From the NCBI RefSeq assembly GCF_037977235.1, contig NZ_CP150276.1, positions 3,472,001 through 3,536,000 on the forward strand: 64,000 nucleotides of DNA, in the 5' to 3' direction. Position 1 is the stretch's first letter. Each line of letters opens with the position of its first letter. Position numbers and translations under genes: made by a program. The DNA comes from Paenibacillus sp. FSL K6-0276 (lineage in GTDB: Bacteria; Bacillota; Bacilli; Paenibacillales; Paenibacillaceae). Shown here in pieces: positions 1 to 64,000 of the stretch. The notes beneath the pieces are model-generated. The model saw nothing but the letters and a program-made list of their open reading frames with translations, was not told where the DNA came from and did not search any database.

Positions 1-24
1 ATAGCGATTGCCCTTAGGTTATTT

Positions 25-52
25 TGATTATCATAGATGATGATTATCATTC
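25..52. promoter_or_regulatory. Fur-box-like operator
   Basis: The stretch 35-49 matches the 7-1-7 Fur box (TGATAAT-N-ATTATCA) at 12 of 14 positions, and TGATTATCAT occurs twice (25-34 and 41-50). The nearest gene inside the window points toward this site and ends at 355, so the likely target is a gene transcribed leftward beyond the window edge. Iron regulation is inferred from the motif alone. Confidence 0.4.
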
Positions 53-273
53 GACTGCTGCGTCAGAATCCACCAACTGCAAATCATGATCTTCCGGAGA
101 TCAAAAGTTCATCGGAAGCCCTTTTTAGCATTTTCACTATGAGAACTTGAGATCAATAAATTTCTCTCTACTTTATTTTCATTTATTATATCGAAAAACA
201 AGGCCCAGCCCTACAGTCAAGTAACAATGTGAGAAAGAGGCCGCAATTGGCAGTCTACCGACGGAATTAGGCG

Positions 274-334
274 AAAAAAAGGGGCCCGCCCCCTTCGTCC
301 TCGGAAACAGAGAGGGACGGCATGGGACGGGCCC
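274..334 (-). terminator. Rho-independent terminator of the SLH esterase gene
   Basis: On the minus strand a GC-rich stem (arms at 324-334 and 282-293, one G-T pair) is followed by seven T residues (280-274). It lies just past the stop codon at 355. Confidence 0.85.
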
Positions 335-354
335 GAAAGGTGGAAAGTGCGATG

Positions 355-2382
355 TTATTTGGCCAAGTACACCGTCAGGCGCATGAAGAGCGCCGCGGCT
401 TCAGCCCGTGAAACGCTGCCGTTCGGGTCCAAGACGCCACCGCCCTTGCCGTTCATGAGGCTGGCGCCCACGGCCCAGCGTAGGCCGTCGGAAGCTCCCG
501 CGCTGTCGGAGAAGGCGGAAAGGTCGGTGGTGGCGGTGGTGTTCGCCCCCATCTGACCGGCGAAGCGGTAGAAAATATCGGCTATTTCCGACCGGGTGAG
601 ACTGCCCTTTGCGTCGGACAGCAGGTTGTTGGAAGCCATCCAGTCTGCCGCGCTGTCCGCTGCGGGACGCCCGGCCAAGGTATACAGAGATTCGGCGAGG
701 TCTTCTCGGGTCATAGAAGCGGAGGGAGAAAATCCATTCCCAGAAGAAACTGCCATGAGCCCTCTTTCTGCGGTTCCATTCACAGCCGTGGCATACCACG
801 CGTTATCAACAACGTCGTTGTATGGGCTCTTCAGGACATTAAGCGAGCCGTCGGTGTTGCGGCTGAACTTGGAGAAGAAAGACCAAATGCGCTCGGCGGT
901 AACGGGATAGATACTGTGGCCCATGTCCGAGACGGAGGAGAGAATGGTGTAGACGTTACCGTCTTCGCTCTTCAACTCGTTAAGCGTCCAGACTCCCTTT
1001 CCTGATGCGAGAGAAGAAGGACGTTGCAAATACGTGTAACTCCGGTCAAAATCCATCCCCCAATAATGGTTGATATCTGCCTCGTACTTGCCGTTATAGG
1101 AGAAGCCGTTGGCTGTCCCCAAATGAGATATCGTGGTGATTGCTTTATCGGTGTTGTACGGGAACATATCGAATATTTCCTTTTCGCCGGCGACATAGAA
1201 GGTCGGAATCGTCTTCGCTGGAGGAGCGTCGAACGACCATATCATTTCGGTAGGCGCGATGGCGGCGAAACGTTCGGGATGGTTAAAGCCCAGGCTCCAG
1301 GTTTTAATTCCACCCATGGAATAACCGGTGGAATAGACTCTCGAAGCATCAATAGGATAAGCGGCTTCAATCCAGTCCAAGAATTCCAGAATGTCCTCAT
1401 CCGCCTGGTTGCCGTTGATGGCGATAGACATAAAGCCCTGCTCACTACCGATGATGGGCCATTTGGAGAGCTGCATGAAGACGTCTGGATGCAAGTTATG
1501 TCCATGGAAGCCGAAGAGCAGCGGATAAGATTTCGTCTTGCTGCTTAAATCAACATTTGCGGGGACGTATTGATAATATTCGAAAGTTTTGTTAGCTTTG
1601 GTCGTGAAGGTATGAATACTCACATCAATATTATAGTCCTTGTAGACATCGTACTTGTCTAAATAGGTAACCCCGTCCATCATAATGATGCGGTTCTTGC
1701 GCTTGAGTTCTTCCCAAGCCTTCAAATTATCATTCTTGTCGAAGCGACTGGCATAATGGAAACCCGCGCCAAAGCCGTCTACCATGCTGCTCCACTCGGT
1801 AATCGGGTAGTTGGCGTCTTTGGTGTCAAGGTGCTTCTTGGCAAAGTCCATTGCCGAGCCTTCAGCGTAGACGTAGAAGCGAGCGCGGCTGGAATAGAAG
1901 AAGCCATCCTCCCGAACGCCCTTTTTGTAGGCTCCTGCCTGTTCCTTCTCATAGGAGTATTCGTCGTTGATGTTGGAGGCCAGGGCCTGGAGGACGGGAT
2001 AATCGGCTTCCGTCCAAGTATTACCCTTGGAAGGACTCACGAAGACGACGTGCCCGCTCTCATCGTCCATCATCCGGTCAAAGCCATAATCGGTGAGAGC
2101 TTGGGACGCAGACGCTACGGTATAGGGCTTATCGCCCAGAACGAATACGATGGGCGTGTTGTTTCCATGGAACTTGAAGTTGGCTGGCGTGTAGCGATAC
2201 ACGGTTGCAGACTGCTGGTTGGCCGGCTTCCCCTTCACGGAGACAGGGTAAGCGACAGACTGTTCCACGACTTGGGCAGCGGGCTCCGCCGCCAAGGCGT
2301 TCGCTCCCACCGGAAGCAGCATTGCCGCCAAAAGAAAAGAGAGTAGTAATCCGCCTATCGGCCATCGTTTATTATTCTTCAT
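355..2382 (-). CDS. Secreted alpha/beta-hydrolase (esterase/depolymerase-like) with C-terminal SLH domains
   Basis: Predicted cell-surface esterase. Residues 1-31 form a signal peptide (KR, hydrophobic core, ANALA-A cleavage region). The middle region has the fold hallmarks of polyhydroxybutyrate-depolymerase/prolyl-oligopeptidase-type hydrolases: an oxyanion-type FGFHGHN and the nucleophile elbow GYSMGG near residue 351. From about residue 519 come three S-layer-homology repeats (for example FSDSAGASDGLRWAVGASL) with the usual SRAEAA/TREDLA spacing, which would attach the protein to the cell-wall polymer. The start is preceded by GAGGGGGA. It is monocistronic with its own terminator. The substrate cannot be told from sequence; polyester, acylated polysaccharide or peptide are all possible. 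Confidence 0.88.
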   Translation of the reverse strand: MKNNKRWPIGGLLLSFLLAAMLLPVGANALAAEPAAQVVEQSVAYPVSVKGKPANQQSATVYRYTPANFKFHGNNTPIVFVLGDKPYTVASASQALTDYGFDRMMDDESGHVVFVSPSKGNTWTEADYPVLQALASNINDEYSYEKEQAGAYKKGVREDGFFYSSRARFYVYAEGSAMDFAKKHLDTKDANYPITEWSSMVDGFGAGFHYASRFDKNDNLKAWEELKRKNRIIMMDGVTYLDKYDVYKDYNIDVSIHTFTTKANKTFEYYQYVPANVDLSSKTKSYPLLFGFHGHNLHPDVFMQLSKWPIIGSEQGFMSIAINGNQADEDILEFLDWIEAAYPIDASRVYSTGYSMGGIKTWSLGFNHPERFAAIAPTEMIWSFDAPPAKTIPTFYVAGEKEIFDMFPYNTDKAITTISHLGTANGFSYNGKYEADINHYWGMDFDRSYTYLQRPSSLASGKGVWTLNELKSEDGNVYTILSSVSDMGHSIYPVTAERIWSFFSKFSRNTDGSLNVLKSPYNDVVDNAWYATAVNGTAERGLMAVSSGNGFSPSASMTREDLAESLYTLAGRPAADSAADWMASNNLLSDAKGSLTRSEIADIFYRFAGQMGANTTATTDLSAFSDSAGASDGLRWAVGASLMNGKGGGVLDPNGSVSRAEAAALFMRLTVYLAK

Positions 2383-2538
2383 ACAAAATTCCCCCTCTGG
2401 GTTTATGTTAATCTCTAACGCTGAAGACCTTTTTTTTCATATACAAATCAACTTTCCTTAAATCGGGCATTGAAAATTTCATATCCTACTTAATTCCTCC
2501 GGGCTTGTCGTGACCATTTCTGCGATAGCACCCTCTAG

Positions 2539-2565
2539 AAAAAACCCTCGCTTTTCGAGCAGGGC
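2539..2565 (-). terminator. Terminator-like hairpin
   Basis: Minus-strand stem CCCTGCT/AGCGAGGG with a bulged G, loop CGAAA, then six T residues. No intact upstream gene is visible, so it may mark the end of a decayed one. Confidence 0.5.
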
Positions 2566-3257
2566 AACGCGTAACATTAGGTATTCCTTGAATCTCATTG
2601 CCATAGAACACAGACAACTGCCTTGGATAGATGGCCCCCAACACCTTAGTCAGCTCACTCATACGCGTCTTGCCGACTACAATTACGTCGTTCAAACCAG
2701 TCAGCGGTAAACCTACCTACTTCTCTTATTTCGATCGGTAACTCTTATAGACCCCGCCTCCCGATCCATGTTTTGGAACTATTGTATGTATTTAAGAATC
2801 TAGCAACATGGTTATGTAACTGATTGTATAAACTATATAATTATCCGAATTATAAAGCTAGTGCAATTTTACACTTTGTAAACATATTTATTTCCGCAAC
2901 AAAGAAAGGTACAAATTTATTTTTATTTGATTTTAAAAACAAAAGAAGGTTTGCATGTGATTCTTTATCTACACTTAAGATCTTGAAAAAAATTCAGTGC
3001 TTGGAGTTGAAAGATTTGTTAGGATACATTATCAAAAACTACTAGCTGTTGAGGATGTAATAGAAAAAGCAGCCATCATAGAGGATACTCTGCGACAGCT
3101 TCTTTCTCAGTTCGAAATTCATGTAGCTAACCGTGGCTATACAAATCCACAATCCTTCGGAGTGTTCTGCTACAAGTGCTTGGTGAGGTAGCTTTAGACT
3201 ACCTGTTTCGAATATATAACGATAGCCAGCATTCAACTCAAGGAGCTAGAACCGTAG

Positions 3258-3413
3258 GCCCGAATCTGGACCAATGCAGCAAGATATTTTAGAGAAGATA
3301 AGGAGAGGCTTAAAAACCTCCACTTGAGGGGAGAGTCGCGGATAAATGACAGGAAAACAGGTGAACTGTCGTTCCTATGGGGCTTTATTCGCTATGCAGT
3401 GGCGGACTATTAA
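3258..3413 (+). pseudogene. Unrecognised open-frame remnant
   Basis: A 51-codon open frame begins right after an in-frame TAG, has no start codon or ribosome site, and ends in TAA. Its charged composition and aromatic tail (LWGFIRYAVADY) look protein-like, but no family is recognised. It could equally be a chance frame. Confidence 0.2.
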
Positions 3414-3566
3414 AAGTGAAGTGAATGATATAGAACATTTAATTTATGAAGCTGCAGCGATCTGATGATCCATTTCATCAATCCCTCCTCGCTAACACTT
3501 TTCAACTTCTCATTATAATCGTTGTGAGGCCCACGTAACACTCTTTAGGAATACTAAAGGTCTTTC

Positions 3567-3597
3567 AAAAGAAAAACACCCGATTGAAAATCAGGTG
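3567..3597 (-). terminator. Rho-independent terminator, distal
   Basis: Minus-strand hairpin with arms at 3589-3597 and 3577-3585 (one mismatch), followed by a T-rich stretch TTTTTCTTTT. It is the second of two candidate terminators after the alpha-galactosidase gene. Confidence 0.6.
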
Positions 3598-3667
3598 CAT
3601 TCTCGATTTAATCAACTGATTTCGTTAACAATCAACACTATCATTTCTATATATTAGGAATAAAGGT

Positions 3668-3688
3668 AAAAACCCGCTCACTGAGCGG
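3668..3688 (-). terminator. Rho-independent terminator of the alpha-galactoside operon
   Basis: Perfect stem CCGCTCA/TGAGCGG followed on the minus strand by G and five T residues. Confidence 0.75.
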
Positions 3689-3729
3689 ATTCTTTACAGC
3701 CAATTCAAGTCCACCCTTTGCGACTCGAC

Positions 3730-3774
3730 GAGCAAAAATAAGCTATCCTATAGAGTATCTGCTTATTCTTGCTC
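3730..3774 (-). other. Long hairpin in the 3' UTR of the alpha-galactosidase gene
   Basis: Two 14-base arms (3730-3743 and 3761-3774) pair with one mismatch around a 17-base loop. There is no T-run, so it is more likely a 3'-end stabilising structure than a terminator. Confidence 0.5.
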
Positions 3775-3797
3775 TGCGGATTTGTCCGCTACAAAAC

Positions 3798-5885
3798 TTA
3801 TATTTTTTCAAAACGAACCAATAGACTGTCAAAGTCGCCAACCAATTGAACGTCGATGCCCCTATTCATTAAAAAGGCGCCAGATTTCGTCCACTCCGTT
3901 CCATCTATTTCATACCGATAGATAGAGGAAGGATCCAATCCTTTCAGGTTGACACAATGATATTTTTTCCCATATCTCCCATGATCCAGAAAAACAAATA
4001 AAGCGCTACTATCCTCGTTCACGTATTGAACGGCTTGAATGTCGGCGTTTTTCAACGATTTTAACCGATATACATGACCGAACTGCACAATCTCCCTAAT
4101 TCCTTTATATTCTTCGATATACTCTTTGATCTGCTTCAGCTTGTTTTCTTCAACTTCATTCAAATTCGTACCGATGCCAAGAGAGCCGCACATCGCAGAA
4201 TACATGCTGAACTTTAAGGGAGTGGTACGATGGTTCATGCTATCATCGGTCAACCACGCACGCATATATTTGATCGGGTAAATTAAACTATAATGCTCCT
4301 GTATAAAAAGACGGTCCAAAGGATCTGTGTTATCGCTTGTCCAAAACTCGTCAAAGTAAGCCATCGCACCAAAATCAACTCTGCCGCCGCCTGCAGCACA
4401 AGCCTCGAATTCAACGGTAGGGTGCAATTTTCTTAAGGTTTGAATAATCGTATAAATACCTTGTGTATTTTTATGCCAGATCGATTTATATTCCCCGGTA
4501 TCTTGAGAAGAAGATGCGATTTCCGCAGCATATCGATTCATATCCCATTTGACGTAGGCAATATTGTTCTCGGACAATAAAGCGTCAAAGCAATTGATCA
4601 AGTAATCGATTACCTCGTTGTTCGTCAAATCCAGTATATATTGGTTTCTTCCCATAAGAACTTCTCGGGTAGCATACCGGTAAATCCAATCCGGATGGTT
4701 TCGATATAAATTGCTATTCGGATTAACCATCTCCGGTTCAATCCAAATCCCAAATTGCATGCCCAATTCATTCACTCGTTTAATGAGGGGTTCCAGTCCG
4801 TAAGGAAATTTTTCACGATCGACGTACCAATCGCCTAATCCCGCTTCATCGTTTGCTCTCCCCTCAAACCAACCGTCGTCAATGACAAAAAGCTCGACAC
4901 CTATCTTTGCCGCTTTTTCGGCCAATTTGATTTGATCCTCATACCGTACATCAAAGAAGGTGGCGTACCATGAATTGTAAAGGATCGGCAGCGCTTTATC
5001 CGCTAATGGCTTGGGCATTACATGTTTTCTTGCGAAGGTGGAAAGAGTATTCGACATATTGGTGAATCCGTTTGAAGAATATCCTGAAAAGACAGATGGG
5101 GCCTTGAATATATCTCCCGGCTTCAATACCCATTCAAAATCCGTATCGCTAATTCCAGTGAGTATATTGACATACTCAGTAGAAACGGCTTCTACTACTG
5201 TCTTAAAGTTGCCAGAATATTGCAAAGCACCGTAATATACATCGCCCTGATCTTCATTCGCATTCTGATGAACAACAAAAAACGGATTCACATTATGGCC
5301 TGTCAGTCCATAGAGACTTTCATACACTTTTTTTCCACAGTCTATCGATTCACTGTATTGCTGGAATTCGCTGCTCCAATGTCCGTTAAAATTGATGGTC
5401 TGAAATCCGGTTCCGGCTACCCCATATTCAGCGGAATAAAACCGTTCCAGAATGATATTGTCCTGTCCGATATTTTCAGCTTGCCGCCATTTTTCAATGA
5501 TGTTCTCTTCTTCATACACATGATAATGCAAGGTAACCCGCAAAGCATAATATATATCTTCCAAAACGATGGCAAGATGGTTATCTTCCACCCGATATTC
5601 CTTAATCTTATACCGAAAATCACGGACTCCGTCGGCAAAGGTGACTTTCATCGAGGTTTCTTTAAATCGCATGCCTCCAAAGGAGGAGCATTCTTCCATC
5701 CTTTCTTGAAACCTTAAAGACTCGTGATACTTCTGCAGTTCCATACCTGCGAAATCTTCGATGCGTTCTATTCGCTTGCCCCAATACACGTTACAAAGCA
5801 ATTGATCCTGATCGGCGTATAATACATAAGATGTGTGCTTCGTGTTAAGCAGGAAATACTTGTCTTGATAAACCGTTATCGACAT
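3798..5885 (-). CDS. Alpha-galactosidase, GH36 family
   Basis: Cytoplasmic retaining alpha-galactosidase hydrolysing melibiose/raffinose-type alpha-galactosides. GH36 marks are clear: the N-terminal beta domain, the DDGWF motif opening the catalytic barrel, GIWIEPEMVNP, the nucleophile Asp in KWDMNR (around residue 447), CAAGGGRVD, and the acid/base Asp in WTSDNTDPLDR (around residue 515). There is no signal peptide. An ATG at 5885 preceded by GGAGGAG six bases upstream is preferred to a TTG six codons earlier. It is the last gene of the binding protein-permease-permease operon, so imported oligosaccharide is probably cleaved inside the cell. Length (695 aa) fits bacterial GH36 enzymes. Confidence 0.95.
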   Translation of the reverse strand: MSITVYQDKYFLLNTKHTSYVLYADQDQLLCNVYWGKRIERIEDFAGMELQKYHESLRFQERMEECSSFGGMRFKETSMKVTFADGVRDFRYKIKEYRVEDNHLAIVLEDIYYALRVTLHYHVYEEENIIEKWRQAENIGQDNIILERFYSAEYGVAGTGFQTINFNGHWSSEFQQYSESIDCGKKVYESLYGLTGHNVNPFFVVHQNANEDQGDVYYGALQYSGNFKTVVEAVSTEYVNILTGISDTDFEWVLKPGDIFKAPSVFSGYSSNGFTNMSNTLSTFARKHVMPKPLADKALPILYNSWYATFFDVRYEDQIKLAEKAAKIGVELFVIDDGWFEGRANDEAGLGDWYVDREKFPYGLEPLIKRVNELGMQFGIWIEPEMVNPNSNLYRNHPDWIYRYATREVLMGRNQYILDLTNNEVIDYLINCFDALLSENNIAYVKWDMNRYAAEIASSSQDTGEYKSIWHKNTQGIYTIIQTLRKLHPTVEFEACAAGGGRVDFGAMAYFDEFWTSDNTDPLDRLFIQEHYSLIYPIKYMRAWLTDDSMNHRTTPLKFSMYSAMCGSLGIGTNLNEVEENKLKQIKEYIEEYKGIREIVQFGHVYRLKSLKNADIQAVQYVNEDSSALFVFLDHGRYGKKYHCVNLKGLDPSSIYRYEIDGTEWTKSGAFLMNRGIDVQLVGDFDSLLVRFEKI

Positions 5886-5963
5886 CTGGAACTCCTCCAC
5901 CAAAACATATTTTCTCTTTTTTTCCGACTTCTTTCTTCATTGCACGGAATGACGGATTCGTGA

Positions 5964-6788
5964 TTATCCTTTGATCCCTGACGTGACGATGCCCTCTATA
6001 AATTGCTTTTGGAGGAACAAGAATAAAACGATCATGGGAACAATGGCAATCAGCGAACCGGCCATTAATTCCGGATAATTGATGGAATATTGTCCGATCA
6101 ACGTGGCCAGACCTGCGGATAATGTCAATTTGTCAACGGACATGTTGACAATTAGCGGCCACATCAGATCCTTCCAGGCAAAGAGTGCCGTAAAAATGCC
6201 GACCGAAACCAACCCGGACTTGGTCAGCGGAAGCATAATCTTCGAAAAGATTTGCCAAATGGAGCATCCGTCCAATATAGCCGCTTCTTCCAAGTCATTG
6301 GGAATGCCTAAAAAGAACTGCCTAAGTAAAAAGGTACCGAATGTACTTACGATGCCGGGAATAACCAAAGCGGTGACGGTATTCAGTAAGCCCAATTTAC
6401 TGACAATTAAATACTGAGAAAGGATAAAGACCTGACCGGGTACCATCATTGGAATCAGCACCATCATAAAGAAGAAATTCCTTAATGGAAACTTGAGCCT
6501 GGCAAAAGCATATCCCGCCAATGCAGCTAGGAAGACCGAAAATATGCATCTGAAAATGACCATTAGAGTGGTATTCAAGAATAGGTTTACAAACGGCAAG
6601 GTTTCATTGATTTTCTTATAATTAAAAAAGCCCCAGGACTCCGGCATCCATTTAAGAGGCACTGCTAACGATTCTGCTTGTGTTTTGAAAGATGTCAAAA
6701 CTGACCATAAAAAGGGGAAAACCATAATGATTGATCCCACTAATAAAATGAGATAGACGATCGTCAGCCCTTGTTTTCTATTTGTCAT
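5964..6788 (-). CDS. Sugar ABC transporter permease, MalG family
   Basis: Integral membrane permease (about six helices) of a CUT1-type carbohydrate importer. The cytoplasmic EAA loop is visible as EEAAILDGCSIWQIFSKIMLP, which docks the shared ATPase. A GGGAGG site precedes the ATG. It follows the MalF-type permease by 17 bases and precedes the alpha-galactosidase. No ATPase gene is in the operon, so a genome-shared MsmK/MsmX-type ATPase is expected, as is common for CUT1 systems in Bacillota. Confidence 0.93.
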   Translation of the reverse strand: MTNRKQGLTIVYLILLVGSIIMVFPFLWSVLTSFKTQAESLAVPLKWMPESWGFFNYKKINETLPFVNLFLNTTLMVIFRCIFSVFLAALAGYAFARLKFPLRNFFFMMVLIPMMVPGQVFILSQYLIVSKLGLLNTVTALVIPGIVSTFGTFLLRQFFLGIPNDLEEAAILDGCSIWQIFSKIMLPLTKSGLVSVGIFTALFAWKDLMWPLIVNMSVDKLTLSAGLATLIGQYSINYPELMAGSLIAIVPMIVLFLFLQKQFIEGIVTSGIKG

Positions 6789-6805
6789 ACGCCAACAATA
6801 CCTCC

Positions 6806-7720
6806 CTAATCATTATAATGAACCCATTTCTTTTGCAACTTCATTTGAACGAATGTCAGGGCTAAGATAATCAGCAACAAGAAAATAACGATGGTAGACC
6901 CATAACCTTTGTTATAGTTTTGAAACGTATAGCGAAAGAACAAATAGACGATGGATTCTGTAGATTTGAATGACGGGCTTTCTGGAGTCAACATCATATA
7001 AATGTGGTCAAAGACCTGAAGCGAACCCATAACCGTCGTCACGGATACAAAAAATAACGTCGGGGATACCATCGGTAACGTAATATTAAAAAATTTCCTT
7101 ACAGGTCCCGCCCCATCGATATCGGCAGATTCATATAGAGAGCGTGGGATATCCTGCAAGCCTGCGATTAAAATAATCATGTTATAGCCGACCATGCTCC
7201 AGATCCCCACAATGGCAATGGATATCAAAGCCAGCTTGGGATTTCCTAGCCAATCCTGACCCGGTATTCCGAAAAAGCCCAAAATCTGATTGAGCAGGCC
7301 GTATTGATTGTTATAAATCCACTTCCATACTAAAGCGACAGCGGCCGGAGCCGAAACAACCGGCAAAAAGTAAAGAGTTCGGACAATCCCTTTGCCCTTA
7401 ATGTTTGTATTTAACAATACAGCAGTTATAAGCGAGATAAATATGCCTAGCGGAACTGTCAGCAAGGCATATAAAAAGGTATTACCTAGCGCCCCAAATA
7501 CTTCCGTATCCTGAATCAACCGTTCATAGTTGTCCAAGCCTACAAATACGGGTGACTGAAAGCCCTTCACTTCGTTAAAGCTATAATACAGCGATTGCAC
7601 CATCGGCCAGAGATACAATACGATAATCGCCAATATTGTCGGGGCAATAAAAAGATAACCATAGAACCAAGTAGTGAACTTACGATTTTTCAGAAAATGT
7701 TGTTGGTTAACCATTTTCAT
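6806..7720 (-). CDS. Sugar ABC transporter permease, MalF family
   Basis: Six-helix CUT1 permease with the EAA-type loop ESADIDGAGPVRKFFNITLP. The start is placed at the ATG of MKMVNQQ because AGGAGGG lies about nine bases upstream; the longer frame has no such site. It forms the channel with the MalG-type protein encoded next, and the binding lipoprotein upstream delivers substrate. A strong hairpin separates it from the lipoprotein gene. Confidence 0.93.
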   Translation of the reverse strand: MKMVNQQHFLKNRKFTTWFYGYLFIAPTILAIIVLYLWPMVQSLYYSFNEVKGFQSPVFVGLDNYERLIQDTEVFGALGNTFLYALLTVPLGIFISLITAVLLNTNIKGKGIVRTLYFLPVVSAPAAVALVWKWIYNNQYGLLNQILGFFGIPGQDWLGNPKLALISIAIVGIWSMVGYNMIILIAGLQDIPRSLYESADIDGAGPVRKFFNITLPMVSPTLFFVSVTTVMGSLQVFDHIYMMLTPESPSFKSTESIVYLFFRYTFQNYNKGYGSTIVIFLLLIILALTFVQMKLQKKWVHYND

Positions 7721-7784
7721 TAATTGTATCCCTCCTGCCATATCCCAAACTGATCACGCCATAAGAAGATATCATTGATCGATA

Positions 7785-7817
7785 TTGGTACCTATTAGGT
7801 TCGCTAATAGGTACCAA
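7785..7817 (-). other. Intercistronic hairpin between binding-protein and permease genes
   Basis: A perfect 14-bp stem (7785-7798 with 7804-7817) around the loop GTTCG. No T-run follows on the minus strand, so it is not a standard terminator. Its place directly after the binding-protein stop suggests an mRNA-stability or partial-termination element. Confidence 0.7.
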
Positions 7818-7829
7818 ATTGATCATCGA

Positions 7830-9098
7830 CTATTTATTTAGGGCGTTGATCTCTTTCGCTATTTGTTTTAAACCGTCATCAACAGGCCGTTTCATGGAGA
7901 AGACTTCAGGCATATATTTGTGAACAACCGCCGATCCCTCATTGCTTGTATTAAGTCCAGGACTGCGATGTCCATATTCGATAACTTTTACGAATGGGGA
8001 CGCATCAATGGTTTTAAAGCCGGCAACCCAAGGATCTGCTATATTTTCATATGCCGGGATGGAAATACCCAATTTCGCTCCAATCTCCTGCGCCTCTTTA
8101 GACCCCAGGTACTCCACAAATTTCAATGAGGCATCCTTATTCTTTGTTTTTGCTGAAACCGAGAACGCCATACCGCTGGCAATCGCAGCACGCTCTTTAC
8201 CTTTCGGCAGCTCCGCCACATCGAAATTCAGATCTTTCACGGCAAGATATTCAGTCAACATCCAGGAACCGTCAAACACCATCCCGACTTTTCCAGATGA
8301 AAAATATTTATTGGGTGACAAGTTGGCAAAATCTGCGATAGTCGGCGAGTAACCTTTCTCAATAAAGGATACCCCATATTTCACAGCATCGATTGCTTCC
8401 TGCGAATCAAAGGTGCTGGTTTTGCCGTCCTTTGAAAACATGTCGCCGCCGTTTTGCCAAATTAGATTCCAATAAAAGTTTTGACCATCATTTTGTGCGG
8501 CAATACCGTAGATGCCCTTTGATTTATCCGTTATTTTCTGCGCCGCGTTCATCATGTCGTCCCATGTCCAATTGTCATTCGGGTAAGGTACCTTTGCTTG
8601 ATCAAACAAATCTTTGTTATAGACTAAAGCCAAGGTTCCAACGTCTTTCGGCACTCCGTAATATTTACCGTCTACTTCAAAGTCATCTACTACATATTGC
8701 GGGAATTTGTCCTTGTTGGCTGTTTGGCTATTCGTTAGCATATCCGTCAAATCCATGAGCATGCCGCCCTGTGCATAATTCTCCACTTGGTCGGGATGCA
8801 TGACTACGATATCCGGCATATCGCCGCCAGTAGCGGCTGCTTGAAGTTTCGTCCAATATTCGTTCCACGGAATGGTTTCTACCGTAATCTTGTAAGTTGG
8901 ATTTTTGGCCATAAAATCGTCGGCCATGGCTTTAAGTCCGGGTTCCTGGTTTTTATCCCAGAAAAACATTTTTAATTCAACGTTTTGTTTGTCGCCTTTA
9001 GCAGCGTCTTCTTTCTTGCTTTCGGTACCCGAGTTGCATCCTACAAGTGCAAAAACCATCAAAGCACTTAGCAAAATACCCGTTATTTTTTTATACAT
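7830..9098 (-). CDS. Extracellular sugar-binding lipoprotein of the alpha-galactoside ABC importer
   Basis: Family 1 solute-binding protein. A lipoprotein signal (MYKKITGILLSALMVFALVGC) ends at the lipobox Cys 22. The mature part shows SBP features such as GGDMPDIVVMHPDQ and GSWMLTEYLA. ATG at 9098 has GGGGAGG nine bases upstream; an in-frame ATG seven codons earlier does not. First gene of the operon with both permeases and the GH36 enzyme. The promoter has a cre-like site, so carbon catabolite repression is likely. Substrate is inferred from the enzyme (melibiose, raffinose, stachyose or galactomannan oligomers). Confidence 0.93.
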   Translation of the reverse strand: MYKKITGILLSALMVFALVGCNSGTESKKEDAAKGDKQNVELKMFFWDKNQEPGLKAMADDFMAKNPTYKITVETIPWNEYWTKLQAAATGGDMPDIVVMHPDQVENYAQGGMLMDLTDMLTNSQTANKDKFPQYVVDDFEVDGKYYGVPKDVGTLALVYNKDLFDQAKVPYPNDNWTWDDMMNAAQKITDKSKGIYGIAAQNDGQNFYWNLIWQNGGDMFSKDGKTSTFDSQEAIDAVKYGVSFIEKGYSPTIADFANLSPNKYFSSGKVGMVFDGSWMLTEYLAVKDLNFDVAELPKGKERAAIASGMAFSVSAKTKNKDASLKFVEYLGSKEAQEIGAKLGISIPAYENIADPWVAGFKTIDASPFVKVIEYGHRSPGLNTSNEGSAVVHKYMPEVFSMKRPVDDGLKQIAKEINALNK

Positions 9099-9151
9099 GT
9101 TCAATTGCCTCCCCTTCATTTTCGTTTATGGATATATTGCTTACATCGACA

Positions 9152-9180
9152 AGTATAAAAGCGCTTTCAAATTAGTGCAA
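9152..9180 (-). promoter_or_regulatory. Promoter of the alpha-galactoside operon with cre-like site
   Basis: Minus-strand -35 TTGCAC (9180-9175), a 17-bp spacer, and -10 TATACT (9157-9152). The sequence TGAAAGCGCTTTTA at 9169-9156 resembles the CcpA cre consensus (about 12 of 14 positions) and covers most of the spacer and the edge of the -10, a position where CcpA would block RNA polymerase. Confidence 0.6.
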
Positions 9181-9199
9181 TGTAATATATAATTATAAG

Positions 9200-9216
9200 A
9201 TGAATTATATTATGAT
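9200..9216. repeat. 17-bp repeat, copy 1 (candidate AraC operator)
   Basis: ATGAATTATATTATGAT occurs here and again at 9351-9367. This copy lies about 20 bp upstream of the -35 of the binding-protein promoter, a usual place for an AraC-family activator. Confidence 0.5.
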
Positions 9217-9350
9217 ATTTTAAAAATTATTATATCTTTCTCAAATCTCTTAAGGAAGAAGACAATCCTTCACAACAAGGTATTTTAGAGCGTTTGTCGA
9301 ATAATTCCAGATGAGTAAAATCCATTCAAGTCGATACCCTTTTCTTCATC

Positions 9351-9367
9351 ATGAATTATATTATGAT
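9351..9367. repeat. 17-bp repeat, copy 2 (candidate AraC operator)
   Basis: Exact second copy of the 17-mer, 151 bp from the first and 46 bp before the preferred start of the regulator gene. It would fall inside the coding region if the upstream ATG at 9311 were used, which supports the later start. Confidence 0.5.
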
Positions 9368-9412
9368 TTTTTCTTACTTACGAAATCGACAAATGAGTTA
9401 GGGGAAGTTTAC

Positions 9413-10306
9413 ATGGATCATATAAAAAAACAAGACGGCTACTTTTCAGAAAAATTGATCATCCTTCCAGATAATATTATTTCTGAATGCGCAATGCATC
9501 CGCTCATCCGACCTCTTTTTATTTCAGACATTGGATTTTTCCCGCGTTTGATATCTCACTATCATAAGCGCCCCACAGGCAGCGAAGCTCATATCGTGAT
9601 CTACTGTATCACAGGAGAAGGGTGGGTTAGCCTTAATGGTCAAAAGAAGCAAATCATGCATAAAGGATCAATCATAGTTATTCCCGCTCATATGCCCCAC
9701 GAATATGCCTCTTCAAAAACCAATCCATGGACTATTTATTGGTTTCATATGAAGGGGGAGAATGCCTCTGCATTTTTTGAAGGCATCGATCAATATGCTA
9801 CACCTACCCATATAACCGTCGAGAAATCCACCACATTTATTGAGCTCTTTAATGAATGCTACGATCTTCTGGAGAAAGGATATTCGTTAAACCGAATTAT
9901 TTACGTCTCTCAATTGGCCTGTCATCTCGCAGCTTTAATTCGATTCTCGCAGCAACAGCCACACATAAAATTGAATCATAAGAAGAAACACGATATTGAA
10001 CACTCGCTCCAGTTCATGACAGAGCACTTGGAGACGAATATCTCCTTGCAAGAGTTAGCTGATCGTGCTGATCTCTCTGTCCCTCATTTTTCTTTACTAT
10101 TCAGAAAAACGACTGGCTACTCGCCAATCGATTACTATTTGCGACTCAAAATACAGCTAGCCTGCCAACATCTTGACTTAACCGAGCAAAGCGTCAAAGA
10201 AATTAGCATTCGACTTGGGTTCAATGATCCTTACTATTTTTCGCGAACTTTCAAAAAAATAATGGGGAAGTCTCCTACCGATTATCGTAATACACGAAAG
10301 GGGTAA
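9413..10306 (+). CDS. AraC-family regulator of alpha-galactoside uptake
   Basis: N-terminal AraC-type cupin sensor (HIVIYCITGEGWVSLNGQ, then IPAHMPHEYASS) and C-terminal double helix-turn-helix (ISLQELADRADLSVPHFSLLFRK; IRLGFNDPYYFSRTFKKIMG). An in-frame ATG exists at 9311, but the ATG at 9413 has GGGGAAG upstream and starts close to the cupin domain, so it is preferred; the 9311 version would add 34 residues. It is divergent from the ABC/GH36 operon and probably activates it when sugar binds, as MsmR/RafR-type regulators do. Confidence 0.88.
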   Translation: MDHIKKQDGYFSEKLIILPDNIISECAMHPLIRPLFISDIGFFPRLISHYHKRPTGSEAHIVIYCITGEGWVSLNGQKKQIMHKGSIIVIPAHMPHEYASSKTNPWTIYWFHMKGENASAFFEGIDQYATPTHITVEKSTTFIELFNECYDLLEKGYSLNRIIYVSQLACHLAALIRFSQQQPHIKLNHKKKHDIEHSLQFMTEHLETNISLQELADRADLSVPHFSLLFRKTTGYSPIDYYLRLKIQLACQHLDLTEQSVKEISIRLGFNDPYYFSRTFKKIMGKSPTDYRNTRKG

Positions 10307-10386
10307 CTTCAGCAATGTGTGGCGTCCTACAAATTTCAATAAGCACGTTCTATTATGAAGCGAAAGCGTTTCAGATTTGTCTTTTT

Positions 10387-10430
10387 AAAAAAGTCGCTTT
10401 GACAGGCTTTTCAGCCTATCAAAACGACTT
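10387..10430. terminator. Shared terminator between AraC gene and histidine-kinase gene
   Basis: A long near-perfect stem (AAGTCG, TTTGA, AGGC with partners) around a TGAAAA loop. The minus strand reads into six T residues, serving the kinase operon; it also lies 80 bases after the convergent regulator gene. Confidence 0.8.
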
Positions 10431-10458
10431 GATATTTCTGTGAGCGTGTCGATTTTCT

Positions 10459-11781
10459 TTAATAAACGATAGGAAATTTAAGCTTCAACGAAAAATGTTT
10501 ATCACCCTCATGTATGATCAATTTTCCTTGTTGCTGTTCCATTAATTTCCTTATATTTCCCAACCCTATTTTTGTACTTGCATTTTTTTCATTTTGCTCA
10601 TAAATATGATTATCAAACTGAATCATGTAGTAGTGTTCATCGGCTTCGATGGATATTCGTATATTCTCTGTTTTATCGGCATACTTCATCAAGTTAGAAA
10701 ATATATTATCGAAAATCCGTAATAAGGAACTTATATATACCTTAATCTTAAAGTCCGTCTCAGATACTGAAATCGTAAAGGTAAACCCTTGCTCTTCCAA
10801 AAGGAATGTTTTTTCAGAAATTAACTGCATAAACAGTTCGAGTGAATTAAATTCCTTCAACTCCATTTCCGGTTCATCCATATCACTTTTAAATGCCAAA
10901 AAGTATTCAAATAACCGGTCTGTCATTTGCTTCATCTGCTCACAGGTGGCCAGACATTTTTCTACATACCGATCATGTTCCTCTTGCGTTGACCAATGTT
11001 TTTCCTTCAGGATTTCTAAATAACCCGTCTGTGTTGTCAGTGGTGTACGAAGATCATGAGACAGAGCGGTGATCAACTCCTTGTTGGCAAGCCGCGCCTT
11101 TTCCTCTGTTTCTATTTGATTGATAAACGATACCCGCATATCATTCAGACTGCTTGCCAAGGACGTCAGTTCATCATTTCCTTGGACTGTGATGGCATAC
11201 TTTAGATTCCCGCCCTCTAGTATTTTGATTTCTTTCTCTAGTAGGGTAATATAATTCAGCTTATTTCGTATCAACAGCGTAAGTATGACAATAAACAGCA
11301 GAACAGACATAACAACCTCTGCATAATATAAATTCACATATGTCCGGTAATCAAAAAAACCCATCAAATATGCAGTCGCTTCTGTATCGGAAAAAGTAAT
11401 CGTGTACTTTTTAAACCACGGCATATCTCCATCAAAGCCATATCTTTCATACTCCGGCGTGTTGTACTGAGAAGAATTAAATACAATTCTATTATCAACG
11501 GATATTCCTACAAAAACGACCTTTTGTTCCTTAACCCATTTGAGAATTTTATCGGTATCTGTAACTGATAGCTTATTTTCTGTAATAAAATTTTGCAGCT
11601 CGGAGGCTGTTTGGTTGTTCTTTTTATCCATGTATTCTGATGTTTCAAAATAATGATCAAGAACAGAGGTAGTGGCAAATTGTAGGATAACAAAGAATAT
11701 AGCTGAAATAGCCAATGAAAGCGTTGCGGCCAAGATAAGTTCCAAATGCAGTTTTCCTATCCAGGTTCTTTTTTTATCCAA
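10459..11781 (-). CDS. Sensor histidine kinase
   Basis: Two transmembrane helices (about residues 11-33 and 150-172) flank an extracellular sensor of about 115 residues. HAMP follows, then the phosphoacceptor box ALSHDLRTPLTT (His about 242) and a HATPase domain with RIFDNIFSNLMKYAD and GLGNIRKLMEQQ. A TTG start at 11781 preceded by GGGGAAAGGGG is preferred; its first eight bases overlap the end of the response-regulator gene, implying translational coupling. A start at 11811 would overlap more and lacks a site. It phosphorylates the regulator encoded just upstream. The signal is unknown; the operon context points to the membrane or envelope. Confidence 0.9.
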   Translation of the reverse strand: MDKKRTWIGKLHLELILAATLSLAISAIFFVILQFATTSVLDHYFETSEYMDKKNNQTASELQNFITENKLSVTDTDKILKWVKEQKVVFVGISVDNRIVFNSSQYNTPEYERYGFDGDMPWFKKYTITFSDTEATAYLMGFFDYRTYVNLYYAEVVMSVLLFIVILTLLIRNKLNYITLLEKEIKILEGGNLKYAITVQGNDELTSLASSLNDMRVSFINQIETEEKARLANKELITALSHDLRTPLTTQTGYLEILKEKHWSTQEEHDRYVEKCLATCEQMKQMTDRLFEYFLAFKSDMDEPEMELKEFNSLELFMQLISEKTFLLEEQGFTFTISVSETDFKIKVYISSLLRIFDNIFSNLMKYADKTENIRISIEADEHYYMIQFDNHIYEQNEKNASTKIGLGNIRKLMEQQQGKLIIHEGDKHFSLKLKFPIVY

Positions 11782-12469
11782 TATGATACCCCTTTCCCCA
11801 TACGGTAACAATACGCTTAGGGTTCTGCGGGTCGTCTTCCAGCTTGAGGCGCAGCTTTCGGATATGCACCATCACCGTTCCGTTCGAAGTGTAGAAATAA
11901 GGCTCGTTCCATACGGATTCGTATAACATTTGTGTCGAGAAAATCTTTCTAGGGTAACTTACCATCAGCCTTAGGATCTGATACTCGATTTCGGTCAGAT
12001 TTATTTCCTCCCCGTTAAGGAAAACCTCGTTAAAGTCCTTATTGATTTGCATGTCAGCAATTCTTAAATAATGATCGCGTTCGACAGTATCTTTTCCCTT
12101 ATACTCATGGTACCTTCGCAGCAATGCCTTTACCCTTGCTGTCAGTTCAGAATGAGAAAAGGGTTTCGCAAGATAATCATCCCCACCCATCAGAAGGCCC
12201 ATCGATTTATCAGAGTCCTGTGTTTTGGCGGTCAGAAAAAGAATAGGAACATTATAGTCTTCTCTGATCTTTTCACAGGTTTTTAATCCTGATATCCCCG
12301 GCATCATAATGTCCAAAATAACGAGGTCAATCGATTGATTCAGCAGTTCCAAAGCTTCTGTTCCATTCACTGCCTCGATGACATGGTATCCTCCACTTCT
12401 TAATAAAACTCTGAGTATTTCACGGATTTCCGGGTGATCGTCAACGATTAAAATATTTTTTTGATCCAT
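11774..12469 (-). CDS. OmpR/PhoB-family response regulator
   Basis: Receiver domain with acidic pocket D10/D11, phosphoacceptor D53 (VILDIMMPG), T80 and K102 (YLAKPF), followed by a winged-helix DNA-binding domain (TEIEYQILRLMVSYP; VMVHIRKLRLKLEDDP). It pairs with the overlapping kinase gene. AGAAAGG precedes the ATG. A phased direct repeat in front of the first operon gene (13858-13875) is a plausible binding site, so autoregulation is likely. Confidence 0.95.
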   Translation of the reverse strand: MDQKNILIVDDHPEIREILRVLLRSGGYHVIEAVNGTEALELLNQSIDLVILDIMMPGISGLKTCEKIREDYNVPILFLTAKTQDSDKSMGLLMGGDDYLAKPFSHSELTARVKALLRRYHEYKGKDTVERDHYLRIADMQINKDFNEVFLNGEEINLTEIEYQILRLMVSYPRKIFSTQMLYESVWNEPYFYTSNGTVMVHIRKLRLKLEDDPQNPKRIVTVWGKGYHIG

Positions 12470-12568
12470 GATAATTACCTTTCTCTCTTGCAGATAATTT
12501 TTTCCTTATCGAGCTATTATCAATGTAACTATATCTATGATACCTGACTGTGATCTTCAAGCAAATCT

Positions 12569-13186
12569 TTAATACCCTCCAACTCCTATCATAAGGAGAA
12601 CAAGTTCAATAGATCCGGCAATTCCGATGATCATGTTCCCCTTCCTGTTCGGTTTTTTAACTTTTATCGGAAGCAAGAAACATATGGCCATACAAGCTAA
12701 TCCGAAAGAATATACGAAGGATTGATTCATCATCGAACTTATTACATAAGTTACAGGGATGATGATTGCTGCTGTCGTTACTGGAAGTCCTTGATAGGTT
12801 GATCTTGCAGCCGTAGTATCTCTCTGTCTTTCTTCTTCATTCACATTGAAGTAGGCAAGGCGGATCAAGGCGCACAATACATAAATACATGCGATATAAA
12901 AGTAGCCCTTGCTTACCTGGTTAAGGCAATATCCAATGACCGCGGGCAATACACCAAAACTAAGGAAGTCGCTTAACGAATCAATCTGGATTCCAAAGCG
13001 CTTTTCCGAGCTCGTCCTGGTTCTGGTGCTGGCAATTTTCCCATCAAACATATCACAAACTCCCGAAAGGATAAGGCAGATCACCGCGCCTTTTACATCT
13101 CCATTCATTGCATTCATGATCCCTGCGAAAGAAATCAGCATTCCTAAATAAGTAAGCACTACTGTGTAGTTATAATAACCAATCAT
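12569..13186 (-). CDS. pssA: CDP-alcohol phosphatidyltransferase, PssA-like
   Basis: Membrane enzyme of the CDP-alcohol phosphatidyltransferase family, most like CDP-diacylglycerol:serine O-phosphatidyltransferase, making phosphatidylserine as precursor of phosphatidylethanolamine. The metal-binding signature is present: D-x-x-D-G-x-x-A in CDMFDGKIAS, then GIQIDSLSD. The RLAYFN and GLPVT segments are PssA features. About six helices, 205 aa. No phosphatidylserine decarboxylase is in the window. It is in an operon with a TVP38-like protein and a two-component system, so lipid composition may be under that system's control. The exact acceptor alcohol is inferred. Confidence 0.85.
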   Translation of the reverse strand: MIGYYNYTVVLTYLGMLISFAGIMNAMNGDVKGAVICLILSGVCDMFDGKIASTRTRTSSEKRFGIQIDSLSDFLSFGVLPAVIGYCLNQVSKGYFYIACIYVLCALIRLAYFNVNEEERQRDTTAARSTYQGLPVTTAAIIIPVTYVISSMMNQSFVYSFGLACMAICFLLPIKVKKPNRKGNMIIGIAGSIELVLLMIGVGGY

Positions 13187-13196
13187 ATGTTCCTCC

Positions 13197-13778
13197 TCAA
13201 TTCAATGCGAAAACGCCGAAAAATATGCTGTACAGTAATATACACCATGGCTTCGCGGTAATGATAATCCATGTAAATTTTTTTGCACTCATCTTAGTCA
13301 AACCTGAAAAAAAGCAGAAAAAGTCATCCGGTGCAAACGGTAATAAGATCATGAGCCAAAGCGTCAGCGAATAACTTTTTTTATTGCTGATCCAGCATGC
13401 GTACTTCTCATATTTTTCTTCTTTAATGATACTCTTTACAAGTTTAACGCCGTATTTTCTGGTAAGCCAAAAAGCGGCAATAGACCCTGCACTAATTCCA
13501 ATAAAATTACAAATGAATCCCACGACAGGTCCAAACACTACCGCTCCCACAGCGCATCCTAACCAGCCCGGAAGGACTGGAACTACTACTTGAAGTGCTT
13601 GGAAGAGTGTCAGCGTAATGGGTCCCCACCAACCAAGCTGCCCGATATATATTTGAGATGCTGACATAGAGCTAAAAGCCCCGTCAAAGTATCCTTTTAA
13701 AATAAACAGAGCGGGAACTAAAAGTAAAACAACGGTCGCAATCAGGAATCCTTTTTTTATTTTGTTACTTGCATCCAA
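13197..13778 (-). CDS. TVP38/TMEM64 family membrane protein
   Basis: Six-helix protein of the TVP38/TMEM64 (DedA-related, YdjX/YtxB-like) family, with the core GWLGCAVGAVVFGPVVGFICNF followed by GSIAAFWLTRKYG. Related proteins scramble or transport phospholipids and maintain the envelope. Translation probably starts at TTG 13778, ten bases after AGGAGG. First gene of the tvp38-pssA-regulator-kinase operon, ten bases before pssA. Confidence 0.88.
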   Translation of the reverse strand: MDASNKIKKGFLIATVVLLLVPALFILKGYFDGAFSSMSASQIYIGQLGWWGPITLTLFQALQVVVPVLPGWLGCAVGAVVFGPVVGFICNFIGISAGSIAAFWLTRKYGVKLVKSIIKEEKYEKYACWISNKKSYSLTLWLMILLPFAPDDFFCFFSGLTKMSAKKFTWIIITAKPWCILLYSIFFGVFALN

Positions 13779-13857
13779 GTTACCACTTCCTCCTTTTGTT
13801 ACTGTAGATTACTGAAATCAATACTACAGGAAGAAGCTTAATAGATTGACTATATAA

Positions 13858-13875
13858 TTCTTAAAGTTTCTTAAA
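13858..13875 (-). promoter_or_regulatory. Phased direct repeat upstream of tvp38 operon
   Basis: TTCTTAAA occurs twice with a 10-bp period on the plus strand (TTTAAGAA on the minus), followed on the minus strand by the AT-rich TATATAGT, a possible -10. One-turn direct repeats are the usual binding pattern of OmpR-family regulators, and one is encoded in this operon. Confidence 0.5.
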
Positions 13876-13878
13876 CTT

Positions 13879-14326
13879 GAAGCATACATCACATTCAATA
13901 GTCTGATGTCTAGGTATGGAGGCTAGGGTAGTGTTCATATCTCCATCCTACTTGCTTACGAATGCTTATCCTCCGCCGACGGATATTAGAAGTTCCCTCA
14001 GAAACGAAGCCCTCTTCCCGATAGTGTTGAATTATAGATCTGGAGTATGTGTAATATAACTGCTTTTGGCGAACGCACAAAAAAGGCTCCATGCAACATG
14101 CATAAGAGCCTTGCTATCGTATTTCATACCAGGTTTACCAATGATGATGACAACAGTTACGGTTCTCTACTTTTTTTGAGCAATACTGTCACATCTCATC
14201 TAGACATTGCGAACCACCAAGCACTCCACACGTATCGAGTACTGACAGTAAAATAAACAAAGATGTGGCTGAATTCAGCTAATACTAACTTACAAATTTA
14301 AGTTTTCCCCAGAGAGTAACCTTAAG
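13879..14326. other. Intergenic region with a decayed 3' tail
   Basis: No intact gene. It holds the terminator at 14079-14112 and a minus-strand segment (about 14150-14240) that shares CCACACGTATCGAGT with the remnant at 15640-15733, but with a frameshift. Confidence 0.4.
14079..14112 (-). terminator. Rho-independent terminator
   Basis: Stem AAGGCTC/GAGCCTT with an inner ATGCA/TGCAT pairing, then six T residues on the minus strand. It lies beyond the ClC gene and the decayed tail. Confidence 0.8.
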
Positions 14327-15550
14327 TTATCCCCGTTTCAGCTTTAATAAATACACTGGCAAATATGCTGCAATTAACATAGGTATAAACAGCTTCACTT
14401 GGAAGATCATGATTAAAAGCAACAAAACTGCCAGCGGCTTCCGGAGTACTGCACTGGTTAGAGATGTAGTGACTATGGCAATGGATGTTACCGGATCTAT
14501 CGAGAATAACGACGCAATTCCATAGCCTATGCTTACCCCTGCAAAAATAATAGGAAAGATATGTCCTCCACGCCAACCAGAGGCTAAACAAAATTCAGTT
14601 AAAAATAGCTTTAAAATACCTATTGCCAATAATAAATAAACTGACATATCGGTCCACTTAGCAGCTAATTCGGTTAACTCATGCTCCCCCGAAAATAAAG
14701 TAATAGGGAGAATCGTACCGACTAATCCTAGTACTATCCCGCCAATAACAGCTCTAATGACTTTATAATTTTCAAGTGGTTTAAGTACTTTTTGGGCACT
14801 ATGACTAAATAATTCATATAATTTTGCAAGCAATACTCCTAAAAGGATCAGCGGAATTATAGCTAATATTTCATATCCGCCTAATGTTGGTGTACCAAAG
14901 TCCGCTATGGAAAATTGTCTGTTATCTATTTTGGATAATAGAATAAATACAGAAAAACCTGCGGCAGTAGTTAATGAATATACAATTGTCTTTATTAGCT
15001 TAATATACCTTGATTCTTTATTATCTTCAAACAATGTACTAACTCCAAATAGCGGCGCCCTAAAAACCATACCCATTGTTGTCTCAATACTATATTCGAT
15101 GATGATATCTCCATGTTCATTTAATACAGATTTTTTCTTTACTAATGATTTCAAAACATCTCCTGCCCACGTAGAAAGGCCTCCTACAATCCCGACCAAA
15201 GCCGCCTCGGGACCAAGACTGGCTCCAAAAGAAAGTACACAAATTGCAATTATGGCGCCCTTAAACACTGATCTGTAATCAATTCTTTTTGTTTGCTTGA
15301 ATTCTGCTACTACCTCATCTGTTAATCGCGGATAATTACCAAGGTACTTTTGAGATAAACCTATCAAAATACCGCCAACTACACTCACGATTAGTGTCCA
15401 ATATCCAATATCAATTACATTCGGCAAATCAACCCATAAAAAGCGAGTCGTTACAGAAAGAATAGCGAGAAAGCTCCATACGAAAAGCCCAACAATCCCT
15501 CCTGTAACGATGCTATATAGAATAAAAGTACCTGCTCCTAAAAACTTCAT
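14327..15550 (-). CDS. ClC-type chloride channel/transporter
   Basis: Ten or more transmembrane segments with ClC selectivity-filter motifs: GASLGPEAALVGIVGG (GxEGP-like) and SGWRGGHIFPIIFAG (GxFxP-like). The canonical N-terminal GSGIP is not obvious, so it belongs to a divergent prokaryotic branch; fluoride or chloride could be the anion. ATG at 15550 (MKFLGAG) starts at the first helix with GGAAAGTGGGG upstream; the ATG 15 codons earlier has no ribosome site. Single-gene unit. Confidence 0.88.
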   Translation of the reverse strand: MKFLGAGTFILYSIVTGGIVGLFVWSFLAILSVTTRFLWVDLPNVIDIGYWTLIVSVVGGILIGLSQKYLGNYPRLTDEVVAEFKQTKRIDYRSVFKGAIIAICVLSFGASLGPEAALVGIVGGLSTWAGDVLKSLVKKKSVLNEHGDIIIEYSIETTMGMVFRAPLFGVSTLFEDNKESRYIKLIKTIVYSLTTAAGFSVFILLSKIDNRQFSIADFGTPTLGGYEILAIIPLILLGVLLAKLYELFSHSAQKVLKPLENYKVIRAVIGGIVLGLVGTILPITLFSGEHELTELAAKWTDMSVYLLLAIGILKLFLTEFCLASGWRGGHIFPIIFAGVSIGYGIASLFSIDPVTSIAIVTTSLTSAVLRKPLAVLLLLIMIFQVKLFIPMLIAAYLPVYLLKLKRG

Positions 15551-15639
15551 TCTCTTATTGCCCCACTTTCCTAATAAGCACAGATCCTGATGCATAAATA
15601 ATTTCTGACGTTGCCACAGGTAGGGCTCGTTAAAGTTTA

Positions 15640-15733
15640 ATTATTTCTTAACAATACTGATGTTATACGTCTCAGCAGAGCGATAGTTTCCACATGTGTC
15701 GAGTGTCCAGTGAGAAAACCAGTAAGCGCCGAT
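15640..15733 (-). pseudogene. 3' remnant of a secreted-protein-like gene
   Basis: A minus-strand open frame without a start reads GAYWFSHWTLDTCGNYRSAE and ends TYNISIVKK-stop. It looks like the last beta-strand module of an exported protein. A more decayed relative lies at about 14150-14240. The parent family is not identified. Confidence 0.35.
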
Positions 15734-15824
15734 CCCCCGAAATGCCTACAGAAAGATTTCGAATTATATATTAACACTAAAACCCACTTTTAGGGAGATA
15801 AGAATTGCAGATTATTCCTCATCA

Positions 15825-16247
15825 TTAACCTAAGAAGGCAATCGAACGTTTTACTTTTCTTGCAAATGCAACGGGATTATCGATCGACTCCCAGTGAATA
15901 TACATAAGCCGTGGATTCTCAAACAGCCAGTGATTATGGACTGCTGTTACTTTGATCCCGTTCCTGCGAAGGTTTGACAGCAATCGATTGACTTGATTCT
16001 GAAAAAGGGCTGTTTCCCCTAAACACAGTGCGCGGCCTGAACTGTCCAGTGATTCAAACGAGAACAATTGATAACGGACCAATGGAGATGTGGTAACTCT
16101 TCCTAAAATTGAGGCGTTTATTTTCCTGTTTCTGGTGACAAAACAAACCGGCCCCTTTGTAATTTCATGCTCGGTTCCACCTAAAATGGTTGAAAATTGG
16201 TTACATAGTCTTCTAAAACGGGGACTTGCTTTCACTTGTTCGACCAT
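15825..16247 (-). CDS. DUF1259-like protein, copy 2
   Basis: Whole length matches the LppY/LpqO-type DUF1259 style: GPVCFVTR, GRALCLGETALFQNQVNRL and TAVHNHWLFENPRLMYIHWE, where conserved His residues suggest metal or ligand binding. No signal peptide. It is 55 bases downstream of a close paralogue (16302-16721), with identical blocks such as GRALCLGET and NPRLMY, so the pair came from tandem duplication. AAAGGATG precedes the ATG. Molecular function is unknown. Confidence 0.85.
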   Translation of the reverse strand: MVEQVKASPRFRRLCNQFSTILGGTEHEITKGPVCFVTRNRKINASILGRVTTSPLVRYQLFSFESLDSSGRALCLGETALFQNQVNRLLSNLRRNGIKVTAVHNHWLFENPRLMYIHWESIDNPVAFARKVKRSIAFLG

Positions 16248-16301
16248 TCGAAATCATCCTTTCAGAATAAGTTAAGAATACAATTTCATCGTTCCACTGC
16301 A

Positions 16302-16721
16302 TTAACCCAAGAACGCAATGGAGTCTTTGGTTTTTCTAGCAAACGCAATAGGATTGTCAATGGCTTCCCAGTGCATATACATTAAACGAGGGTTTTCATT
16401 TAGCCAGTGATTATGAAGCGAAGTCACTTTAATCCCACGTTTACGGAGATTCGACATCAATCGATTCACTTGATTTTGATGTACGGCAGTCTCGCCCAAA
16501 CAAAGCGCGCGGCCCGACTTATCAAGAGATTCAAACGAAAACATTTGCATTTGCACCAAAGGCGAGCGCGTTCTTCTTCCCAGGATCGTCTCCCTTAAGT
16601 TCGTCATGCGCATGACAAAACAAACCGGACCTGCATCAACTTCCGATTCACCACCTAGAATTTTTCCGAATTGCATACAAAGTCTTTTGAATTGCGGGCT
16701 AACCTTCACTTTTTCTGCCAT
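16302..16721 (-). CDS. DUF1259-like protein, copy 1
   Basis: Paralogue of the next gene, 139 aa, with the same order of blocks (GPVCFVMR, GRALCLGETAVHQNQVNRL, TSLHNHWLNENPRLMYMHWE, SIAFLG end). A strong AAAGGAGG precedes the ATG. It lacks an export signal. In this family single- and double-domain forms exist; here two separate genes may act together as a dimer. Upstream no partner gene hints at function. Confidence 0.85.
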   Translation of the reverse strand: MAEKVKVSPQFKRLCMQFGKILGGESEVDAGPVCFVMRMTNLRETILGRRTRSPLVQMQMFSFESLDKSGRALCLGETAVHQNQVNRLMSNLRKRGIKVTSLHNHWLNENPRLMYMHWEAIDNPIAFARKTKDSIAFLG

Positions 16722-17175
16722 ATAAATCCTCCTTTACTCATTTTCGAAATATCTTATGACCAAAGAAGAAAAGTGTATGGACGAAACACTGAGTATAAAC
16801 GAATAAAATAGGTTGTAGCGTTGATCATTCTCGCACTTACCCCGAAAATCCAAAACTCTTGTCAAAAGAAAAAGCCGAGCGAAAAACAGGATATATACCT
16901 GAATCTCGTCAGCTTAGGGGGGACATGTATCATGTCTATCGAATGGTACGCAACTTGAGAAATTGAAACGAGATAACTCTTTGGATTGTTGATTATCAAG
17001 ACTTTATCACAAGATACATAGGTGTCAGCATCTAACTCAATTCGGATTCATGCGAAACTAAATAACCAGTCACCGATGGATTTCCGGTGACTGGCTACTT
17101 AAACTTGTAAGGTGTTTAAATCCGTATCACAAACGGACTCGGTCCCGTTAAGGGGATTTTTTTCTGCAAATTGTT
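16722..17175. other. Intergenic region upstream of the DUF1259 pair
   Basis: 454 bases without a supported gene. It contains the hairpin at 17066-17094 next to the stop of the small protein gene. Nothing else is recognised. Confidence 0.5.
17066..17094 (-). terminator. Hairpin after small hypothetical gene
   Basis: Perfect 10-bp stem CCAGTCACCG/CGGTGACTGG, loop of nine bases, then TTATTTAG on the minus strand, a weak T-tract. Confidence 0.65.
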
Positions 17176-17484
17176 TTATGAAATACGGGTGTATTCCCTA
17201 TTTGCTGTTTCCAACATAGATTTCCAATCAGCAAACTCCGTCTCCCTAACAACATGACGATCAAAAAGTTCGTCAGGTATGTTATCGACATCTTCTTCTG
17301 TCTTTACTTGAAAGTTCCCTTTGATTAAAAACTCGTTGAAACTCTTGCAACTGGAATACTTACTCATGAAATCTTCATTAAACAACTTCTCTAAAGATAT
17401 TTGATTGGGATCTTCTTGATTCGTTTTCTGACCTTGTAACTCATTCATCAATTCTTCCATTGTCATTGGTTTTTGTCTTCTCAA
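17176..17484 (-). CDS. Small hypothetical protein
   Basis: 102 aa, charged and without membrane segments or signal. The N-terminal part is rich in Gln, Asn and Glu (MEELMNELQGQKTNQED); the C-terminal half (FNEFLIKGNFQVKTEEDVDN) looks folded and helical. A TTG start seven bases after AGGAG is likely, although an ATG seven codons in (MTMEEL) is possible. No family is recognised. It has its own terminator. Confidence 0.7.
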   Translation of the reverse strand: MRRQKPMTMEELMNELQGQKTNQEDPNQISLEKLFNEDFMSKYSSCKSFNEFLIKGNFQVKTEEDVDNIPDELFDRHVVRETEFADWKSMLETANREYTRIS

Positions 17485-17658
17485 ATTACCGCTCCTAATT
17501 TTCTATTATGGTTTTAGACTATCATGTTAATCCAAAAATCACGTGTATCCTATAATCTTAACATAATTTCCACTTTTTCACCTTTCACTTTTCACATAAA
17601 AACAATTTATTCTCGTTTATCGCATTGACTCATCAATCCAAATACCGCCATTCTGCAC

Positions 17659-17688
17659 TAAAAAGGGCTCCTGCTGAATACAGGAGCC
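17659..17688 (-). terminator. Terminator of the HEAT-repeat gene
   Basis: Perfect stem GGCTCCTG/CAGGAGCC with a seven-base loop, followed on the minus strand by C and five T residues. Confidence 0.8.
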
Positions 17689-17742
17689 ACTTGCCCATAG
17701 TGTTTGGCGTTTCTTCTTCCATCCTAAAGTGATGCCTTAATT

Positions 17743-18555
17743 TCAACGTTGATCAGTAATACTCCTTATAGCTCGGGTTACAATCCGCTTCGTTTCCTTG
17801 GTATCTGAAATTATCAACCAGTTGTCACAGATTTGCCGTACCCATGCTGGATTGCTTTTACTAGCATCATTTAACCAATTGCTTACAGAATCCTGAACGT
17901 ATTTTGCCTGGTCAGACATAAGCGGTTCTAATAGCGGAAGTGCAATCGCTGGATTTTCTTTGAGCGCTATAATATGCTTCGCCCATACCCCATGTGGTCG
18001 TGTCAATTCGATCGCAAATCTCCTAATATTCGTATCTTGATCATGAACCCAGTCCTCTAACAATGCAATGGATTCGCTCAACTCTGCAATCACCGATTCC
18101 CTTAAAGCCATCCAAGAAATCTCACGCACCCCAAAATGATCATCAGCTGCAAAAGGACGTATTGCTGTTAGTTTTTGATCTAGACTCCATTGTGGATTCT
18201 GACCAACCATATAAGCAGCCCAGCACCGAACACTATCGGAACGATGCTGTGCTAAAGCTGTGAATACCCGGGATTGTTCCACCTCTGATTTGCAGTCCAA
18301 TACTTGTTGCCACTCCCGCGCGATAGCCGGTATGAGCTTCATTATTTTCTTTTCCGATGAATCGCGCAGCCTATGTAAAATAGGTTTGGATTCCTGCCCA
18401 AAACCTAGCTCGTCCAGCACATTTTCCAACAGCACAAGATGATCCACAGCAAGCCATTCCGTTAGATTTACAGTCTGTAATTCTCCTTTATGCAGTAGTT
18501 CTACAACCTCAGCGGGAATATCGCTAACTTTTCGAGTTCCCTTCCTATGCTCCAT
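17743..18555 (-). CDS. DNA alkylation repair protein, AlkC-like HEAT repeats
   Basis: Alpha-helical protein whose second half resembles the AlkC/AlkD family of HEAT-repeat DNA glycosylases, which excise alkylated purines without base flipping: VREISWMALRESV, RRFAIELTRPHGVWAKHI, LEPLMSDQAKYVQDSVSNWL, NDASKSNPAWVRQI. This end-to-end pattern is typical of AlkC rather than AlkD. AAGGGACG is upstream of the ATG. It is monocistronic. Enzyme activity is inferred from family resemblance. Confidence 0.8.
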   Translation of the reverse strand: MEHRKGTRKVSDIPAEVVELLHKGELQTVNLTEWLAVDHLVLLENVLDELGFGQESKPILHRLRDSSEKKIMKLIPAIAREWQQVLDCKSEVEQSRVFTALAQHRSDSVRCWAAYMVGQNPQWSLDQKLTAIRPFAADDHFGVREISWMALRESVIAELSESIALLEDWVHDQDTNIRRFAIELTRPHGVWAKHIIALKENPAIALPLLEPLMSDQAKYVQDSVSNWLNDASKSNPAWVRQICDNWLIISDTKETKRIVTRAIRSITDQR

Positions 18556-18666
18556 AGAAATCGTCCCTTCACCTATGATTTTAAAGGCTTGGATAACCTT
18601 CTTGTTATATCTAGGATCGGGTATTTCTAAAAATAAAGATGTAATCTCATTTACAACTCATAATCT

Positions 18667-19347
18667 TTATAACTTTCTTTCCAAGACCTTATCACGATGG
18701 ATAAGTATAGTTCTGAACCCTGTCTGAATCACTTCAGCTTTCACCAATTCTTGCAATGCCACAGTAACCGCTTCTCTGCTCGCACCAATCAAATTAGCGA
18801 TTTCTTGATGCGAAAGAGGAACATTGATTTTGTAATAATTGTCCTCGTTTTTAACCCCAAGCTGATCAGATAGCTTTAAAAGAACGCACAATATTTTATC
18901 ATGCAGATTTCCGATGGCTAGATTTTGTGTTAACTGACTCATACTTTTTATGCGATCACTCAATACTTGAAGTAGTGACTTCAAAAATCTAGGTCGGTGA
19001 GAGATGAATTCTTCAAATCTTGTAGGATCAATTGTGCAGATATGACATTCCTCGATTGTTTCAATGTAATGTTCCCTAGTTCCAAAAGAAATCACATCCA
19101 TTTCACCAAAAACATTGCCTTCACTGAGGATATCCGACGTAAATTGCTTACCGTCTGCGTTCAATTGGTATAAGCGAACCTTCCCCTTTTTCACAAAAAA
19201 CAATCCTTCAGAAAAGGTTTCTGGTGTTTGTATATATGTATTTTTCGGGACTACTGTTATTCGAGTTAACTCTTCCATTTCAATTAGATCATCAAGTTCT
19301 AACACTTGAAGCAAATTGAATTGAGATAAATAATGAATATTCTCCAT
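18667..19347 (-). CDS. Crp/Fnr-family transcriptional regulator
   Basis: Cyclic-nucleotide-binding-type beta barrel (about residues 20-125, GKVRLYQLNADGKQF then GNVFGEMD) and C-terminal winged HTH (LSHQEIANLIGASREAVTVALQELV). No Cys cluster for an FNR iron-sulphur centre is seen, so it senses a small molecule or acts without one. GGAGGGGCA precedes the ATG. The upstream oxidoreductase gene has its own terminator, so the two are probably separate transcripts. Confidence 0.9.
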   Translation of the reverse strand: MENIHYLSQFNLLQVLELDDLIEMEELTRITVVPKNTYIQTPETFSEGLFFVKKGKVRLYQLNADGKQFTSDILSEGNVFGEMDVISFGTREHYIETIEECHICTIDPTRFEEFISHRPRFLKSLLQVLSDRIKSMSQLTQNLAIGNLHDKILCVLLKLSDQLGVKNEDNYYKINVPLSHQEIANLIGASREAVTVALQELVKAEVIQTGFRTILIHRDKVLERKL

Positions 19348-19389
19348 TGCCCCTCCTGTGTAAAACGTTATTCATTCCAGTATACCTCA

Positions 19390-19420
19390 CAAAAAAGCCA
19401 CGTCCTAAGGACGCAGCTTA
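19390..19420 (-). terminator. Terminator of the LLM oxidoreductase gene
   Basis: Stem AAGCTGCGTCC/GGACGTGGCTT with a TTA loop, then a T-run on the minus strand. Confidence 0.8.
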
Positions 19421-19425
19421 TTAAT

Positions 19426-20481
19426 TTAACGATTACTTGCTTCCCAGCGCGATACTTCTTCACGAACACGAGGGGCTACTTCCGTTCCCAGCAGTCTAAT
19501 CGCCTTCATAACATCCTCATGAGGCATTGTACCGTGGGGCACATGTAAAAAGAATCGCGTAATCCCCACATGCTTGCGCAGATGAATGATTTTGTTAGCT
19601 ACTGTTTCTGGATCACCTACGTATAAAGCGCCATCAAAGCTGCACGCTGCATCATAATCGGAACGATGGTATGGTGGCGTCCCTTTTTCCTTCGCCCGCA
19701 CATTGGTCCGAGCATGCGTTGAAGGGAAAAACTTCTCCAGTGCTAACTCATTAGTCTCAGCAATGAACCCGTGAGAGTGTGATGCAATGGGCAAGTTTGA
19801 AATATCATATCCGGCTTCAGCCGCTGCTTTTTTGTAGAGCTGCACATGTGTCGCATAATCAAGCGGTAGAACATTCCCAATTATCGCTAAAACAAAAGGC
19901 AAACCTAGTGATCCTGTGCGGATCGCAGACTCTGGACTTCCTGCACTTCCAATCCAAATCGGTAAAGGATCTTGAACCGGTCGTGGGTAAATACCCAGAT
20001 TGTCTATAGCCGCTCGATGTTTGCCGCTCCAGGTTACTTTTTCTGACTTTTGGATGGCTAATAACAATTCCAGCTTTTCATTGAACAGTTCTTCATAATC
20101 TTTCAGATCATAGCCGAATAATGGAAAAGACTCTGTAAACGAACCACGGCCGATCATAATCTCCGCACGTCCATTCGAAATTCCGTCCAGCGTTGCAAAA
20201 TCCTGAAATACCCGTACCGGATCAGCTGAAGACAGGATCATTACGGCACTGGTCAACCGAATCTTGGAAGTCAACGATGCAGCCGCAGCTAACACAACCG
20301 CCGGTGATGAAGCCGCATAATCATGACGATGATGCTCACCCACTCCGTATACATCTAGTCCCACTTGTTCAGCAAGTACAATTTCCTCCACTACTTCACG
20401 TAGCCGTTCTGCATGACTTATTGTCTCACCCGTTTGGACATCGGGCGTTGTCTCGACAAAGGTACTTATTCCAAGTTCCAC
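19426..20481 (-). CDS. LLM-class flavin-dependent oxidoreductase
   Basis: Bacterial luciferase-like TIM-barrel monooxygenase, 351 aa. Family features: N-terminal LGISTFVETTP, YGVGEHHRHDYAASSP, LTSAVMILSSADPVRVFQDF, RAEIMIGRGSF, PLPIWIGSAGSPESAIR. These use FMNH2 or F420; FMNH2 is expected in Bacillota. Start GTG at 20481 follows AGGAGG. Substrate unknown; many relatives act on alkanes, sulphonates or aldehydes. Confidence 0.92.
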   Translation of the reverse strand: MELGISTFVETTPDVQTGETISHAERLREVVEEIVLAEQVGLDVYGVGEHHRHDYAASSPAVVLAAAASLTSKIRLTSAVMILSSADPVRVFQDFATLDGISNGRAEIMIGRGSFTESFPLFGYDLKDYEELFNEKLELLLAIQKSEKVTWSGKHRAAIDNLGIYPRPVQDPLPIWIGSAGSPESAIRTGSLGLPFVLAIIGNVLPLDYATHVQLYKKAAAEAGYDISNLPIASHSHGFIAETNELALEKFFPSTHARTNVRAKEKGTPPYHRSDYDAACSFDGALYVGDPETVANKIIHLRKHVGITRFFLHVPHGTMPHEDVMKAIRLLGTEVAPRVREEVSRWEASNR

Positions 20482-20744
20482 TTTTCATTTCCTCCTAATG
20501 TCTGCGCGTTGCATTATTCTCTGGTTGTAAATGGTTAATTATTCATGATCACTTTTAAGCAAGAAGTCAATTATAATAGGATTCCCCGATAATTCCAACT
20601 ATTTCAGATCCCCTCGATAATAAATCGGTATGAGGAGCCCTTAATTTAATGATTTAGGCCATTTCTGCTAGATTATCGAACTCTGATGCAGCTATTTACT
20701 CCAAACTCAAATAGCTGCATTACGGTCCGTAACGGCAGGGCTAC

Positions 20745-21030
20745 GTGCTATCTGGCTGCAACACAACAATTAAACTGGGATTACGCCGCTAATGTGCGAG
20801 AGATTAGCTAATGCATTGCAATCACGAAGTTGGTTTAATTGTATTTTGTGCAACTACATTAACTTTGAAGGTAGTTTATTGGGATTTAGTTGCACTCTAT
20901 ACACTTAAAAATGAACATTTACCTCCATATGGCGGAATTCTCGAAAAATAGTTGTACAGGTATGCAATTAAACTGGGACTAAGCCGCAAACGAAAAAGCG
21001 CAATTGTACTTTTTACAACTATTTAGCTTT
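20745..21030. repeat. Imperfect direct/inverted repeat cluster
   Basis: Two copies of a roughly 25-bp unit (CAATTAAACTGGGAyTAmGCCGC) separated by about 200 bp, each near a complementary TTTAATTGTATT or GCAATTGTACTT segment followed by GTGCAACT or ACAACT. Each unit could fold into a long hairpin. It looks like a dispersed intergenic element. Confidence 0.5.
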
Positions 21031-21093
21031 TTTAACGAGAATTGAGGGGTAACTAGTGCGATGTAATGGTGATTTACCAAGAGAATATTAAAA

Positions 21094-21130
21094 GACCACT
21101 AATCACCTGAAAAACGGAATGTTAGTGGTC
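21094..21130. terminator. Terminator of the acyltransferase gene
   Basis: Stem GACCACTAA/TTAGTGGTC with a 19-base loop; T-rich on both strands, so it may work in both directions. Confidence 0.65.
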
Positions 21131-21139
21131 AATTTTTAG

Positions 21140-22258
21140 CTAGTTTATGTTCCCAATACTCGAGCTTATGGACTTATCCAGCGGTTTCGGGGGTTTTCTC
21201 TGATTGATCCCAATCCCAATTCGACCGAATACATAGGCTCCGCCTGGAATACGATTCGCTAAGTTCATTATGATCGCCGAACCCACTACACATCCCACAA
21301 ATTGTTGTAGAACACTGAATAGTCCAAGGTTTTGCAATCCGAACGAAGAAGGAAGTTTGACGAATAGAGCCAACAGCAACGGATGAAGCAAGTATATGCC
21401 GAAGGAGTATCTACTGCTCCACTCCAGCACACGCGGCACTTTTTTCAATGAAGAAGCAACTGTGAAGAGTAATAGAATCATACTCATAGCGAATAGTAAC
21501 ATATCAATTCTCTTGGAGCTATGCGCTGTAATCCAGCCTTGCCCATTCACGAACAGCACAAGCGCCCCAGTTACAACCGGAAGAATGTAGACGGCTAAAT
21601 GGAACTGTTTTAATTTTTCCCGGAACCAACTCTCATTTCGCCCCAAGTAATAAGCCACAGTAAAGTAGAAAATCCACCCCGGAGAGAAAACCCAATACAA
21701 TTTATCCCAGATATAATGAGCGGCTACCGTATCCACGGGCTTGGTGACGTTGAAGAAACCCAAGTACACTACGTTTATTACGAACGATGCAATCAGCATA
21801 GTGCGGGGAGTGAATTTTTTTGCATGCTTTTGAAACAAGATGAACAAGCCATAAAACTGAAAGATAATGAGGATAAAGTAGCCGTGAAAATCTCCGAGTA
21901 ACAAATGACGCCAGAGGTAATACCAAAAAGCCTGAAGAAGTGGAATACCTTCGCTGCTCGACATGTCCAGTCCTTTTAATCCTGCGTACAAAGCCCCGAA
22001 AAAAAAGTAGGGAAGTAAAATGTACTTAATCCGCTTCTCCCAAAATCTCGCAGGAATTCCATCTGGGTAAGCAAACGACAATACGAATTGGGAGATAAAT
22101 ACGAATACCGGCGTGCCAAATGTCAGCAGTAGACCAACCGACTCTACCCAAGGCGTATTTCCGTCGTCATAGACTCGATATAAAGCATGCAGCAACGCTA
22201 TACTTAAGCAGGCTATGCTACGCAGAACAAACATTTCCGAATTCAATTTTCGTTCCAT
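21140..22258 (-). CDS. Membrane acyltransferase (acyltransferase_3 family)
   Basis: About ten membrane helices, 372 aa. Conserved start LRSIACLSIALLHALYRVYD with the catalytic His of the acyltransferase_3 fold, and YSFGIYLLHPLLLALF near the end. Such proteins O-acetylate or O-succinylate extracellular polysaccharides (OatA/YfiQ/IcaC-like). AAGGGG lies eight bases before the ATG. It is the last gene on the minus strand of the exopolysaccharide cluster, after the epimerase, so it probably acylates the polymer. Confidence 0.88.
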   Translation of the reverse strand: MERKLNSEMFVLRSIACLSIALLHALYRVYDDGNTPWVESVGLLLTFGTPVFVFISQFVLSFAYPDGIPARFWEKRIKYILLPYFFFGALYAGLKGLDMSSSEGIPLLQAFWYYLWRHLLLGDFHGYFILIIFQFYGLFILFQKHAKKFTPRTMLIASFVINVVYLGFFNVTKPVDTVAAHYIWDKLYWVFSPGWIFYFTVAYYLGRNESWFREKLKQFHLAVYILPVVTGALVLFVNGQGWITAHSSKRIDMLLFAMSMILLLFTVASSLKKVPRVLEWSSRYSFGIYLLHPLLLALFVKLPSSFGLQNLGLFSVLQQFVGCVVGSAIIMNLANRIPGGAYVFGRIGIGINQRKPPKPLDKSISSSIGNIN

Positions 22259-22285
22259 GGGGATGACCCCTTTCGATATTTACGA

Positions 22286-23230
22286 TTAGTGATCCACAGC
22301 ATTTCCTACAGTTAATCGGGCAGCGATCGTCTTCTTGAGCCCCTTGTAGAGGTCATGATTAGGAGACCAGGACATCAATTCTTGTGCTTTGCTATTGTTT
22401 AAATAGCTGTGAAGAATATCGCCTGGCCGAGCTTGTTCATAGGTTGTCTGGGATTCACGTCCCGTAATGCTGCCTATCATCTCCACAACAGTATTAATCG
22501 AGGTAGCTACTCCGCAGCTAATATTCATGGTCTGATTATCTACTTTGTCATCCGAAAGTGCCGCATCTACAAACGCCTGTGCCACATCCTCAACATAGAC
22601 AAAATCCCGTGTCTGTTCACCATCCCCATAGATCAAGAGCTCTTTGCCTTGCTTCATGCGATCCAGAAAAATCGAAACTACACCAGCTTCACCATGCGAA
22701 CTTTGCCGAGGTCCATATACGTTAGCAAGACGAAGTATCGTATACTTCAGCCCATGCATGCTGGCAAACATCCGAATGTAGGTCTCAGGAACACTTTTGG
22801 ATACGCCATAGCAGGACTCAGGATTCAAGGGATGTTTCTCATCAATGCTCAAATATTCAGGGTTCCCATATACAGCCGCCGACGAGGCGTATACGATCTT
22901 TTCAACATGATGAGCTTCGCACATTCGCAGGACGTTTAGTGTTCCGACAATATTCACGTTCGCATCAAACAACGGATTCCGCTGTGATTCCCTTACGTCA
23001 ATCTGTGCTGCTAGATGAATGACCACATCCGGCTTCTCACGGCTAAAGACTTCGCCCAGTGTCTCATCCCGAATATCGTATTGATATAGAAGTGCGGAAG
23101 GATTTCTATAGAATGAGCCGGAGGCACCCGATAAATTATCTACAATTACAGTTTCTATACCCTCTCTTATGAGCCGATCAACAACATGAGACCCAATAAA
23201 GCCAAGCCCCCCAGTTACTAGTACTTTCAA
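22286..23230 (-). CDS. NAD-dependent sugar epimerase, GalE-like
   Basis: Extended short-chain dehydrogenase/reductase acting on nucleotide sugars. Rossmann motif GGLGFIGSH at the N-terminus, YASSAAVYGN, the catalytic YGVSK (around residue 141), and NVYGPRQSSHGEAGVVSIF with DGEQTRDFVYVEDVA. It most resembles UDP-glucose/UDP-GlcNAc 4-epimerases. The start is TTG 23230, eight bases after AAAGGAG. It would supply UDP-Gal or UDP-GalNAc to the polysaccharide cluster; exact substrate is inferred. Confidence 0.9.
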   Translation of the reverse strand: MKVLVTGGLGFIGSHVVDRLIREGIETVIVDNLSGASGSFYRNPSALLYQYDIRDETLGEVFSREKPDVVIHLAAQIDVRESQRNPLFDANVNIVGTLNVLRMCEAHHVEKIVYASSAAVYGNPEYLSIDEKHPLNPESCYGVSKSVPETYIRMFASMHGLKYTILRLANVYGPRQSSHGEAGVVSIFLDRMKQGKELLIYGDGEQTRDFVYVEDVAQAFVDAALSDDKVDNQTMNISCGVATSINTVVEMIGSITGRESQTTYEQARPGDILHSYLNNSKAQELMSWSPNHDLYKGLKKTIAARLTVGNAVDH

Positions 23231-23328
23231 ATAAAAAACTCCTTTCGCCCTATAAGAGTGCTCTTTGTACAGGCATCTTCTTAAAGTTCACATAAAATAC
23301 TAAATCAAAGAATAAAGGAGTGAAGTAT

Positions 23329-24975
23329 ATGGCAACTGCCCCTATTCCAGATAATTCTGTAACAACGTCCGTAATTGTGGACGGCGCAGTCACTTCTATT
23401 AAATTAGACCCTGAGACTAACGGTTATGTGAATGTCCGATCATATGGAGCCGTAGGGAATGGTCTCAAAGACGACACAGTCGCGATTCAAAATGCAATCA
23501 ATGCTGGAAACATCAAACGTAAAGTTGTTATTTTCCCGCCTGGTGTATACAAAGTCTCTTCTGGTCGCATGCGTAATCCTTCCAGCCTTGAATGGTGGTG
23601 TCTTCGCATTCCATCCGGAACCAATCTAAGCTTTGAACCAGGGTCCAAGCTGTTACTAGCATCGAACCCACCTTCAGATACTAGAGTACTTGTCATCTTA
23701 AACGCCGCTAATATCACGATAACCGGCGCTCTCGAAATCGATGGAAGTGCTTCGACTGTGAAATCAACCGTCAACGATCAACTTCACGGCTTGTTCATTT
23801 CTTCTTCGCAAAATATATCCATCGAATCGGTCTACTCCCATGATTGCTACGGTGATAATATTTTTATTGGAGGTACGGAAGAAGTTCCATCCGTTAATGT
23901 GCAGATCGGGTATGCGCGCTGTGAGACGGCTGGACGAAAGAACTTCGTCATCCATTTTGTAGATCAGCTTCATGTCAACAGCGCAGTCCTAAACAACAGT
24001 CGCGGTGGAGCGCCTAGCTTCAATGGGGCCAACTCGTTAGATTTGGAACCCGACGAATTCAAGGGAACGCGCAGCTTTTATCAACGCTTCGACTCCTTAA
24101 CTACCATTGGTTTCGGTAATGATCTGTCAGCAGGACTTACAGATGAAATCGCCAGACTCTGGACCCTGGACATCGGTTCACTTGATATGCGTGTTAGTGG
24201 ATCCGTAAGTCCAGCATTACTGTCTTATGGACTGACTATGAAAATTAGTCATTTGTCTATTCGTTCCACTGATCATAAAGCTAGTTACGGTTTACAGACG
24301 ATTTATTCACAATTTATCGATATAGCGAGCGCTAAGTTCGACGGCATTGGAGGTCCTGCCATTTATGCTGCGTTCAATGCTTCCGGAGGTAGACCAAGAT
24401 TGCATATTGGATCTTTAGGAATGTACGGCTCAGGCTCCAACTTAGCTAGCGGAGTCCGAATCGACGGAGGAGATCTTTATGTGGGGACGATGGATGCACA
24501 GGACTTAATGGGTAGTACCTTGTACTTGTTCACAACGCAATCAGACACGATGGTTACTGTCGACAATATGATTGTCCGTAACAGCGGAACTAATCAGGTA
24601 GTGCTAGTCTCTTCTTATGGTACAGCTAAACCTTCCTTGCTCCTGAACAATGTGGCAGTGTTCGATACTCGTGCTGTAAAGGTAAAACGCATTCTAGAAT
24701 TCGAAACGTTGGTTGCTATGCAGGGTACGTCTCTTGGCACCTTGTATAATCCGTATTCACTAACTGAATGGTTCTCTACCTATGGCAACTTCAAACGAGC
24801 GATTCGACTCGTTGGGGGTACATTACTTCCCGCAGTATTCATCGTGGAAGGTTCGCCCGAGGGCACCATAACCGCTCCGGTTGGCAGTCTAGCTATGCGA
24901 ACAGATGGTATACCAAAAGCCACTTTTTATGTGAAAGAAAGCGGAACCGGTGCTAACGGTTGGGTTGCCAAGTAA
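23329..24975 (+). CDS. Right-handed beta-helix protein with pectate-lyase-3-like N-terminus
   Basis: 549 aa. The segment VNVRSYGAVGNGLKDDTVAIQNAI is the classic start of pectate_lyase_3/GH28-type beta-helix proteins, followed by IFPPGVYKV and repetitive short beta turns typical of a parallel beta helix. The C-terminal part (SPEGTITAPVGSLAMRTDG) is a small beta module seen in phage tailspike-like proteins. ATG 23329 with AAAGGAG eight bases upstream. There is no signal peptide. It is the only plus-strand gene in the exopolysaccharide cluster, divergent from the epimerase. A role in trimming or modifying the polymer is plausible; no catalytic residues are assigned. Confidence 0.85.
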   Translation: MATAPIPDNSVTTSVIVDGAVTSIKLDPETNGYVNVRSYGAVGNGLKDDTVAIQNAINAGNIKRKVVIFPPGVYKVSSGRMRNPSSLEWWCLRIPSGTNLSFEPGSKLLLASNPPSDTRVLVILNAANITITGALEIDGSASTVKSTVNDQLHGLFISSSQNISIESVYSHDCYGDNIFIGGTEEVPSVNVQIGYARCETAGRKNFVIHFVDQLHVNSAVLNNSRGGAPSFNGANSLDLEPDEFKGTRSFYQRFDSLTTIGFGNDLSAGLTDEIARLWTLDIGSLDMRVSGSVSPALLSYGLTMKISHLSIRSTDHKASYGLQTIYSQFIDIASAKFDGIGGPAIYAAFNASGGRPRLHIGSLGMYGSGSNLASGVRIDGGDLYVGTMDAQDLMGSTLYLFTTQSDTMVTVDNMIVRNSGTNQVVLVSSYGTAKPSLLLNNVAVFDTRAVKVKRILEFETLVAMQGTSLGTLYNPYSLTEWFSTYGNFKRAIRLVGGTLLPAVFIVEGSPEGTITAPVGSLAMRTDGIPKATFYVKESGTGANGWVAK

Positions 24976-24979
24976 ACTT

Positions 24980-26146
24980 TCAGCGGTTCTGAATGCATGA
25001 CTCTATCGCATCCATTACACGTACCAGATCATCATCCGATAAGGAACTTCCAGAGGGTAGACATACACCTTTTGTGAACAATTGATCAGATATACTATGT
25101 CCCTCCATGTATGGATAATAGATGGCGTTCTCGAACAGAGGTTGCAAATGCAATGGCTTCCATACAGGTCTAGCTTCTATATTGTTAAATTCAAGGCACT
25201 TTAAGAGTTGATTAGCGGAGAATCCAGCGATCTCTTCATCAATCGTTAGCGCACTTAACCAGCGTGTACTACGACAATCTGGCGCTTCCGGCATGAAATG
25301 AAGACCCGGAACGGATCCCAATCGCTCTAAGTACGTTTGACTAATATGTCTACGCCGTTCGACTCTTTCCTCAAGCAGTTCCAATTGACCGCGGCCTATA
25401 GCTGCCAATAGGTTACTGAGCCGATAGTTGTAACCCATTTCGGAATGCTGATAGTGTGGTGCAGCGTCACGTGCTTGTGTAGACCAGAAACGAGCCTGAT
25501 CTAATGCATCGGTATCATCCGACACAAGCATGCCTCCACCTGAGGTTGTAATGATTTTATTACCGTTGAAAGAATAGATTCCGAATCGGCCCCAAGTACC
25601 ACTTGCCTTTCCGTGGTAAAAAGCGCCCAGCGATTCAGCAGCATCTTCTATCAAAGTAATACCATATCGATTAGCGATTTCTACAATAGGCTTCATGTCT
25701 GCGCTCTGTCCGTATAAATTGACGACAATAGCTGCTTTAGGCAGTAGCCCTTTGTCATTCAAATCTTGGCAGGCTCTCTGAAAGGCTAGTGGACACATGT
25801 TCCACGTCTCTGGCTCTGAGTCTACGAATACAGGCTTAGCCCCCAAATATAGAATAGGATTAGCACTGGCTACGAACGTTAGCGTCGAACAAATCACATA
25901 ATCTCCTCGGGAGACGCCAGCTAGACGAAGTGCGAGATGAATTGCCGCTGTTCCAGAGCTTAACGCAAGCGCACCCTTTGAACCTGTATATTCTGCCATC
26001 TCTCTCTCGAAAGCATCGACTTGCGGTCCAATAGGAGCGATCCAGCCAGAATGAATTGCATCCTCTAAATAGGCCTGTTCACGTCCACTTACATGCGGCG
26101 GGGATAACAAGATTCGTGGTAGAATGCTTGGTTGACGAATACTCAT
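24980..26146 (-). CDS. DegT/DnrJ/EryC1/StrS aminotransferase
   Basis: PLP-dependent sugar aminotransferase converting a 4-keto or 3-keto nucleotide sugar to an amino sugar. Family blocks: SGTAAIHLALRLAGV, VLIEDAAESLGAFYHGK-like segment, and YSFNGNKIITTSGGGM containing the PLP lysine (about residue 194). ATG 26146 follows GGAG; a longer frame lacks a site. Together with the membrane dehydratase (29973-31883) it likely makes a UDP-4-amino-4,6-dideoxy-sugar, as PglF and PglE do. Confidence 0.92.
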   Translation of the reverse strand: MSIRQPSILPRILLSPPHVSGREQAYLEDAIHSGWIAPIGPQVDAFEREMAEYTGSKGALALSSGTAAIHLALRLAGVSRGDYVICSTLTFVASANPILYLGAKPVFVDSEPETWNMCPLAFQRACQDLNDKGLLPKAAIVVNLYGQSADMKPIVEIANRYGITLIEDAAESLGAFYHGKASGTWGRFGIYSFNGNKIITTSGGGMLVSDDTDALDQARFWSTQARDAAPHYQHSEMGYNYRLSNLLAAIGRGQLELLEERVERRRHISQTYLERLGSVPGLHFMPEAPDCRSTRWLSALTIDEEIAGFSANQLLKCLEFNNIEARPVWKPLHLQPLFENAIYYPYMEGHSISDQLFTKGVCLPSGSSLSDDDLVRVMDAIESCIQNR

Positions 26147-26205
26147 GCCTTGCTCCTTTCTCCATTTGGATGCTTTCATCCAGATGGAATACATATCAAA
26201 TTGAT

Positions 26206-27315
26206 TTATTTATGAGCGTGGTCCATGATATTTTGATTCAAAAAAGACGGATTCCGATATAGTGGAAAATAATTCCCGGCTAACCCAGTGTCACAGAGCG
26301 ATAAAATGCGATCATACACTTCAGGAAAAAATATTCGCTTACCAAGGTAATAGTCCAGTGGTTCTAGTTGAGTAGCAAATTTTAGTTTGAACTGAAATAG
26401 TTCGTCGTTGCCGTTATATCCCCCACCCAAATGAAATCTTTCGTATCCATTCTCCATCCCCCACACGGCTGCTGAGTGGATGAGAAATTTGGTTGGTGAC
26501 CACTGCAGATAGGCCCGATCCCAACCGCATAAGTGATAATGCATCCATGGTCCATCATGAAGCACAATACTGGCCGCTACAGTTTTCTCCCCATCCATCG
26601 CCTCGAACAACTCTACCCGCCCGTCTAACAAACGGCTTGTATCTTCTATAAATTTTTTGGGGAAATAATAGAAGGAATCTGCCTGTAAATCATTTAACGT
26701 TCTGTAATATAATTCGGTGAAAATCTCGATCCGATCCCTTAGATCCGACTTTCGAATGGTTAATGGAGATGACTTTGTTTTGCGAATATTTCTTTTATGA
26801 TTGCTGCCATAATTCTGGATAAGTGCTGACTCCGAGCCAACCGTCAAATCCATATAAGCTGTATTCCGATTCAACTCTGTAGTAAGCCCATTTTGGTATT
26901 CGGTGGCATTACCTATTAACGGATGAAATCTTACAAACTCGGTCATGATCCTTTTCGCTTTGCAGTATTCGGTGAACGCTTCACTGAACTGTCGGTACAG
27001 CTCCGTTCGTTCAGCTCCTGGCGGCACATTCGATATCGGTCCCCCGTATCCATAAGGTGTGCTAATGTCGTACCACTCACCTTCAAGCCCCAGTTGAATT
27101 ATTGCGGGAAGATGGCTTATGGAGCGAAGCAAGTATGGATAAATAATAAGCTGGTCACCCTGCTTAAATACAAATAGCTCTGCCTGTTGATGATCATCAT
27201 CCTCGAACAGCCGAAAAAAATCAGCAGAGAAATAGATATCTTTTCTTTCCATCTGATTCAAATAAGCATCCCATTCTTCAGAATGCGAGCTATTAAGAAC
27301 GAGGAAATTACTCAT
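26206..27315 (-). CDS. FemAB-like GNAT-fold transferase
   Basis: About 370 aa. The C-terminal half has the peptidoglycan-bridge/BioF2-like acetyltransferase pattern: SNHKRNIRKTKSS, GEKTVAASIVLHDG, YHLCGWDRAYLQWSPTKFLIHSA and FHLGGGYNGNDELFQFKLKF. FemAB-related proteins in polysaccharide clusters transfer amino acids or acyl groups to sugar amines. ATG 27315 is twelve bases after AGGAGG. It lies between the aminotransferase and the GNAT gene, which fits a role in decorating the amino sugar; this is an inference. Confidence 0.85.
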   Translation of the reverse strand: MSNFLVLNSSHSEEWDAYLNQMERKDIYFSADFFRLFEDDDHQQAELFVFKQGDQLIIYPYLLRSISHLPAIIQLGLEGEWYDISTPYGYGGPISNVPPGAERTELYRQFSEAFTEYCKAKRIMTEFVRFHPLIGNATEYQNGLTTELNRNTAYMDLTVGSESALIQNYGSNHKRNIRKTKSSPLTIRKSDLRDRIEIFTELYYRTLNDLQADSFYYFPKKFIEDTSRLLDGRVELFEAMDGEKTVAASIVLHDGPWMHYHLCGWDRAYLQWSPTKFLIHSAAVWGMENGYERFHLGGGYNGNDELFQFKLKFATQLEPLDYYLGKRIFFPEVYDRILSLCDTGLAGNYFPLYRNPSFLNQNIMDHAHK

Positions 27316-27393
27316 ACGTCGCCTCCTAAAAGTTATGTTAGCGTATGCTTCCTTGAGGTACTTCGACAAAACTTACTTCGGAAGCATTCGCTG

Positions 27394-28203
27394 CTAATCC
27401 AATATCTTGATCATACGTATACTTTCAGTGCTTAAGCTTAGCTCGGGGTCTCTCTCACGTAAGAATGCATCGGATGAGAGTAACAACAACCTTCTCTCCC
27501 GGTCTAGGTCGAGTAACACATCGGTCAGTTGATAACCTCCATCCCACTCTCCACTTTGCAGTTGGATGCGAAAATACTGCTCGCCGAGCCGACCTACGAC
27601 AGAAGTCTTCTGCTTCGTTCTAATCCTAAAAGAAGAGAATCCGTACTTTAGATGATGTGCCTCTGCCATTGGGTAATCATCAATGATGTACACCACTTCT
27701 TCGTCATCTATATGTGCTCCAGTAGCAGTAACATCCGCACTTGCCGCTACTGAACGATCCAAATCCCTCACGTACCAATAAGTACGTCCTTCCTCTGTAA
27801 AGCCAAGGCGAAGATACCAAGCATGAGCCTGTTCATTCCATGAGAACACATCAAGTACCAGCTTCTGGATGCCATCCTTCTTGGCTAATTTCTCTCCGTA
27901 AGCCATGAGCATTCCGCCAATGCCATCCTTACGATAGGCCGCATCCACATTCAAGTTATTCAGAACTAACATCTGTTCCATTCTTCGCCATTCAGCGAAT
28001 CCAATGAGAACATCTCCAATATAGGCTCCAATCAACAATGTGGCTGAATGGCCTCCACACTTACAAGCCGCTTGCAGATACGCTGGATAACCTGCACAAG
28101 CAAATATCGTTTGATTGTAAACATGCTCCGGTAAGTTGCTCTTCAAGAGCCGGCATGCATGATTAATATCGTCTTCATGCAGCGGTCTAAACTGCACATT
28201 CAT
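27394..28203 (-). CDS. GNAT acetyltransferase of the polysaccharide cluster
   Basis: N-terminal 150 residues are a GNAT domain (NNLNVDAAYRKDGIGGMLMAYGEKLAKK acetyl-CoA loop, then SWNEQAHAWYLRLGFTEEG). A C-terminal extension of about 110 residues is unassigned. Its ATG overlaps the stop of the sugar-transferase gene by four bases (ATGA), so it is co-translated. It may N-acetylate the amino sugar made by the dehydratase/aminotransferase pair, replacing the PglD-type enzyme that is absent here. A protein or small-molecule target cannot be excluded. Confidence 0.85.
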   Translation of the reverse strand: MNVQFRPLHEDDINHACRLLKSNLPEHVYNQTIFACAGYPAYLQAACKCGGHSATLLIGAYIGDVLIGFAEWRRMEQMLVLNNLNVDAAYRKDGIGGMLMAYGEKLAKKDGIQKLVLDVFSWNEQAHAWYLRLGFTEEGRTYWYVRDLDRSVAASADVTATGAHIDDEEVVYIIDDYPMAEAHHLKYGFSSFRIRTKQKTSVVGRLGEQYFRIQLQSGEWDGGYQLTDVLLDLDRERRLLLLSSDAFLRERDPELSLSTESIRMIKILD

Positions 28204-28826
28204 GCCTGGCCCTCCTTTTTATTCAGCCTATACTCATCCAGAGGTAGGCTATGCCGACCTGGATTGGCTACAACATCATCTTGTCGAATCACCTTCAATA
28301 CGGTCTTACATAATATGAGAGCATCAAGTCTGAAACTTAGCTTCTCGACATAGGTGACATCATACGAAAGCCGGTCTTTCCACGATGAAGTATTGCGTCC
28401 TGACACCTGTGCCAATCCCGTAATTCCTGGTCTTACAGAGAATCGCATCCTCTCCAGTTCGGAGTAATAAGGGCTGTAACGCATGAGCAAGGGTCTTGGG
28501 CCAATCAGGCTCATTTCTCCCTTCAGAACATTCACCAATTGCGGTAGCTCATCCAGACTTAGCTTCCGGATTATTCCGCCAAACTTGATATATCGCCGCT
28601 CATCCGGTAACGGCTGGCCCTGCGTATCATACAGTTCAGCCATGGTCCGAAATTTGTAGATGAAGAAGGGTTTCTCTCCCCGTCCTGGTCGCTGCTGCTT
28701 GAACAAGATTGGGCTTCCAAGCTTCATTCGAATCAACAACGCCACCACAGCCATGACTGGACTAAATATACATAACATAACGATCGCTCCTACAATATCG
28801 AAGCCTCGTTTCATATGGCGATACAT
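28200..28826 (-). CDS. Initiating sugar transferase (phosphoglycosyl transferase, PglC/EpsL-like)
   Basis: Monotopic phosphoglycosyl transferase, 208 aa, that moves a sugar-1-phosphate from UDP-sugar to undecaprenyl phosphate to begin the repeat unit. One N-terminal membrane segment, then GSPILFKQQRPGRGEKPFFI, YKFRTM, and LSLDELPQLVNVL, which contains the catalytic Asp-Glu pair; RPGITGLAQVSGRN closes the domain. CGGGAGGAG precedes the ATG. It follows the LCP gene by 24 bases. Short PglC-like forms often use diNAc-bacillosamine, matching the neighbouring genes. Confidence 0.93.
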   Translation of the reverse strand: MYRHMKRGFDIVGAIVMLCIFSPVMAVVALLIRMKLGSPILFKQQRPGRGEKPFFIYKFRTMAELYDTQGQPLPDERRYIKFGGIIRKLSLDELPQLVNVLKGEMSLIGPRPLLMRYSPYYSELERMRFSVRPGITGLAQVSGRNTSSWKDRLSYDVTYVEKLSFRLDALILCKTVLKVIRQDDVVANPGRHSLPLDEYRLNKKEGQA

Positions 28827-28850
28827 GTCAGTACTCCTCCCGCCTTTCTC

Positions 28851-29969
28851 TTAATCCGTAAAAAGACGTTCCGTAAGCGACTTTACTTCTTCCGAATCTG
28901 CACTCCAGTAGTACACCTTAGTTCCGACTAATGGATCAGGTGCGAAACTGTTTTTACCCGGAATCTGCTCGTATGTGAAATCCTGAGAAGCTATCCCCTT
29001 GAACAACCAAGCTAAGCTGAGCAAATCACTGTCGCTGAAGCTTGTATCGATAATGTCTTTCTTTTCATGAAGTAATAATCCCGCCAGATCCGGAAGATGC
29101 TCAGGGCTCAACAGCTTATTGGCCACAGCTCTAACGATATTAAATTGCTCCTCTTGACGACTAAAGTCACCATCTGGAGTCGAGTGCCGCTCCCTCGCTA
29201 GGTAGAGTGCATGCACGCCATCCAGATGCTGCTCACCTTTCTTGATGGTAATCTCTGGGGTTATGGTCACATCCTGATCGATCACCATATCAATTCCGCC
29301 GATAGAATCGACGAAATCACGTACACCGGAGAAGTTCGTTTTGATGTAATGATGAATGGGGATATTCATAAAGTCGCTCACCGCTTGAATAAGCGTCAGC
29401 GTTCCTTGCTGATTCCCACCCTTGGACTCCCCAACAATATGAGCATGATTAATCTTGGTATATCCGACATTTTGCACATAAACCCTTGTGTCTCGCGGCA
29501 CTGAGACAATATTCACCTTTCGCTGATCCGGCATCACATGCGCTACCATAATCGTGTCAGCACGTGAGCTTTCCCCGCCCCAGGTGTCGGTTCCAATTAA
29601 CACAACATTGAAGGATGATGTTTTTTTGTCTGTTGCCGCTGGTGTTGCTGTAGGCGGAGGTGTAGTCGGTGGCAGTGCAAGCTCATTCGTATTTTGAGAG
29701 TTATTCGGAGTGCCATCCGACTGCGTCTTCCCCACAGGTACCAAAGAAATTTCAGAATTAGGTATCGTCAAGGGATTAAGGACAGCCTTCTGGAAGCGAT
29801 GTTCAGGATTTAGCACCCCTCTGATCCAGATGCCACCAACGACAATCACAATAAGAAAACCAATCAGGGCGAATCTTCCAATTCGCCTCATGACTATACG
29901 CTTTCTTGTGAATTCCCGGTCTCGCTTGCCAGGCAATCTTTTTTTCCAACTACTCATAATCCACTTCAT
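28851..29969 (-). CDS. LytR-CpsA-Psr (LCP) family phosphotransferase
   Basis: Membrane-anchored enzyme (one helix, about residues 30-48, after a basic N-terminus) with an extracellular LCP domain: LIGTDTWGGESSRADTIMVA, SVPRDTRVYV, GGIDMVIDQDV, HALYLARERHS. LCP proteins attach undecaprenyl-linked polymers to peptidoglycan. A Pro/Thr-rich linker (TTPPPTATPAATD) precedes the domain. Translation starts at ATG 29969, or GTG one codon earlier, right after the dehydratase stop with GGGGAT upstream. It suggests the polymer can be wall-attached. Confidence 0.9.
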   Translation of the reverse strand: MKWIMSSWKKRLPGKRDREFTRKRIVMRRIGRFALIGFLIVIVVGGIWIRGVLNPEHRFQKAVLNPLTIPNSEISLVPVGKTQSDGTPNNSQNTNELALPPTTPPPTATPAATDKKTSSFNVVLIGTDTWGGESSRADTIMVAHVMPDQRKVNIVSVPRDTRVYVQNVGYTKINHAHIVGESKGGNQQGTLTLIQAVSDFMNIPIHHYIKTNFSGVRDFVDSIGGIDMVIDQDVTITPEITIKKGEQHLDGVHALYLARERHSTPDGDFSRQEEQFNIVRAVANKLLSPEHLPDLAGLLLHEKKDIIDTSFSDSDLLSLAWLFKGIASQDFTYEQIPGKNSFAPDPLVGTKVYYWSADSEEVKSLTERLFTD

Positions 29970-29972
29970 CAC

Positions 29973-31883
29973 TCAGATCCCCGCACGAACTTCGGATTTG
30001 ATCCGTTCAAGCTCTTGAGTAGCCACCTGTGCTTCTTCCTGAAAGCCCGAATAGCTCGGTATAAGCTGCTTTAATAGTTTCTTGATCTGATAGCTGCTTG
30101 GCACAAATTCGTACCGTTTGCACAAATTCTCCAGAACACCAAGGACCAAATTCAGTTCGGATCTGGAAACACTTTGAGGACGACTGATCATTATCCGATA
30201 GTTATTGGTGACCATCAATCCTTCCTCTTCCGTCAGGAGTTCCTCATATAGTTTTTCTCCAGGACGAATGCCCGTGATCACGATAGGGATATCTTTATCG
30301 GGTTCTAAGCCCGACAAACGTATTAAATCTCTCGCTAGATCGTAAATACGAACCGGCTTACCCATATCAAGCACGAACACCTCGCCCCCTTGTGCCAGCA
30401 CACTCGCCTGGATAACCAACTGCACAGCTTCAGGGATCGTCATGAAATACCGCACCATATCCATATGGGTAACAGTAACCGGGCCACCACTCTCGATTTG
30501 TCTTTTGAATAATGGGATAACACTTCCCCGACTACCGAGTACATTACCGAAACGTACAGCGGCAAAAACCGTCTTGCTGGATGAATTCTGATCATTAATA
30601 ATCATTTCTGCAGCTCGTTTCGTAGCTCCCATGACACTGGTTGGATTAACCGCTTTGTCTGAAGAGATGAGAATGAACCGTTTAGCACCATATTTGGCAC
30701 TGGCCTCCGCTACGTTCCTTGTTCCGATGACATTGTTCTTAACTGCCTCCACCGGATTCATTTCCATGAGGGGAACATGTTTGTGCGCGGCGGCGTGATA
30801 CACGATCGTAGGTCGGAAATTCTGAAAAACACTTTCGATTCGCGACACATCCTGAATATCAGCAATGATGGGTTGAATATTCTGTTCGGGATATAACTGG
30901 CGAAGCTCTTGTTCAATAAGGTAAATGCTGTTCTCTCCATGTCCAAGAAGCAGCATTTCCTTCGGACGATATGCAGCGAGTTGCCGGCACAGTTCCGAGC
31001 CTATGGAGCCTCCTGCACCCGTAATGAGAATACACTCACTCCCCAAATTCTCGCGTATCTCTTCCGTGTTAATTTCTACTGGAGTTCTACCTAGCAAATC
31101 ATTTACGGACACTTCACGGATCCGATTGATTGCCGTTTTTCCATCTAAAATATCCGTCATACTAGGCATTAGCTTAATCTGTGCTTTTGTAGATTTGCAG
31201 ATCTCGATGATCTCCATTAAGTCGTTTTGTGGAGCCGTCGGAAGCGCAATAATAATGAAAGAAATGTCCAACTGCTTCACTGCCTCGGGAATGAAATTTC
31301 GGTTACCCACAATCGGCAGACCCATAATCTCCAGCTTTTGTTTGGATGTATCATCATCAATGAAGGCGACCGGATTCATAAATTTAAACTTTGAATGCTT
31401 GATATCTTTGTTAACGAGGATTCCTGCCTTTCCAGCCCCAATGATTAGAAGATTACCTTCGAATGAATCCTTCGCTCCCGACGAGACTAACCCATCATTC
31501 ATAAGACGGTTGACGATTCGCAAACCAGCAATGCCAAGAAACACATATCCAGCTGCAAAATAAATGGATATCGGCAGTCGATATGAAGCGACGAGTACAT
31601 GAGCGGATACATTAACAACAATGACTCCTACGAGTGTTAAAGCACTCACTTTAAGAAGCTGCAGTATCTCTCCCATTCCGGTGTATCGCCAAATACTGTT
31701 ATACACTTTGAACCCGAATGAGAAGACCGCGTACACTGAAATGTGAATGAATATTGCCCACGGAAGCATCCACACGTACATCTCTGGGATTTGAAAATCA
31801 AACCGAAGTAAAAACACCAGCCACACTGAAGCCGCAATAATCCCCGCATCCAACATGACCAAACGGAAGATCCGCATTCTCAT
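29973..31883 (-). CDS. Membrane nucleotide-sugar 4,6-dehydratase (CapD/PglF/EpsC-like)
   Basis: 636 aa: four N-terminal membrane helices, a first Rossmann-like region (IIGAGKAGILVNKDI), and a second catalytic SDR domain beginning ITGAGGSIGSELCRQ near residue 287. The active-site stretch ISSDKAVNPTSVMGATK is that of long membrane UDP-GlcNAc 4,6-dehydratases (PglF, CapD, FlaA1-like), which make UDP-4-keto-6-deoxy sugars. ATG 31883 or GTG one codon earlier follow GGGAGAAAG. The product would feed the aminotransferase at 24980-26146. Confidence 0.93.
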   Translation of the reverse strand: MRMRIFRLVMLDAGIIAASVWLVFLLRFDFQIPEMYVWMLPWAIFIHISVYAVFSFGFKVYNSIWRYTGMGEILQLLKVSALTLVGVIVVNVSAHVLVASYRLPISIYFAAGYVFLGIAGLRIVNRLMNDGLVSSGAKDSFEGNLLIIGAGKAGILVNKDIKHSKFKFMNPVAFIDDDTSKQKLEIMGLPIVGNRNFIPEAVKQLDISFIIIALPTAPQNDLMEIIEICKSTKAQIKLMPSMTDILDGKTAINRIREVSVNDLLGRTPVEINTEEIRENLGSECILITGAGGSIGSELCRQLAAYRPKEMLLLGHGENSIYLIEQELRQLYPEQNIQPIIADIQDVSRIESVFQNFRPTIVYHAAAHKHVPLMEMNPVEAVKNNVIGTRNVAEASAKYGAKRFILISSDKAVNPTSVMGATKRAAEMIINDQNSSSKTVFAAVRFGNVLGSRGSVIPLFKRQIESGGPVTVTHMDMVRYFMTIPEAVQLVIQASVLAQGGEVFVLDMGKPVRIYDLARDLIRLSGLEPDKDIPIVITGIRPGEKLYEELLTEEEGLMVTNNYRIMISRPQSVSRSELNLVLGVLENLCKRYEFVPSSYQIKKLLKQLIPSYSGFQEEAQVATQELERIKSEVRAGI

Positions 31884-31947
31884 CACTTCTTTCTCCCTAA
31901 TTAACTAAAAATGTTCATTTACTAGCCTTTTATGTGTGAGCGAATGA

Positions 31948-33255
31948 TCAATCTCCTGACAGGCTCACATGCATTTCAGACGGAACTCGCTTCCTTCCCC
32001 CCATATTCAGCGCTTCTATATAGATCGAGTCCATTTCACAGAGCACCGCAGGCAACCCGTAGCGAATAATCCTGTCCTTGTTTGCTTCTCCCATCGTAGC
32101 GGTTAATGCTGGATGATCTCGTAGTTGAATTAATGCCTTAGCGGTAGCAGTAATATCATCAACTGGAACCAACATGCCTGTTAATTCATGTTCGATCAAA
32201 TCGTGAATCCCCCGAATATGCGTACCGATAACAGGTTTACCTGCTGCCATCGCCTCCATAATCGCCCGAGGTAGTCCCTCGCGATAGGACACAAGAACGG
32301 CAACATCACACGCTCTAAGTAGATCTGGAATATCCTTACGGTACCCAAGCATATGCACCCGATCGCTAACACCTAGCCGATTGGCTAGTTCCAGTAGTGT
32401 TTGCTCGGACGGCCCCGTACCAGCTAAAGCCAGATGGATATTGCCCGCTTCATCACCCAACTGACCCAGCGATTCGATCAGCTGCTTCTGGTTCTTGTTA
32501 ACGTTCAATTCAGCAACGCATAGTACGACAAAGGGAGGTTCATCATTGTTACTCTTCGGTAGATCAAATAGTTGGCGTCGCCTATCTGTTTTTTCCGTCG
32601 CAGCTTCAGGATGTTCCTGTTCGCTGCCGTAAACCTGGAGATCAAGTCCGACACCACTCACATAGGTCACTTTTTTTCGTACAGAAAATTTCTGGGCGCG
32701 TTCATAATCTTCACTATTTATGGTGATCAGCACATCTGTCCAGCGAGCCATCAATCGCTCGAGCGGATAATAAAGCATCCAGTTCAGGAGTGGGGCTCCC
32801 TTAAAGAAATGAAAGCCATGAGCTGTATACAATGTGCAGGGCACACCTGCCCTACGGGCCGCAATCCGTCCGAGAATCGAAGCGACTGGCGTATGTACAT
32901 GGACGAACTGAAACCCCTCCTTCATGAAGCTTTCAGTTAATATCCCTAGAGCGGCCCAGTTCTGCACCTGCAAAGGGCTACGTTGTATAGGCACATCGTG
33001 GCACACGATCCCCTTCTCTTCTAACCGTAACCTCGCTTCCCCAGGCTGCGCGTAAGCATGCACTTCACACCCCTTTTGTTGCAATAACTCCATGTAAGGT
33101 AAATGAAAACTCTCGAAATGCCCATAAATGGAGGCTACAAAAGCAGCTTTTAATGGCCCACAGCCTTCAGCAGGTGTGCTCCCAAACCTCTTGTTATTGC
33201 GCTTGTTGCGCTTGTTCTGTTTGTTGTCGTAACTTACGTCCGGTTGACCTTTCAA
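31948..33255 (-). CDS. Glycosyltransferase family 4
   Basis: GT-B fold retaining glycosyltransferase. The conserved N-terminus (LKAAFVASIYGHFESFHLPY) starts near residue 35, and the acceptor/donor motif REGLPRAIMEAMAAGKPVIG carries the E-x7-E pair. The reading frame opens with TTG 33255, 62 bases inside the polymerase gene, giving an odd basic N-tail (NKQNKRNKRNNKR). No in-frame ATG/GTG/TTG closer to the conserved domain was found, so the overlapping start is likely; the site AAGGG upstream is weak. Confidence 0.88.
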   Translation of the reverse strand: MKGQPDVSYDNKQNKRNKRNNKRFGSTPAEGCGPLKAAFVASIYGHFESFHLPYMELLQQKGCEVHAYAQPGEARLRLEEKGIVCHDVPIQRSPLQVQNWAALGILTESFMKEGFQFVHVHTPVASILGRIAARRAGVPCTLYTAHGFHFFKGAPLLNWMLYYPLERLMARWTDVLITINSEDYERAQKFSVRKKVTYVSGVGLDLQVYGSEQEHPEAATEKTDRRRQLFDLPKSNNDEPPFVVLCVAELNVNKNQKQLIESLGQLGDEAGNIHLALAGTGPSEQTLLELANRLGVSDRVHMLGYRKDIPDLLRACDVAVLVSYREGLPRAIMEAMAAGKPVIGTHIRGIHDLIEHELTGMLVPVDDITATAKALIQLRDHPALTATMGEANKDRIIRYGLPAVLCEMDSIYIEALNMGGRKRVPSEMHVSLSGD

Positions 33256-34465
33256 TGCCCTTGGTTCGATACCGCATCACTCCTTTCCGTCCAGTATTCG
33301 TTAATCGGATGCAAGCTGCGTTCATAGCCATCATGAACCACCAGTACCGCTGGAATAAGGCTTCGATGCCCATCGAAAGTCCAATCATCGCAGCGTGAGA
33401 CAGCAGTAATGCCATAATGATCGGTCTGTGAATCGGTTCTGCCGTGCGATAAGATCGGATACCTACGATAAAGAACCAGATCATGAATCCGCCATACACG
33501 ATCAAGCCCAGTAGTCCGAATTCTGTCATAAACCAAATCGGAGTGTTATGAATAATAATGCGCAGTTCATAGTTATAGGAGCCAAGTCCAATTCCTAACA
33601 ACGGACTTTGTGCGATCCAATCCACCGCCTTCCCAATGATGTCGAGGCGTGACTGAATCTGCGAGGGTCTACTGGACATATTCCCAAGAACATCCAGATA
33701 AGCTGTTCCTTTATACAACAGCAGTGCTACAAATGCGACGCTAAACCCCATACCAATCTTGAGAAGTCGAGATGGATTAGTCAGCAGAAGCGTAAGTAGG
33801 ACAAGGAACAGACCAATCCATGACGATCGCGAAAAGGTCATCATAATTCCCCCGGCTAGGGTTATTGTCGCTAGGGTACTCACCCATCCCCTAAGTAGCT
33901 TCACCCCATCCCCACTCGTCATGATATGAATGGCAAAAGCCGTCACTAATAATCCACCATATGCATTCGGATCAATTAGCATCCCAGACAGTCGACCGTC
34001 TTGCACCATAAACGGGACCTTGACTCCACTAAAAAAATCGAACAAAGCGACGCCATTGAAGATCAGTACACTGATCAGAAAAGCTCGTAGCATTTTATAT
34101 AACCGATCCCAGCTGTCAACAGCCTGAATAAGCATGATATAAGTCAGCAGTAGGAGTATAAACCCAAAATCTTTTTGCAATAGAGCGTATTGCGTAATGA
34201 ATCCATTGCGCCAAATGGATACAAATGAAGCGAGGACGAAAATAAATAACATCCCCCAATGCCATGAACTGAACTGCCTCGGGTCCAATTTGAGGTGTAA
34301 ACCTGCTGCAAACAAACCAAGCATTAAGAAAAGGTCAGAGAGTGCGATTCGAAAGGCGCCACCGAAATCAATTTGAGCCGGAAGGCAGATGATGTAACCC
34401 ATAACCGCAAACAGAAATAAATTACGCATGGTGTAGGGTTTCCCTACAACCGATACAGATGTCAT
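33194..34465 (-). CDS. O-antigen ligase/polymerase-like protein (Wzy)
   Basis: About eleven to twelve membrane helices with a large extracellular loop between late helices, as in Wzy/WaaL proteins (region IAQSPLLGIGLGSYNYELRI). It likely polymerises repeat units at the outer face. AGGGG precedes the ATG. Its C-terminus (RKLRQQTEQAQQAQ) is read from the same repetitive DNA that encodes the N-tail of the overlapping glycosyltransferase in another frame. Confidence 0.88.
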   Translation of the reverse strand: MTSVSVVGKPYTMRNLFLFAVMGYIICLPAQIDFGGAFRIALSDLFLMLGLFAAGLHLKLDPRQFSSWHWGMLFIFVLASFVSIWRNGFITQYALLQKDFGFILLLLTYIMLIQAVDSWDRLYKMLRAFLISVLIFNGVALFDFFSGVKVPFMVQDGRLSGMLIDPNAYGGLLVTAFAIHIMTSGDGVKLLRGWVSTLATITLAGGIMMTFSRSSWIGLFLVLLTLLLTNPSRLLKIGMGFSVAFVALLLYKGTAYLDVLGNMSSRPSQIQSRLDIIGKAVDWIAQSPLLGIGLGSYNYELRIIIHNTPIWFMTEFGLLGLIVYGGFMIWFFIVGIRSYRTAEPIHRPIIMALLLSHAAMIGLSMGIEALFQRYWWFMMAMNAACIRLTNTGRKGVMRYRTKGIERSTGRKLRQQTEQAQQAQ

Positions 34466-34497
34466 ACAAGCCCCTACTTTCCTATGAGAAGATGCCT

Positions 34498-35733
34498 CTA
34501 TGCAGCCAATTCCCGTTGTACCTGTTTCCTTGCCTGACGGATTACCAAGAAAAGTACGATCACACTGCCAATCATCTGAACGAATAATGCCAAACTGGCC
34601 CCCATCGCAGCGCCTATCACCCCGTAATTAGGTACGAATATTAGACATGAAAGCCCATTAGTGATCACCGAACACAGAAACAATGGAATCTGCGCTTTGT
34701 ACTTCCCGGTGGCTGTTATGGCATACCACAGGTAAGACGAAACAAATACCAACGTGGTAGAAACGAGCAACCAATGAAACAAACTTATCTCCTCAGCCAC
34801 TTCAGGACTGAACAATAGGGTTAGTAGCTGATGACCAAACATCCACCCGATCAAACAAGCGAACGCACTAATTCCCACGCCCATTGCAATCATTCGACTG
34901 AGTAATGAGACAAACTCCTTATGTCGTCCGGCAGCATGCCAACGGGCTAGACGTGGTGTTATCGCTTCACCGAGTGCAGTAACAACAACATTGCAGGCAA
35001 CAATCATGTATGAGAGCGTAGCGTATACACCTAGGTCATGTTCCCCTTTAAAATAAGAGATCGCGTATAGTGGGATATTCGTATTTAGCGACATCAACGC
35101 CAACACAACACCAAGGGGGGAACTAACGATCAGCAATCCCCATAGGCGTCTTTTGTTAAAAAGTGGCCTGAGCGACGTATACACTCTCGCTTTGCGAGCA
35201 TCATATCCAATCGTTATCGCTAACCATCCGATAATCATGACTAATAACGCTAGAACGAGACTCTGTGTAGGGATAAATACGAGGGCGAAGACAAGTATGG
35301 AGAACAATCCTTTAGCAGCTCTCGAGAAAGAGATTTGATCTAGCCTCTCCTGCTTCTGAACAATACCCAATAAAATATCGCTGACCGACTCAACAATTCT
35401 ATACAATCCGATGAAAAATATGACTAAAACTGTATTCCAATCAAAACCACTGACTATGCAAAAACCTGCTGTGATCGTGAATGCAACAGCGGTTGTCACG
35501 AGACGAAGCCCAAAAAAATCTCCAAAAAGGTATTTCCCCGATGTATTAACGATCAAGACCGAACGAAGATGTAAATGCGACAGCATGAATATGGGAGCGG
35601 TTACCGCAAGCCCTAGTGAATATTGCCCAACGATTTCGGGTGACCCAAATTTATTAAGAAGTATTACAATCACGAACTGAGCACCTGCGTAAGTGATATT
35701 CCCGAATAAATAACGAAGAGAAGCAAATGTCAT
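34498..35733 (-). CDS. Polysaccharide flippase (Wzx-like, MATE/MVF superfamily)
   Basis: 411 aa with about twelve membrane helices and an N-terminal SLRYLFGNITYAGAQFVIVILLNKF typical of polysaccharide biosynthesis flippases. It would move undecaprenyl-linked repeat units across the membrane before Wzy polymerises them. It starts six bases after the kinase stop; only GGAATGG is a candidate ribosome site, eleven bases upstream. Confidence 0.9.
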   Translation of the reverse strand: MTFASLRYLFGNITYAGAQFVIVILLNKFGSPEIVGQYSLGLAVTAPIFMLSHLHLRSVLIVNTSGKYLFGDFFGLRLVTTAVAFTITAGFCIVSGFDWNTVLVIFFIGLYRIVESVSDILLGIVQKQERLDQISFSRAAKGLFSILVFALVFIPTQSLVLALLVMIIGWLAITIGYDARKARVYTSLRPLFNKRRLWGLLIVSSPLGVVLALMSLNTNIPLYAISYFKGEHDLGVYATLSYMIVACNVVVTALGEAITPRLARWHAAGRHKEFVSLLSRMIAMGVGISAFACLIGWMFGHQLLTLLFSPEVAEEISLFHWLLVSTTLVFVSSYLWYAITATGKYKAQIPLFLCSVITNGLSCLIFVPNYGVIGAAMGASLALFVQMIGSVIVLFLVIRQARKQVQRELAA

Positions 35734-35739
35734 AATACG

Positions 35740-36447
35740 TTAGACCATTCCGGAAGATGAAGCCCAATCGGCAAAATCTTCACTGCGAATCTTGTAGCGT
35801 TTGCTACTCTTTCGATAATTCAAAACTGCTCCCAATACATGCGCCCCTTGCTGCTCAAGCATCTGTTTCGCAGAGCTCGTATGCTTTAAGAGCACTTTCC
35901 CAGATTTCACAACTAACAGTACCCCTTCTGTCATCTTTCCCAAGATAAGGGCATCCGAGAAGGGCATTAACACAGAAGAAGAATCGATGACAATCGTATC
36001 AAATCGATCGCTAAGCTCTGCGAATAACCTCTTCATTCCTGATGATCTTAGTAAATCAGCCGGATTCGGGGAGATTGGACCAGAAGTCAGTACAGAAAGT
36101 CCTTCTGAATCCTCAATAGGAAAAATACAATCATCCACACGGGTTTGATCCACTAAGATACTACTTAATCCGACCCAATTGGGCAGATCGAATGCCTTAT
36201 GCACGGTTGGCGTGCGCAAATCTGCATCTATCAGTAGCACGGTTCTTCCGGTTTCCGCCATCGCTATGGCCAAGTTCATCGCCACTGTCGACTTTCCTTC
36301 ATCTGGAAGAGAGCTTGTGACTAATAAAGATCGGATTTCTCCACCTACTCGGGTATAGCGAATATTGGATCGTATCGTTCGAAATTGATCTCCACTAGAT
36401 GATTTCGGTTGTTCCAGGCAATACAGTCTTGGCGTTTTCTTCTTCAT
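35740..36447 (-). CDS. CpsD/CapB-type tyrosine kinase (BY-kinase)
   Basis: Bacterial tyrosine autokinase: Walker A TSSLPDEGKSTVAMNLA, Walker A' VLLIDADLRTPTVHKAF, Walker B FDTIVIDSS. The C-terminal Tyr cluster is minimal (YRKSSKRYK), fewer Tyr than in CpsD or YwqD. In Gram-positives the kinase is separate from its membrane activator, here encoded directly upstream with a 53-base overlap. AAGGAG precedes the ATG. It should control polymer export and length. Confidence 0.92.
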   Translation of the reverse strand: MKKKTPRLYCLEQPKSSSGDQFRTIRSNIRYTRVGGEIRSLLVTSSLPDEGKSTVAMNLAIAMAETGRTVLLIDADLRTPTVHKAFDLPNWVGLSSILVDQTRVDDCIFPIEDSEGLSVLTSGPISPNPADLLRSSGMKRLFAELSDRFDTIVIDSSSVLMPFSDALILGKMTEGVLLVVKSGKVLLKHTSSAKQMLEQQGAHVLGAVLNYRKSSKRYKIRSEDFADWASSSGMV

Positions 36448-37153
36448 GTCTGCTGGCTCCTTCTACTGAATTGGATTTCGTCTTCGCCCGCCGTTTCCGT
36501 GGCTTCAATTTCCCCACCGTTCCCAGAAGAGGAAGCTGCAAATCCAACTGAATGTTTTTGGCGCTTCTCACAGGTTTCTCCGCCAATTCCCGTAGAATGG
36601 AAATTGCGATCCCAGCAATCAATGAAAGTCCGAAAGCAACGACCATATTGAAGAGCGGCTTGGGCGTGATCGCCTCGAAAGGAACCTTGGCTCGGTCGAG
36701 AAACACAACATTCTCTACCCCCATAATCGCTTGGATGTTCTCGTTGAAAGCCTCCCCAAAACCATTCACGATATCCGTTGCCCGCTGAGCATTAGAATCC
36801 GTCACAATAACCGTCGTCACGAGTGACTCACTATTTGTTCTTGTCTTAACTTTTTCTAATAGTTTTTCAGGGGTCATGTTTAATTGCAGCCTTCTAACGA
36901 CCTCTTCAGCGATTCTACTGCTTCGGATAATTTCCCCGTAAGTGGTTACTAGTTTTTGCCCAGCCATAATGTCATTGATTGCTTTCTGTTGCCTGTCACC
37001 TTGAATAAGAATAGAAGCTGTCGCCTCGTATTTCGGCTTCAAAACATAGTAGCTAACGAAACTAGCGAGACCGACCGCAACGATACATAACACAATGATG
37101 AACAGCAGCCTACGTTTCACTAGCTTCAAGATGCTGCCTAGTTCGAATTCCAT
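36395..37153 (-). CDS. Chain-length regulator / kinase activator (Wzz/CpsC-like)
   Basis: Two membrane helices (about residues 17-37 and 170-190) flank an extracellular Wzz domain; the C-terminal cytoplasmic tail (PVRSAKNIQLDLQLPLLGTV onwards) normally activates the partner kinase. Its last 53 bases overlap the kinase start. AGGAG precedes the ATG. First gene of the exopolysaccharide operon, which runs leftward for about 12 kb without a strong terminator up to the aminotransferase. Confidence 0.92.
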   Translation of the reverse strand: MEFELGSILKLVKRRLLFIIVLCIVAVGLASFVSYYVLKPKYEATASILIQGDRQQKAINDIMAGQKLVTTYGEIIRSSRIAEEVVRRLQLNMTPEKLLEKVKTRTNSESLVTTVIVTDSNAQRATDIVNGFGEAFNENIQAIMGVENVVFLDRAKVPFEAITPKPLFNMVVAFGLSLIAGIAISILRELAEKPVRSAKNIQLDLQLPLLGTVGKLKPRKRRAKTKSNSVEGASRHEEENAKTVLPGTTEII

Positions 37154-37319
37154 CTTTCATTTCTCCTAACCGTTAATGTATTTTCGTCTTCTTCAACAAG
37201 TGTTTTATTGTATATTTATATTCTCGTTATCCCAATATATGTCCAAAAAGAGTTGGGAATTTATATGCCTTCTTTTTAATAGATCCACCCGAATCTCTAT
37301 TAAACTCCAACAGAAATAA

Positions 37320-37353
37320 GCAGTCTACCAGTATGATCCTACTGGTAGACTGC
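37320..37353 (+). terminator. Strong hairpin upstream of the polysaccharide operon
   Basis: Perfect 14-bp stem (37320-37333 with 37340-37353), loop of six bases, followed on the plus strand by CTTTTATCTTT. No plus-strand gene precedes it, so it may end an antisense or lost transcript, or sit in the operon leader on the minus strand. Confidence 0.6.
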
Positions 37354-37587
37354 CTTTTATCTTTACTGCTTTGCTCTCTGAAATTCATTTAAAACTAGCA
37401 AGTTAAATTAGTTCTTCACTCATTCGTTGGTGTAATGTGTAAGGTAACTAATTATTCTTTCATCGATTAGATCCACAAGTACCTACAAAAGCTGGTTCAT
37501 GTTCCATCGCTCTCATAGTAGCAGATAATAGTTCTTTGAATTCATCCTTTTCTTCATAGATTCTTTACAAGATAGATTTATTACCAT

Positions 37588-37815
37588 ATGAAGAAGGATG
37601 AATGTGAAATCACTGTACTAGAGGATTCGAAAATAGACGAAATTGGCCAGCTCATGTCGCATTATAACGCCATGACACATCATTTATTAGATATTTCTCG
37701 GAAGGATGAGGAAAAGTTAGAGCTTCTTGTTGAAATGCATAAAGTATCTGAAATATTGCAAGAGCATTATCTTGGGATCGGACTTTCTGCAGTTATGGTA
37801 ACTATTGCAGAATAG
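37588..37815 (+). pseudogene. HAMP-domain-like fragment of a sensor kinase
   Basis: The frame reads VLEDSKIDEIGQLMSHYNAM, then THHLLDISRKDEE. This matches the second helix of HAMP domains in YesM-type kinases (DEIG-L-x3-N-M). Upstream sensor and downstream kinase domains are missing, so it is a remnant if real. Confidence 0.35.
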
Positions 37816-37979
37816 GTGCCTGTTGCCAAACCATCTTTCGCTTTGATCGTGAAGCTTGTTGCTTCTCCTTTATTGAGTAGACAATACAAACTGTGCCGCG
37901 TTTTCGCCACTTCGTTACCACTACATAATAATACGTCGTGCTGGTTGGCGCGCTTACGTAACACTTTTTTGATCACCAT
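37767..37979 (-). pseudogene. Ig-like domain tail remnant
   Basis: The minus frame contains TSFTIKAKDGLATGTYSAIV followed by TITAE, the typical last strands of bacterial Ig-like repeats in secreted proteins. The N-terminal part of the frame looks random. Likely a gene fragment. Confidence 0.35.
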
Positions 37980-38114
37980 AATCCAATTATATGGTTTATC
38001 TTCGTTTTGAATCTTAATGGAATCTTAACGAATATATAAATTTTAAATAAAAAAATTGGAAACCAGCTGATCTTGCTTTTATTACTTGTAATTATGACAA
38101 AACGAAAGGTCTAT

Positions 38115-38160
38115 TAAAAAAAGAGCGTACCAACGACAGAAAACATGTTGGAACGCTCTT
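38115..38160 (-). terminator. Rho-independent terminator
   Basis: Arms AGAGCGTtCCAAC and GTTGGTACGCTCT pair with one mismatch, then seven T residues on the minus strand. The upstream (higher-coordinate) sequence is only a decayed tail. Confidence 0.75.
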
Positions 38161-38303
38161 TATTAATTACTTACAACTACAAATAATACTAGTGTTAAAT
38201 ATGGTTCCAAAATATTCTCTCTTAACAGCGACACACCACATTCCACATGTGATGTATAAACACTGAAAACAAGTTACAGGAATAGCATTTGCTCAATGAA
38301 GGG

Positions 38304-38328
38304 GCGGCTGACAACAGTCGCTCTTTTA
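38304..38328 (+). terminator. Small terminator-like hairpin
   Basis: Stem GCGGCTG/CAGTCGC (one G-T pair), loop ACAA, then TCTTTTATT on the plus strand. No plus-strand gene precedes it. Confidence 0.4.
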
Positions 38329-38473
38329 TTATCCCCCCACCCAGTGCCTGACGAAATAGTTATTACAATTGAGCCGAAGTTAAGGCTTGTTATACCCATC
38401 TAAAAATTTCACGAATGTCTTTCTGTACGTACAAGGAAGAAAAATTCAGGTGAATTCCACGTAATGAATCATC

Positions 38474-39184
38474 CTATATCTTTTGTATTCTCTCCCAAAA
38501 TTCTTTAAAACGTTGTTCAATTACAGGTTCAATCAAGTCATAATTTTCCCATGTATTAGCAACATGATAAAATGTAAGTCCAACTCCTTGAAAGGTATGG
38601 ACATAGTCTTCGGCTGTATAAATGTCCTTTTGAATATTCAAATATTCATTGACGAATGGTTTAATCCCATCTGCAAGTTCTTGGGTTGAAAACACGCCGT
38701 CCAGACATTTCCGATAGAATTCAGCACCCGTAAGCTGCTTCTGCTTTACTTTCTCTATTTCAGTAGCGAACTGATGCTCTATTTCCTCTGAAAACCAATT
38801 ATTATTAATTAACCAAGTGATGAACATGCCCGTAGCGGTGTAAGCAGCATCTTTTGTTAAATCCTCCGGGAAATCCCCTTCATAGTGCCACTTCGCTTTA
38901 TCTAATACACGATCCTCAGGAATCATTATTGCATCTAGAATCGATTCAGGCTCTTCGATATATCCTTTCGCTTGGTATTCCAGAGACAATTGCTCAAGCT
39001 GATAAAGCGCTTCTTCCATTGGATATTGTTGATACACCGCATTCGTGGTTTTTTTCCGTAATGTTAACCGGCCTTTCACGATATTTAAAATATGTAGATC
39101 TGACGAAGTCTCCGTGATCATCAAATGAATATATTGTTTATAATTTTTGCTCGGTTTTGTAAGCAATATTCTCTTCGGATTCAA
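38474..39184 (-). CDS. Conserved hypothetical protein (DUF7832-like C-terminal part)
   Basis: 236 aa. The N-terminal 75 residues (KRILLTKPSKNYKQYIHLMI...) look like a WGR/DNA-ligase-type small beta domain: the ILNIVKGRLTLRKKTT stretch and QLEQLSLEYQAKGY suggest this, but weakly. The second part, KAKWHYEGDFPED then TATGMFITWLINNNWFS, recalls DUF7832 proteins. TTG 39184 is preferred because AAGGAGG lies seven bases upstream, inside a longer ATG-initiated frame from 39205. Function unknown; such proteins are often near toxin/immunity genes. Confidence 0.75.
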   Translation of the reverse strand: MNPKRILLTKPSKNYKQYIHLMITETSSDLHILNIVKGRLTLRKKTTNAVYQQYPMEEALYQLEQLSLEYQAKGYIEEPESILDAIMIPEDRVLDKAKWHYEGDFPEDLTKDAAYTATGMFITWLINNNWFSEEIEHQFATEIEKVKQKQLTGAEFYRKCLDGVFSTQELADGIKPFVNEYLNIQKDIYTAEDYVHTFQGVGLTFYHVANTWENYDLIEPVIEQRFKEFWERIQKI

Positions 39185-39323
39185 TTCTCTTTCCTCCTTA
39201 TACATTTCATAAACGGGATCGGCAAATTACAAGTTCCCTTTAATCGCAATTTCATCGACATGCTCTAGCGTTGCTTTCCCCCACCGACTTACATAATCTA
39301 TAAATGAATTAATTAGAAAATAC

Positions 39324-39926
39324 TTATACTCTGCCCCAAAATTCATCAAGCATTTTCTTGGTTTCTTCTGGTGACCGAAGTTGGACAGAATTCCCTTTTT
39401 CATTTATCGTAAAATGTCCTTTGAAAGCATCTGGCATTGCATTGTATTGTTTTTCTTCTTGTGTATATGCCTGAATAAAACAAGCGTATCCAAATCTATT
39501 TACTAAATACGGTAACCCAAAAGCAGAACGAATCAACTCATATTCTTGATAGTTATATGGTGTATTTTCAGGACGCTTCATCAGAATCTCTATAAACTTA
39601 GACATCAGTTTCTCTACTTCTTTTTCAGTGGCATGATTCGCGTATCCTCGGATTGCAGTCAATCTCATATCTAGATAGCGTTCTTTTTTAAAGGCTTTGA
39701 AGAAAAAATCCTTTAAATCAATATCCTCACAAAACACAAGTGACATCATTATCGTGTTACGAATGTACAATTTTTTTGCTAAAGAATATAGTTCTGTTAA
39801 AAATTCAACATCTGCACTTGACAACGCTATGGTCTTGCATTTTTCTAGCAGCTGTTGGAAATCAATTTTATTTTCAAATCCCTTTTTTTGAGACATTTTC
39901 TTGAGCTCTTCAACTACGTCTGACAT
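39324..39926 (-). CDS. Hypothetical helical protein, possible immunity-type
   Basis: 200 aa, all-helical, with a HEAT-like middle (YIRNTIMMSLVFCEDIDLKDF, DMRLTAIRGYANHATEKEVE) and a distinctive end FKGHFTINEKGNSVQLRSPE. No signal or membrane segments. GGAGG precedes the ATG. It lies 140 bases upstream of the DUF7832-like gene on the same strand. The style resembles solitary immunity proteins, but no toxin is nearby and the assignment is a guess. Confidence 0.75.
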   Translation of the reverse strand: MSDVVEELKKMSQKKGFENKIDFQQLLEKCKTIALSSADVEFLTELYSLAKKLYIRNTIMMSLVFCEDIDLKDFFFKAFKKERYLDMRLTAIRGYANHATEKEVEKLMSKFIEILMKRPENTPYNYQEYELIRSAFGLPYLVNRFGYACFIQAYTQEEKQYNAMPDAFKGHFTINEKGNSVQLRSPEETKKMLDEFWGRV

Positions 39927-40385
39927 TTGATGTATTCCTCCATAATAAAATTGTTCTACGTAATCATTTTACAGCATATCCAAAGAACAAGATTTGGAGC
40001 GTGGGAGGCTTGCAAGTACAACATCCGTTCGTTATTGAAAGTGATGCTCCCTGTATATATTCAAGAATTAAAATAGTACCATAGCGGACGCTAACACAAA
40101 AAAGGGGTTCGCCACCCCTCTTTACTATTTCCGCCGGAGGGATCGAGAGCAAAGACTTTATTATAACTGAGTCGGGTTGGATAGTAGTGACTTTATTATT
40201 AATGCTACAAGTTTATTGTGGGGCTACACTGCTTCACCAACAGTGACAACACTCCACATGTGTGGTCCTAGGAACAGGTATACAGTCTCCCCTTGCATTT
40301 CCTTGCGGCTTTTTTAAATTTGTCATCTTCCCTTTCACAGCATTATGAAACCCGTTATTGTTTCGACACCAACAATAAAGCACAA
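39927..40385. other. Intergenic region with terminator and decayed tail
   Basis: 459 bases, no supported gene. It contains the terminator at 40097-40119 and a copy of the CACTCCACATGTG motif at 40250. Confidence 0.45.
40097..40119 (-). terminator. Rho-independent terminator
   Basis: Stem AGGGGT/ACCCCT, loop GGCGA, then six T residues on the minus strand. It is 270 bases past the nearest minus-strand stop codon. Confidence 0.75.
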
Positions 40386-41357
40386 TCAGGAGACATTTTT
40401 GCGTTTCAGAATATGATAGACATTACTGAACATGCCCGACAGAATACCGGCAATCGGGAATACGGCCCAATTGACATCCCAGCGCTGATAAACAAAGCCC
40501 GTGAACAAGAAGATCACTGTCGCCAATGGCCACAAAATTGCTCCCACAGCTCCCATAAATCGATTTTCTTCCTTCTTCAGTGCAGTGATTTCCATCTCCT
40601 CTAGCAGCTTCGTATATGCACCTTGAATGTTTCCATAATAGATGAACAGGAACACTGCCACTGCAGCGATCAGTAGGAAGGCCGAGACTCCATAAGGAGC
40701 GAAGTCATCATTGACAAATGAAGTTGCGAAGATAAAAGCTAATGACAACACGCATATGCAAACTCCAGTAATCAGAGAAAGGCGATAAGTCGGAGCGAAA
40801 AGGGCTTGACTGCGTTGAAGTGACGCTTTTAGAGCATAAGGTAGTTGAAAGCCTTTCTCCAGACTTTTGAAGCGCTCAAGCTTCATTCCACTATGGATGA
40901 ACATCCCCACTGCCACGGCAACCAGCACGCACATACCAACCAGCCCTAACATCGAACCTTTATCAGCCACAATAGCATTTTTATATTCAAACAGTGTATC
41001 AAGACCAATCAGAAGCGCAACCCCACATGCGCAGAGAAAAACACCGATACCGGTCCATAACCCCGAGCTACGTCTGGCAGCCACATAAGTGTAAGCCTCT
41101 TCTTCTGTCAGAACATGCACATTTACAACCTGCTCCGATTCGACAGGATGGATGCCGAGCTCAGCAGTCAACTCTTCAATATTACCGAATTCCGAAATGA
41201 CAATGCCGATCGCTTCATTCTCCGACTTGCCATCACGCTTCAACTCCTGATACTTCTCTTCCATCCCGGACAGCAGCTCCTGCTTCAGATGCTCCAGTTC
41301 CGGGGTTTTTGGCAGACCAGTGAACATATTATCCAGATATACTATAATCGTCTCCAT
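40386..41357 (-). CDS. Permease-prefix-domain membrane protein
   Basis: Residues 1-70 are a permease prefix domain 1 (DUF1700-like): LKQELLSGMEEKYQELKRDG then EAIGIVISEFGNIEELTAEL. Six or more hydrophobic helices follow. The gene starts six bases after the PadR stop, with its ribosome site GGGAG inside the end of padR. PadR plus prefix-domain protein is a recurring Bacillota pair in which PadR represses the operon; the membrane protein's activity is unknown. Confidence 0.88.
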   Translation of the reverse strand: METIIVYLDNMFTGLPKTPELEHLKQELLSGMEEKYQELKRDGKSENEAIGIVISEFGNIEELTAELGIHPVESEQVVNVHVLTEEEAYTYVAARRSSGLWTGIGVFLCACGVALLIGLDTLFEYKNAIVADKGSMLGLVGMCVLVAVAVGMFIHSGMKLERFKSLEKGFQLPYALKASLQRSQALFAPTYRLSLITGVCICVLSLAFIFATSFVNDDFAPYGVSAFLLIAAVAVFLFIYYGNIQGAYTKLLEEMEITALKKEENRFMGAVGAILWPLATVIFLFTGFVYQRWDVNWAVFPIAGILSGMFSNVYHILKRKNVS

Positions 41358-41363
41358 GTACTA

Positions 41364-41690
41364 TCACCACTCCCTGATAAATTGGTTAACAACCTCCTGT
41401 GTGACCTTCCATTCCTCACATTTCTCCTTGTAATAGGCGAGACCTAGCGGAGTAATCCGGTAATACGTGCGCCGCTTGCCAAGACTCTCATCCTGGAAAA
41501 AGGATTCAATGTAACCGTTCTTCTCTAACCGGGTAAAAGCGGAATACAATGTTGTCTCCTTCATAACGTACTTCTCCTGCGTCACCTTCCTGATATTTTT
41601 GGAAATTTCATACCCATAGGATTCTCCATCCAACAGCATGTAGAGGATCAGCGTATCATTGTAGCCACGTATAACATCACTGCTGATCAA
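41364..41690 (-). CDS. PadR-family transcriptional repressor
   Basis: 108 aa winged-helix protein: ILYMLLDGESYGYEISKNI, ETTLYSAFTRLEKNGYIESF, GKRRTYYRITPLGLAYY, and a short dimerisation helix. TTG start ten bases after GAGGAGG. It is co-transcribed with the prefix-domain gene. The perfect inverted repeat just upstream (41711-41766) overlaps the likely promoter and is the obvious autoregulatory operator. Confidence 0.93.
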   Translation of the reverse strand: MISSDVIRGYNDTLILYMLLDGESYGYEISKNIRKVTQEKYVMKETTLYSAFTRLEKNGYIESFFQDESLGKRRTYYRITPLGLAYYKEKCEEWKVTQEVVNQFIREW

Positions 41691-41710
41691 AAATGGTATA
41701 CCTCCTCGAT

Positions 41711-41766
41711 TACTTCATCTGTCGTAGTAGTTGCAGTATAACATAATTACTACGACAGATGAAGTA
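41711..41766 (-). promoter_or_regulatory. PadR operator/promoter: 19-bp perfect inverted repeat
   Basis: Left arm 41711-41729 and right arm 41748-41766 are exact reverse complements, and each arm is itself roughly symmetric (TACT...AGTA). The 18-bp spacer carries -10 TATACT (41740-41735, minus strand); a weak -35 TTCATC lies 17 bp upstream inside an arm. Two PadR dimers could occlude the promoter. Confidence 0.75.
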
Positions 41767-41869
41767 GTTTAGGGAAAAATAGGCAAAAAAAGTCTAATCC
41801 ATGTCTTGATGCGGATGAGCTTGCTTTTTGTGACCGTAATTGATATCATTTACGGCTTTATACCATAGC

Positions 41870-41907
41870 AAAAAGACGCTATCGTCGGATAATCCATAAA
41901 TAGCGTC
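41870..41907 (-). terminator. Terminator of the SDR gene
   Basis: Stem GACGCTAT/ATAGCGTC with a 17-base loop, then five T residues on the minus strand. Confidence 0.8.
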
Positions 41908-41942
41908 TTTTCTTAATTTATGTGCAGGACATATAAGGTTTA

Positions 41943-42662
41943 TTATGCATTCAAATCCGCCATTGCTGGAATATGAATTTCTTTGACACAGGAAGCTCTA
42001 GAGAGGTTAACGATACATTTCACAATGGAGACAATATCCTGAACAGGAATTCTTGTGCCACTATATGCTGCAATCGCTTTTTCCGCGCCATCCTCATAAG
42101 GAATTTCTGCTGCCAGCTCACCCGGATTCACACAAGTAACTGCAATGCCATCCTTACGAACATGCTCACGCAAAGCATGAGTAATGCCACGTAGACCGAA
42201 CTTGGAAGCTACAAATGATACCTGGGCATTATTGGTATGGTCAAGTCCTGCTGTCGAGCCAATTAGAATAATTTTTCCTGCTTCCGATTGGCGAAGATTA
42301 GGCAGTACAGCCTGTATGCAGGTAATTGTTGAAGTTATATTCACATTAATAATGTTGGCAATGTCAGTCGCCTCATCCTTGTCAAACGTATAGTGATCCT
42401 CAAAACCTTCTTTCTCCCAAATACCCACGTTATAAACTAGAACATCAATCTTCTCCGTTTGAATGCCCTTTGATAAGACTTGTGCGGCATCTGGCTGCGA
42501 TAGATCTACTGCAATCCATATCCGCTGTATGCCATCATTAAGATCCAGACTGCCCGGCCTGCTTCTGGAAACGATCCACACTTGATCACCATACTCAGGC
42601 AAACCTTTCACAAATGCATCTCCCAGACCTTTACTTGCCCCCAAAATTAGATAGTTTCTCAT
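41943..42662 (-). CDS. Short-chain dehydrogenase/reductase
   Basis: Classical-type SDR of about 239 aa. Coenzyme motif LGASKGLGDAF (GxxxGxG variant), YNVGIWE in place of NNAG, IGSTAG catalytic Ser, then FVASKFGLRG, where the usual YxxxK is F-x-x-S-K. Replacement of the catalytic Tyr by Phe is notable and would weaken normal activity. ATG 42662 follows GGGAAAGGG; the longer frame lacks a site. Substrate unknown. Own terminator. Confidence 0.87.
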   Translation of the reverse strand: MRNYLILGASKGLGDAFVKGLPEYGDQVWIVSRSRPGSLDLNDGIQRIWIAVDLSQPDAAQVLSKGIQTEKIDVLVYNVGIWEKEGFEDHYTFDKDEATDIANIINVNITSTITCIQAVLPNLRQSEAGKIILIGSTAGLDHTNNAQVSFVASKFGLRGITHALREHVRKDGIAVTCVNPGELAAEIPYEDGAEKAIAAYSGTRIPVQDIVSIVKCIVNLSRASCVKEIHIPAMADLNA

Positions 42663-42764
42663 ACTGTCGCCCTTTCCCGTGTTTACCATTCTATTTTTAT
42701 ATCATATTACCATCGAAGGACATGAAGAAGTAGGGTTAGAAGTCGGAGTTAGGCAATTAACTTT

Positions 42765-42806
42765 TAAAAAGCCACTACCATGGAGTAATCCATAGATAGT
42801 GGCTTT
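42765..42806 (-). terminator. Terminator of the DrrAB-type operon
   Basis: Stem AAGCCACTA/TAGTGGCTT with extra CCATGG-type pairing in the loop, then TTTTTAAAA on the minus strand. Loop sequence resembles that of the terminator at 41870-41907. Confidence 0.75.
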
Positions 42807-42813
42807 TGTTCAA

Positions 42814-43629
42814 TTATGTCCGGCGCATATAAGCACGAACCGTGATTGGTGCAAAGATTGCGACGATGATCGCTGCCCCGATCAGAGAAATTGCAAAGTC
42901 CCAACCTACGGTTCCAAAGTTAGTAAGTTGTCGTACTGCAGAAACGAGATGTGAGATTGGATTGACTTTAACAAACCATTGTAACCAGTTAGGCAGCGTG
43001 TCGACAGGCACGAAGGCATTAGATAGAAACGTAAGTAGGAACAACACAATCATCGATATCCCCTGTACACTAGAGGCAGTCCGGGCAATCACACCGAAGA
43101 AAGCGAAGATCCAGCTAATCGACCAAGCACAGACAATAACAAGAAGTGCAGCGATTGCGACATGTTCCAGACCACCATCAGGACGGTAACCCATAATGTA
43201 GCCCATGACAAAAGTAAGTACAGTAGCAATCGTATATCTAATCGTGTCAGCCAACAAGGCTCCCGCTAACGGAGCTATACGAGCAATTGGCAGTGACTTG
43301 AATCGGTCAAACACGCCTTTATCCATGTCCTCACGTAATTGGACGCCAGTAACGATTGAGGTAGTAATGACTGTCTGCACAAGAATACCGGGGATAATAA
43401 CAAGCAAATAACTTACCACGTCACCAGATATAGCCCCTCCAAAGATATAGGTAAACATCAGCGTGAAAATAATTGGCTGAAGCGCAACATCGAACAATTG
43501 CTCAGGGGTACGTCGAATTTTCAGTATCCCACGATAAGCCATCGTTAACGAGTTGCGTACGGATTGCCGGAAACTCGTATGGTTTTTCAATTGGCGGTTA
43601 ACACCCGAATTTATTGTAGTAGTTCTCAT
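42814..43629 (-). CDS. ABC-2 type transporter permease (DrrB-like)
   Basis: Six-helix ABC-2 permease, 271 aa, with QPIIFTLMFTYIFGGAI and the DrrB-type ending NPISHLVSAVRQLTNFG. Its ATG overlaps the ATPase stop by four bases. With the DrrA-like ATPase it should export a hydrophobic compound or lipid; daunorubicin-type annotation is by family, not substrate. Confidence 0.92.
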   Translation of the reverse strand: MRTTTINSGVNRQLKNHTSFRQSVRNSLTMAYRGILKIRRTPEQLFDVALQPIIFTLMFTYIFGGAISGDVVSYLLVIIPGILVQTVITTSIVTGVQLREDMDKGVFDRFKSLPIARIAPLAGALLADTIRYTIATVLTFVMGYIMGYRPDGGLEHVAIAALLVIVCAWSISWIFAFFGVIARTASSVQGISMIVLFLLTFLSNAFVPVDTLPNWLQWFVKVNPISHLVSAVRQLTNFGTVGWDFAISLIGAAIIVAIFAPITVRAYMRRT

Positions 43630-44657
43630 ACTCTTGCTGCCTCCTTAATGTTTGACGCTTGGGACGCTGGTAACGCATCATCCGTAGCAGCATGACCAGT
43701 AATCGTTAGGAATACTTCATCAAGCGTCGGTTTCTGCACACTCATCTCAGCCAAGAGGATACCTTCCTCGCGAAGAGCAATCAGTAGGTCTGTAACTATG
43801 TCGGCGTTCGCCATCGGTGCAGTTATTTTCCCAGTTTCGTACGATACCACGGACTGAATTTGGAGCACATGTTCCACGCGCTGACGAGCTAGTTCAATAT
43901 CTTTTAGATTTTGAACTTTCAAGTATAGTGATGTGGTACCCACTGACGCTTTCAGATCATCGGCGGTGCCCTCTGCAACGACTTGCCCACGATCGATAAC
44001 TGCGATCCGATCTGCCAGTTGATCTGCCTCTTCAAGGTACTGTGTAGTTAGAAGAACCGTTGACCCCGTATTCACCAACCGGCGAATGGTAACCCACATT
44101 TGTGAGCGGGTCCGAGGATCAAGCCCTGTAGTTGGTTCATCTAGGAAGATTAACGGTGGTTGTGCAATAAGACTAGCTGCCAAATCCAGACGACGACGCA
44201 TTCCGCCAGAGAAATTTCGAAGGGGCCGTTTAGCCGCCTCAGTCAAACCAAACTCTTCCAGTAATTCTGTTGCTTTTTGCCGCGACTCTGCGCGCCCAAG
44301 CCCTAATAGCCGAGAGAAGATAATAAGATTCTCTGTAGCACTTAATGACTCATCGACTGAGGCATATTGTCCTGTCATACCAATTAATTGTCGAACAATC
44401 TGCGATTCCTTCACCACATCGTGCCCGAAGATTCGCGCTGAACCTGCATCGGGGCGAAGTAAGGTTGCCAGCATCCGAATGACGGTAGTCTTTCCTGCTC
44501 CATTCGGACCAAGGACTCCATAGATCGTACCTGCTTTCACGTTCAAATTCACGCCATCCACCGCGCGATTGTCACCAAAGGTTTTAACCAGGCCACGTGC
44601 CTCGACGGCCCAATCGTCATGGTCTGGTGTTAGGATCTTATTTTTTACATGCACCAT
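43626..44657 (-). CDS. ABC transporter ATPase (DrrA family)
   Basis: 343 aa: Walker A GPNGAGKTTVIRML, signature NFSGGMRRRLDLAASL, Walker B LIFLDEPTTGLDP, and the DrrA-type C-terminal extension ending PTLDEVFLTITGHA. GGAGG precedes the ATG. The upstream 60 bases contain repeated GTTTAAA blocks (about 44710-44745) that could be an operator, but no local regulator is linked to this operon. Confidence 0.94.
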   Translation of the reverse strand: MVHVKNKILTPDHDDWAVEARGLVKTFGDNRAVDGVNLNVKAGTIYGVLGPNGAGKTTVIRMLATLLRPDAGSARIFGHDVVKESQIVRQLIGMTGQYASVDESLSATENLIIFSRLLGLGRAESRQKATELLEEFGLTEAAKRPLRNFSGGMRRRLDLAASLIAQPPLIFLDEPTTGLDPRTRSQMWVTIRRLVNTGSTVLLTTQYLEEADQLADRIAVIDRGQVVAEGTADDLKASVGTTSLYLKVQNLKDIELARQRVEHVLQIQSVVSYETGKITAPMANADIVTDLLIALREEGILLAEMSVQKPTLDEVFLTITGHAATDDALPASQASNIKEAARV

Positions 44658-44772
44658 TGTAATTCCTCCAACGTTTCAGATTATATTGTGATAATAAGCG
44701 CCATTTATAAACTGAATTTAAACGAAGGTTTAAACAGCGTTAAACATTTTCAATTATCCATTTTCTAGAAAA

Positions 44773-44804
44773 AAAACAAAAAAACCACATTCAATGAACG
44801 TGGC
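44773..44804 (-). terminator. Terminator of the decayed exporter
   Basis: Stem CCACGTTCA/TGAATGTGG (one G-T pair) followed by seven T residues on the minus strand. Confidence 0.8.
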
Positions 44805-44816
44805 TAATCTAACTGA

Positions 44817-46735
44817 TTATAATTGCTGACTGACTAAATAATAATACAGGCCTTTTGCCTGCAAAAGTTCTTCATGGGTTCCGCTTTCCACAACTACGCC
44901 TTGATCTAGCACAATGATACGATCCGCATGCTTAACTGTACTTAATCGATGCGCGATAATTAACGTGGTTCTATTTTTATTCATAAGATCCATATTATTC
45001 TGAATTTTCTGTTCCGACTCCGTGTCTAGTGCGCTCGTTGCTTCATCAAACACCAATAATGGAGGATTACCAAGTAATGCTCGTGCAATCGCGATTCTTT
45101 GAGCTTGCCCACCAGATAATCTAATTCCACTTTCACCAATCAACGTATCATAACGAAGCGGAAGCTCATTAATGAAATCATGAGCGCCCGCTAACATCGC
45201 AGAGGCTTCAACTTCACTAAAAGCGACATCCTGCTGTCCTAAAGCAATATTCTCAAGAATCGTCCCCCGAAAAATCACTGTATCTTGCTGCACTACCCCA
45301 ATCTTTTGGCATAAAGAAATTGCATCTATGGTTCGCAGTTCATGTCCATCCACACGTATCGTTCCACTTGAAGGGGAATACAAATTCAATAATAGATTCG
45401 CAATCGTTGATTTCCCCGATCCACTTCGTCCTACTAATGCAACAGTTTGGCCCGCCTTGATCTCTAAGTTAACGTTCTGCAGAATATTCTTCCCATCCAC
45501 CTCATAACGGAAGGTAACATTTTCAAAAGAAACATGACCTTTCACATTCACAAGTGTTCTAAGCTGCGATTGCTCTGACTGCTCTAGCCGAGATTGAAAT
45601 ACATCATCTAATCTTTCCATAGAAATACGTGCTTCCATCAGATCATCGAGCATGTGAATAATATAAGAGATCGACTGAGTTACCGTTGATAAAAATACAG
45701 TAAAAGCTACCAGTTCCCCTGCGGACATATCGCCTTGAAGTACATAACGGGAGCTAAAATACAAAACTGAATCGTTCCTAGCGTACGAATCCACTCTCCA
45801 CCTGTTGCGCAATGGCTGGAAGCTGGATATCGGATAGATTCGCGAGTGTTGCTCTTATCCCCTCTGCTTCAAATCCAAGAGATTGTGCACTTTCCATCAA
45901 GTCTTGGAGTGAGGTTCCTGATTTGCATATTGGACTTGATATGATTAATTGGAACAGATACACCGTAATATTTGCATATCATACTTAAGCAGGTGGGACC
46001 ACAGTCCATTTCACTTTGCTGCAGAATAAAGGGGAACTTTCGCCAAGGTTTTGCAGGCTTAGATTTGATCCGTCCCTCTATGGCTGATTTGACCATCGAA
46101 GTAGATTCGCTTGGTTCCATAGGTGGCTCTGAGAAATCTTCAGATTTCTGATCGAGGAGATTACTGTCACTGTAATTCGAAGCTATCCGAAGGATCGCTT
46201 CCTTAATTTTCGGATAATCGCTTATAAGATGATCAAAATCTTCTTTGGAAAGACGAAAAAGTGTTGCGTTCTCTACCGTTCTAACCGTAGCTTTACGAGG
46301 TTCTCCTTTTAGCAGAGCTAATTCTCCGAAAAAATCACCAGCTTGCAGCTTATTTAGCAATACCCCATGGCTTTCACTTACCACTTTTACTTGACCAGAT
46401 CTTAATATGTAAAATGCGTCCCCTGGCTCGCCCTCTGTTACAACTGACACTCCAGCTGAGTATTCGCAAATTGTAATTTTATCGAGCAGTGAACGAAGCA
46501 CCTGATATTCTATGTTAGAAAAAATAGTAGAGCCTTTCAAAAAATACGCATCGCATCAGAAGCCATATATTGATTCTTATATATGCTTAGCTCGGGGCGC
46601 GTCTCCAGCATTTGAATAAAATCTTCCTTGGAAAGCTTAAACAGTTGAAGCTCAGTGGAGGCTCTAATGGTAATGTCCGTACAGACACAACTTCACTTCT
46701 GGTTGACTGCCTTCTTGATTAACTTTTTCTGACAT
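44817..46735 (-). pseudogene. Decayed cyclic-nucleotide-binding / C39-peptidase / ABC exporter
   Basis: Pieces of one long bacteriocin-type exporter in order. A start at 46735 (MSEKVNQEG, with GGAAG upstream) is followed by an internal deletion and the end of a first cyclic-nucleotide-binding domain (FKLSKEDFIQML). A one-base slip in a T-run (46539-46544) leads to a second such domain (GDFFGELALLKGEPRKATVR) and the C39 Cys motif QQSEMDCGPTCLSM. Then a frameshift near 45960, loss of almost the whole membrane domain near 45800, and an intact ATPase end (GRSGSGKSTIANLLL, LSGGQAQRIAIARALL, LLVFDEATSALD). The ATPase frame 44817-45812 is open but cannot work alone as an exporter. Confidence 0.88.
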
Positions 46736-46888
46736 TAAATTTACTTCCAATAGTTTAATTTTAGACTAAAGGGAATCATGATATTTAACAAGCAACTAAA
46801 GTTGTTATTCAAAAGTTTCCATGTACAAACCACCTAACCACCTATGGCTGGCATCAATCGTATAGCTTAATTTCCATTATATCAAAAT

Positions 46889-46921
46889 AAAAAAACGAGA
46901 AGCGCGATTTCACGCCTCCCG
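46889..46921 (-). terminator. Terminator of the SRPBCC-ArsR operon
   Basis: Stem CGGGAGGCG with partner CGCGCTTCTCG (wobble pairs), then seven T residues on the minus strand, six bases after the ArsR stop. Confidence 0.8.
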
Positions 46922-46926
46922 GTTTA

Positions 46927-47259
46927 TCACTTTTCATCTAAATCTGCCTCAACATATTCTTTGAGCGCAGACAATTTATTGGCCCAGTATTGTTCAAAAA
47001 AGGTAAGCCAATCCTGTAGCTCCAGCAAAGGCTCTGGCTGTAGCTTGTACCGAGTCTCCCGACCGACCTTTTGACTACTAACAAGTTGTGCATCGAACAA
47101 AACCTGTAGATGCTTATTCACAGCGGTTCGACTGATCGGATAGCATTCCGTAATGGATGCTATGGACATTTCCTTATTAGCAAGCAGCTTTAGCAGACTG
47201 CGGCGGGTAGGATCTGCTATAGCTTGAAATACATCATGTCCAGATTCAGCGACAGGCAT
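46927..47259 (-). CDS. ArsR-family transcriptional regulator
   Basis: 110 aa winged-helix protein: FQAIADPTRRSLLKLLANKE, ISRTAVNKHLQVLFDAQLVS, VGRETRYKLQPEPL, and a C-terminal helix (DWLTFFEQYWANKL) usual for the non-metal ArsR branch paired with SRPBCC proteins. No metal-binding CxC motif. It begins one base after the SRPBCC stop and has no own ribosome site, so it is translationally coupled. It probably represses its own operon through the dyad at 47737-47756. Confidence 0.93.
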   Translation of the reverse strand: MPVAESGHDVFQAIADPTRRSLLKLLANKEMSIASITECYPISRTAVNKHLQVLFDAQLVSSQKVGRETRYKLQPEPLLELQDWLTFFEQYWANKLSALKEYVEADLDEK

Positions 47260-47260
47260 A

Positions 47261-47683
47261 TTAAGCCTCGATATAAGCAGGAAGTTTTTCTTGGACGATT
47301 TTCTCCCAGCCGCCGTTCATAAAGCCACGAACGATTGGATGCGGTTGACCAAATTCAGTGACCTTCTCAGGGTCCCATCCAGAGTGGATCACGGTGAACT
47401 CCGTTTTTCCATCAATTTCTTTCAATTCAAAAACAAGATGCCAATCCTTCCCCCAATTAAAACCGACACGGTTCGGCTCATCAATCTCTGTAACTTTACA
47501 AGGGGAATCCCCGAATTGTCCAGCATGCAGGATGAACTCATGACCTACCACTGGCTCGAATGTACTTGGCATCCACCAAGCAGCTATTCCTTCAGCAGTG
47601 GAAACAGCTTTCCATACTTTTTCAATTGGCGCATTGAGTGTAATTGTTTGACGAATGTCTTGTAGTGGTCCTTGAGTTTGCAT
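47261..47683 (-). CDS. SRPBCC/AHSA1-like protein
   Basis: 140 aa START-like hydrophobic-ligand fold: ITLNAPIEKVWKAVSTAEGI, AAWWMPSTFEPVVGHEF, GFNWGKDWHLVFELKEIDG, GWEKIVQEKLPAY. The AHSA1 (Hsp90-activator-like) group is often encoded with an ArsR regulator, as here. GGAGG precedes the ATG. Ligand unknown. Confidence 0.92.
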   Translation of the reverse strand: MQTQGPLQDIRQTITLNAPIEKVWKAVSTAEGIAAWWMPSTFEPVVGHEFILHAGQFGDSPCKVTEIDEPNRVGFNWGKDWHLVFELKEIDGKTEFTVIHSGWDPEKVTEFGQPHPIVRGFMNGGWEKIVQEKLPAYIEA

Positions 47684-47733
47684 AAATGGCCTCCAAAATT
47701 TATTTTAATGTAACACCTTTTGGTTTCGTTTTT

Positions 47734-47761
47734 ATTATAACACCATTTGGTGTTATGTCAA
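47734..47761 (-). promoter_or_regulatory. Consensus promoter with ArsR dyad in the spacer
   Basis: -35 TTGACA (47761-47756), 16-bp spacer, -10 TATAAT (47739-47734), both perfect consensus. The spacer contains a perfect 20-bp palindrome (arms ATAACACCA and TGGTGTTAT, 47737-47756). A related half-dyad TAACACC-TTTT-GGTTT follows at 47711-47725. Repressor binding would directly block polymerase. Confidence 0.85.
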
Positions 47762-47995
47762 TTTACAGATTTCCCTAATTGATCATTCGTTATTCATTCT
47801 CCGCAGTGCTTGGGACACCCTTCATTTTTAAGTAGGATTGACATTGGCACTTGGTGTGGACGCTCCGCGAACGGACCGTTGTTCCAATCGCTGTTGTCTC
47901 CAGATTTTTTTATTTAATTCCCTTAGCAGTGAAAATCCGGAGAAGCTTATGATTACGTTACGCTGCTTCTTTTACCACCAACATTTTGACCCTAT

Positions 47996-48036
47996 AAAAA
48001 CAGACCTCCCTCGAAATAAACGAAGGAAGCCTGTTT
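47996..48036 (-). terminator. Terminator of the MDR oxidoreductase gene
   Basis: Long imperfect stem (AAACAGGCTTCCTTCG with CGAGGGAGGTCTGTTT) and then TTTTTATA on the minus strand. Confidence 0.75.
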
Positions 48037-48052
48037 ATGAAATGCATCATTC

Positions 48053-48961
48053 CTACAACGTAATGACTAGACTCCCCTTCTTCCTCCCTGTTTCCGCATA
48101 TCGATAAGCCTCTGGAATTTGTTCCAGCGGATAACGTCTATCGATAACCGACTTTAACTTTTCTGCAGCCAAAAGTTCTTGGAGAAAAAGAATATCCTCA
48201 TTACGTATCTTCGCGATCCCCTGACCATCAACGGTCACATAGGACCCCTTTGTAGTTAGAGCTTTCTTGCATTTTGATTTCGAGACTTTTCCGACGGCAT
48301 CGAAAATAATATCATAACGCTCTTCCCTAGTTGTAAAATCCTCTTTCGTGTAATCTATAACCTTATCGGCTCCCAGTGACTTCACTAATTCAAAATTCCC
48401 AGCACTGCATACTGCAGTAACGTCAGCCCCAAAGTACTTAGCAAGCTGTACCGCTATAGTCCCTACAGTTCCTGAAGCTCCATAAATAAGAACTTTTTGT
48501 CCGCACTGGATATTTGCTTTTCTTAGAAAATAAAGCACTGTAGTTCCCCCGTAAAGAACGGAAGCAGCATCTTCATAGGTAACATTGGCGGGTTTGATAG
48601 CCATCAACCCACTCTCTGGCAGAGCCGCATATTCAGCATGAGCCCCGAAATTCATACCGGTTAATGCAAAAACCTGATCACCCTTTTTAAATCGTGTTAC
48701 ATCTTTTCCTATCGCTTCAATCTCCCCGGCTAATTCCACACCTAGGATTGATTTTCTAGGTTTGGTAAGACCTAATACTAATCGCATAGGAATCCAGAGT
48801 AAGAAAGGACTATTGAAAGCTCGAACCCGAAGATCCCCAGCAGTTACGGTAGTCGCGCGAACCTTTACTAATACTTCATTGCTCTTCGGAATAGATTTTT
48901 CCACCTCTTTGAGCTGAAGAACATCTGGTGATCCGTATTTTGTGCATACCATTGCTTTCAT
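48053..48961 (-). CDS. Zinc-independent alcohol dehydrogenase/quinone oxidoreductase (MDR)
   Basis: About 302 aa, medium-chain dehydrogenase/reductase of the quinone-oxidoreductase type: [60 protein letters not shown] (Rossmann loop, NADPH-like). No zinc-binding Cys cluster. ATG 48961 follows AGGAGG. Its upstream flank is now the inverted end of a broken regulator gene, so its original promoter may have been displaced. Confidence 0.92.
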
Positions 48962-48984
48962 GGGCTTCCTCCTAGACCTCATTT

Positions 48985-50079
48985 TTGGCTAATGCAGCCT
49001 ATTCCGAAGCTTTATCAATCAGCCAAAGGATCGGGCATGGTGTGATCACGATTATGGATACCCTCGGATTAGGGAACTTACAAGAAGCAGATAACGAGTT
49101 TTATGTCGCGGCTGAAACCTATCAAAATGTTCTGAATCTGACAGGGGAACCTCCCATGCCAATTGCCTGCGAGGCTTATCTTGGCTTAGCTCGTATATAT
49201 TATGAATGGAATGACTTGGAAGCGGCTAAGCGACATGCAGAACGAGCACTCCAACTGGTGAAGCAGTTTGATCACACAGATAGAGTGGTTGCTTGTGAGA
49301 TTTTTCTCGCAAAATTGATGCTAGTGCATGGTGAGGAAGAGCGTGCGGCTGCTCGTTTAGATAAGTCCGAGCATTTCGCTCGCCAACATCAATTCGTAGA
49401 TCAGTTGCCTGATATTGCTGCTGCGCGAGTGATGTTGTTGCTTCGACTGGGTAAGCTGGAGGAAGCTGCTCTTCTAGCGCAGAAGCATGAGCTTCCTATC
49501 AGTCAGGCTCGGGTATTTCTAGCACATGGAAATCCTTCGGCTGCACTAGTGGTATTGGGGGCGCTGCGTGAGGAGGCGGAGATAAAAGGTTAGAAGGATG
49601 AATGTCTCAAGGTGATGATCCTCCAAGCTGTTGCTCAGCATGCAAATGGCGAAAAGTCGAAGGTCATACAACAACTACAAGACGTAATGATATTGGCTGA
49701 GCCAGGCGGCTTCATCCGGATATTTGTAGACGAAGGTATTCCGATCTACAAGTTGCTTAGTGAAGCTGTAACAAATGAGTTTATGCCGAAATATTTAGGT
49801 AAGTTGTTGGAAGGATTTGAAGCTGAGAAATGGAGAAGGGAAGTTAAATCCGATCAGCGTCTGATTCCGTCGCCTAAATCCCTAATCGAGCCACTGAGTG
49901 TCAGAGAATTGGAAGGGCTGAACCTCATTGCCCAAGGACTCTCGAATCGTGAGATTAGCGAGCGTCTGTTTCTTGCGCTCAGTACGGTTAAAGGGCATAA
50001 CCGGATTATTTTTGATAAATTGCAGGTCTCACGACGAACGGAAGCCGTTGCTCTTGCTCGTAAGTTGGGGCTGTTGTAA
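48985..50079 (+). pseudogene. Inverted C-terminal part of a MalT-type LuxR regulator
   Basis: Reads [18 protein letters not shown], a TPR-like region (CEAYLGLARIYYEWNDLEAA), GFIRIFVDEGIPIYKLL, and the LuxR HTH (LSVRELEGLNLIAQGLSNRE then STVKGHNRIIFDKL). An in-frame TAG at 49591-49593 divides it. It has no own start domain. It is the missing C-terminus of the gene on the opposite strand (50108-51714), so the segment has been flipped relative to its N-terminal half. Confidence 0.88.
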
Positions 50080-50107
50080 ATAAAAACAATCCTTTAGTAT
50101 CTATAAG

Positions 50108-51714
50108 TCAATACCGTACTGAAGCTATACTTTTTGCATCAGTACGAACGGGTAAGTTACCTGGAGCCAGATTTTCGAGTGCAAGCCGCGACTCATCAAG
50201 GATGGTTTCGGACTGGTGCTTGCTAACAGCTAGCGTAGCGCGAATGGAGGCAATATGTCCGACAAGATCTCTAGTTTCATCATCTTCCAGAGCATCTTGG
50301 ATGGATTATTCAGCCGCTTGCAACTTCTCATCCACTTCACTCATATGACCCACCATTAGAAGTCCAGAAGCAAACATCACCCACAGCGAGGGTCTTGTAT
50401 TCATTTCTTCCCTTGACAGTGAATTCAGCCATTTTATAACTGGCTTCACTGCACCAGCCCCCCGAAAAAGCAAAGGCATGCCTTTCCCATGGATCAGACG
50501 AGCGGCGTGCTCAATATTCTTAGCCGCTACGGCATGTTGAAAAGCTTCTAATTCCAGTGCATTATCTTCATACCATATGCTTGCAATTACATGTAATTCA
50601 TCTACGTCCCACTTGTCATGAGCTATGTTTGAATTGTTGTTCTGCTGTAGCCGCTTCCGCAATAAATCTGCAAAAAAGATGATGATAGCGATACCACTTT
50701 CTCTCGTGATCTAGTGGAACGATGAATAGATTGGTGCGTTCTAGATATTCCAGAATCTCTTGCCCAGTAAAATCAGGAATTAGATTAGCCTCGGTTCCAC
50801 TATTAAGAACTGCATCACATAGAGGACCGCACATCCGATCGAGGATCGATGTTCGCAACAGAAAAGTCTGAATCGCTGCAGATTGCTGTTGCAACACTTC
50901 TTCAAGCAAGTAGTCAAGTATGTAGCGGTGGCTTCCGCTGAAAGACCTAATAAAGCTAACCTTATCTGTATGGCCTAACATAGAAAGTGCTACTAACTGT
51001 AATCCGGCAACCCAGCCTTCTATGCAGGATTCAAGAAGACCGATTTCTTCCCGTGTTAAGTTTAAGCTCATTACTTGATTAAGAAATTCAGCTGATTCTG
51101 AGAAGGTAAACCGTAAGTCTTTGACGCGCACTTCAGTCAATTGGTCCCGAGCACGTAAACGGGCTATAGGTAGATGTGGATCTTCGCGTGAGGCTATAAC
51201 TAAATGCATTTGTGGCGGCATACGCTCGATAAGTAAGGAGATTGCCTGATCAATCGTACTGGCCTTAATCACGTGATAATCATCGAGGACGAGAATAAAA
51301 GGAGTCGGATGGCAGAGATTTCATTAAGTAGCGGAATTAGAAGCGACTCGATCGGAGCGCCTCCAGGGATTGAAGCAGACCTAAGATACCTTCCCCCATG
51401 TTCGGTGCTATCGTCTGCAAAGAAGCAACAAGATAAGACAGAAATCAAGCAGGGTCATTATCGCCTTCATCCATAGATAGCCAAGCGACCGGTCGATCAC
51501 AACTGGCACGCCATTCACTGACTAGTGACGTTTTACCAAAGCCAACAGAGGCTGAGATGAGCGTCAATTTGCGATGCAGCCCTTCATTCATTTTCTCAAT
51601 TAGTCGAGTACGTTTTACAACGTTCGACCTAGGCAGAGGGATATATAGTTTAGTTGAAAGGATTGGAATCATCATAGATGAATTATAAAGATCAAAGTCG
51701 ACCATCGTCAACAA
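50108..51714 (-). pseudogene. N-terminal part of a MalT-type LuxR regulator, multiply broken
   Basis: STAND ATPase start (MIPILSTKLYIPLPRSN, SASVGFGKTSLVSEW Walker A), FILVLDDYHVI Walker B, HLVIASREDPHLPIARLRA, and the helical bundle up to NLPVRT near 50141. Lesions: TGA in place of an Arg codon (51445-51447), two one-base deletions (near 51366 and 51307), one inserted T (50673-50678), and an in-frame TAA (50306-50308). Reading resumes in the correct frame after each. The continuation lies inverted at 48985-50079. Confidence 0.88.
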
Positions 51715-51760
51715 AGAGTGGAACCAATAGTGATTAAGTCGAATTCATTTTATAGTTAAT

Positions 51761-52576
51761 TTATATTTGGATCGCGATTTGTATGACATACTTATCTGGA
51801 TCCCCAACAGCTATATAACTCAGTAAGTCATATTCGTATGCGTTGCCGGTTATGGTTAAATTATGTTCGGCAATATAAGACTTTAGCTTCTTATAGGACG
51901 GAGGTAAGCTTTCGTAAGATCCCTTGTGATTCATGATCAAATATTTACCCTTTGGCTTGATATATAGGAACTCTCCGTTATGTTTATAACTGATTTTATT
52001 GCAATAATAATCGGGATCATAGACCCCTTCCTCCAGATTAGATTTGCAAATGATCGCACCTATAGGAAAGTCATATTCAAGATGATGTTCATCGCAATAA
52101 TCGAAGATTCGATATATTTTTCGAACATGATCCTTCTCACCTTTCTCCTTCGAAAGTCTAACCGCTATAAAATACTCTTCATCACACTCCTCCACCCAGG
52201 GTTCTCCGCAATCAACTTGGAGCGCGCGATTCGTAATATCAATAGCCCCTTGTAACAGCCTCTGCATTCGCTCTAACTTTCTTTGTTCTTCAACCAACTG
52301 CAGCTGTTTTTGCTTAAGCATGGATAAAAAATGCAATGTATTTTGATCTTTTATATATTCTTTGATCTCATTCAACGATGTTCCTGTCTCTTTCAATACG
52401 GCAATAATATCAAAGATATAAAACTGCTTATATGAATAATAACGATATCCGTTTTCCTTCACGATCTCCGGTTTTAATATACCAATGTCATCATAATGGA
52501 ATAACGTATGCTTCGTTACCCCGCATACCTTAGCGAACTCACTCGTTGTAAAGTATTGATCATAATCAGTAGACAT
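51761..52576 (-). CDS. MerR-family regulator with effector-binding domain
   Basis: 271 aa: N-terminal MerR HTH ([40 protein letters not shown]), a coiled-coil linker (residues 80-120), and a C-terminal GyrI-like effector domain as in BmrR/BltR ([20 protein letters not shown]). GAGGAG precedes the ATG. It is divergent from an MFS exporter gene 113 bases away, the usual arrangement for a drug-sensing activator. Confidence 0.93.
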
Positions 52577-52637
52577 TCAAATCACTCCTCTTGACTATCG
52601 GGTTACCCTATACCTCAAAGTACAATAACGGACACCA

Positions 52638-52654
52638 TTACCTTGTCAAGGTAA
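52638..52654. promoter_or_regulatory. 17-bp perfect palindrome in the MerR/MFS divergent region
   Basis: TTACCTTGTCAAGGTAA is a perfect dyad (8-1-8). On the minus strand it includes TTGACA, which can serve as -35 of the MerR gene with TATTGT 16 bp downstream. It is a candidate MerR-protein operator. Confidence 0.55.
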
Positions 52655-52689
52655 CGTTATTAGCAACTATCAACTTAGGAGGATTACCC

Positions 52690-54198
52690 ATGGTTTCATC
52701 AAATCTATCTAAATTTCAACGCTGGATCGTGCTGGCGATTGTGTCCAGCGCACTATTTATGATTGTCATCGACATGACCGTACTTTATTCAGTTCTACCA
52801 CGACTAACGCATGATCTTGCTGCTTCTGCTTCGGAAAAACTATGGATAGTAAATATTTATCCACTCGTAATGGCAGGATTATTACTCGGTCTAGGAACAC
52901 TAGGCGATCGTCTTGGGCATAAAAAACTCTTCGTTATGGGTCTTACTATCTTTGGGATGGCTTCACTGATCGCTGCTTACGCGCCGACACCTCTTGTTCT
53001 TATTGCTGCGCGTACCCTGCTTGCTATTGGTGCAGCCATGATGATGCCTGCAACACTCTCCATTATTCGAACTACCTTTTCAGATGAGCGTGAGCGTTCA
53101 TTGGCCGTTGGTATTTGGGCATCTGTCTCCTCTGTCGGTGCGGGAATGGGTCCGCTCATCGGCGGCTTATTATTGGAACATTTCTGGTGGGGATCAGTGT
53201 TTCTCATCAATATTCCTATAGTTATTCTCGCACTGATCTTGACCATCTTACTAATCCCAAATCTTAAAGGAAATAGGAATAAAAAATGGGATTTCATTGG
53301 TTCCGTTCAAATTATGATCGGTTTAGTTGGGCTTGTTTATGCTATTAAGGAGATCAGCAGACGTGAAGGCTCATATGTAGTCGCTTTGTTATCTGCCGTG
53401 ATTGGTGTCGTAGCTATGATCTTATTTATGCGCCATCAACGTAAGAGCCAGAATCCATTAATAGATTTTACACTCTTTAAAGATTCACGCTTTTCTACTG
53501 GAGTGGCTACAGCTCTATTGTCTTGTTTCGCACTAATTGGAATGGAACTGATCGTCACCCAGCGGCTCCAACTTATTCTTGGGTATTCACCTTTAGAAGC
53601 GGGTTTGTACGTTGTATTTACTTCGATAGCGTCCTTCATCTCAGGGATACTAATCGGATTAGTGTTGCATCGTGTTGACAAGGTAAAAGTACAGTGGGTC
53701 TGTCTGTTAGTGTCAGGTATAGGAATGGGAGCCCTTCTACTCTTCCATGATGGGAGTATATTCTTACAGTTCGCAGCCTTAATGATTCTGGGTGCAGGTC
53801 TTGGGGGTGCGATGACAGCCGCCTCAAATTCAATCATGCTAAATGTCCCTGTCGAAAAAGCTGGCATGGCAGCATCTATAGAGGAAGTATCGTTCGAACT
53901 TGGAAGCACTCTAAGTATTACGCTTTTGGGCAGTCTTGCGTCATTCATCTATACTGCATCATTAGTTCTCCCTGATGGGTTAACAGTCCCACCGTTCGTT
54001 CGTGACAGCCTTGACGAAGCTCTTCTAGCCGCAGAAAACATGCCTACCGCAGCTGGATCCACACTCGTTGAAGCCGCACAATCGGCTTTTGATAAGTCGT
54101 TTATAGTTGTCCTTGCCACTGCAACATTCCTACTTTTAGCTTCTGCGTTAATAATCCGTGCTGTGTCAAAGCGTAAATCATCAATCATTGAACACTAA
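52690..54198 (+). CDS. MFS multidrug exporter, 14-helix DHA2 (QacA/EmrB-like)
   Basis: 502 aa with about 14 membrane helices. Motifs: DMTVLYSVLPRLTHDL (motif D1 region), LGDRLGHKKLFVMGL (motif A), VGAGMGPLIGGLLLEHFWW (motif C, antiporter). This is typical of proton-coupled exporters for cationic or antiseptic compounds. ATG 52690 follows AGGAGG; the upstream extension to 52591 crosses the regulatory region and is rejected. Likely controlled by the divergent MerR protein. Confidence 0.93.
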   Translation: MVSSNLSKFQRWIVLAIVSSALFMIVIDMTVLYSVLPRLTHDLAASASEKLWIVNIYPLVMAGLLLGLGTLGDRLGHKKLFVMGLTIFGMASLIAAYAPTPLVLIAARTLLAIGAAMMMPATLSIIRTTFSDERERSLAVGIWASVSSVGAGMGPLIGGLLLEHFWWGSVFLINIPIVILALILTILLIPNLKGNRNKKWDFIGSVQIMIGLVGLVYAIKEISRREGSYVVALLSAVIGVVAMILFMRHQRKSQNPLIDFTLFKDSRFSTGVATALLSCFALIGMELIVTQRLQLILGYSPLEAGLYVVFTSIASFISGILIGLVLHRVDKVKVQWVCLLVSGIGMGALLLFHDGSIFLQFAALMILGAGLGGAMTAASNSIMLNVPVEKAGMAASIEEVSFELGSTLSITLLGSLASFIYTASLVLPDGLTVPPFVRDSLDEALLAAENMPTAAGSTLVEAAQSAFDKSFIVVLATATFLLLASALIIRAVSKRKSSIIEH

Positions 54199-54229
54199 TG
54201 TTAGACAGACAAAATTATTGCTTAACTCA

Positions 54230-54276
54230 ACGAGGGTGTTCCAACAGCCATTAAATGGCTGTTGGAACACCCTCGT
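54230..54276. terminator. Bidirectional terminator between convergent genes
   Basis: A perfect 23-bp inverted repeat (54230-54252 with 54254-54276) lies between the MFS gene and the convergent PlsY-like gene. It is AT-flanked on both sides. Confidence 0.8.
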
Positions 54277-54292
54277 TTATACCAGGCCTATA

Positions 54293-54913
54293 TTATGTTC
54301 CTTTTCGTTCCCTTGTTGAATGCTTCCTTATCCATGTACTCCATTCTAATCTGTGCGTATACGCTAGGATCACTAAATTCCCAAACCATACCCATAAGAT
54401 AGGAGCAGACCACTTACTGATATACAAAAAAACGGAAAGAAGCAACATTCCACTAACCACTTGCACACCATCCGATACAGGAGATTTGCCTCTGCTTTTG
54501 TACCAGCTACTCAGTACTTTCAACACAGCTAGAATCACTGCTAACGCTAAGGAGGCTTTAAATCCCGTCAATGCACTCCATACCCCAAAGGTTACGGCAA
54601 TTGCCTTCCCACCTTTTCCTTTAAGAAAGGGAGAAAAGGCATGACCCACAATGGGAGCTAAAGCTAACGGAACAATGAGATACCCCTGACTATAATGACT
54701 TCCCATCACCCATAGAAGTGGCAAATACCCTTTTAGAAAATCCAATACAATCCCCAAAACGCCTAATTTATAACCGGACGATTTCCAAAGATTTAAAGCT
54801 CCCGGATTACCGTCGCCTATGACTTTTAGATTCTTTTTACGCGCTAGTCCAAGCCAATAGGAAAACATAAGAGATCCCGACAAGAATAAACCCGCGACCC
54901 ACAATATGATCAT
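54293..54913 (-). CDS. PlsY-family glycerol-3-phosphate acyltransferase homologue
   Basis: 206 aa, five to six helices. The three PlsY motifs are present in variant form: GDGNPGALNLW (usually GSGNxGATN), LDFLKGYLPLLW, and GHAFSPFLKGKGGKAIAV. PlsY uses acyl-phosphate to acylate glycerol-3-phosphate; the altered motif 1 suggests a different acceptor. It overlaps the GT2 stop by one base (TAATG), so the pair probably works on one product, for example an acylated glycolipid. It is likely a paralogue rather than the housekeeping enzyme. Confidence 0.85.
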   Translation of the reverse strand: MIILWVAGLFLSGSLMFSYWLGLARKKNLKVIGDGNPGALNLWKSSGYKLGVLGIVLDFLKGYLPLLWVMGSHYSQGYLIVPLALAPIVGHAFSPFLKGKGGKAIAVTFGVWSALTGFKASLALAVILAVLKVLSSWYKSRGKSPVSDGVQVVSGMLLLSVFLYISKWSAPILWVWFGNLVILAYTHRLEWSTWIRKHSTRERKGT

Positions 54914-56004
54914 TAGTCCCTATGGCCTCCCACCTGGATATGCCTTCCTTTCCAGCTTACATGCCTCAGAAAAACGACCTGATATATCGAATAAAGCATG
55001 ATCAAGATAAAGAAAAGGGTAGCAACCACGTGAAATACAGGAATAACGATGCCAAATATACCTACATATTTTATAAAATAAAAGAGCTGGAACATATAAA
55101 GGAGATAACCAATGAGTAACGGCAATCCCCATGAAGTATTCGCAAAAATAAACACGGTTTCTGAGACGATAAGCCCGCCCACCCAAAGTGCGATTGGAAT
55201 AATCGTTCGCGGACTTATCGTTGAAGTACTTAAGACAGCACCTTTACTAAATCCTTCAATTTCACTCTTTATCCCCTTCGGATACATGCGAAACGAAACT
55301 AAGCCATACCCGATAAAATTTCTAATAGGAATACCTGCCGCGATAAACTTCTCTCCTAAAGACAAATCATCCAGCACTTCAGATCTAATGCTTTGATGAC
55401 CATTAACTTTTTCATAATCCTGCCTTAAAGCCAGGATACACGAACCGTACAGCCCTTTTTTGGCGTTATTCCTTTCAAAAACAGAGGTGAACGTGAAGAT
55501 CCCCAGCATATTCATAATTAAGGCGAGCTTCTCAAACAGCTTTTCTGTATGATGAAAAGGAACTACCGAAATGACGCCTTTCGATAGCTCCCTTGCTGTT
55601 AACAATGACGCCAAAGCGTTAGGCTTTAATCGGATATCCGCATCCAGAAAAGCAAAAATATCGCCTGTGGCTTGTAAATATCCATTCCAGACTGCCCAGC
55701 TCTTACCTGTCCATCCCTCAGGGAGACTGCTGTTCGCAATAACCTTAACCCCATAGCTCTCGGCAATTTCTTTGGTCCGATCCTCCGAGAAGTCATCCAC
55801 AACAATAATTTCATAGGGTGTAATGGTTTGAGACTGAAGTGAATCGAGCAGGTAACGTAAATTATATTCTTCATTCCTTGCGGGAATGATGATGGACAAT
55901 CTCTCCAGTCCTTGAGGAAGCTCATGACAGACGGGCAAAGTATTCTTTCTGAACAAAATAAAACCGGAGAGACATCCAACTCCTATAACCATTAACAACC
56001 ACAT
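54913..56004 (-). CDS. Glycosyltransferase family 2, CrtQ-like
   Basis: N-terminal helix, GT-A domain with IIPARNEEYNLRYLLDSLQS, IIVVDDFSEDRT and DIFAFLDADIRLKP (DxD), LDDLSLGEKFIAAG, and three C-terminal helices. Closest in style to the 4,4'-diaponeurosporenoate glycosyltransferase group and other lipid-glycosylating GT2s. GGGGG precedes the ATG. Coupled to the PlsY-like gene; together they could glycosylate and acylate a terpenoid or lipid carrier. Substrate not determined. Confidence 0.88.
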   Translation of the reverse strand: MWLLMVIGVGCLSGFILFRKNTLPVCHELPQGLERLSIIIPARNEEYNLRYLLDSLQSQTITPYEIIVVDDFSEDRTKEIAESYGVKVIANSSLPEGWTGKSWAVWNGYLQATGDIFAFLDADIRLKPNALASLLTARELSKGVISVVPFHHTEKLFEKLALIMNMLGIFTFTSVFERNNAKKGLYGSCILALRQDYEKVNGHQSIRSEVLDDLSLGEKFIAAGIPIRNFIGYGLVSFRMYPKGIKSEIEGFSKGAVLSTSTISPRTIIPIALWVGGLIVSETVFIFANTSWGLPLLIGYLLYMFQLFYFIKYVGIFGIVIPVFHVVATLFFILIMLYSIYQVVFLRHVSWKGRHIQVGGHRD

Positions 56005-56068
56005 TACGGTTCCCCCTTTCTACATCTATATATATGAAGGGTTAGTCCGTAATATATTCAATTCAAAT

Positions 56069-57271
56069 TTAACCTACATTTACTTTAGCTGAGTATTTAT
56101 TAAGCTTTTCTGTACATAAGAGCATGACGATAGCGAAGAAAACGATAATCGCAGGGAAAATACCCAGCGTAAAATTCGATGCCAGTAAGCCGATAAAAGG
56201 TGGCATCAGCGTGGTACCAGTATAAGCTGTTGCCATCTGAAAGCCCATAATCGACTGGGCATGCTTCTTCCCGAAACGTACAGGGGTTTCATGTAGCATA
56301 CATGGGAAAATGGGGGCTAACCCCAGACCTATAATCATAAATCCTACCAGCGAAACTATTGTGGGAAGTGGTAACACTAACAGCACTGTACCGATTAAAG
56401 CAATGAGTTGACCATATCGAATTAGCTTTTTATTACTCATTCTAAAAGTGATGAAACCCGTCACCATTCTGCCAAAGGTAATCCCTAGATAAAAAAACGA
56501 CACCCATGTCGCTGCAGTTGATGCAGGGATGTCTTTGATATTCACAAGAAAACTACTCCCCCAAAGCCCCATACTCGTTTCGATGGCAGAATAAAATAAG
56601 AAGGTTAACATCGCAAGTTTAACCCCTCTTAATTTCCAAGGTTTTGTATTCTCAGCGGCTTGCTCTAGCTCCGGATGATTTAACTCTTGATCGCTTTCAG
56701 CATTCGGGTTGCTGTTGCTTCCAGCCACTCTATCCCACAAAGGCAACGTAACGAACAGAATAATAACTAAGCTCAATTGAATGTAAGCAACTGTAAGATA
56801 ACCTTGTCGCCATAAACCTTCACCAGAGATAAAAGATCCCATAATAATAGGACCCAGCGTAGCGCCTACTCCCCAGAAACAATGTAACCAACTCATATGA
56901 TGGGCTTTATAGTGCGTAGCAACATAACTGTTTAATCCGGCATCTACAGATCCCGCACCTAAACCGAGTGGAACCGCAGCAACAATTAGCCATACTAACG
57001 AAGGTGACCATGCAAAACCAAGTAAAGCTACAGCCGTCATAATACAGCTTACAAGGGTCACTTTCCCCGTACCAAAACGTTTAAGGATTGTACCACTCAT
57101 CAAACTGGAGACAATTGTGCCTACTGCAATAACCATCGAAAGGATTCCAGCAGTACCTAATGAAGCATTTAAGTCCACTCTCATTACCGGCCATGCGGAT
57201 CCAAGCAATGAATCTGGCAGTCCTAAACTAATAAATGCTAAATAAATAATAATAAGAAAAAAAGTTGCCAT
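56069..57271 (-). CDS. MFS transporter, sugar-type
   Basis: 400 aa, twelve helices, with the FLIIIYLAFISLGLPDSLLG start of fucose-permease-like MFS proteins and a long central loop (AGSNSNPNAESDQELNHPEL). AAGGAG precedes the ATG. It is 19 bases after the ROK regulator, in the same transcript, which suggests uptake or efflux of the sugar sensed by that regulator. Confidence 0.9.
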   Translation of the reverse strand: MATFFLIIIYLAFISLGLPDSLLGSAWPVMRVDLNASLGTAGILSMVIAVGTIVSSLMSGTILKRFGTGKVTLVSCIMTAVALLGFAWSPSLVWLIVAAVPLGLGAGSVDAGLNSYVATHYKAHHMSWLHCFWGVGATLGPIIMGSFISGEGLWRQGYLTVAYIQLSLVIILFVTLPLWDRVAGSNSNPNAESDQELNHPELEQAAENTKPWKLRGVKLAMLTFLFYSAIETSMGLWGSSFLVNIKDIPASTAATWVSFFYLGITFGRMVTGFITFRMSNKKLIRYGQLIALIGTVLLVLPLPTIVSLVGFMIIGLGLAPIFPCMLHETPVRFGKKHAQSIMGFQMATAYTGTTLMPPFIGLLASNFTLGIFPAIIVFFAIVMLLCTEKLNKYSAKVNVG

Positions 57272-57290
57272 TGTTATCTCCTTAATGGTT

Positions 57291-58325
57291 CTAATCTATT
57301 TGTTGTGAAACTAATAAACCTAATCCAAGACTTTGTAATCCATTCAGATAATCACGCTTCAAGTCACTTACCCCTAACTCTGGAAGATGTTCCTTAGGAA
57401 CGTATGTAGCAGTTCGATCTTCGATTTGATTGAGCATAGCTGGATCTAATTCATCCTCACAAAAAATAATATAATGCGGATTCAAAATAGAGGTGATTGT
57501 AGCCACTAATCGACTAATTGCATCCACTCTATGATCCAACCGCATCCTAGATCCACCAGTATTTCGAGTTAATGTTAATGCATCTATGAAATTTCTATTG
57601 TCATACTGGGGTACAAATTGAACTTCCCCTGAAAAAAACGTCTTTCCTCGAACAATTTCACCATTAACCGCTATCCCTGCTCCCGGACCATTTTTCCCTA
57701 AATACAAATACATCAGAGAAATACTTTCCTTCAAATTTCTTTGCGTCATATAGCCGATTACAGCAGCATTCATATCGTTTTCCACGATCGTCGGGATAGA
57801 GAGCTGATCTTCTATACATCTTTTCAAATCTAGATTCTGATATTTCTCATAGCCTGGGATCAGAAAAATCTTCCCATGTTTCACCGCGCCTGGAACACCA
57901 ATAGCCACAGAATGAATCTTTGGATTGGCTTTTTTTTCAACTTCTATAAGCGTGACCAGTTTACTTACATCTTCCTCAAGAATACTGGGCAAATTCCCTT
58001 CTTTTATTACATCACCAATGCAATTATAGATGGTATAATTCGTTTCATTTTTTTCCAAAAAAATAGCCATCCCTAATCGATAATTCGGATTATAGGCGTA
58101 TCTTATCGCCCTTCTTCCACCACTTGACTCATCAAGACCGATGATCGTTACTTCTCCGGTCTCTTCCATCTGCATTAGAAATTTACTGATCGTTGGAAAA
58201 CTGTATTGTAATCTTTGACTTAACTCCGCTTTCGTAGCTCTTCCTAATTCTAATAATGCTGTTCGAATATTTCGAATAATTTCAGATTTCATTTGCTGTG
58301 AAGGAAGTCGTTTATCACTTGCCAT
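57291..58325 (-). CDS. ROK-family transcriptional regulator (XylR/NagC type)
   Basis: About 344 aa: winged HTH (ATKAELSQRLQYSFPTISKF) followed by a ROK sugar-kinase-like domain (SVAIGVPGAVKHGKI, PTIVENDMNAAVIGY, NGPGAGIAVNGEIVRG). The zinc-binding Cys motif of ROK kinases is missing. ATG 58325 follows GGTGGGAG. It leads an operon with the MFS gene, and a 24-bp perfect inverted repeat stands immediately upstream, so it should autorepress in response to a sugar. Confidence 0.92.
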   Translation of the reverse strand: MASDKRLPSQQMKSEIIRNIRTALLELGRATKAELSQRLQYSFPTISKFLMQMEETGEVTIIGLDESSGGRRAIRYAYNPNYRLGMAIFLEKNETNYTIYNCIGDVIKEGNLPSILEEDVSKLVTLIEVEKKANPKIHSVAIGVPGAVKHGKIFLIPGYEKYQNLDLKRCIEDQLSIPTIVENDMNAAVIGYMTQRNLKESISLMYLYLGKNGPGAGIAVNGEIVRGKTFFSGEVQFVPQYDNRNFIDALTLTRNTGGSRMRLDHRVDAISRLVATITSILNPHYIIFCEDELDPAMLNQIEDRTATYVPKEHLPELGVSDLKRDYLNGLQSLGLGLLVSQQID

Positions 58326-58336
58326 GGCTCTCCCAC

Positions 58337-58388
58337 CTATAGTCATACTGACTTATTAAACGTATTTAATAAGTCAGTATGACTATAG
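58337..58388 (-). promoter_or_regulatory. ROK operator: 24-bp perfect inverted repeat
   Basis: Arms 58337-58360 and 58365-58388 are exact reverse complements around CGTA. The centre (ACTTATTAAA ... TTTAATAAGT) resembles XylR-type ROK operators. It lies 12 bases before the regulator's start codon. Confidence 0.8.
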
Positions 58389-58410
58389 CAGGAATACTTC
58401 CTAACGACAA
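58382..58410 (-). promoter_or_regulatory. Promoter of the ROK-MFS operon
   Basis: -35 TTGTCG (58410-58405), 17-bp spacer, -10 TATAGT (58387-58382). The -10 overlaps the outer end of the inverted repeat and transcription would start within it. Confidence 0.6.
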
Positions 58411-58474
58411 GATAACTTTAGGAAAATAATAGAAGAATGGAATGACAGAAATGTCGTATAACTGTCGACATAAC

Positions 58475-58500
58475 AAAAAGAGGGGGTAGTCTCCCTCTTT
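58475..58500 (-). terminator. Terminator of the chemotaxis-receptor remnant
   Basis: Stem AAAGAGGG/CCCTCTTT (C-rich variant on one arm) followed by five T residues on the minus strand. Confidence 0.8.
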
Positions 58501-58563
58501 AGTATTTTGCATATTCCGTTTTTGTAACTCGATTTCCGTTTCTGTAACTCTATGTATGAACAT

Positions 58564-59181
58564 CTATCCCAATTTAAACTGATTTACTAAAGCACGCATC
58601 TCATCCGAACCCTCTTGCAGCTTGCGAGCAGATGCCGCAATGTCCTTCATGGAAGCAATCTGTTCCTCAACAGCAGTAGATACAGTCTGTGCAGCCGAAG
58701 CTGTGTTCAATGAAACCTGCTCGACCTCCATCACCGCAGCAGATATTTGTTCAGAACTTGCGTACATCTGTTGTGAGGCGGACGAGGATTCTTTTACCTG
58801 ATCTACGATGGCCCGGGTGGCCTGCAAAATACGTTCAAATGCTTTACCCGTATCATCAATCGCTTGAACCCCTGCTGCGACTTCATTTTGACCTTTACTC
58901 ATGGATTGATGGGCATTTCCAATGCTCAATCTAATTTCTTCAATCATCCCAGAAACTCGCTCGGCTGCTTCACTTGTCTGGCCAGCCAATTTGCGAACTT
59001 CACTAGCAACCACTGCAAATCCTCTCCCATCTTCACCTGATCGGGCAGCTTCAATTGCCGCATTAAGCGCTAACAAGTTCGTTTGCTCAGATATTCCTTT
59101 AATGGTGCTGACAATGGTGCCTATTTGTTGAGACTGCTCATTTAGACTAGTAACGGCGATCCCTAAATCTTCAAACGTCCA
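58564..59181 (-). pseudogene. 5'-truncated methyl-accepting chemotaxis protein
   Basis: Only the cytoplasmic signalling half remains: [19 protein letters not shown], then the hairpin tip [20 protein letters not shown] and [15 protein letters not shown], down to the C-terminus. Coding similarity stops at 59181, exactly where repeat copy A begins. The sensor, membrane helices and HAMP are absent. The ATG at 59076 could start a soluble 170-residue piece, but no ribosome site supports it. Confidence 0.88.
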
Positions 59182-59505
59182 TACTGCTACTATGGCTGGG
59201 AGAGGAAGGTCGATGAACTATGGTGCCTAGAGCCCATCCGTTAGTCTGACTCCAACGACCACGGTGCATCACAGATTGTCGCTCCCTTTTGGGAAGCACT
59301 CATGGGAGATTAATCCTTTTTTGGTTGTTGCACCAGCCTTGCCTTTTTGGTTGTTATCTATATGATATTTTTTGTGCTTAAAAGATCTAACAATCTCTAT
59401 ATGATTACTCAAGAGGCTCAACCTTTTTTAAAAAGTGTTATTCGAAGTCTATTTTATTATGCTCTTTTTCAGGTTTAGAGCTAATTTAATTTTCATGGGA
59501 GTTTA
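59182..59505. repeat. Dispersed non-coding element, copy A
   Basis: 324 bp beginning TACTGCTACTATGGCTGGGA and ending TTTTCATGGGAGTT. It shares its first about 150 bp nearly identically with copies B and C and its last about 25 bp; the middle is diverged. It lacks the left GCAGCGC-AA-GCGCTGC hairpin found in the other copies. It abuts the truncated receptor on one side and the NUDIX stop codon (five bases away) on the other. Confidence 0.85.
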
Positions 59506-59509
59506 ACTT

Positions 59510-60109
59510 TTAACAAAACATTGAGGTTGAAATTACATTAGGATAGTGTTCTAGAATAATTGAAAGCATACGTAGATGTCCAAATGGTTTGAATGGTAAA
59601 TTCCCATCAATATGTTGTCCAAATATGACTTTTCCACCCAAAGTTTGGAATTCATCTAAAGTTATTGTTCCGGAGCATAGAAGAATAACTTCTTTACGAG
59701 TTAAGAGCATTAATGCTTTAGTCTCCATACTGGGTACTGGTTCGTCGTCTGATGATGCCAGGAAAATAGGAGTTATGCTTTGTACTGAATTCTGATGTCC
59801 CACAATCAATGGGCGTGGTTCAATGCTTGCATTTTGAAATTTATCAATAGGTTCCAACTCTATATCAATGTCAAACCTAGTATTGGGACAATAAAAAGTC
59901 ATTGAAGGCGTTAAAGGAGTTATTCGCATCTGAGACTCTTCAAGAACTTCACGTTGGGCACATTCCCAAGCCGTTTCAGCCCCCTCTCTATGCCCGCCAA
60001 GTCTAACAATAGCAAGTTCCGATTGATCCACAGTCGGTCCCATCATAAATGCCATTCTTTTATTGGTTAGTACAAACGCTCCAGCTTTCTGAACAACCTG
60101 ATCATTCAC
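59510..60109 (-). CDS. NUDIX hydrolase
   Basis: 199 aa. Complete NUDIX box G39-S59 (GHREGAETAWECAQREVLEE), with metal-binding Glu residues. It would hydrolyse a nucleoside-diphosphate-linked compound; the C-terminal half is unassigned. The gene lies between direct copies A and B of the dispersed element and its stop is five bases from copy A, suggesting it came or moved with them. No strong ribosome site was noted (GAGGGGC upstream). Confidence 0.9.
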   Translation of the reverse strand: MNDQVVQKAGAFVLTNKRMAFMMGPTVDQSELAIVRLGGHREGAETAWECAQREVLEESQMRITPLTPSMTFYCPNTRFDIDIELEPIDKFQNASIEPRPLIVGHQNSVQSITPIFLASSDDEPVPSMETKALMLLTRKEVILLCSGTITLDEFQTLGGKVIFGQHIDGNLPFKPFGHLRMLSIILEHYPNVISTSMFC

Positions 60110-60183
60110 CCTGCCACGCCCCTCTTTTCATTTCACAGCCTCGTGCTCCATTCTACCATAATTTGGGTTGTTATTGTCCCGTT

Positions 60184-60566
60184 ATACTGCCCGTTAGCCA
60201 TACATGCAGCGCAAGCGCTGCACCACAGATGGTGAAAATGGATCGACGAATCTGTCCTTACTGCTACTATGGCTGGGAGAGGAAGGTCGATCAACTATGG
60301 TGCCTTAGATCCCATCCGTTAGTCTGACTCCAACGACCACGGTGCATCACAGATTGTCGCTCCCTTTTGGCAAGCACTCATGGGAGATTAATCCTACTCT
60401 GGTTGCTGCACCAGCCTCATTTTTTATTTTCAGCTTTGAAAGGTCTTTGGTACTTTAATTTCATAACTCTTCTCAGGCTCAGCCTTTTTTAAAAATCATT
60501 CGGCTAGGTCTAATTTATTATTGTCTTTTTTAGGTTTTTCGCGGATTAAATTTTCATGGGAGTTGA
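60184..60566. repeat. Dispersed non-coding element, copy B
   Basis: 383 bp starting TATACTGCCCGTTAGCCATA, with the perfect stem GCAGCGC/GCGCTGC, a variable island (60241-60257), the conserved block from TACTGCTACTATGGC, and ending TTTTCATGGGAGTTGAA. Same orientation as A and C; about 95 percent alike to C by eye outside the island. No long open frame. Confidence 0.9.
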
Positions 60567-60571
60567 ACAAA

Positions 60572-60597
60572 TAAAAAACGGCTGCGAGAAGCAACCG
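60572..60597 (-). terminator. Terminator of the GNAT gene
   Basis: Stem CGGTTGC/GCAGCCG with one mismatch, then six T residues on the minus strand. The preceding TTAAGCTA...AACGATAGT belongs to a recurrent module. Confidence 0.75.
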
Positions 60598-60644
60598 CTA
60601 TTCCACTATCGTTATTAGCTTAATATCCAACTGTATTCTAGTGG

Positions 60645-61172
60645 TTATAATTTCTTTAGCATGTGAATGTCATTAGGTTCTTTTTCAAATAATTCCGAAT
60701 CAATCTCTGATGTAATAGCTGAACCATGACTAGTATAATACTTCACCGCAGATTCAGTCTCGGTAGACGATATATATAAGTACTTCGCCCCTTTTTCAAT
60801 TGCTACTGTACTCAGTGATTCCATAATAAAGCTACCGATTCCTCTTCTTCGATATTCCCGTGTCACATACATAAGGTCAATCTGAAGCCTATCATTATCA
60901 TAACCCCTCAACTTATGAGCTAAGACACCAAACCCGACCAATTTATCTCCGTCAAATGCTCCAAAAGCCGTACCACCGTTGGTGAGTTCATATTCATATC
61001 GGGATATTATCTCTAGATAAATATCTTCTTTCCATCTGGGACATTCATGTGGTGATTTTATTTCTTCAAGTACCCCGTTCTTTAATTTGTACTTCAATTT
61101 GATTGTTTCCGAACGGTCGATGTCACGAATTTTATAAGAATCATTAAGTATCATTTGAACAATTGAAACCAT
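60645..61172 (-). CDS. GNAT-family N-acetyltransferase
   Basis: 175 aa: GFGVLAHKLRGYDNDRLQID, LMYVTREYRRRGIGSFIMES (acetyl-CoA loop), YISSTETESAVKYYTSHG. Likely acetylates a small molecule or protein amine. GGGGG lies six bases before the ATG. Single-gene unit bounded by a terminator. Confidence 0.92.
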   Translation of the reverse strand: MVSIVQMILNDSYKIRDIDRSETIKLKYKLKNGVLEEIKSPHECPRWKEDIYLEIISRYEYELTNGGTAFGAFDGDKLVGFGVLAHKLRGYDNDRLQIDLMYVTREYRRRGIGSFIMESLSTVAIEKGAKYLYISSTETESAVKYYTSHGSAITSEIDSELFEKEPNDIHMLKKL

Positions 61173-61304
61173 TGCAATCCCCCTTTTTTAAAAATTCACA
61201 TTCACAATTATCAATTTAATGTTCGTTATCTGTAATATATTTTCCTTTTATTTCCTAAATCAGCCTGCCCGTTAGCGGAGCCGAAAGTATATAAATTTAA
61301 TTCA

Positions 61305-61688
61305 TTAGTTCTTAAGCCAAAATTGCACTTCATGATTAGTGAATTCATTCTTCATCAAAGTAGAAAATATCTGCTCGTTTTTAACCTCTAAAATACACTG
61401 CCTATAAACGTATTCTCTACCACCATTTTCTTCATACCACTTATTTATTCGATTTCTGTGTTCAATGTCCCCTCTAACAATCGTTTCTATTTCCTTGTAC
61501 TTTTCATAACTGTCGTACTCCCAAATAGCGAATATTTCAGTGGTTGATTCATTACTCGGTACCATCCATCTTCCAACTAGTTGAGCCCCATGTTTAATCT
61601 GATTCGGCAAATTAGTTTCATTAAAATGTGCATTAAAAATATCAACAAACTCATTTTTTACAATGTAAAACTTCCTTCTATAAAACAA
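61305..61688 (-). CDS. NIPSNAP-family protein
   Basis: About 127 aa ferredoxin-like fold protein: FYRRKFYIVKNEFVDIFNAH, LVGRWMVPSNESTTEIFAIW, YEKYKEIETIV. Function of bacterial NIPSNAPs is largely unknown; some bind small molecules. TTG 61688 (AAAGGATG ten bases upstream) fits the family's usual N-terminus better than GTG 61697, whose ribosome site is too close. TAACGGGCAG lies between its stop and the next gene. Confidence 0.85.
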   Translation of the reverse strand: MFYRRKFYIVKNEFVDIFNAHFNETNLPNQIKHGAQLVGRWMVPSNESTTEIFAIWEYDSYEKYKEIETIVRGDIEHRNRINKWYEENGGREYVYRQCILEVKNEQIFSTLMKNEFTNHEVQFWLKN

Positions 61689-61738
61689 AATCGCCACATC
61701 CTTTCTAAAGTCTTAATATAACTACTCTGTGTTTTCAG

Positions 61739-62533
61739 TCATTTTTCCTCTAGCTGGGCTACGATCACCTTAACGCCAAGTGCTTGAATTTGTTCGACTG
61801 CCTCCGGATCTGCATCCTCATCAGTAATTAACAGATCTAAATCTTCAATCCGGCCAGCTTTCGCAAACCCTTCGTTGCCAAGAGATTGGTGCGTGGCAAT
61901 TCCGATGCACCGACGGGATGCAACAGATACCGCCCGACCGAATGCCCCTACTTCAGGAGTGGCCACAAAAATCCCTTCCTCCGAGATGCCTCCTCCAGTG
62001 ACGAAGCTGACATCAAACTTAAACAGACGGATAAATTCTGTCGCTAGAACGTCAGTAATATTTCCTGACGGCTTTACCCGACCACCAATTAGGTAGGTTT
62101 CAATCCATTGTCGTTCCCTTAAAGAATCGGCTACCCGCATGCTATTTGTAACGATTGTAAGTGGCATTTGTTCAGGCAGATGCTTCAATAGCACATAAGA
62201 TAAAGATCCGCTTCCAATAAATACAGTATCGCTTTCCCGAATATACGATACAGCAAGCTTAGCAATCGCATTACCTTGCGGAGTTCCTTCGCCGTATCGG
62301 ATTTCTGGTGGAGGTGGGGCTTGTCGAACCTTCGTGGATGGAATCGCTCCGCCGTGGGTTTTCTTGAGCAATCCCTGTTCCTCCATAATGGAGAGGTCAC
62401 GCCTGATTGAATCGATGGAAACCTGGAACTTTTCCGCTAAGTCTTTGACCATTACACGTTTTTCTACATTCAATAATGCTTGGATTTTTTCCCGACGCTC
62501 TTCAGCAAACATCCCAGTGTCTTCCTTTGGCAC
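61739..62533 (-). CDS. DeoR/GlpR-family transcriptional regulator
   Basis: 264 aa: N-terminal DeoR HTH (VMVKDLAEKFQVSIDSIRRD, LSIMEEQGLLKKTHGGAI) and the DeoR C-terminal sensor fold binding phosphorylated sugars (DTVFIGSGSLSYVLLKHL, TIVTNSMRVADSL, TGGGISEEGIF). GTG start eight bases after AGGAGG. No sugar-metabolic operon is adjacent in the window, so the target is unknown. Confidence 0.93.
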   Translation of the reverse strand: MPKEDTGMFAEERREKIQALLNVEKRVMVKDLAEKFQVSIDSIRRDLSIMEEQGLLKKTHGGAIPSTKVRQAPPPPEIRYGEGTPQGNAIAKLAVSYIRESDTVFIGSGSLSYVLLKHLPEQMPLTIVTNSMRVADSLRERQWIETYLIGGRVKPSGNITDVLATEFIRLFKFDVSFVTGGGISEEGIFVATPEVGAFGRAVSVASRRCIGIATHQSLGNEGFAKAGRIEDLDLLITDEDADPEAVEQIQALGVKVIVAQLEEK

Positions 62534-62694
62534 GCATTATACCTCCTGAACATTCACTTTTCCCTTTATAACAAATCAATTATATTCATTAATATGCCGT
62601 TTTGTAAAGATTCTATTGTGAAAAACATCATTTTTATGCTGTTTTATGAAGTTTTTTTTAGTTTACAGTTCTGCTACGCAAAGATCATGTTAAA

Positions 62695-62718
62695 TAAAAA
62701 AAGACCGTCTATGCGGTC
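62695..62718 (-). terminator. Terminator downstream of repeat copy C
   Basis: Stem GACCG/CGGTC, loop CATAGA, then seven T residues on the minus strand. It would end a transcript that runs from the HAD gene through copy C. Confidence 0.75.
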
Positions 62719-62760
62719 CTTGACTTTTTTGACCTATTGATTGCACCAAATTCATTCAAC

Positions 62761-63142
62761 TATACTGCCCGTTGGCCATACATGCAGCGCAAGCGCTGCA
62801 CCACAAATAATGAAAATGGTCATCTCTGTTAATACTGCTACTATGGCTGGGAGAGGAAGGTCGATCAACTATAGTGCCTTAGAGCCCATCCGTTAGTCTG
62901 ACTCCAACGACCACGGTGCATCACAGATTGTCGCTCCCTTTTGGGAAGCACTCATGGGAGATTAATCCTACTCTCGTTGCTGCACCAGCCTCATTTTTTA
63001 TTTTCAGCTATGAAAGGTCTTTGGTACTTTAATTTCATAACTCTTCTCAGGCTCAGCCTTTTTTTAAAAATCATTCGGCTAGGTCTAATTTATTTTTGTC
63101 TTTTTGAGGTTTTTCGCGGATTTAATTTTCATGGGAGTTGAA
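62761..63142. repeat. Dispersed non-coding element, copy C
   Basis: 382 bp, same layout and orientation as copy B, from TATACTGCCCGTTGGCCATA to TTTTCATGGGAGTTGAA. Its variable island is shorter (62820-62832). Ends eight bases from the stop codon of the HAD gene, just as copy A ends next to the NUDIX stop. Confidence 0.9.
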
Positions 63143-63149
63143 AAACATT

Positions 63150-63695
63150 TTACTTCATGATGATCCATTTAACAGCATCTGATAAATCCTCTGCTATGTA
63201 ATCTGGCACAGCTTCAAGCCATTCTCCGAAGAATTGATTACTACGATATTTAGCCATATCCTTTTCTCCCGAACCCGTCTTCACCAAAACTTTCATACAT
63301 CCTGCCCTTTGAGCCGCAATCATATCCGTCCATCTATCACCAATAACAACGCAATTCTTCAACTTCAGACCATACTCTAGCGCTGCTTGAATAAGCATGT
63401 CTGGCGAGGGCTTTCGACAGGTACATCCCTCTCCATGTTGGTGTGGGCAAATAAAAGCTTTGTCAAAACCAAACGAAGTGAGTTCATCCTGGAAATCATC
63501 AAACTGCGCATCTCCACGAGATACTCCAGGTTGATTTGTAAACGAAAAGATTAGTATATCGGCATTCTTCAATGTTCTCAAAGAATCGGTAGTGAATGGA
63601 AATAATTCAAATGATCCAGGAAAAATAACTTCTTCTGAACCACCAATTGTTCCATCCCTATCAATGAAAACGGCTTGTATTTCCGAAGTTGTCAT
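63150..63695 (-). CDS. HAD-superfamily phosphatase (HAD-IIIA, GmhB-like)
   Basis: 181 aa: nucleophile motif FIDRDGT (D12/D14), FSFTNQPGVSRG (motif II), a Cys/His cluster CPHQHGEGCTCRKP that binds zinc in GmhB/HisB-N proteins, and VIGDRWTDMIAAQRAG (motif IV). It likely dephosphorylates a sugar- or amino-alcohol phosphate. GGGGGTG precedes the ATG. Its stop is eight bases from repeat copy C. Confidence 0.92.
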   Translation of the reverse strand: MTTSEIQAVFIDRDGTIGGSEEVIFPGSFELFPFTTDSLRTLKNADILIFSFTNQPGVSRGDAQFDDFQDELTSFGFDKAFICPHQHGEGCTCRKPSPDMLIQAALEYGLKLKNCVVIGDRWTDMIAAQRAGCMKVLVKTGSGEKDMAKYRSNQFFGEWLEAVPDYIAEDLSDAVKWIIMK

Positions 63696-63799
63696 TTAAC
63701 AACACCCCCCAATCCATTATATTTCATTGGATCTACAAATAATTATCATTTTTCCATCAATAAATCGGATGGCACTAAACTGCCCGTTACTTCAGCAAA

Positions 63800-63829
63800 C
63801 AAAAAGGAGCTGCCTCCAAGCAAGCTCCT
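63800..63829 (-). terminator. Terminator of the partial right-edge gene
   Basis: Stem AGGAGCT/AGCTCCT with an 11-base loop, then five T residues on the minus strand. Flanked by the TTAAGCTA...GGGAACGATAGTT and TAACGGGCAG module arms. Confidence 0.8.
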
Positions 63830-63877
63830 CAACTATCGTTCCCTGATAGCTTAATGAACCGATTTTTATAGATACGC

Positions 63878-64000
63878 TCATTCGATTATTTGAATACCAA
63901 AATGGTAACTAGCAGTATTTCTTTCTTCCCATACTGCAGAAAGAATGTATTCATAATACCCTGGCTTCAATGAAAGTTTGTAACTGTATTGATCTGGTTT
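63878..64000 (-). CDS. Partial C-terminus of an unidentified protein
   Basis: An open frame enters from the right edge and ends in TGA at 63880-63878. The 40 visible residues (YKLSLKPGYYEYILSAVWEE then HFGIQIIE) form alternating beta strands as in the last strands of a small secreted beta-sandwich protein. A terminator lies 48 bases after the stop, which supports a real gene. The family cannot be named from this fragment. Confidence 0.65.
   Translation of the reverse strand, partial: KPDQYSYKLSLKPGYYEYILSAVWEERNTASYHFGIQIIE

What the first reader, a model, noticed from the sequence alone, without database searches (positions are those of the whole stretch)
59182..63142. Three direct copies of a 320-380 bp structured non-coding element with a variable island
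Copies at 59182-59505, 60184-60566 and 62761-63142 share a nearly identical core of about 150 bp (TACTGCTACTATGGCTGGGA onward) that contains several short hairpins (GCTCCC-TTTT-GGGAAGC, CTGGT-ACCAG) and no long frame. Copies B and C also share a left part with the stem GCAGCGC/GCGCTGC, and then differ sharply in a 13-17 base island before identity resumes. Two copies end 5 and 8 bases from the stop codons of accessory genes. One reading is a non-autonomous mobile element that keeps a structured RNA; IS110-type elements, whose non-coding end encodes a bridge RNA with variable guide loops, are a precedent. No terminal inverted repeats were seen, which also fits IS110. This is a hypothesis.
Basis: partly seen in the sequence, partly recalled or inferred. 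Interest (0 to 1): 0.65.

Follow-up and report, generated by a model that had tools for sequence, protein, structure and literature searches.

The report
Transposase-less IS110 elements with guide RNA
These three repeats are small jumping-DNA elements that have lost their own jumping enzyme but still carry the guide (bridge) RNA gene of the RNA-guided IS110 family, and they sit in repeated recombination-like sites between small accessory genes of a Paenibacillus-type chromosome.

Summary
The genome holds 42 matching places in five clusters plus single copies. Several are about 1.6 kb long and carry an IS110-family transposase ORF between the same two ends. The window copies are transposase-less derivatives: two intact (365 and 362 bp) and one truncated on the left. 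Insertions are at CCCGTT-AG, a half of attC-like intergenic sites. The left end encodes a bridge-type RNA. Its guides match the flanks and covary with them across 77 relatives (0 of 20,000 shuffles reach the observed left match). Subfamilies within this genome also covary (Fisher p = 0.0002). Three tiers coexist: autonomous IS, 21 intact bridge-RNA-only mini-elements, and 11 ends-only elements of 61-92 bp. Bridge-RNA-only copies also occur in at least five congeners. Movement by a transposase acting in trans is inferred, not shown. The target sites form gene-cassette-like arrays with XerC/D-like recombinases, an interesting side finding. Verdict: new variant of a known kind.

The parts
59182..59501 (+). 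Copy A: mini-element truncated on the left (lacks first ~58 bp), bridge-RNA core and right end kept
   Evidence: left border abuts a methyl-accepting chemotaxis gene fragment (PF00015)
60198..60562 (+). Copy B: intact 365-bp bridge-RNA-only mini-element, flanks CTGCCCGTTAG / TTGAAC
62776..63137 (+). Copy C: intact 362-bp bridge-RNA-only mini-element, flanks CTGCCCGTTGG / TTGAAA
60285..60414 (+). Bridge-RNA core of copy B (target loop stem GGTCG/CGACC, donor loop stem GGTGCA/TGCACC)
62859..62988 (+). Bridge-RNA core of copy C
59208..59336 (+). Bridge-RNA core of copy A
62864..62871 (+). Guide g2 ATCAACTA of copy C, complementary to top strand of right flank (TAGTTGA); same in B 60290-60297; A has ATGAACTA at 59213-59220
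   Evidence: covariation
62890..62896 (+). Guide g3 CCGTTAG of copy C, complementary to bottom strand of left flank; B 60316-60322, A 59238-59244
   Evidence: covariation
62953..62960 (+). Donor guide g4 CATGGGAG of copy C, identical to the element's own right end; B 60379-60386, A 59301-59308
60187..60197 (+). Left half-target CTGCCCGTTAG of copy B (core AG at its end)
61265..61274 (+). Unoccupied CTGCCCGTTA half-site between accessory genes
63780..63851 (+). Unoccupied full attC-like site: CTGCCCGTTACTTCA - hairpin - CAACTATCGTTCCCTGATAG

Best explanation
The elements are non-autonomous derivatives of an IS110-family insertion sequence that keep both ends and the left-end bridge RNA gene but have lost the transposase gene. 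[quoted passage not shown] It also has a donor loop, in which g4 matches the element's right end. A transposase supplied in trans by full-length copies is thought to cut and exchange strands at an AG core. That would place the element, always in one orientation, at CCCGTT-AG-YTNAA half-sites of attC-like sites between cassette-like genes. Shown: element borders, target, transposase-bearing relatives with the same ends, and guide-flank covariation. Inferred: transcription, a circular intermediate, action in trans, and current activity.
For: Full-length copies of 1532-1586 bp with transposase ORFs of 387-411 aa lie between the same ends in the same genome. The protein hits PF01548 and PF02371 and NF033542 'IS110 family RNA-guided transposase', 286 bits against a cut-off of 140. 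It aligns with the IS621 transposase of known structure. 254 stretches encoding relatives were found; the 80 kept come from Bacillales genera and unnamed Bacillota/Bacillaceae. Across 71 loci, 351 of 355 bases match between the left flank and g3 (shuffle mean 296; 0 of 20,000 reach it), including CCTAT, CCTTT, CAGTT, CATTT, GCGTT, AGGTT and CCCGC variants seen on both sides. For the right flank and g2 the match is 193/315 against 158 (0 of 20,000; 22 of 20,000 for unique pairs). The right end and g4 agree at 501/504. In this genome AAGCT guides go with AG|C flanks in 13 of 15 copies and AACT guides with AG|T in 9 of 10. Joined flanks of copy B8085 match an unoccupied paralogous site at 100% over 71 bp. 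Identity among 21 mini-elements is 0.93 and 0.90 in the RNA loops but 0.64 in the middle. Known biology: bridge RNA works in trans with a 22-bp donor (PMC11208160), and mini-IS with short ends move when seekRNA and Tnp are supplied (PMC11187229).
Against: No RNA-seq, no circle, no transposition assay. The guide that should read the left donor end is not settled: CTATGGCT fits this genome's left end but does not covary in relatives. Stem covariation is slight and folding energy is not clearly below shuffles (z -1.0 to 0.8). Shuffle tests ignore shared ancestry; for g4 the unique-pair test is not significant because the sequence hardly varies. g2-flank matches are partial in many copies, and the unique-pair shuffle within this genome is not significant. 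Spread by cassette recombination or homologous recombination could add to copy number.
Confidence: 0.87

Rival explanations
1. The copies are dead deletion remnants of IS110 elements that never moved after losing the transposase and were multiplied by cassette or homologous recombination.
For: They sit in cassette-like arrays that could shuffle and duplicate; some copies are truncated; no direct proof of movement.
Against: 21 intact copies of nearly one size (359-385 bp) with both ends exact, in both half-sites (CTGCCCGTTAG and TCGTTNCCCGTTAG), in unrelated gene contexts and as singletons outside the arrays. Occupied and empty paralogous sites exist. Similar mini-elements occur in at least five other species.
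Confidence: 0.15
2. The 380-bp unit is itself the recombination site (attC-like) of the cassette array, as the VCR repeats are in Vibrio.
For: Repeats lie between small genes mostly in one orientation, 5-9 bases from stop codons.
Against: The array has its own shorter site (R1-hairpin-R2) that exists without the unit. The unit interrupts one half of it and is matched by transposase-bearing copies with the same ends.
Confidence: 0.03
3. A cellular structured non-coding RNA or 3'UTR element unrelated to transposition.
For: Conserved core and hairpins; no credible Rfam match.
Against: The RNA core and both ends are shared with full-length IS110 copies, and guide-flank covariation is not expected for a cellular RNA.
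Confidence: 0.02

Closest known systems
IS621 and the IS110 group with left-end bridge RNA (PMC11208160)
   Same: DEDD/PF02371 transposase, long non-coding left end upstream of the transposase, two-loop RNA with target and donor guides that end in the core dinucleotide, no long inverted repeats
   Different: Window copies lack the transposase; core AG in this reading; the order of the two target guides is inverted (the 5' guide reads the right flank's top strand); the left-donor guide is unresolved
IS1111-attC group / ISKpn4, ISPst6 (IS1111 type that targets integron attC; PMC11187229 and works cited there)
   Same: Inserts at a fixed position in attC-type sites; the top-strand match lies 5' of the bottom-strand match in the RNA
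   Different: RNA region is upstream, not downstream, of the transposase; no long subterminal inverted repeats; Bacillales; the target is not a canonical IntI attC
ISEc21 mini-IS with ends of 29 and 16 bp, mobilised in trans (PMC11187229, laboratory construct)
   Same: Short ends suffice when RNA and transposase are supplied; natural parallel in the 61-92 bp ends-only elements
   Different: Here found as natural repeats; movement not tested
Coxiella QMITE2 (PMC5896051)
   Same: Small repeats associated with an IS110/IS1111-family element and with small RNAs
   Different: QMITE2 is the target of IS1111 insertion, not reported as a derivative of it, and has terminal inverted repeats and direct repeats

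Membership tests
IS110 family | DEDD (RuvC-like) transposase with PF01548 and PF02371 | tested here: met
   Met by full-length copies with the same ends; absent from the window's own copies, which are derivatives
IS110 family | Long non-coding end encoding a structured RNA (upstream of tnp in IS110 type) | tested here: met
   About 230 nt upstream of tnp, conserved in relatives; transcription itself not tested
IS110 family | Guides in the RNA complementary to both strands of the target | tested here: met
   g3 with left flank, g2 with right flank
IS110 family | Donor guides complementary to the element's own two ends | tested here: inconclusive
   g4 equals the right end and changes with it (GGGAG/GGTAG); guide for the left end not established
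IS110 family | No terminal inverted repeats, no target duplication beyond a shared short core | tested here: met
   No inverted repeats found; flanks join at one AG to give an empty site seen elsewhere
IS110 family | Circular intermediate with reconstituted promoter drives the RNA | not testable with these tools
   Promoter-like score at the junction only 8-9 of 12 and not at one position
IS110 type as in IS621/ISEc21 | Order of guides: bottom-strand match 5' of top-strand match | tested here: not met
   Here the top-strand match (g2) is 5' of the bottom-strand match (g3), the order reported for IS1111 (PMC11187229). A subtype feature, so membership is claimed for the IS110 family in the wide sense only
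IS1111 group | Subterminal inverted repeats of 7-17 bp | tested here: not met
   No inverted pair in the window region; by inspection the ends share only CATG
IS1111 group | RNA region downstream of tnp | tested here: not met
   Conserved RNA core lies upstream of tnp
Integron attC (target sites) | IntI-type integrase | tested here: not met
   Recombinases in the array score 98.8 and 90.8 bits against a cut-off of 265 for TIGR02249; best hits are XerC/XerD/XerA models, also below cut-off
Integron attC (target sites) | Paired simple sites around a hairpin, repeated between same-strand genes | tested here: met
   R1-hairpin-R2 sites between mostly minus-strand genes

The most novel reading that the evidence does not exclude
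A three-tier RNA-guided parasitism: autonomous IS110 elements, bridge-RNA-only elements that supply their own guides and borrow transposase, and ends-only elements of 61-92 bp that borrow both, all feeding on the recombination sites of an integron-like cassette system of Paenibacillus run by a XerC/D-like recombinase rather than IntI. The RNA combines an upstream position (IS110 type) with IS1111-type guide order.
Probability: 0.4. Interest if true: 0.75.

Novelty: new variant of a known kind. Interest (0 to 1): 0.62.

Why it matters
Non-autonomous elements that keep a bridge RNA were not found in the papers searched. If they move in trans, natural bridge RNAs are already used apart from their own transposase gene, and single genomes hold sets of guides (ATCAACT, ATGAACT, ATAAGCT) matched to different target variants: a natural retargeting series for testing guide rules. 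The compact transposase-bearing relatives with known ends and targets are candidates for RNA-guided insertion in Gram-positive bacteria. The target sites point to a cassette system in Bacillota, where complete integrons are reported as extremely rare (PMC9024848).

Tried and rejected
Rfam scan of 58-64 kb: only chance hits. The island as guide loop: rejected, since it lies 5' of the RNA core and does not follow the flanks. CTATGGCT as the left-donor guide: matches here but does not covary in relatives, left open. Bridge RNA on the minus strand: not favoured, because only on the plus strand do all candidate guides end at the core, as in IS621 (inference). Single-sequence folding energy: not distinguishing. 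Promoter at the circle junction: weak, inconclusive. Unique-pair shuffle test of g2 within this genome: not significant (6192 of 20,000), so the Fisher test on the first base after the core and the wider set of relatives carry that point.

Full report
Observation. The three repeats are present as described, with block identities of 92-96% in the left part and core and 76-95% in the right part; no inverted repeats were found. A search of the whole 6.11-Mb genome with copy C gives 42 matches, in clusters near 0.96-0.98, 1.35, 2.88, 3.29 and 3.53-3.63 Mb plus single copies. Within each cluster the copies share one orientation.

Parent element. Several matches cover only the left ~240 bp and are followed about 1.1-1.6 kb later by the right end. 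Between the ends lies an ORF of up to 411 aa with Pfam domains PF01548 and PF02371 and NCBIfam NF033542, IS110 family RNA-guided transposase, well above cut-off. By sequence it matches the IS621 and ISCro4 transposase chains in the PDB. The full element in cluster A is 1586 bp. The 360-385 bp copies share its left ~216-228 bp at 79-94% identity and a similar right end, without the ORF. They are therefore read as non-autonomous derivatives. Precise ends in the window are 60198-60562 (B) and 62776-63137 (C); copy A (59182-59501) lost its first ~58 bp.

Tiers. Counting element ends in the fetched regions gives 21 intact bridge-RNA-only copies of 359-385 bp, ten ends-only copies of 61-63 bp and one of 92 bp, and about five transposase-bearing copies, some with deletions. 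Twenty loci from congeners show both full-length and bridge-RNA-only copies; the latter occur in at least five other species.

Target. Left flanks read CTGCCCGTTAG or TCGTTNCCCGTTAG with small variations, right flanks TTGAA, TTCAA, CTTAA and similar. Removing the element restores CCCGTT-AG-YTNAA, so the shared core is read as AG. For copy B8085 the joined flanks match an unoccupied paralogous site at 100% over 71 bp. These half-sites belong to an intergenic structure of two simple sites around a hairpin.

Guides. The plus strand of the left end contains a target loop closed by GGTCG/CGACC with g2 (ATCAACTA in B and C, ATGAACTA in A, ATAAGCTA in another subfamily) and g3 (CCGTTAG), then a donor loop closed by GGTGCA/TGCACC with g4 (CATGGGAG). 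g3 equals the left flank up to the core, g2 is the reverse complement of core plus right flank, and g4 equals the element's right end. In relatives the pairs change together: CCTATAG guides in CCCTATAG targets, CCTTTAG in CCCTTTAG, CATTTAG in CCATTTAG, CCCGCAG in TCCCGCAG, and GAGACTCCT guides with AG|GAGTCT flanks. Shuffle tests are: left 351/355 (mean 296, none of 20,000 as good; 13 unique pairs 61/65, none as good), right 193/315 (mean 158, none as good; unique pairs 22 of 20,000), donor 501/504. The tests do not correct for ancestry. Within this genome, AAGCT guides go with AG|C and AACT guides with AG|T (13:2 against 1:9, Fisher p = 0.0002). The guide for the left donor end is unresolved.

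RNA structure. The consensus fold of 46 sequences has 30 pairs; most changes are one-sided and keep pairing, and only 2 pairs show double changes. Single-sequence energies do not stand out. The support for an RNA rests on guide covariation, on conservation of the loops (0.93 and 0.90 against 0.74 for the island and 0.64 for the middle) and on the known biology of the family.

The island. It varies among copies without visible relation to flanks, so it is read as a spacer, not a guide.

Comparison with known systems. IS621 and the IS110 group carry the RNA upstream of the transposase, IS1111 downstream (PMC11208160, PMC11187229). Here the RNA is upstream and no long subterminal inverted repeats exist, as in the IS110 type, but the top-strand guide lies 5' of the bottom-strand guide, the order reported for IS1111 and opposite to ISEc21. 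Bridge RNA works in trans with a 22-bp donor, and mini-IS with short ends move when RNA and transposase are supplied, which makes mobilisation of the bridge-RNA-only and ends-only copies plausible. No paper on non-autonomous bridge-RNA elements was found; the library holds open-licence papers only.

Cassette-like array. Around the window's right end, small genes (GNAT, NIPSNAP, DeoR, HAD) lie mostly on the minus strand with these sites between them. Two 280-aa XerC/D-like recombinases, 83% identical, lie inside the array and score far below the integron-integrase cut-off. Relatives of the recombinase occur in 27 of 100 genomes of the genus, several only as fragments, and most of the eight loci inspected have a half-site near the gene. 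The half-site CTGCCCGTTAGYT reaches 78 copies in one congener, against 0-2 for the reversed control. This was followed only partly.

Noticed in passing
window 60187-63851 and G000:C1:3530000-3634000: Gene-cassette-like array: small genes mostly on the minus strand separated by attC-like sites (CTGCCCGTTAG half-site, hairpin, CTATCGTTnCCCGTTAG half-site), in a Bacillota genome where complete integrons are reported as extremely rare.
   Followed up: partly
G000:C1:3551446-3552285(-) and 3630592-3631431(-) (L016:11443-12285, L020:10589-11431): Two XerC/D-like tyrosine recombinases (280 aa, 83% identical) inside the array; relatives in 27 of 100 congeners (several are fragments), often with a half-site near the gene. 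Candidate recombinase of the array.
   Followed up: partly
L016:539-1804, L016:5116-6417, L016:10059-11261: At least three further, different IS110-family transposases in the same array, suggesting that the array is a hotspot for this family.
   Followed up: no
L015:19905, L017:4780 and other ends-only copies: Ends-only elements of 61-63 bp, some ending CATGGTAG rather than CATGGGAG, so probably tied to a second IS110 subfamily.
   Followed up: no
window 58564-59181: Methyl-accepting chemotaxis gene fragment abutting the truncated left border of copy A, suggesting a deletion that removed part of the gene and part of the element.
   Followed up: no
window 62774-62775: Copy C has GG instead of AG at the left core, perhaps a mutation after insertion.
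   Followed up: no
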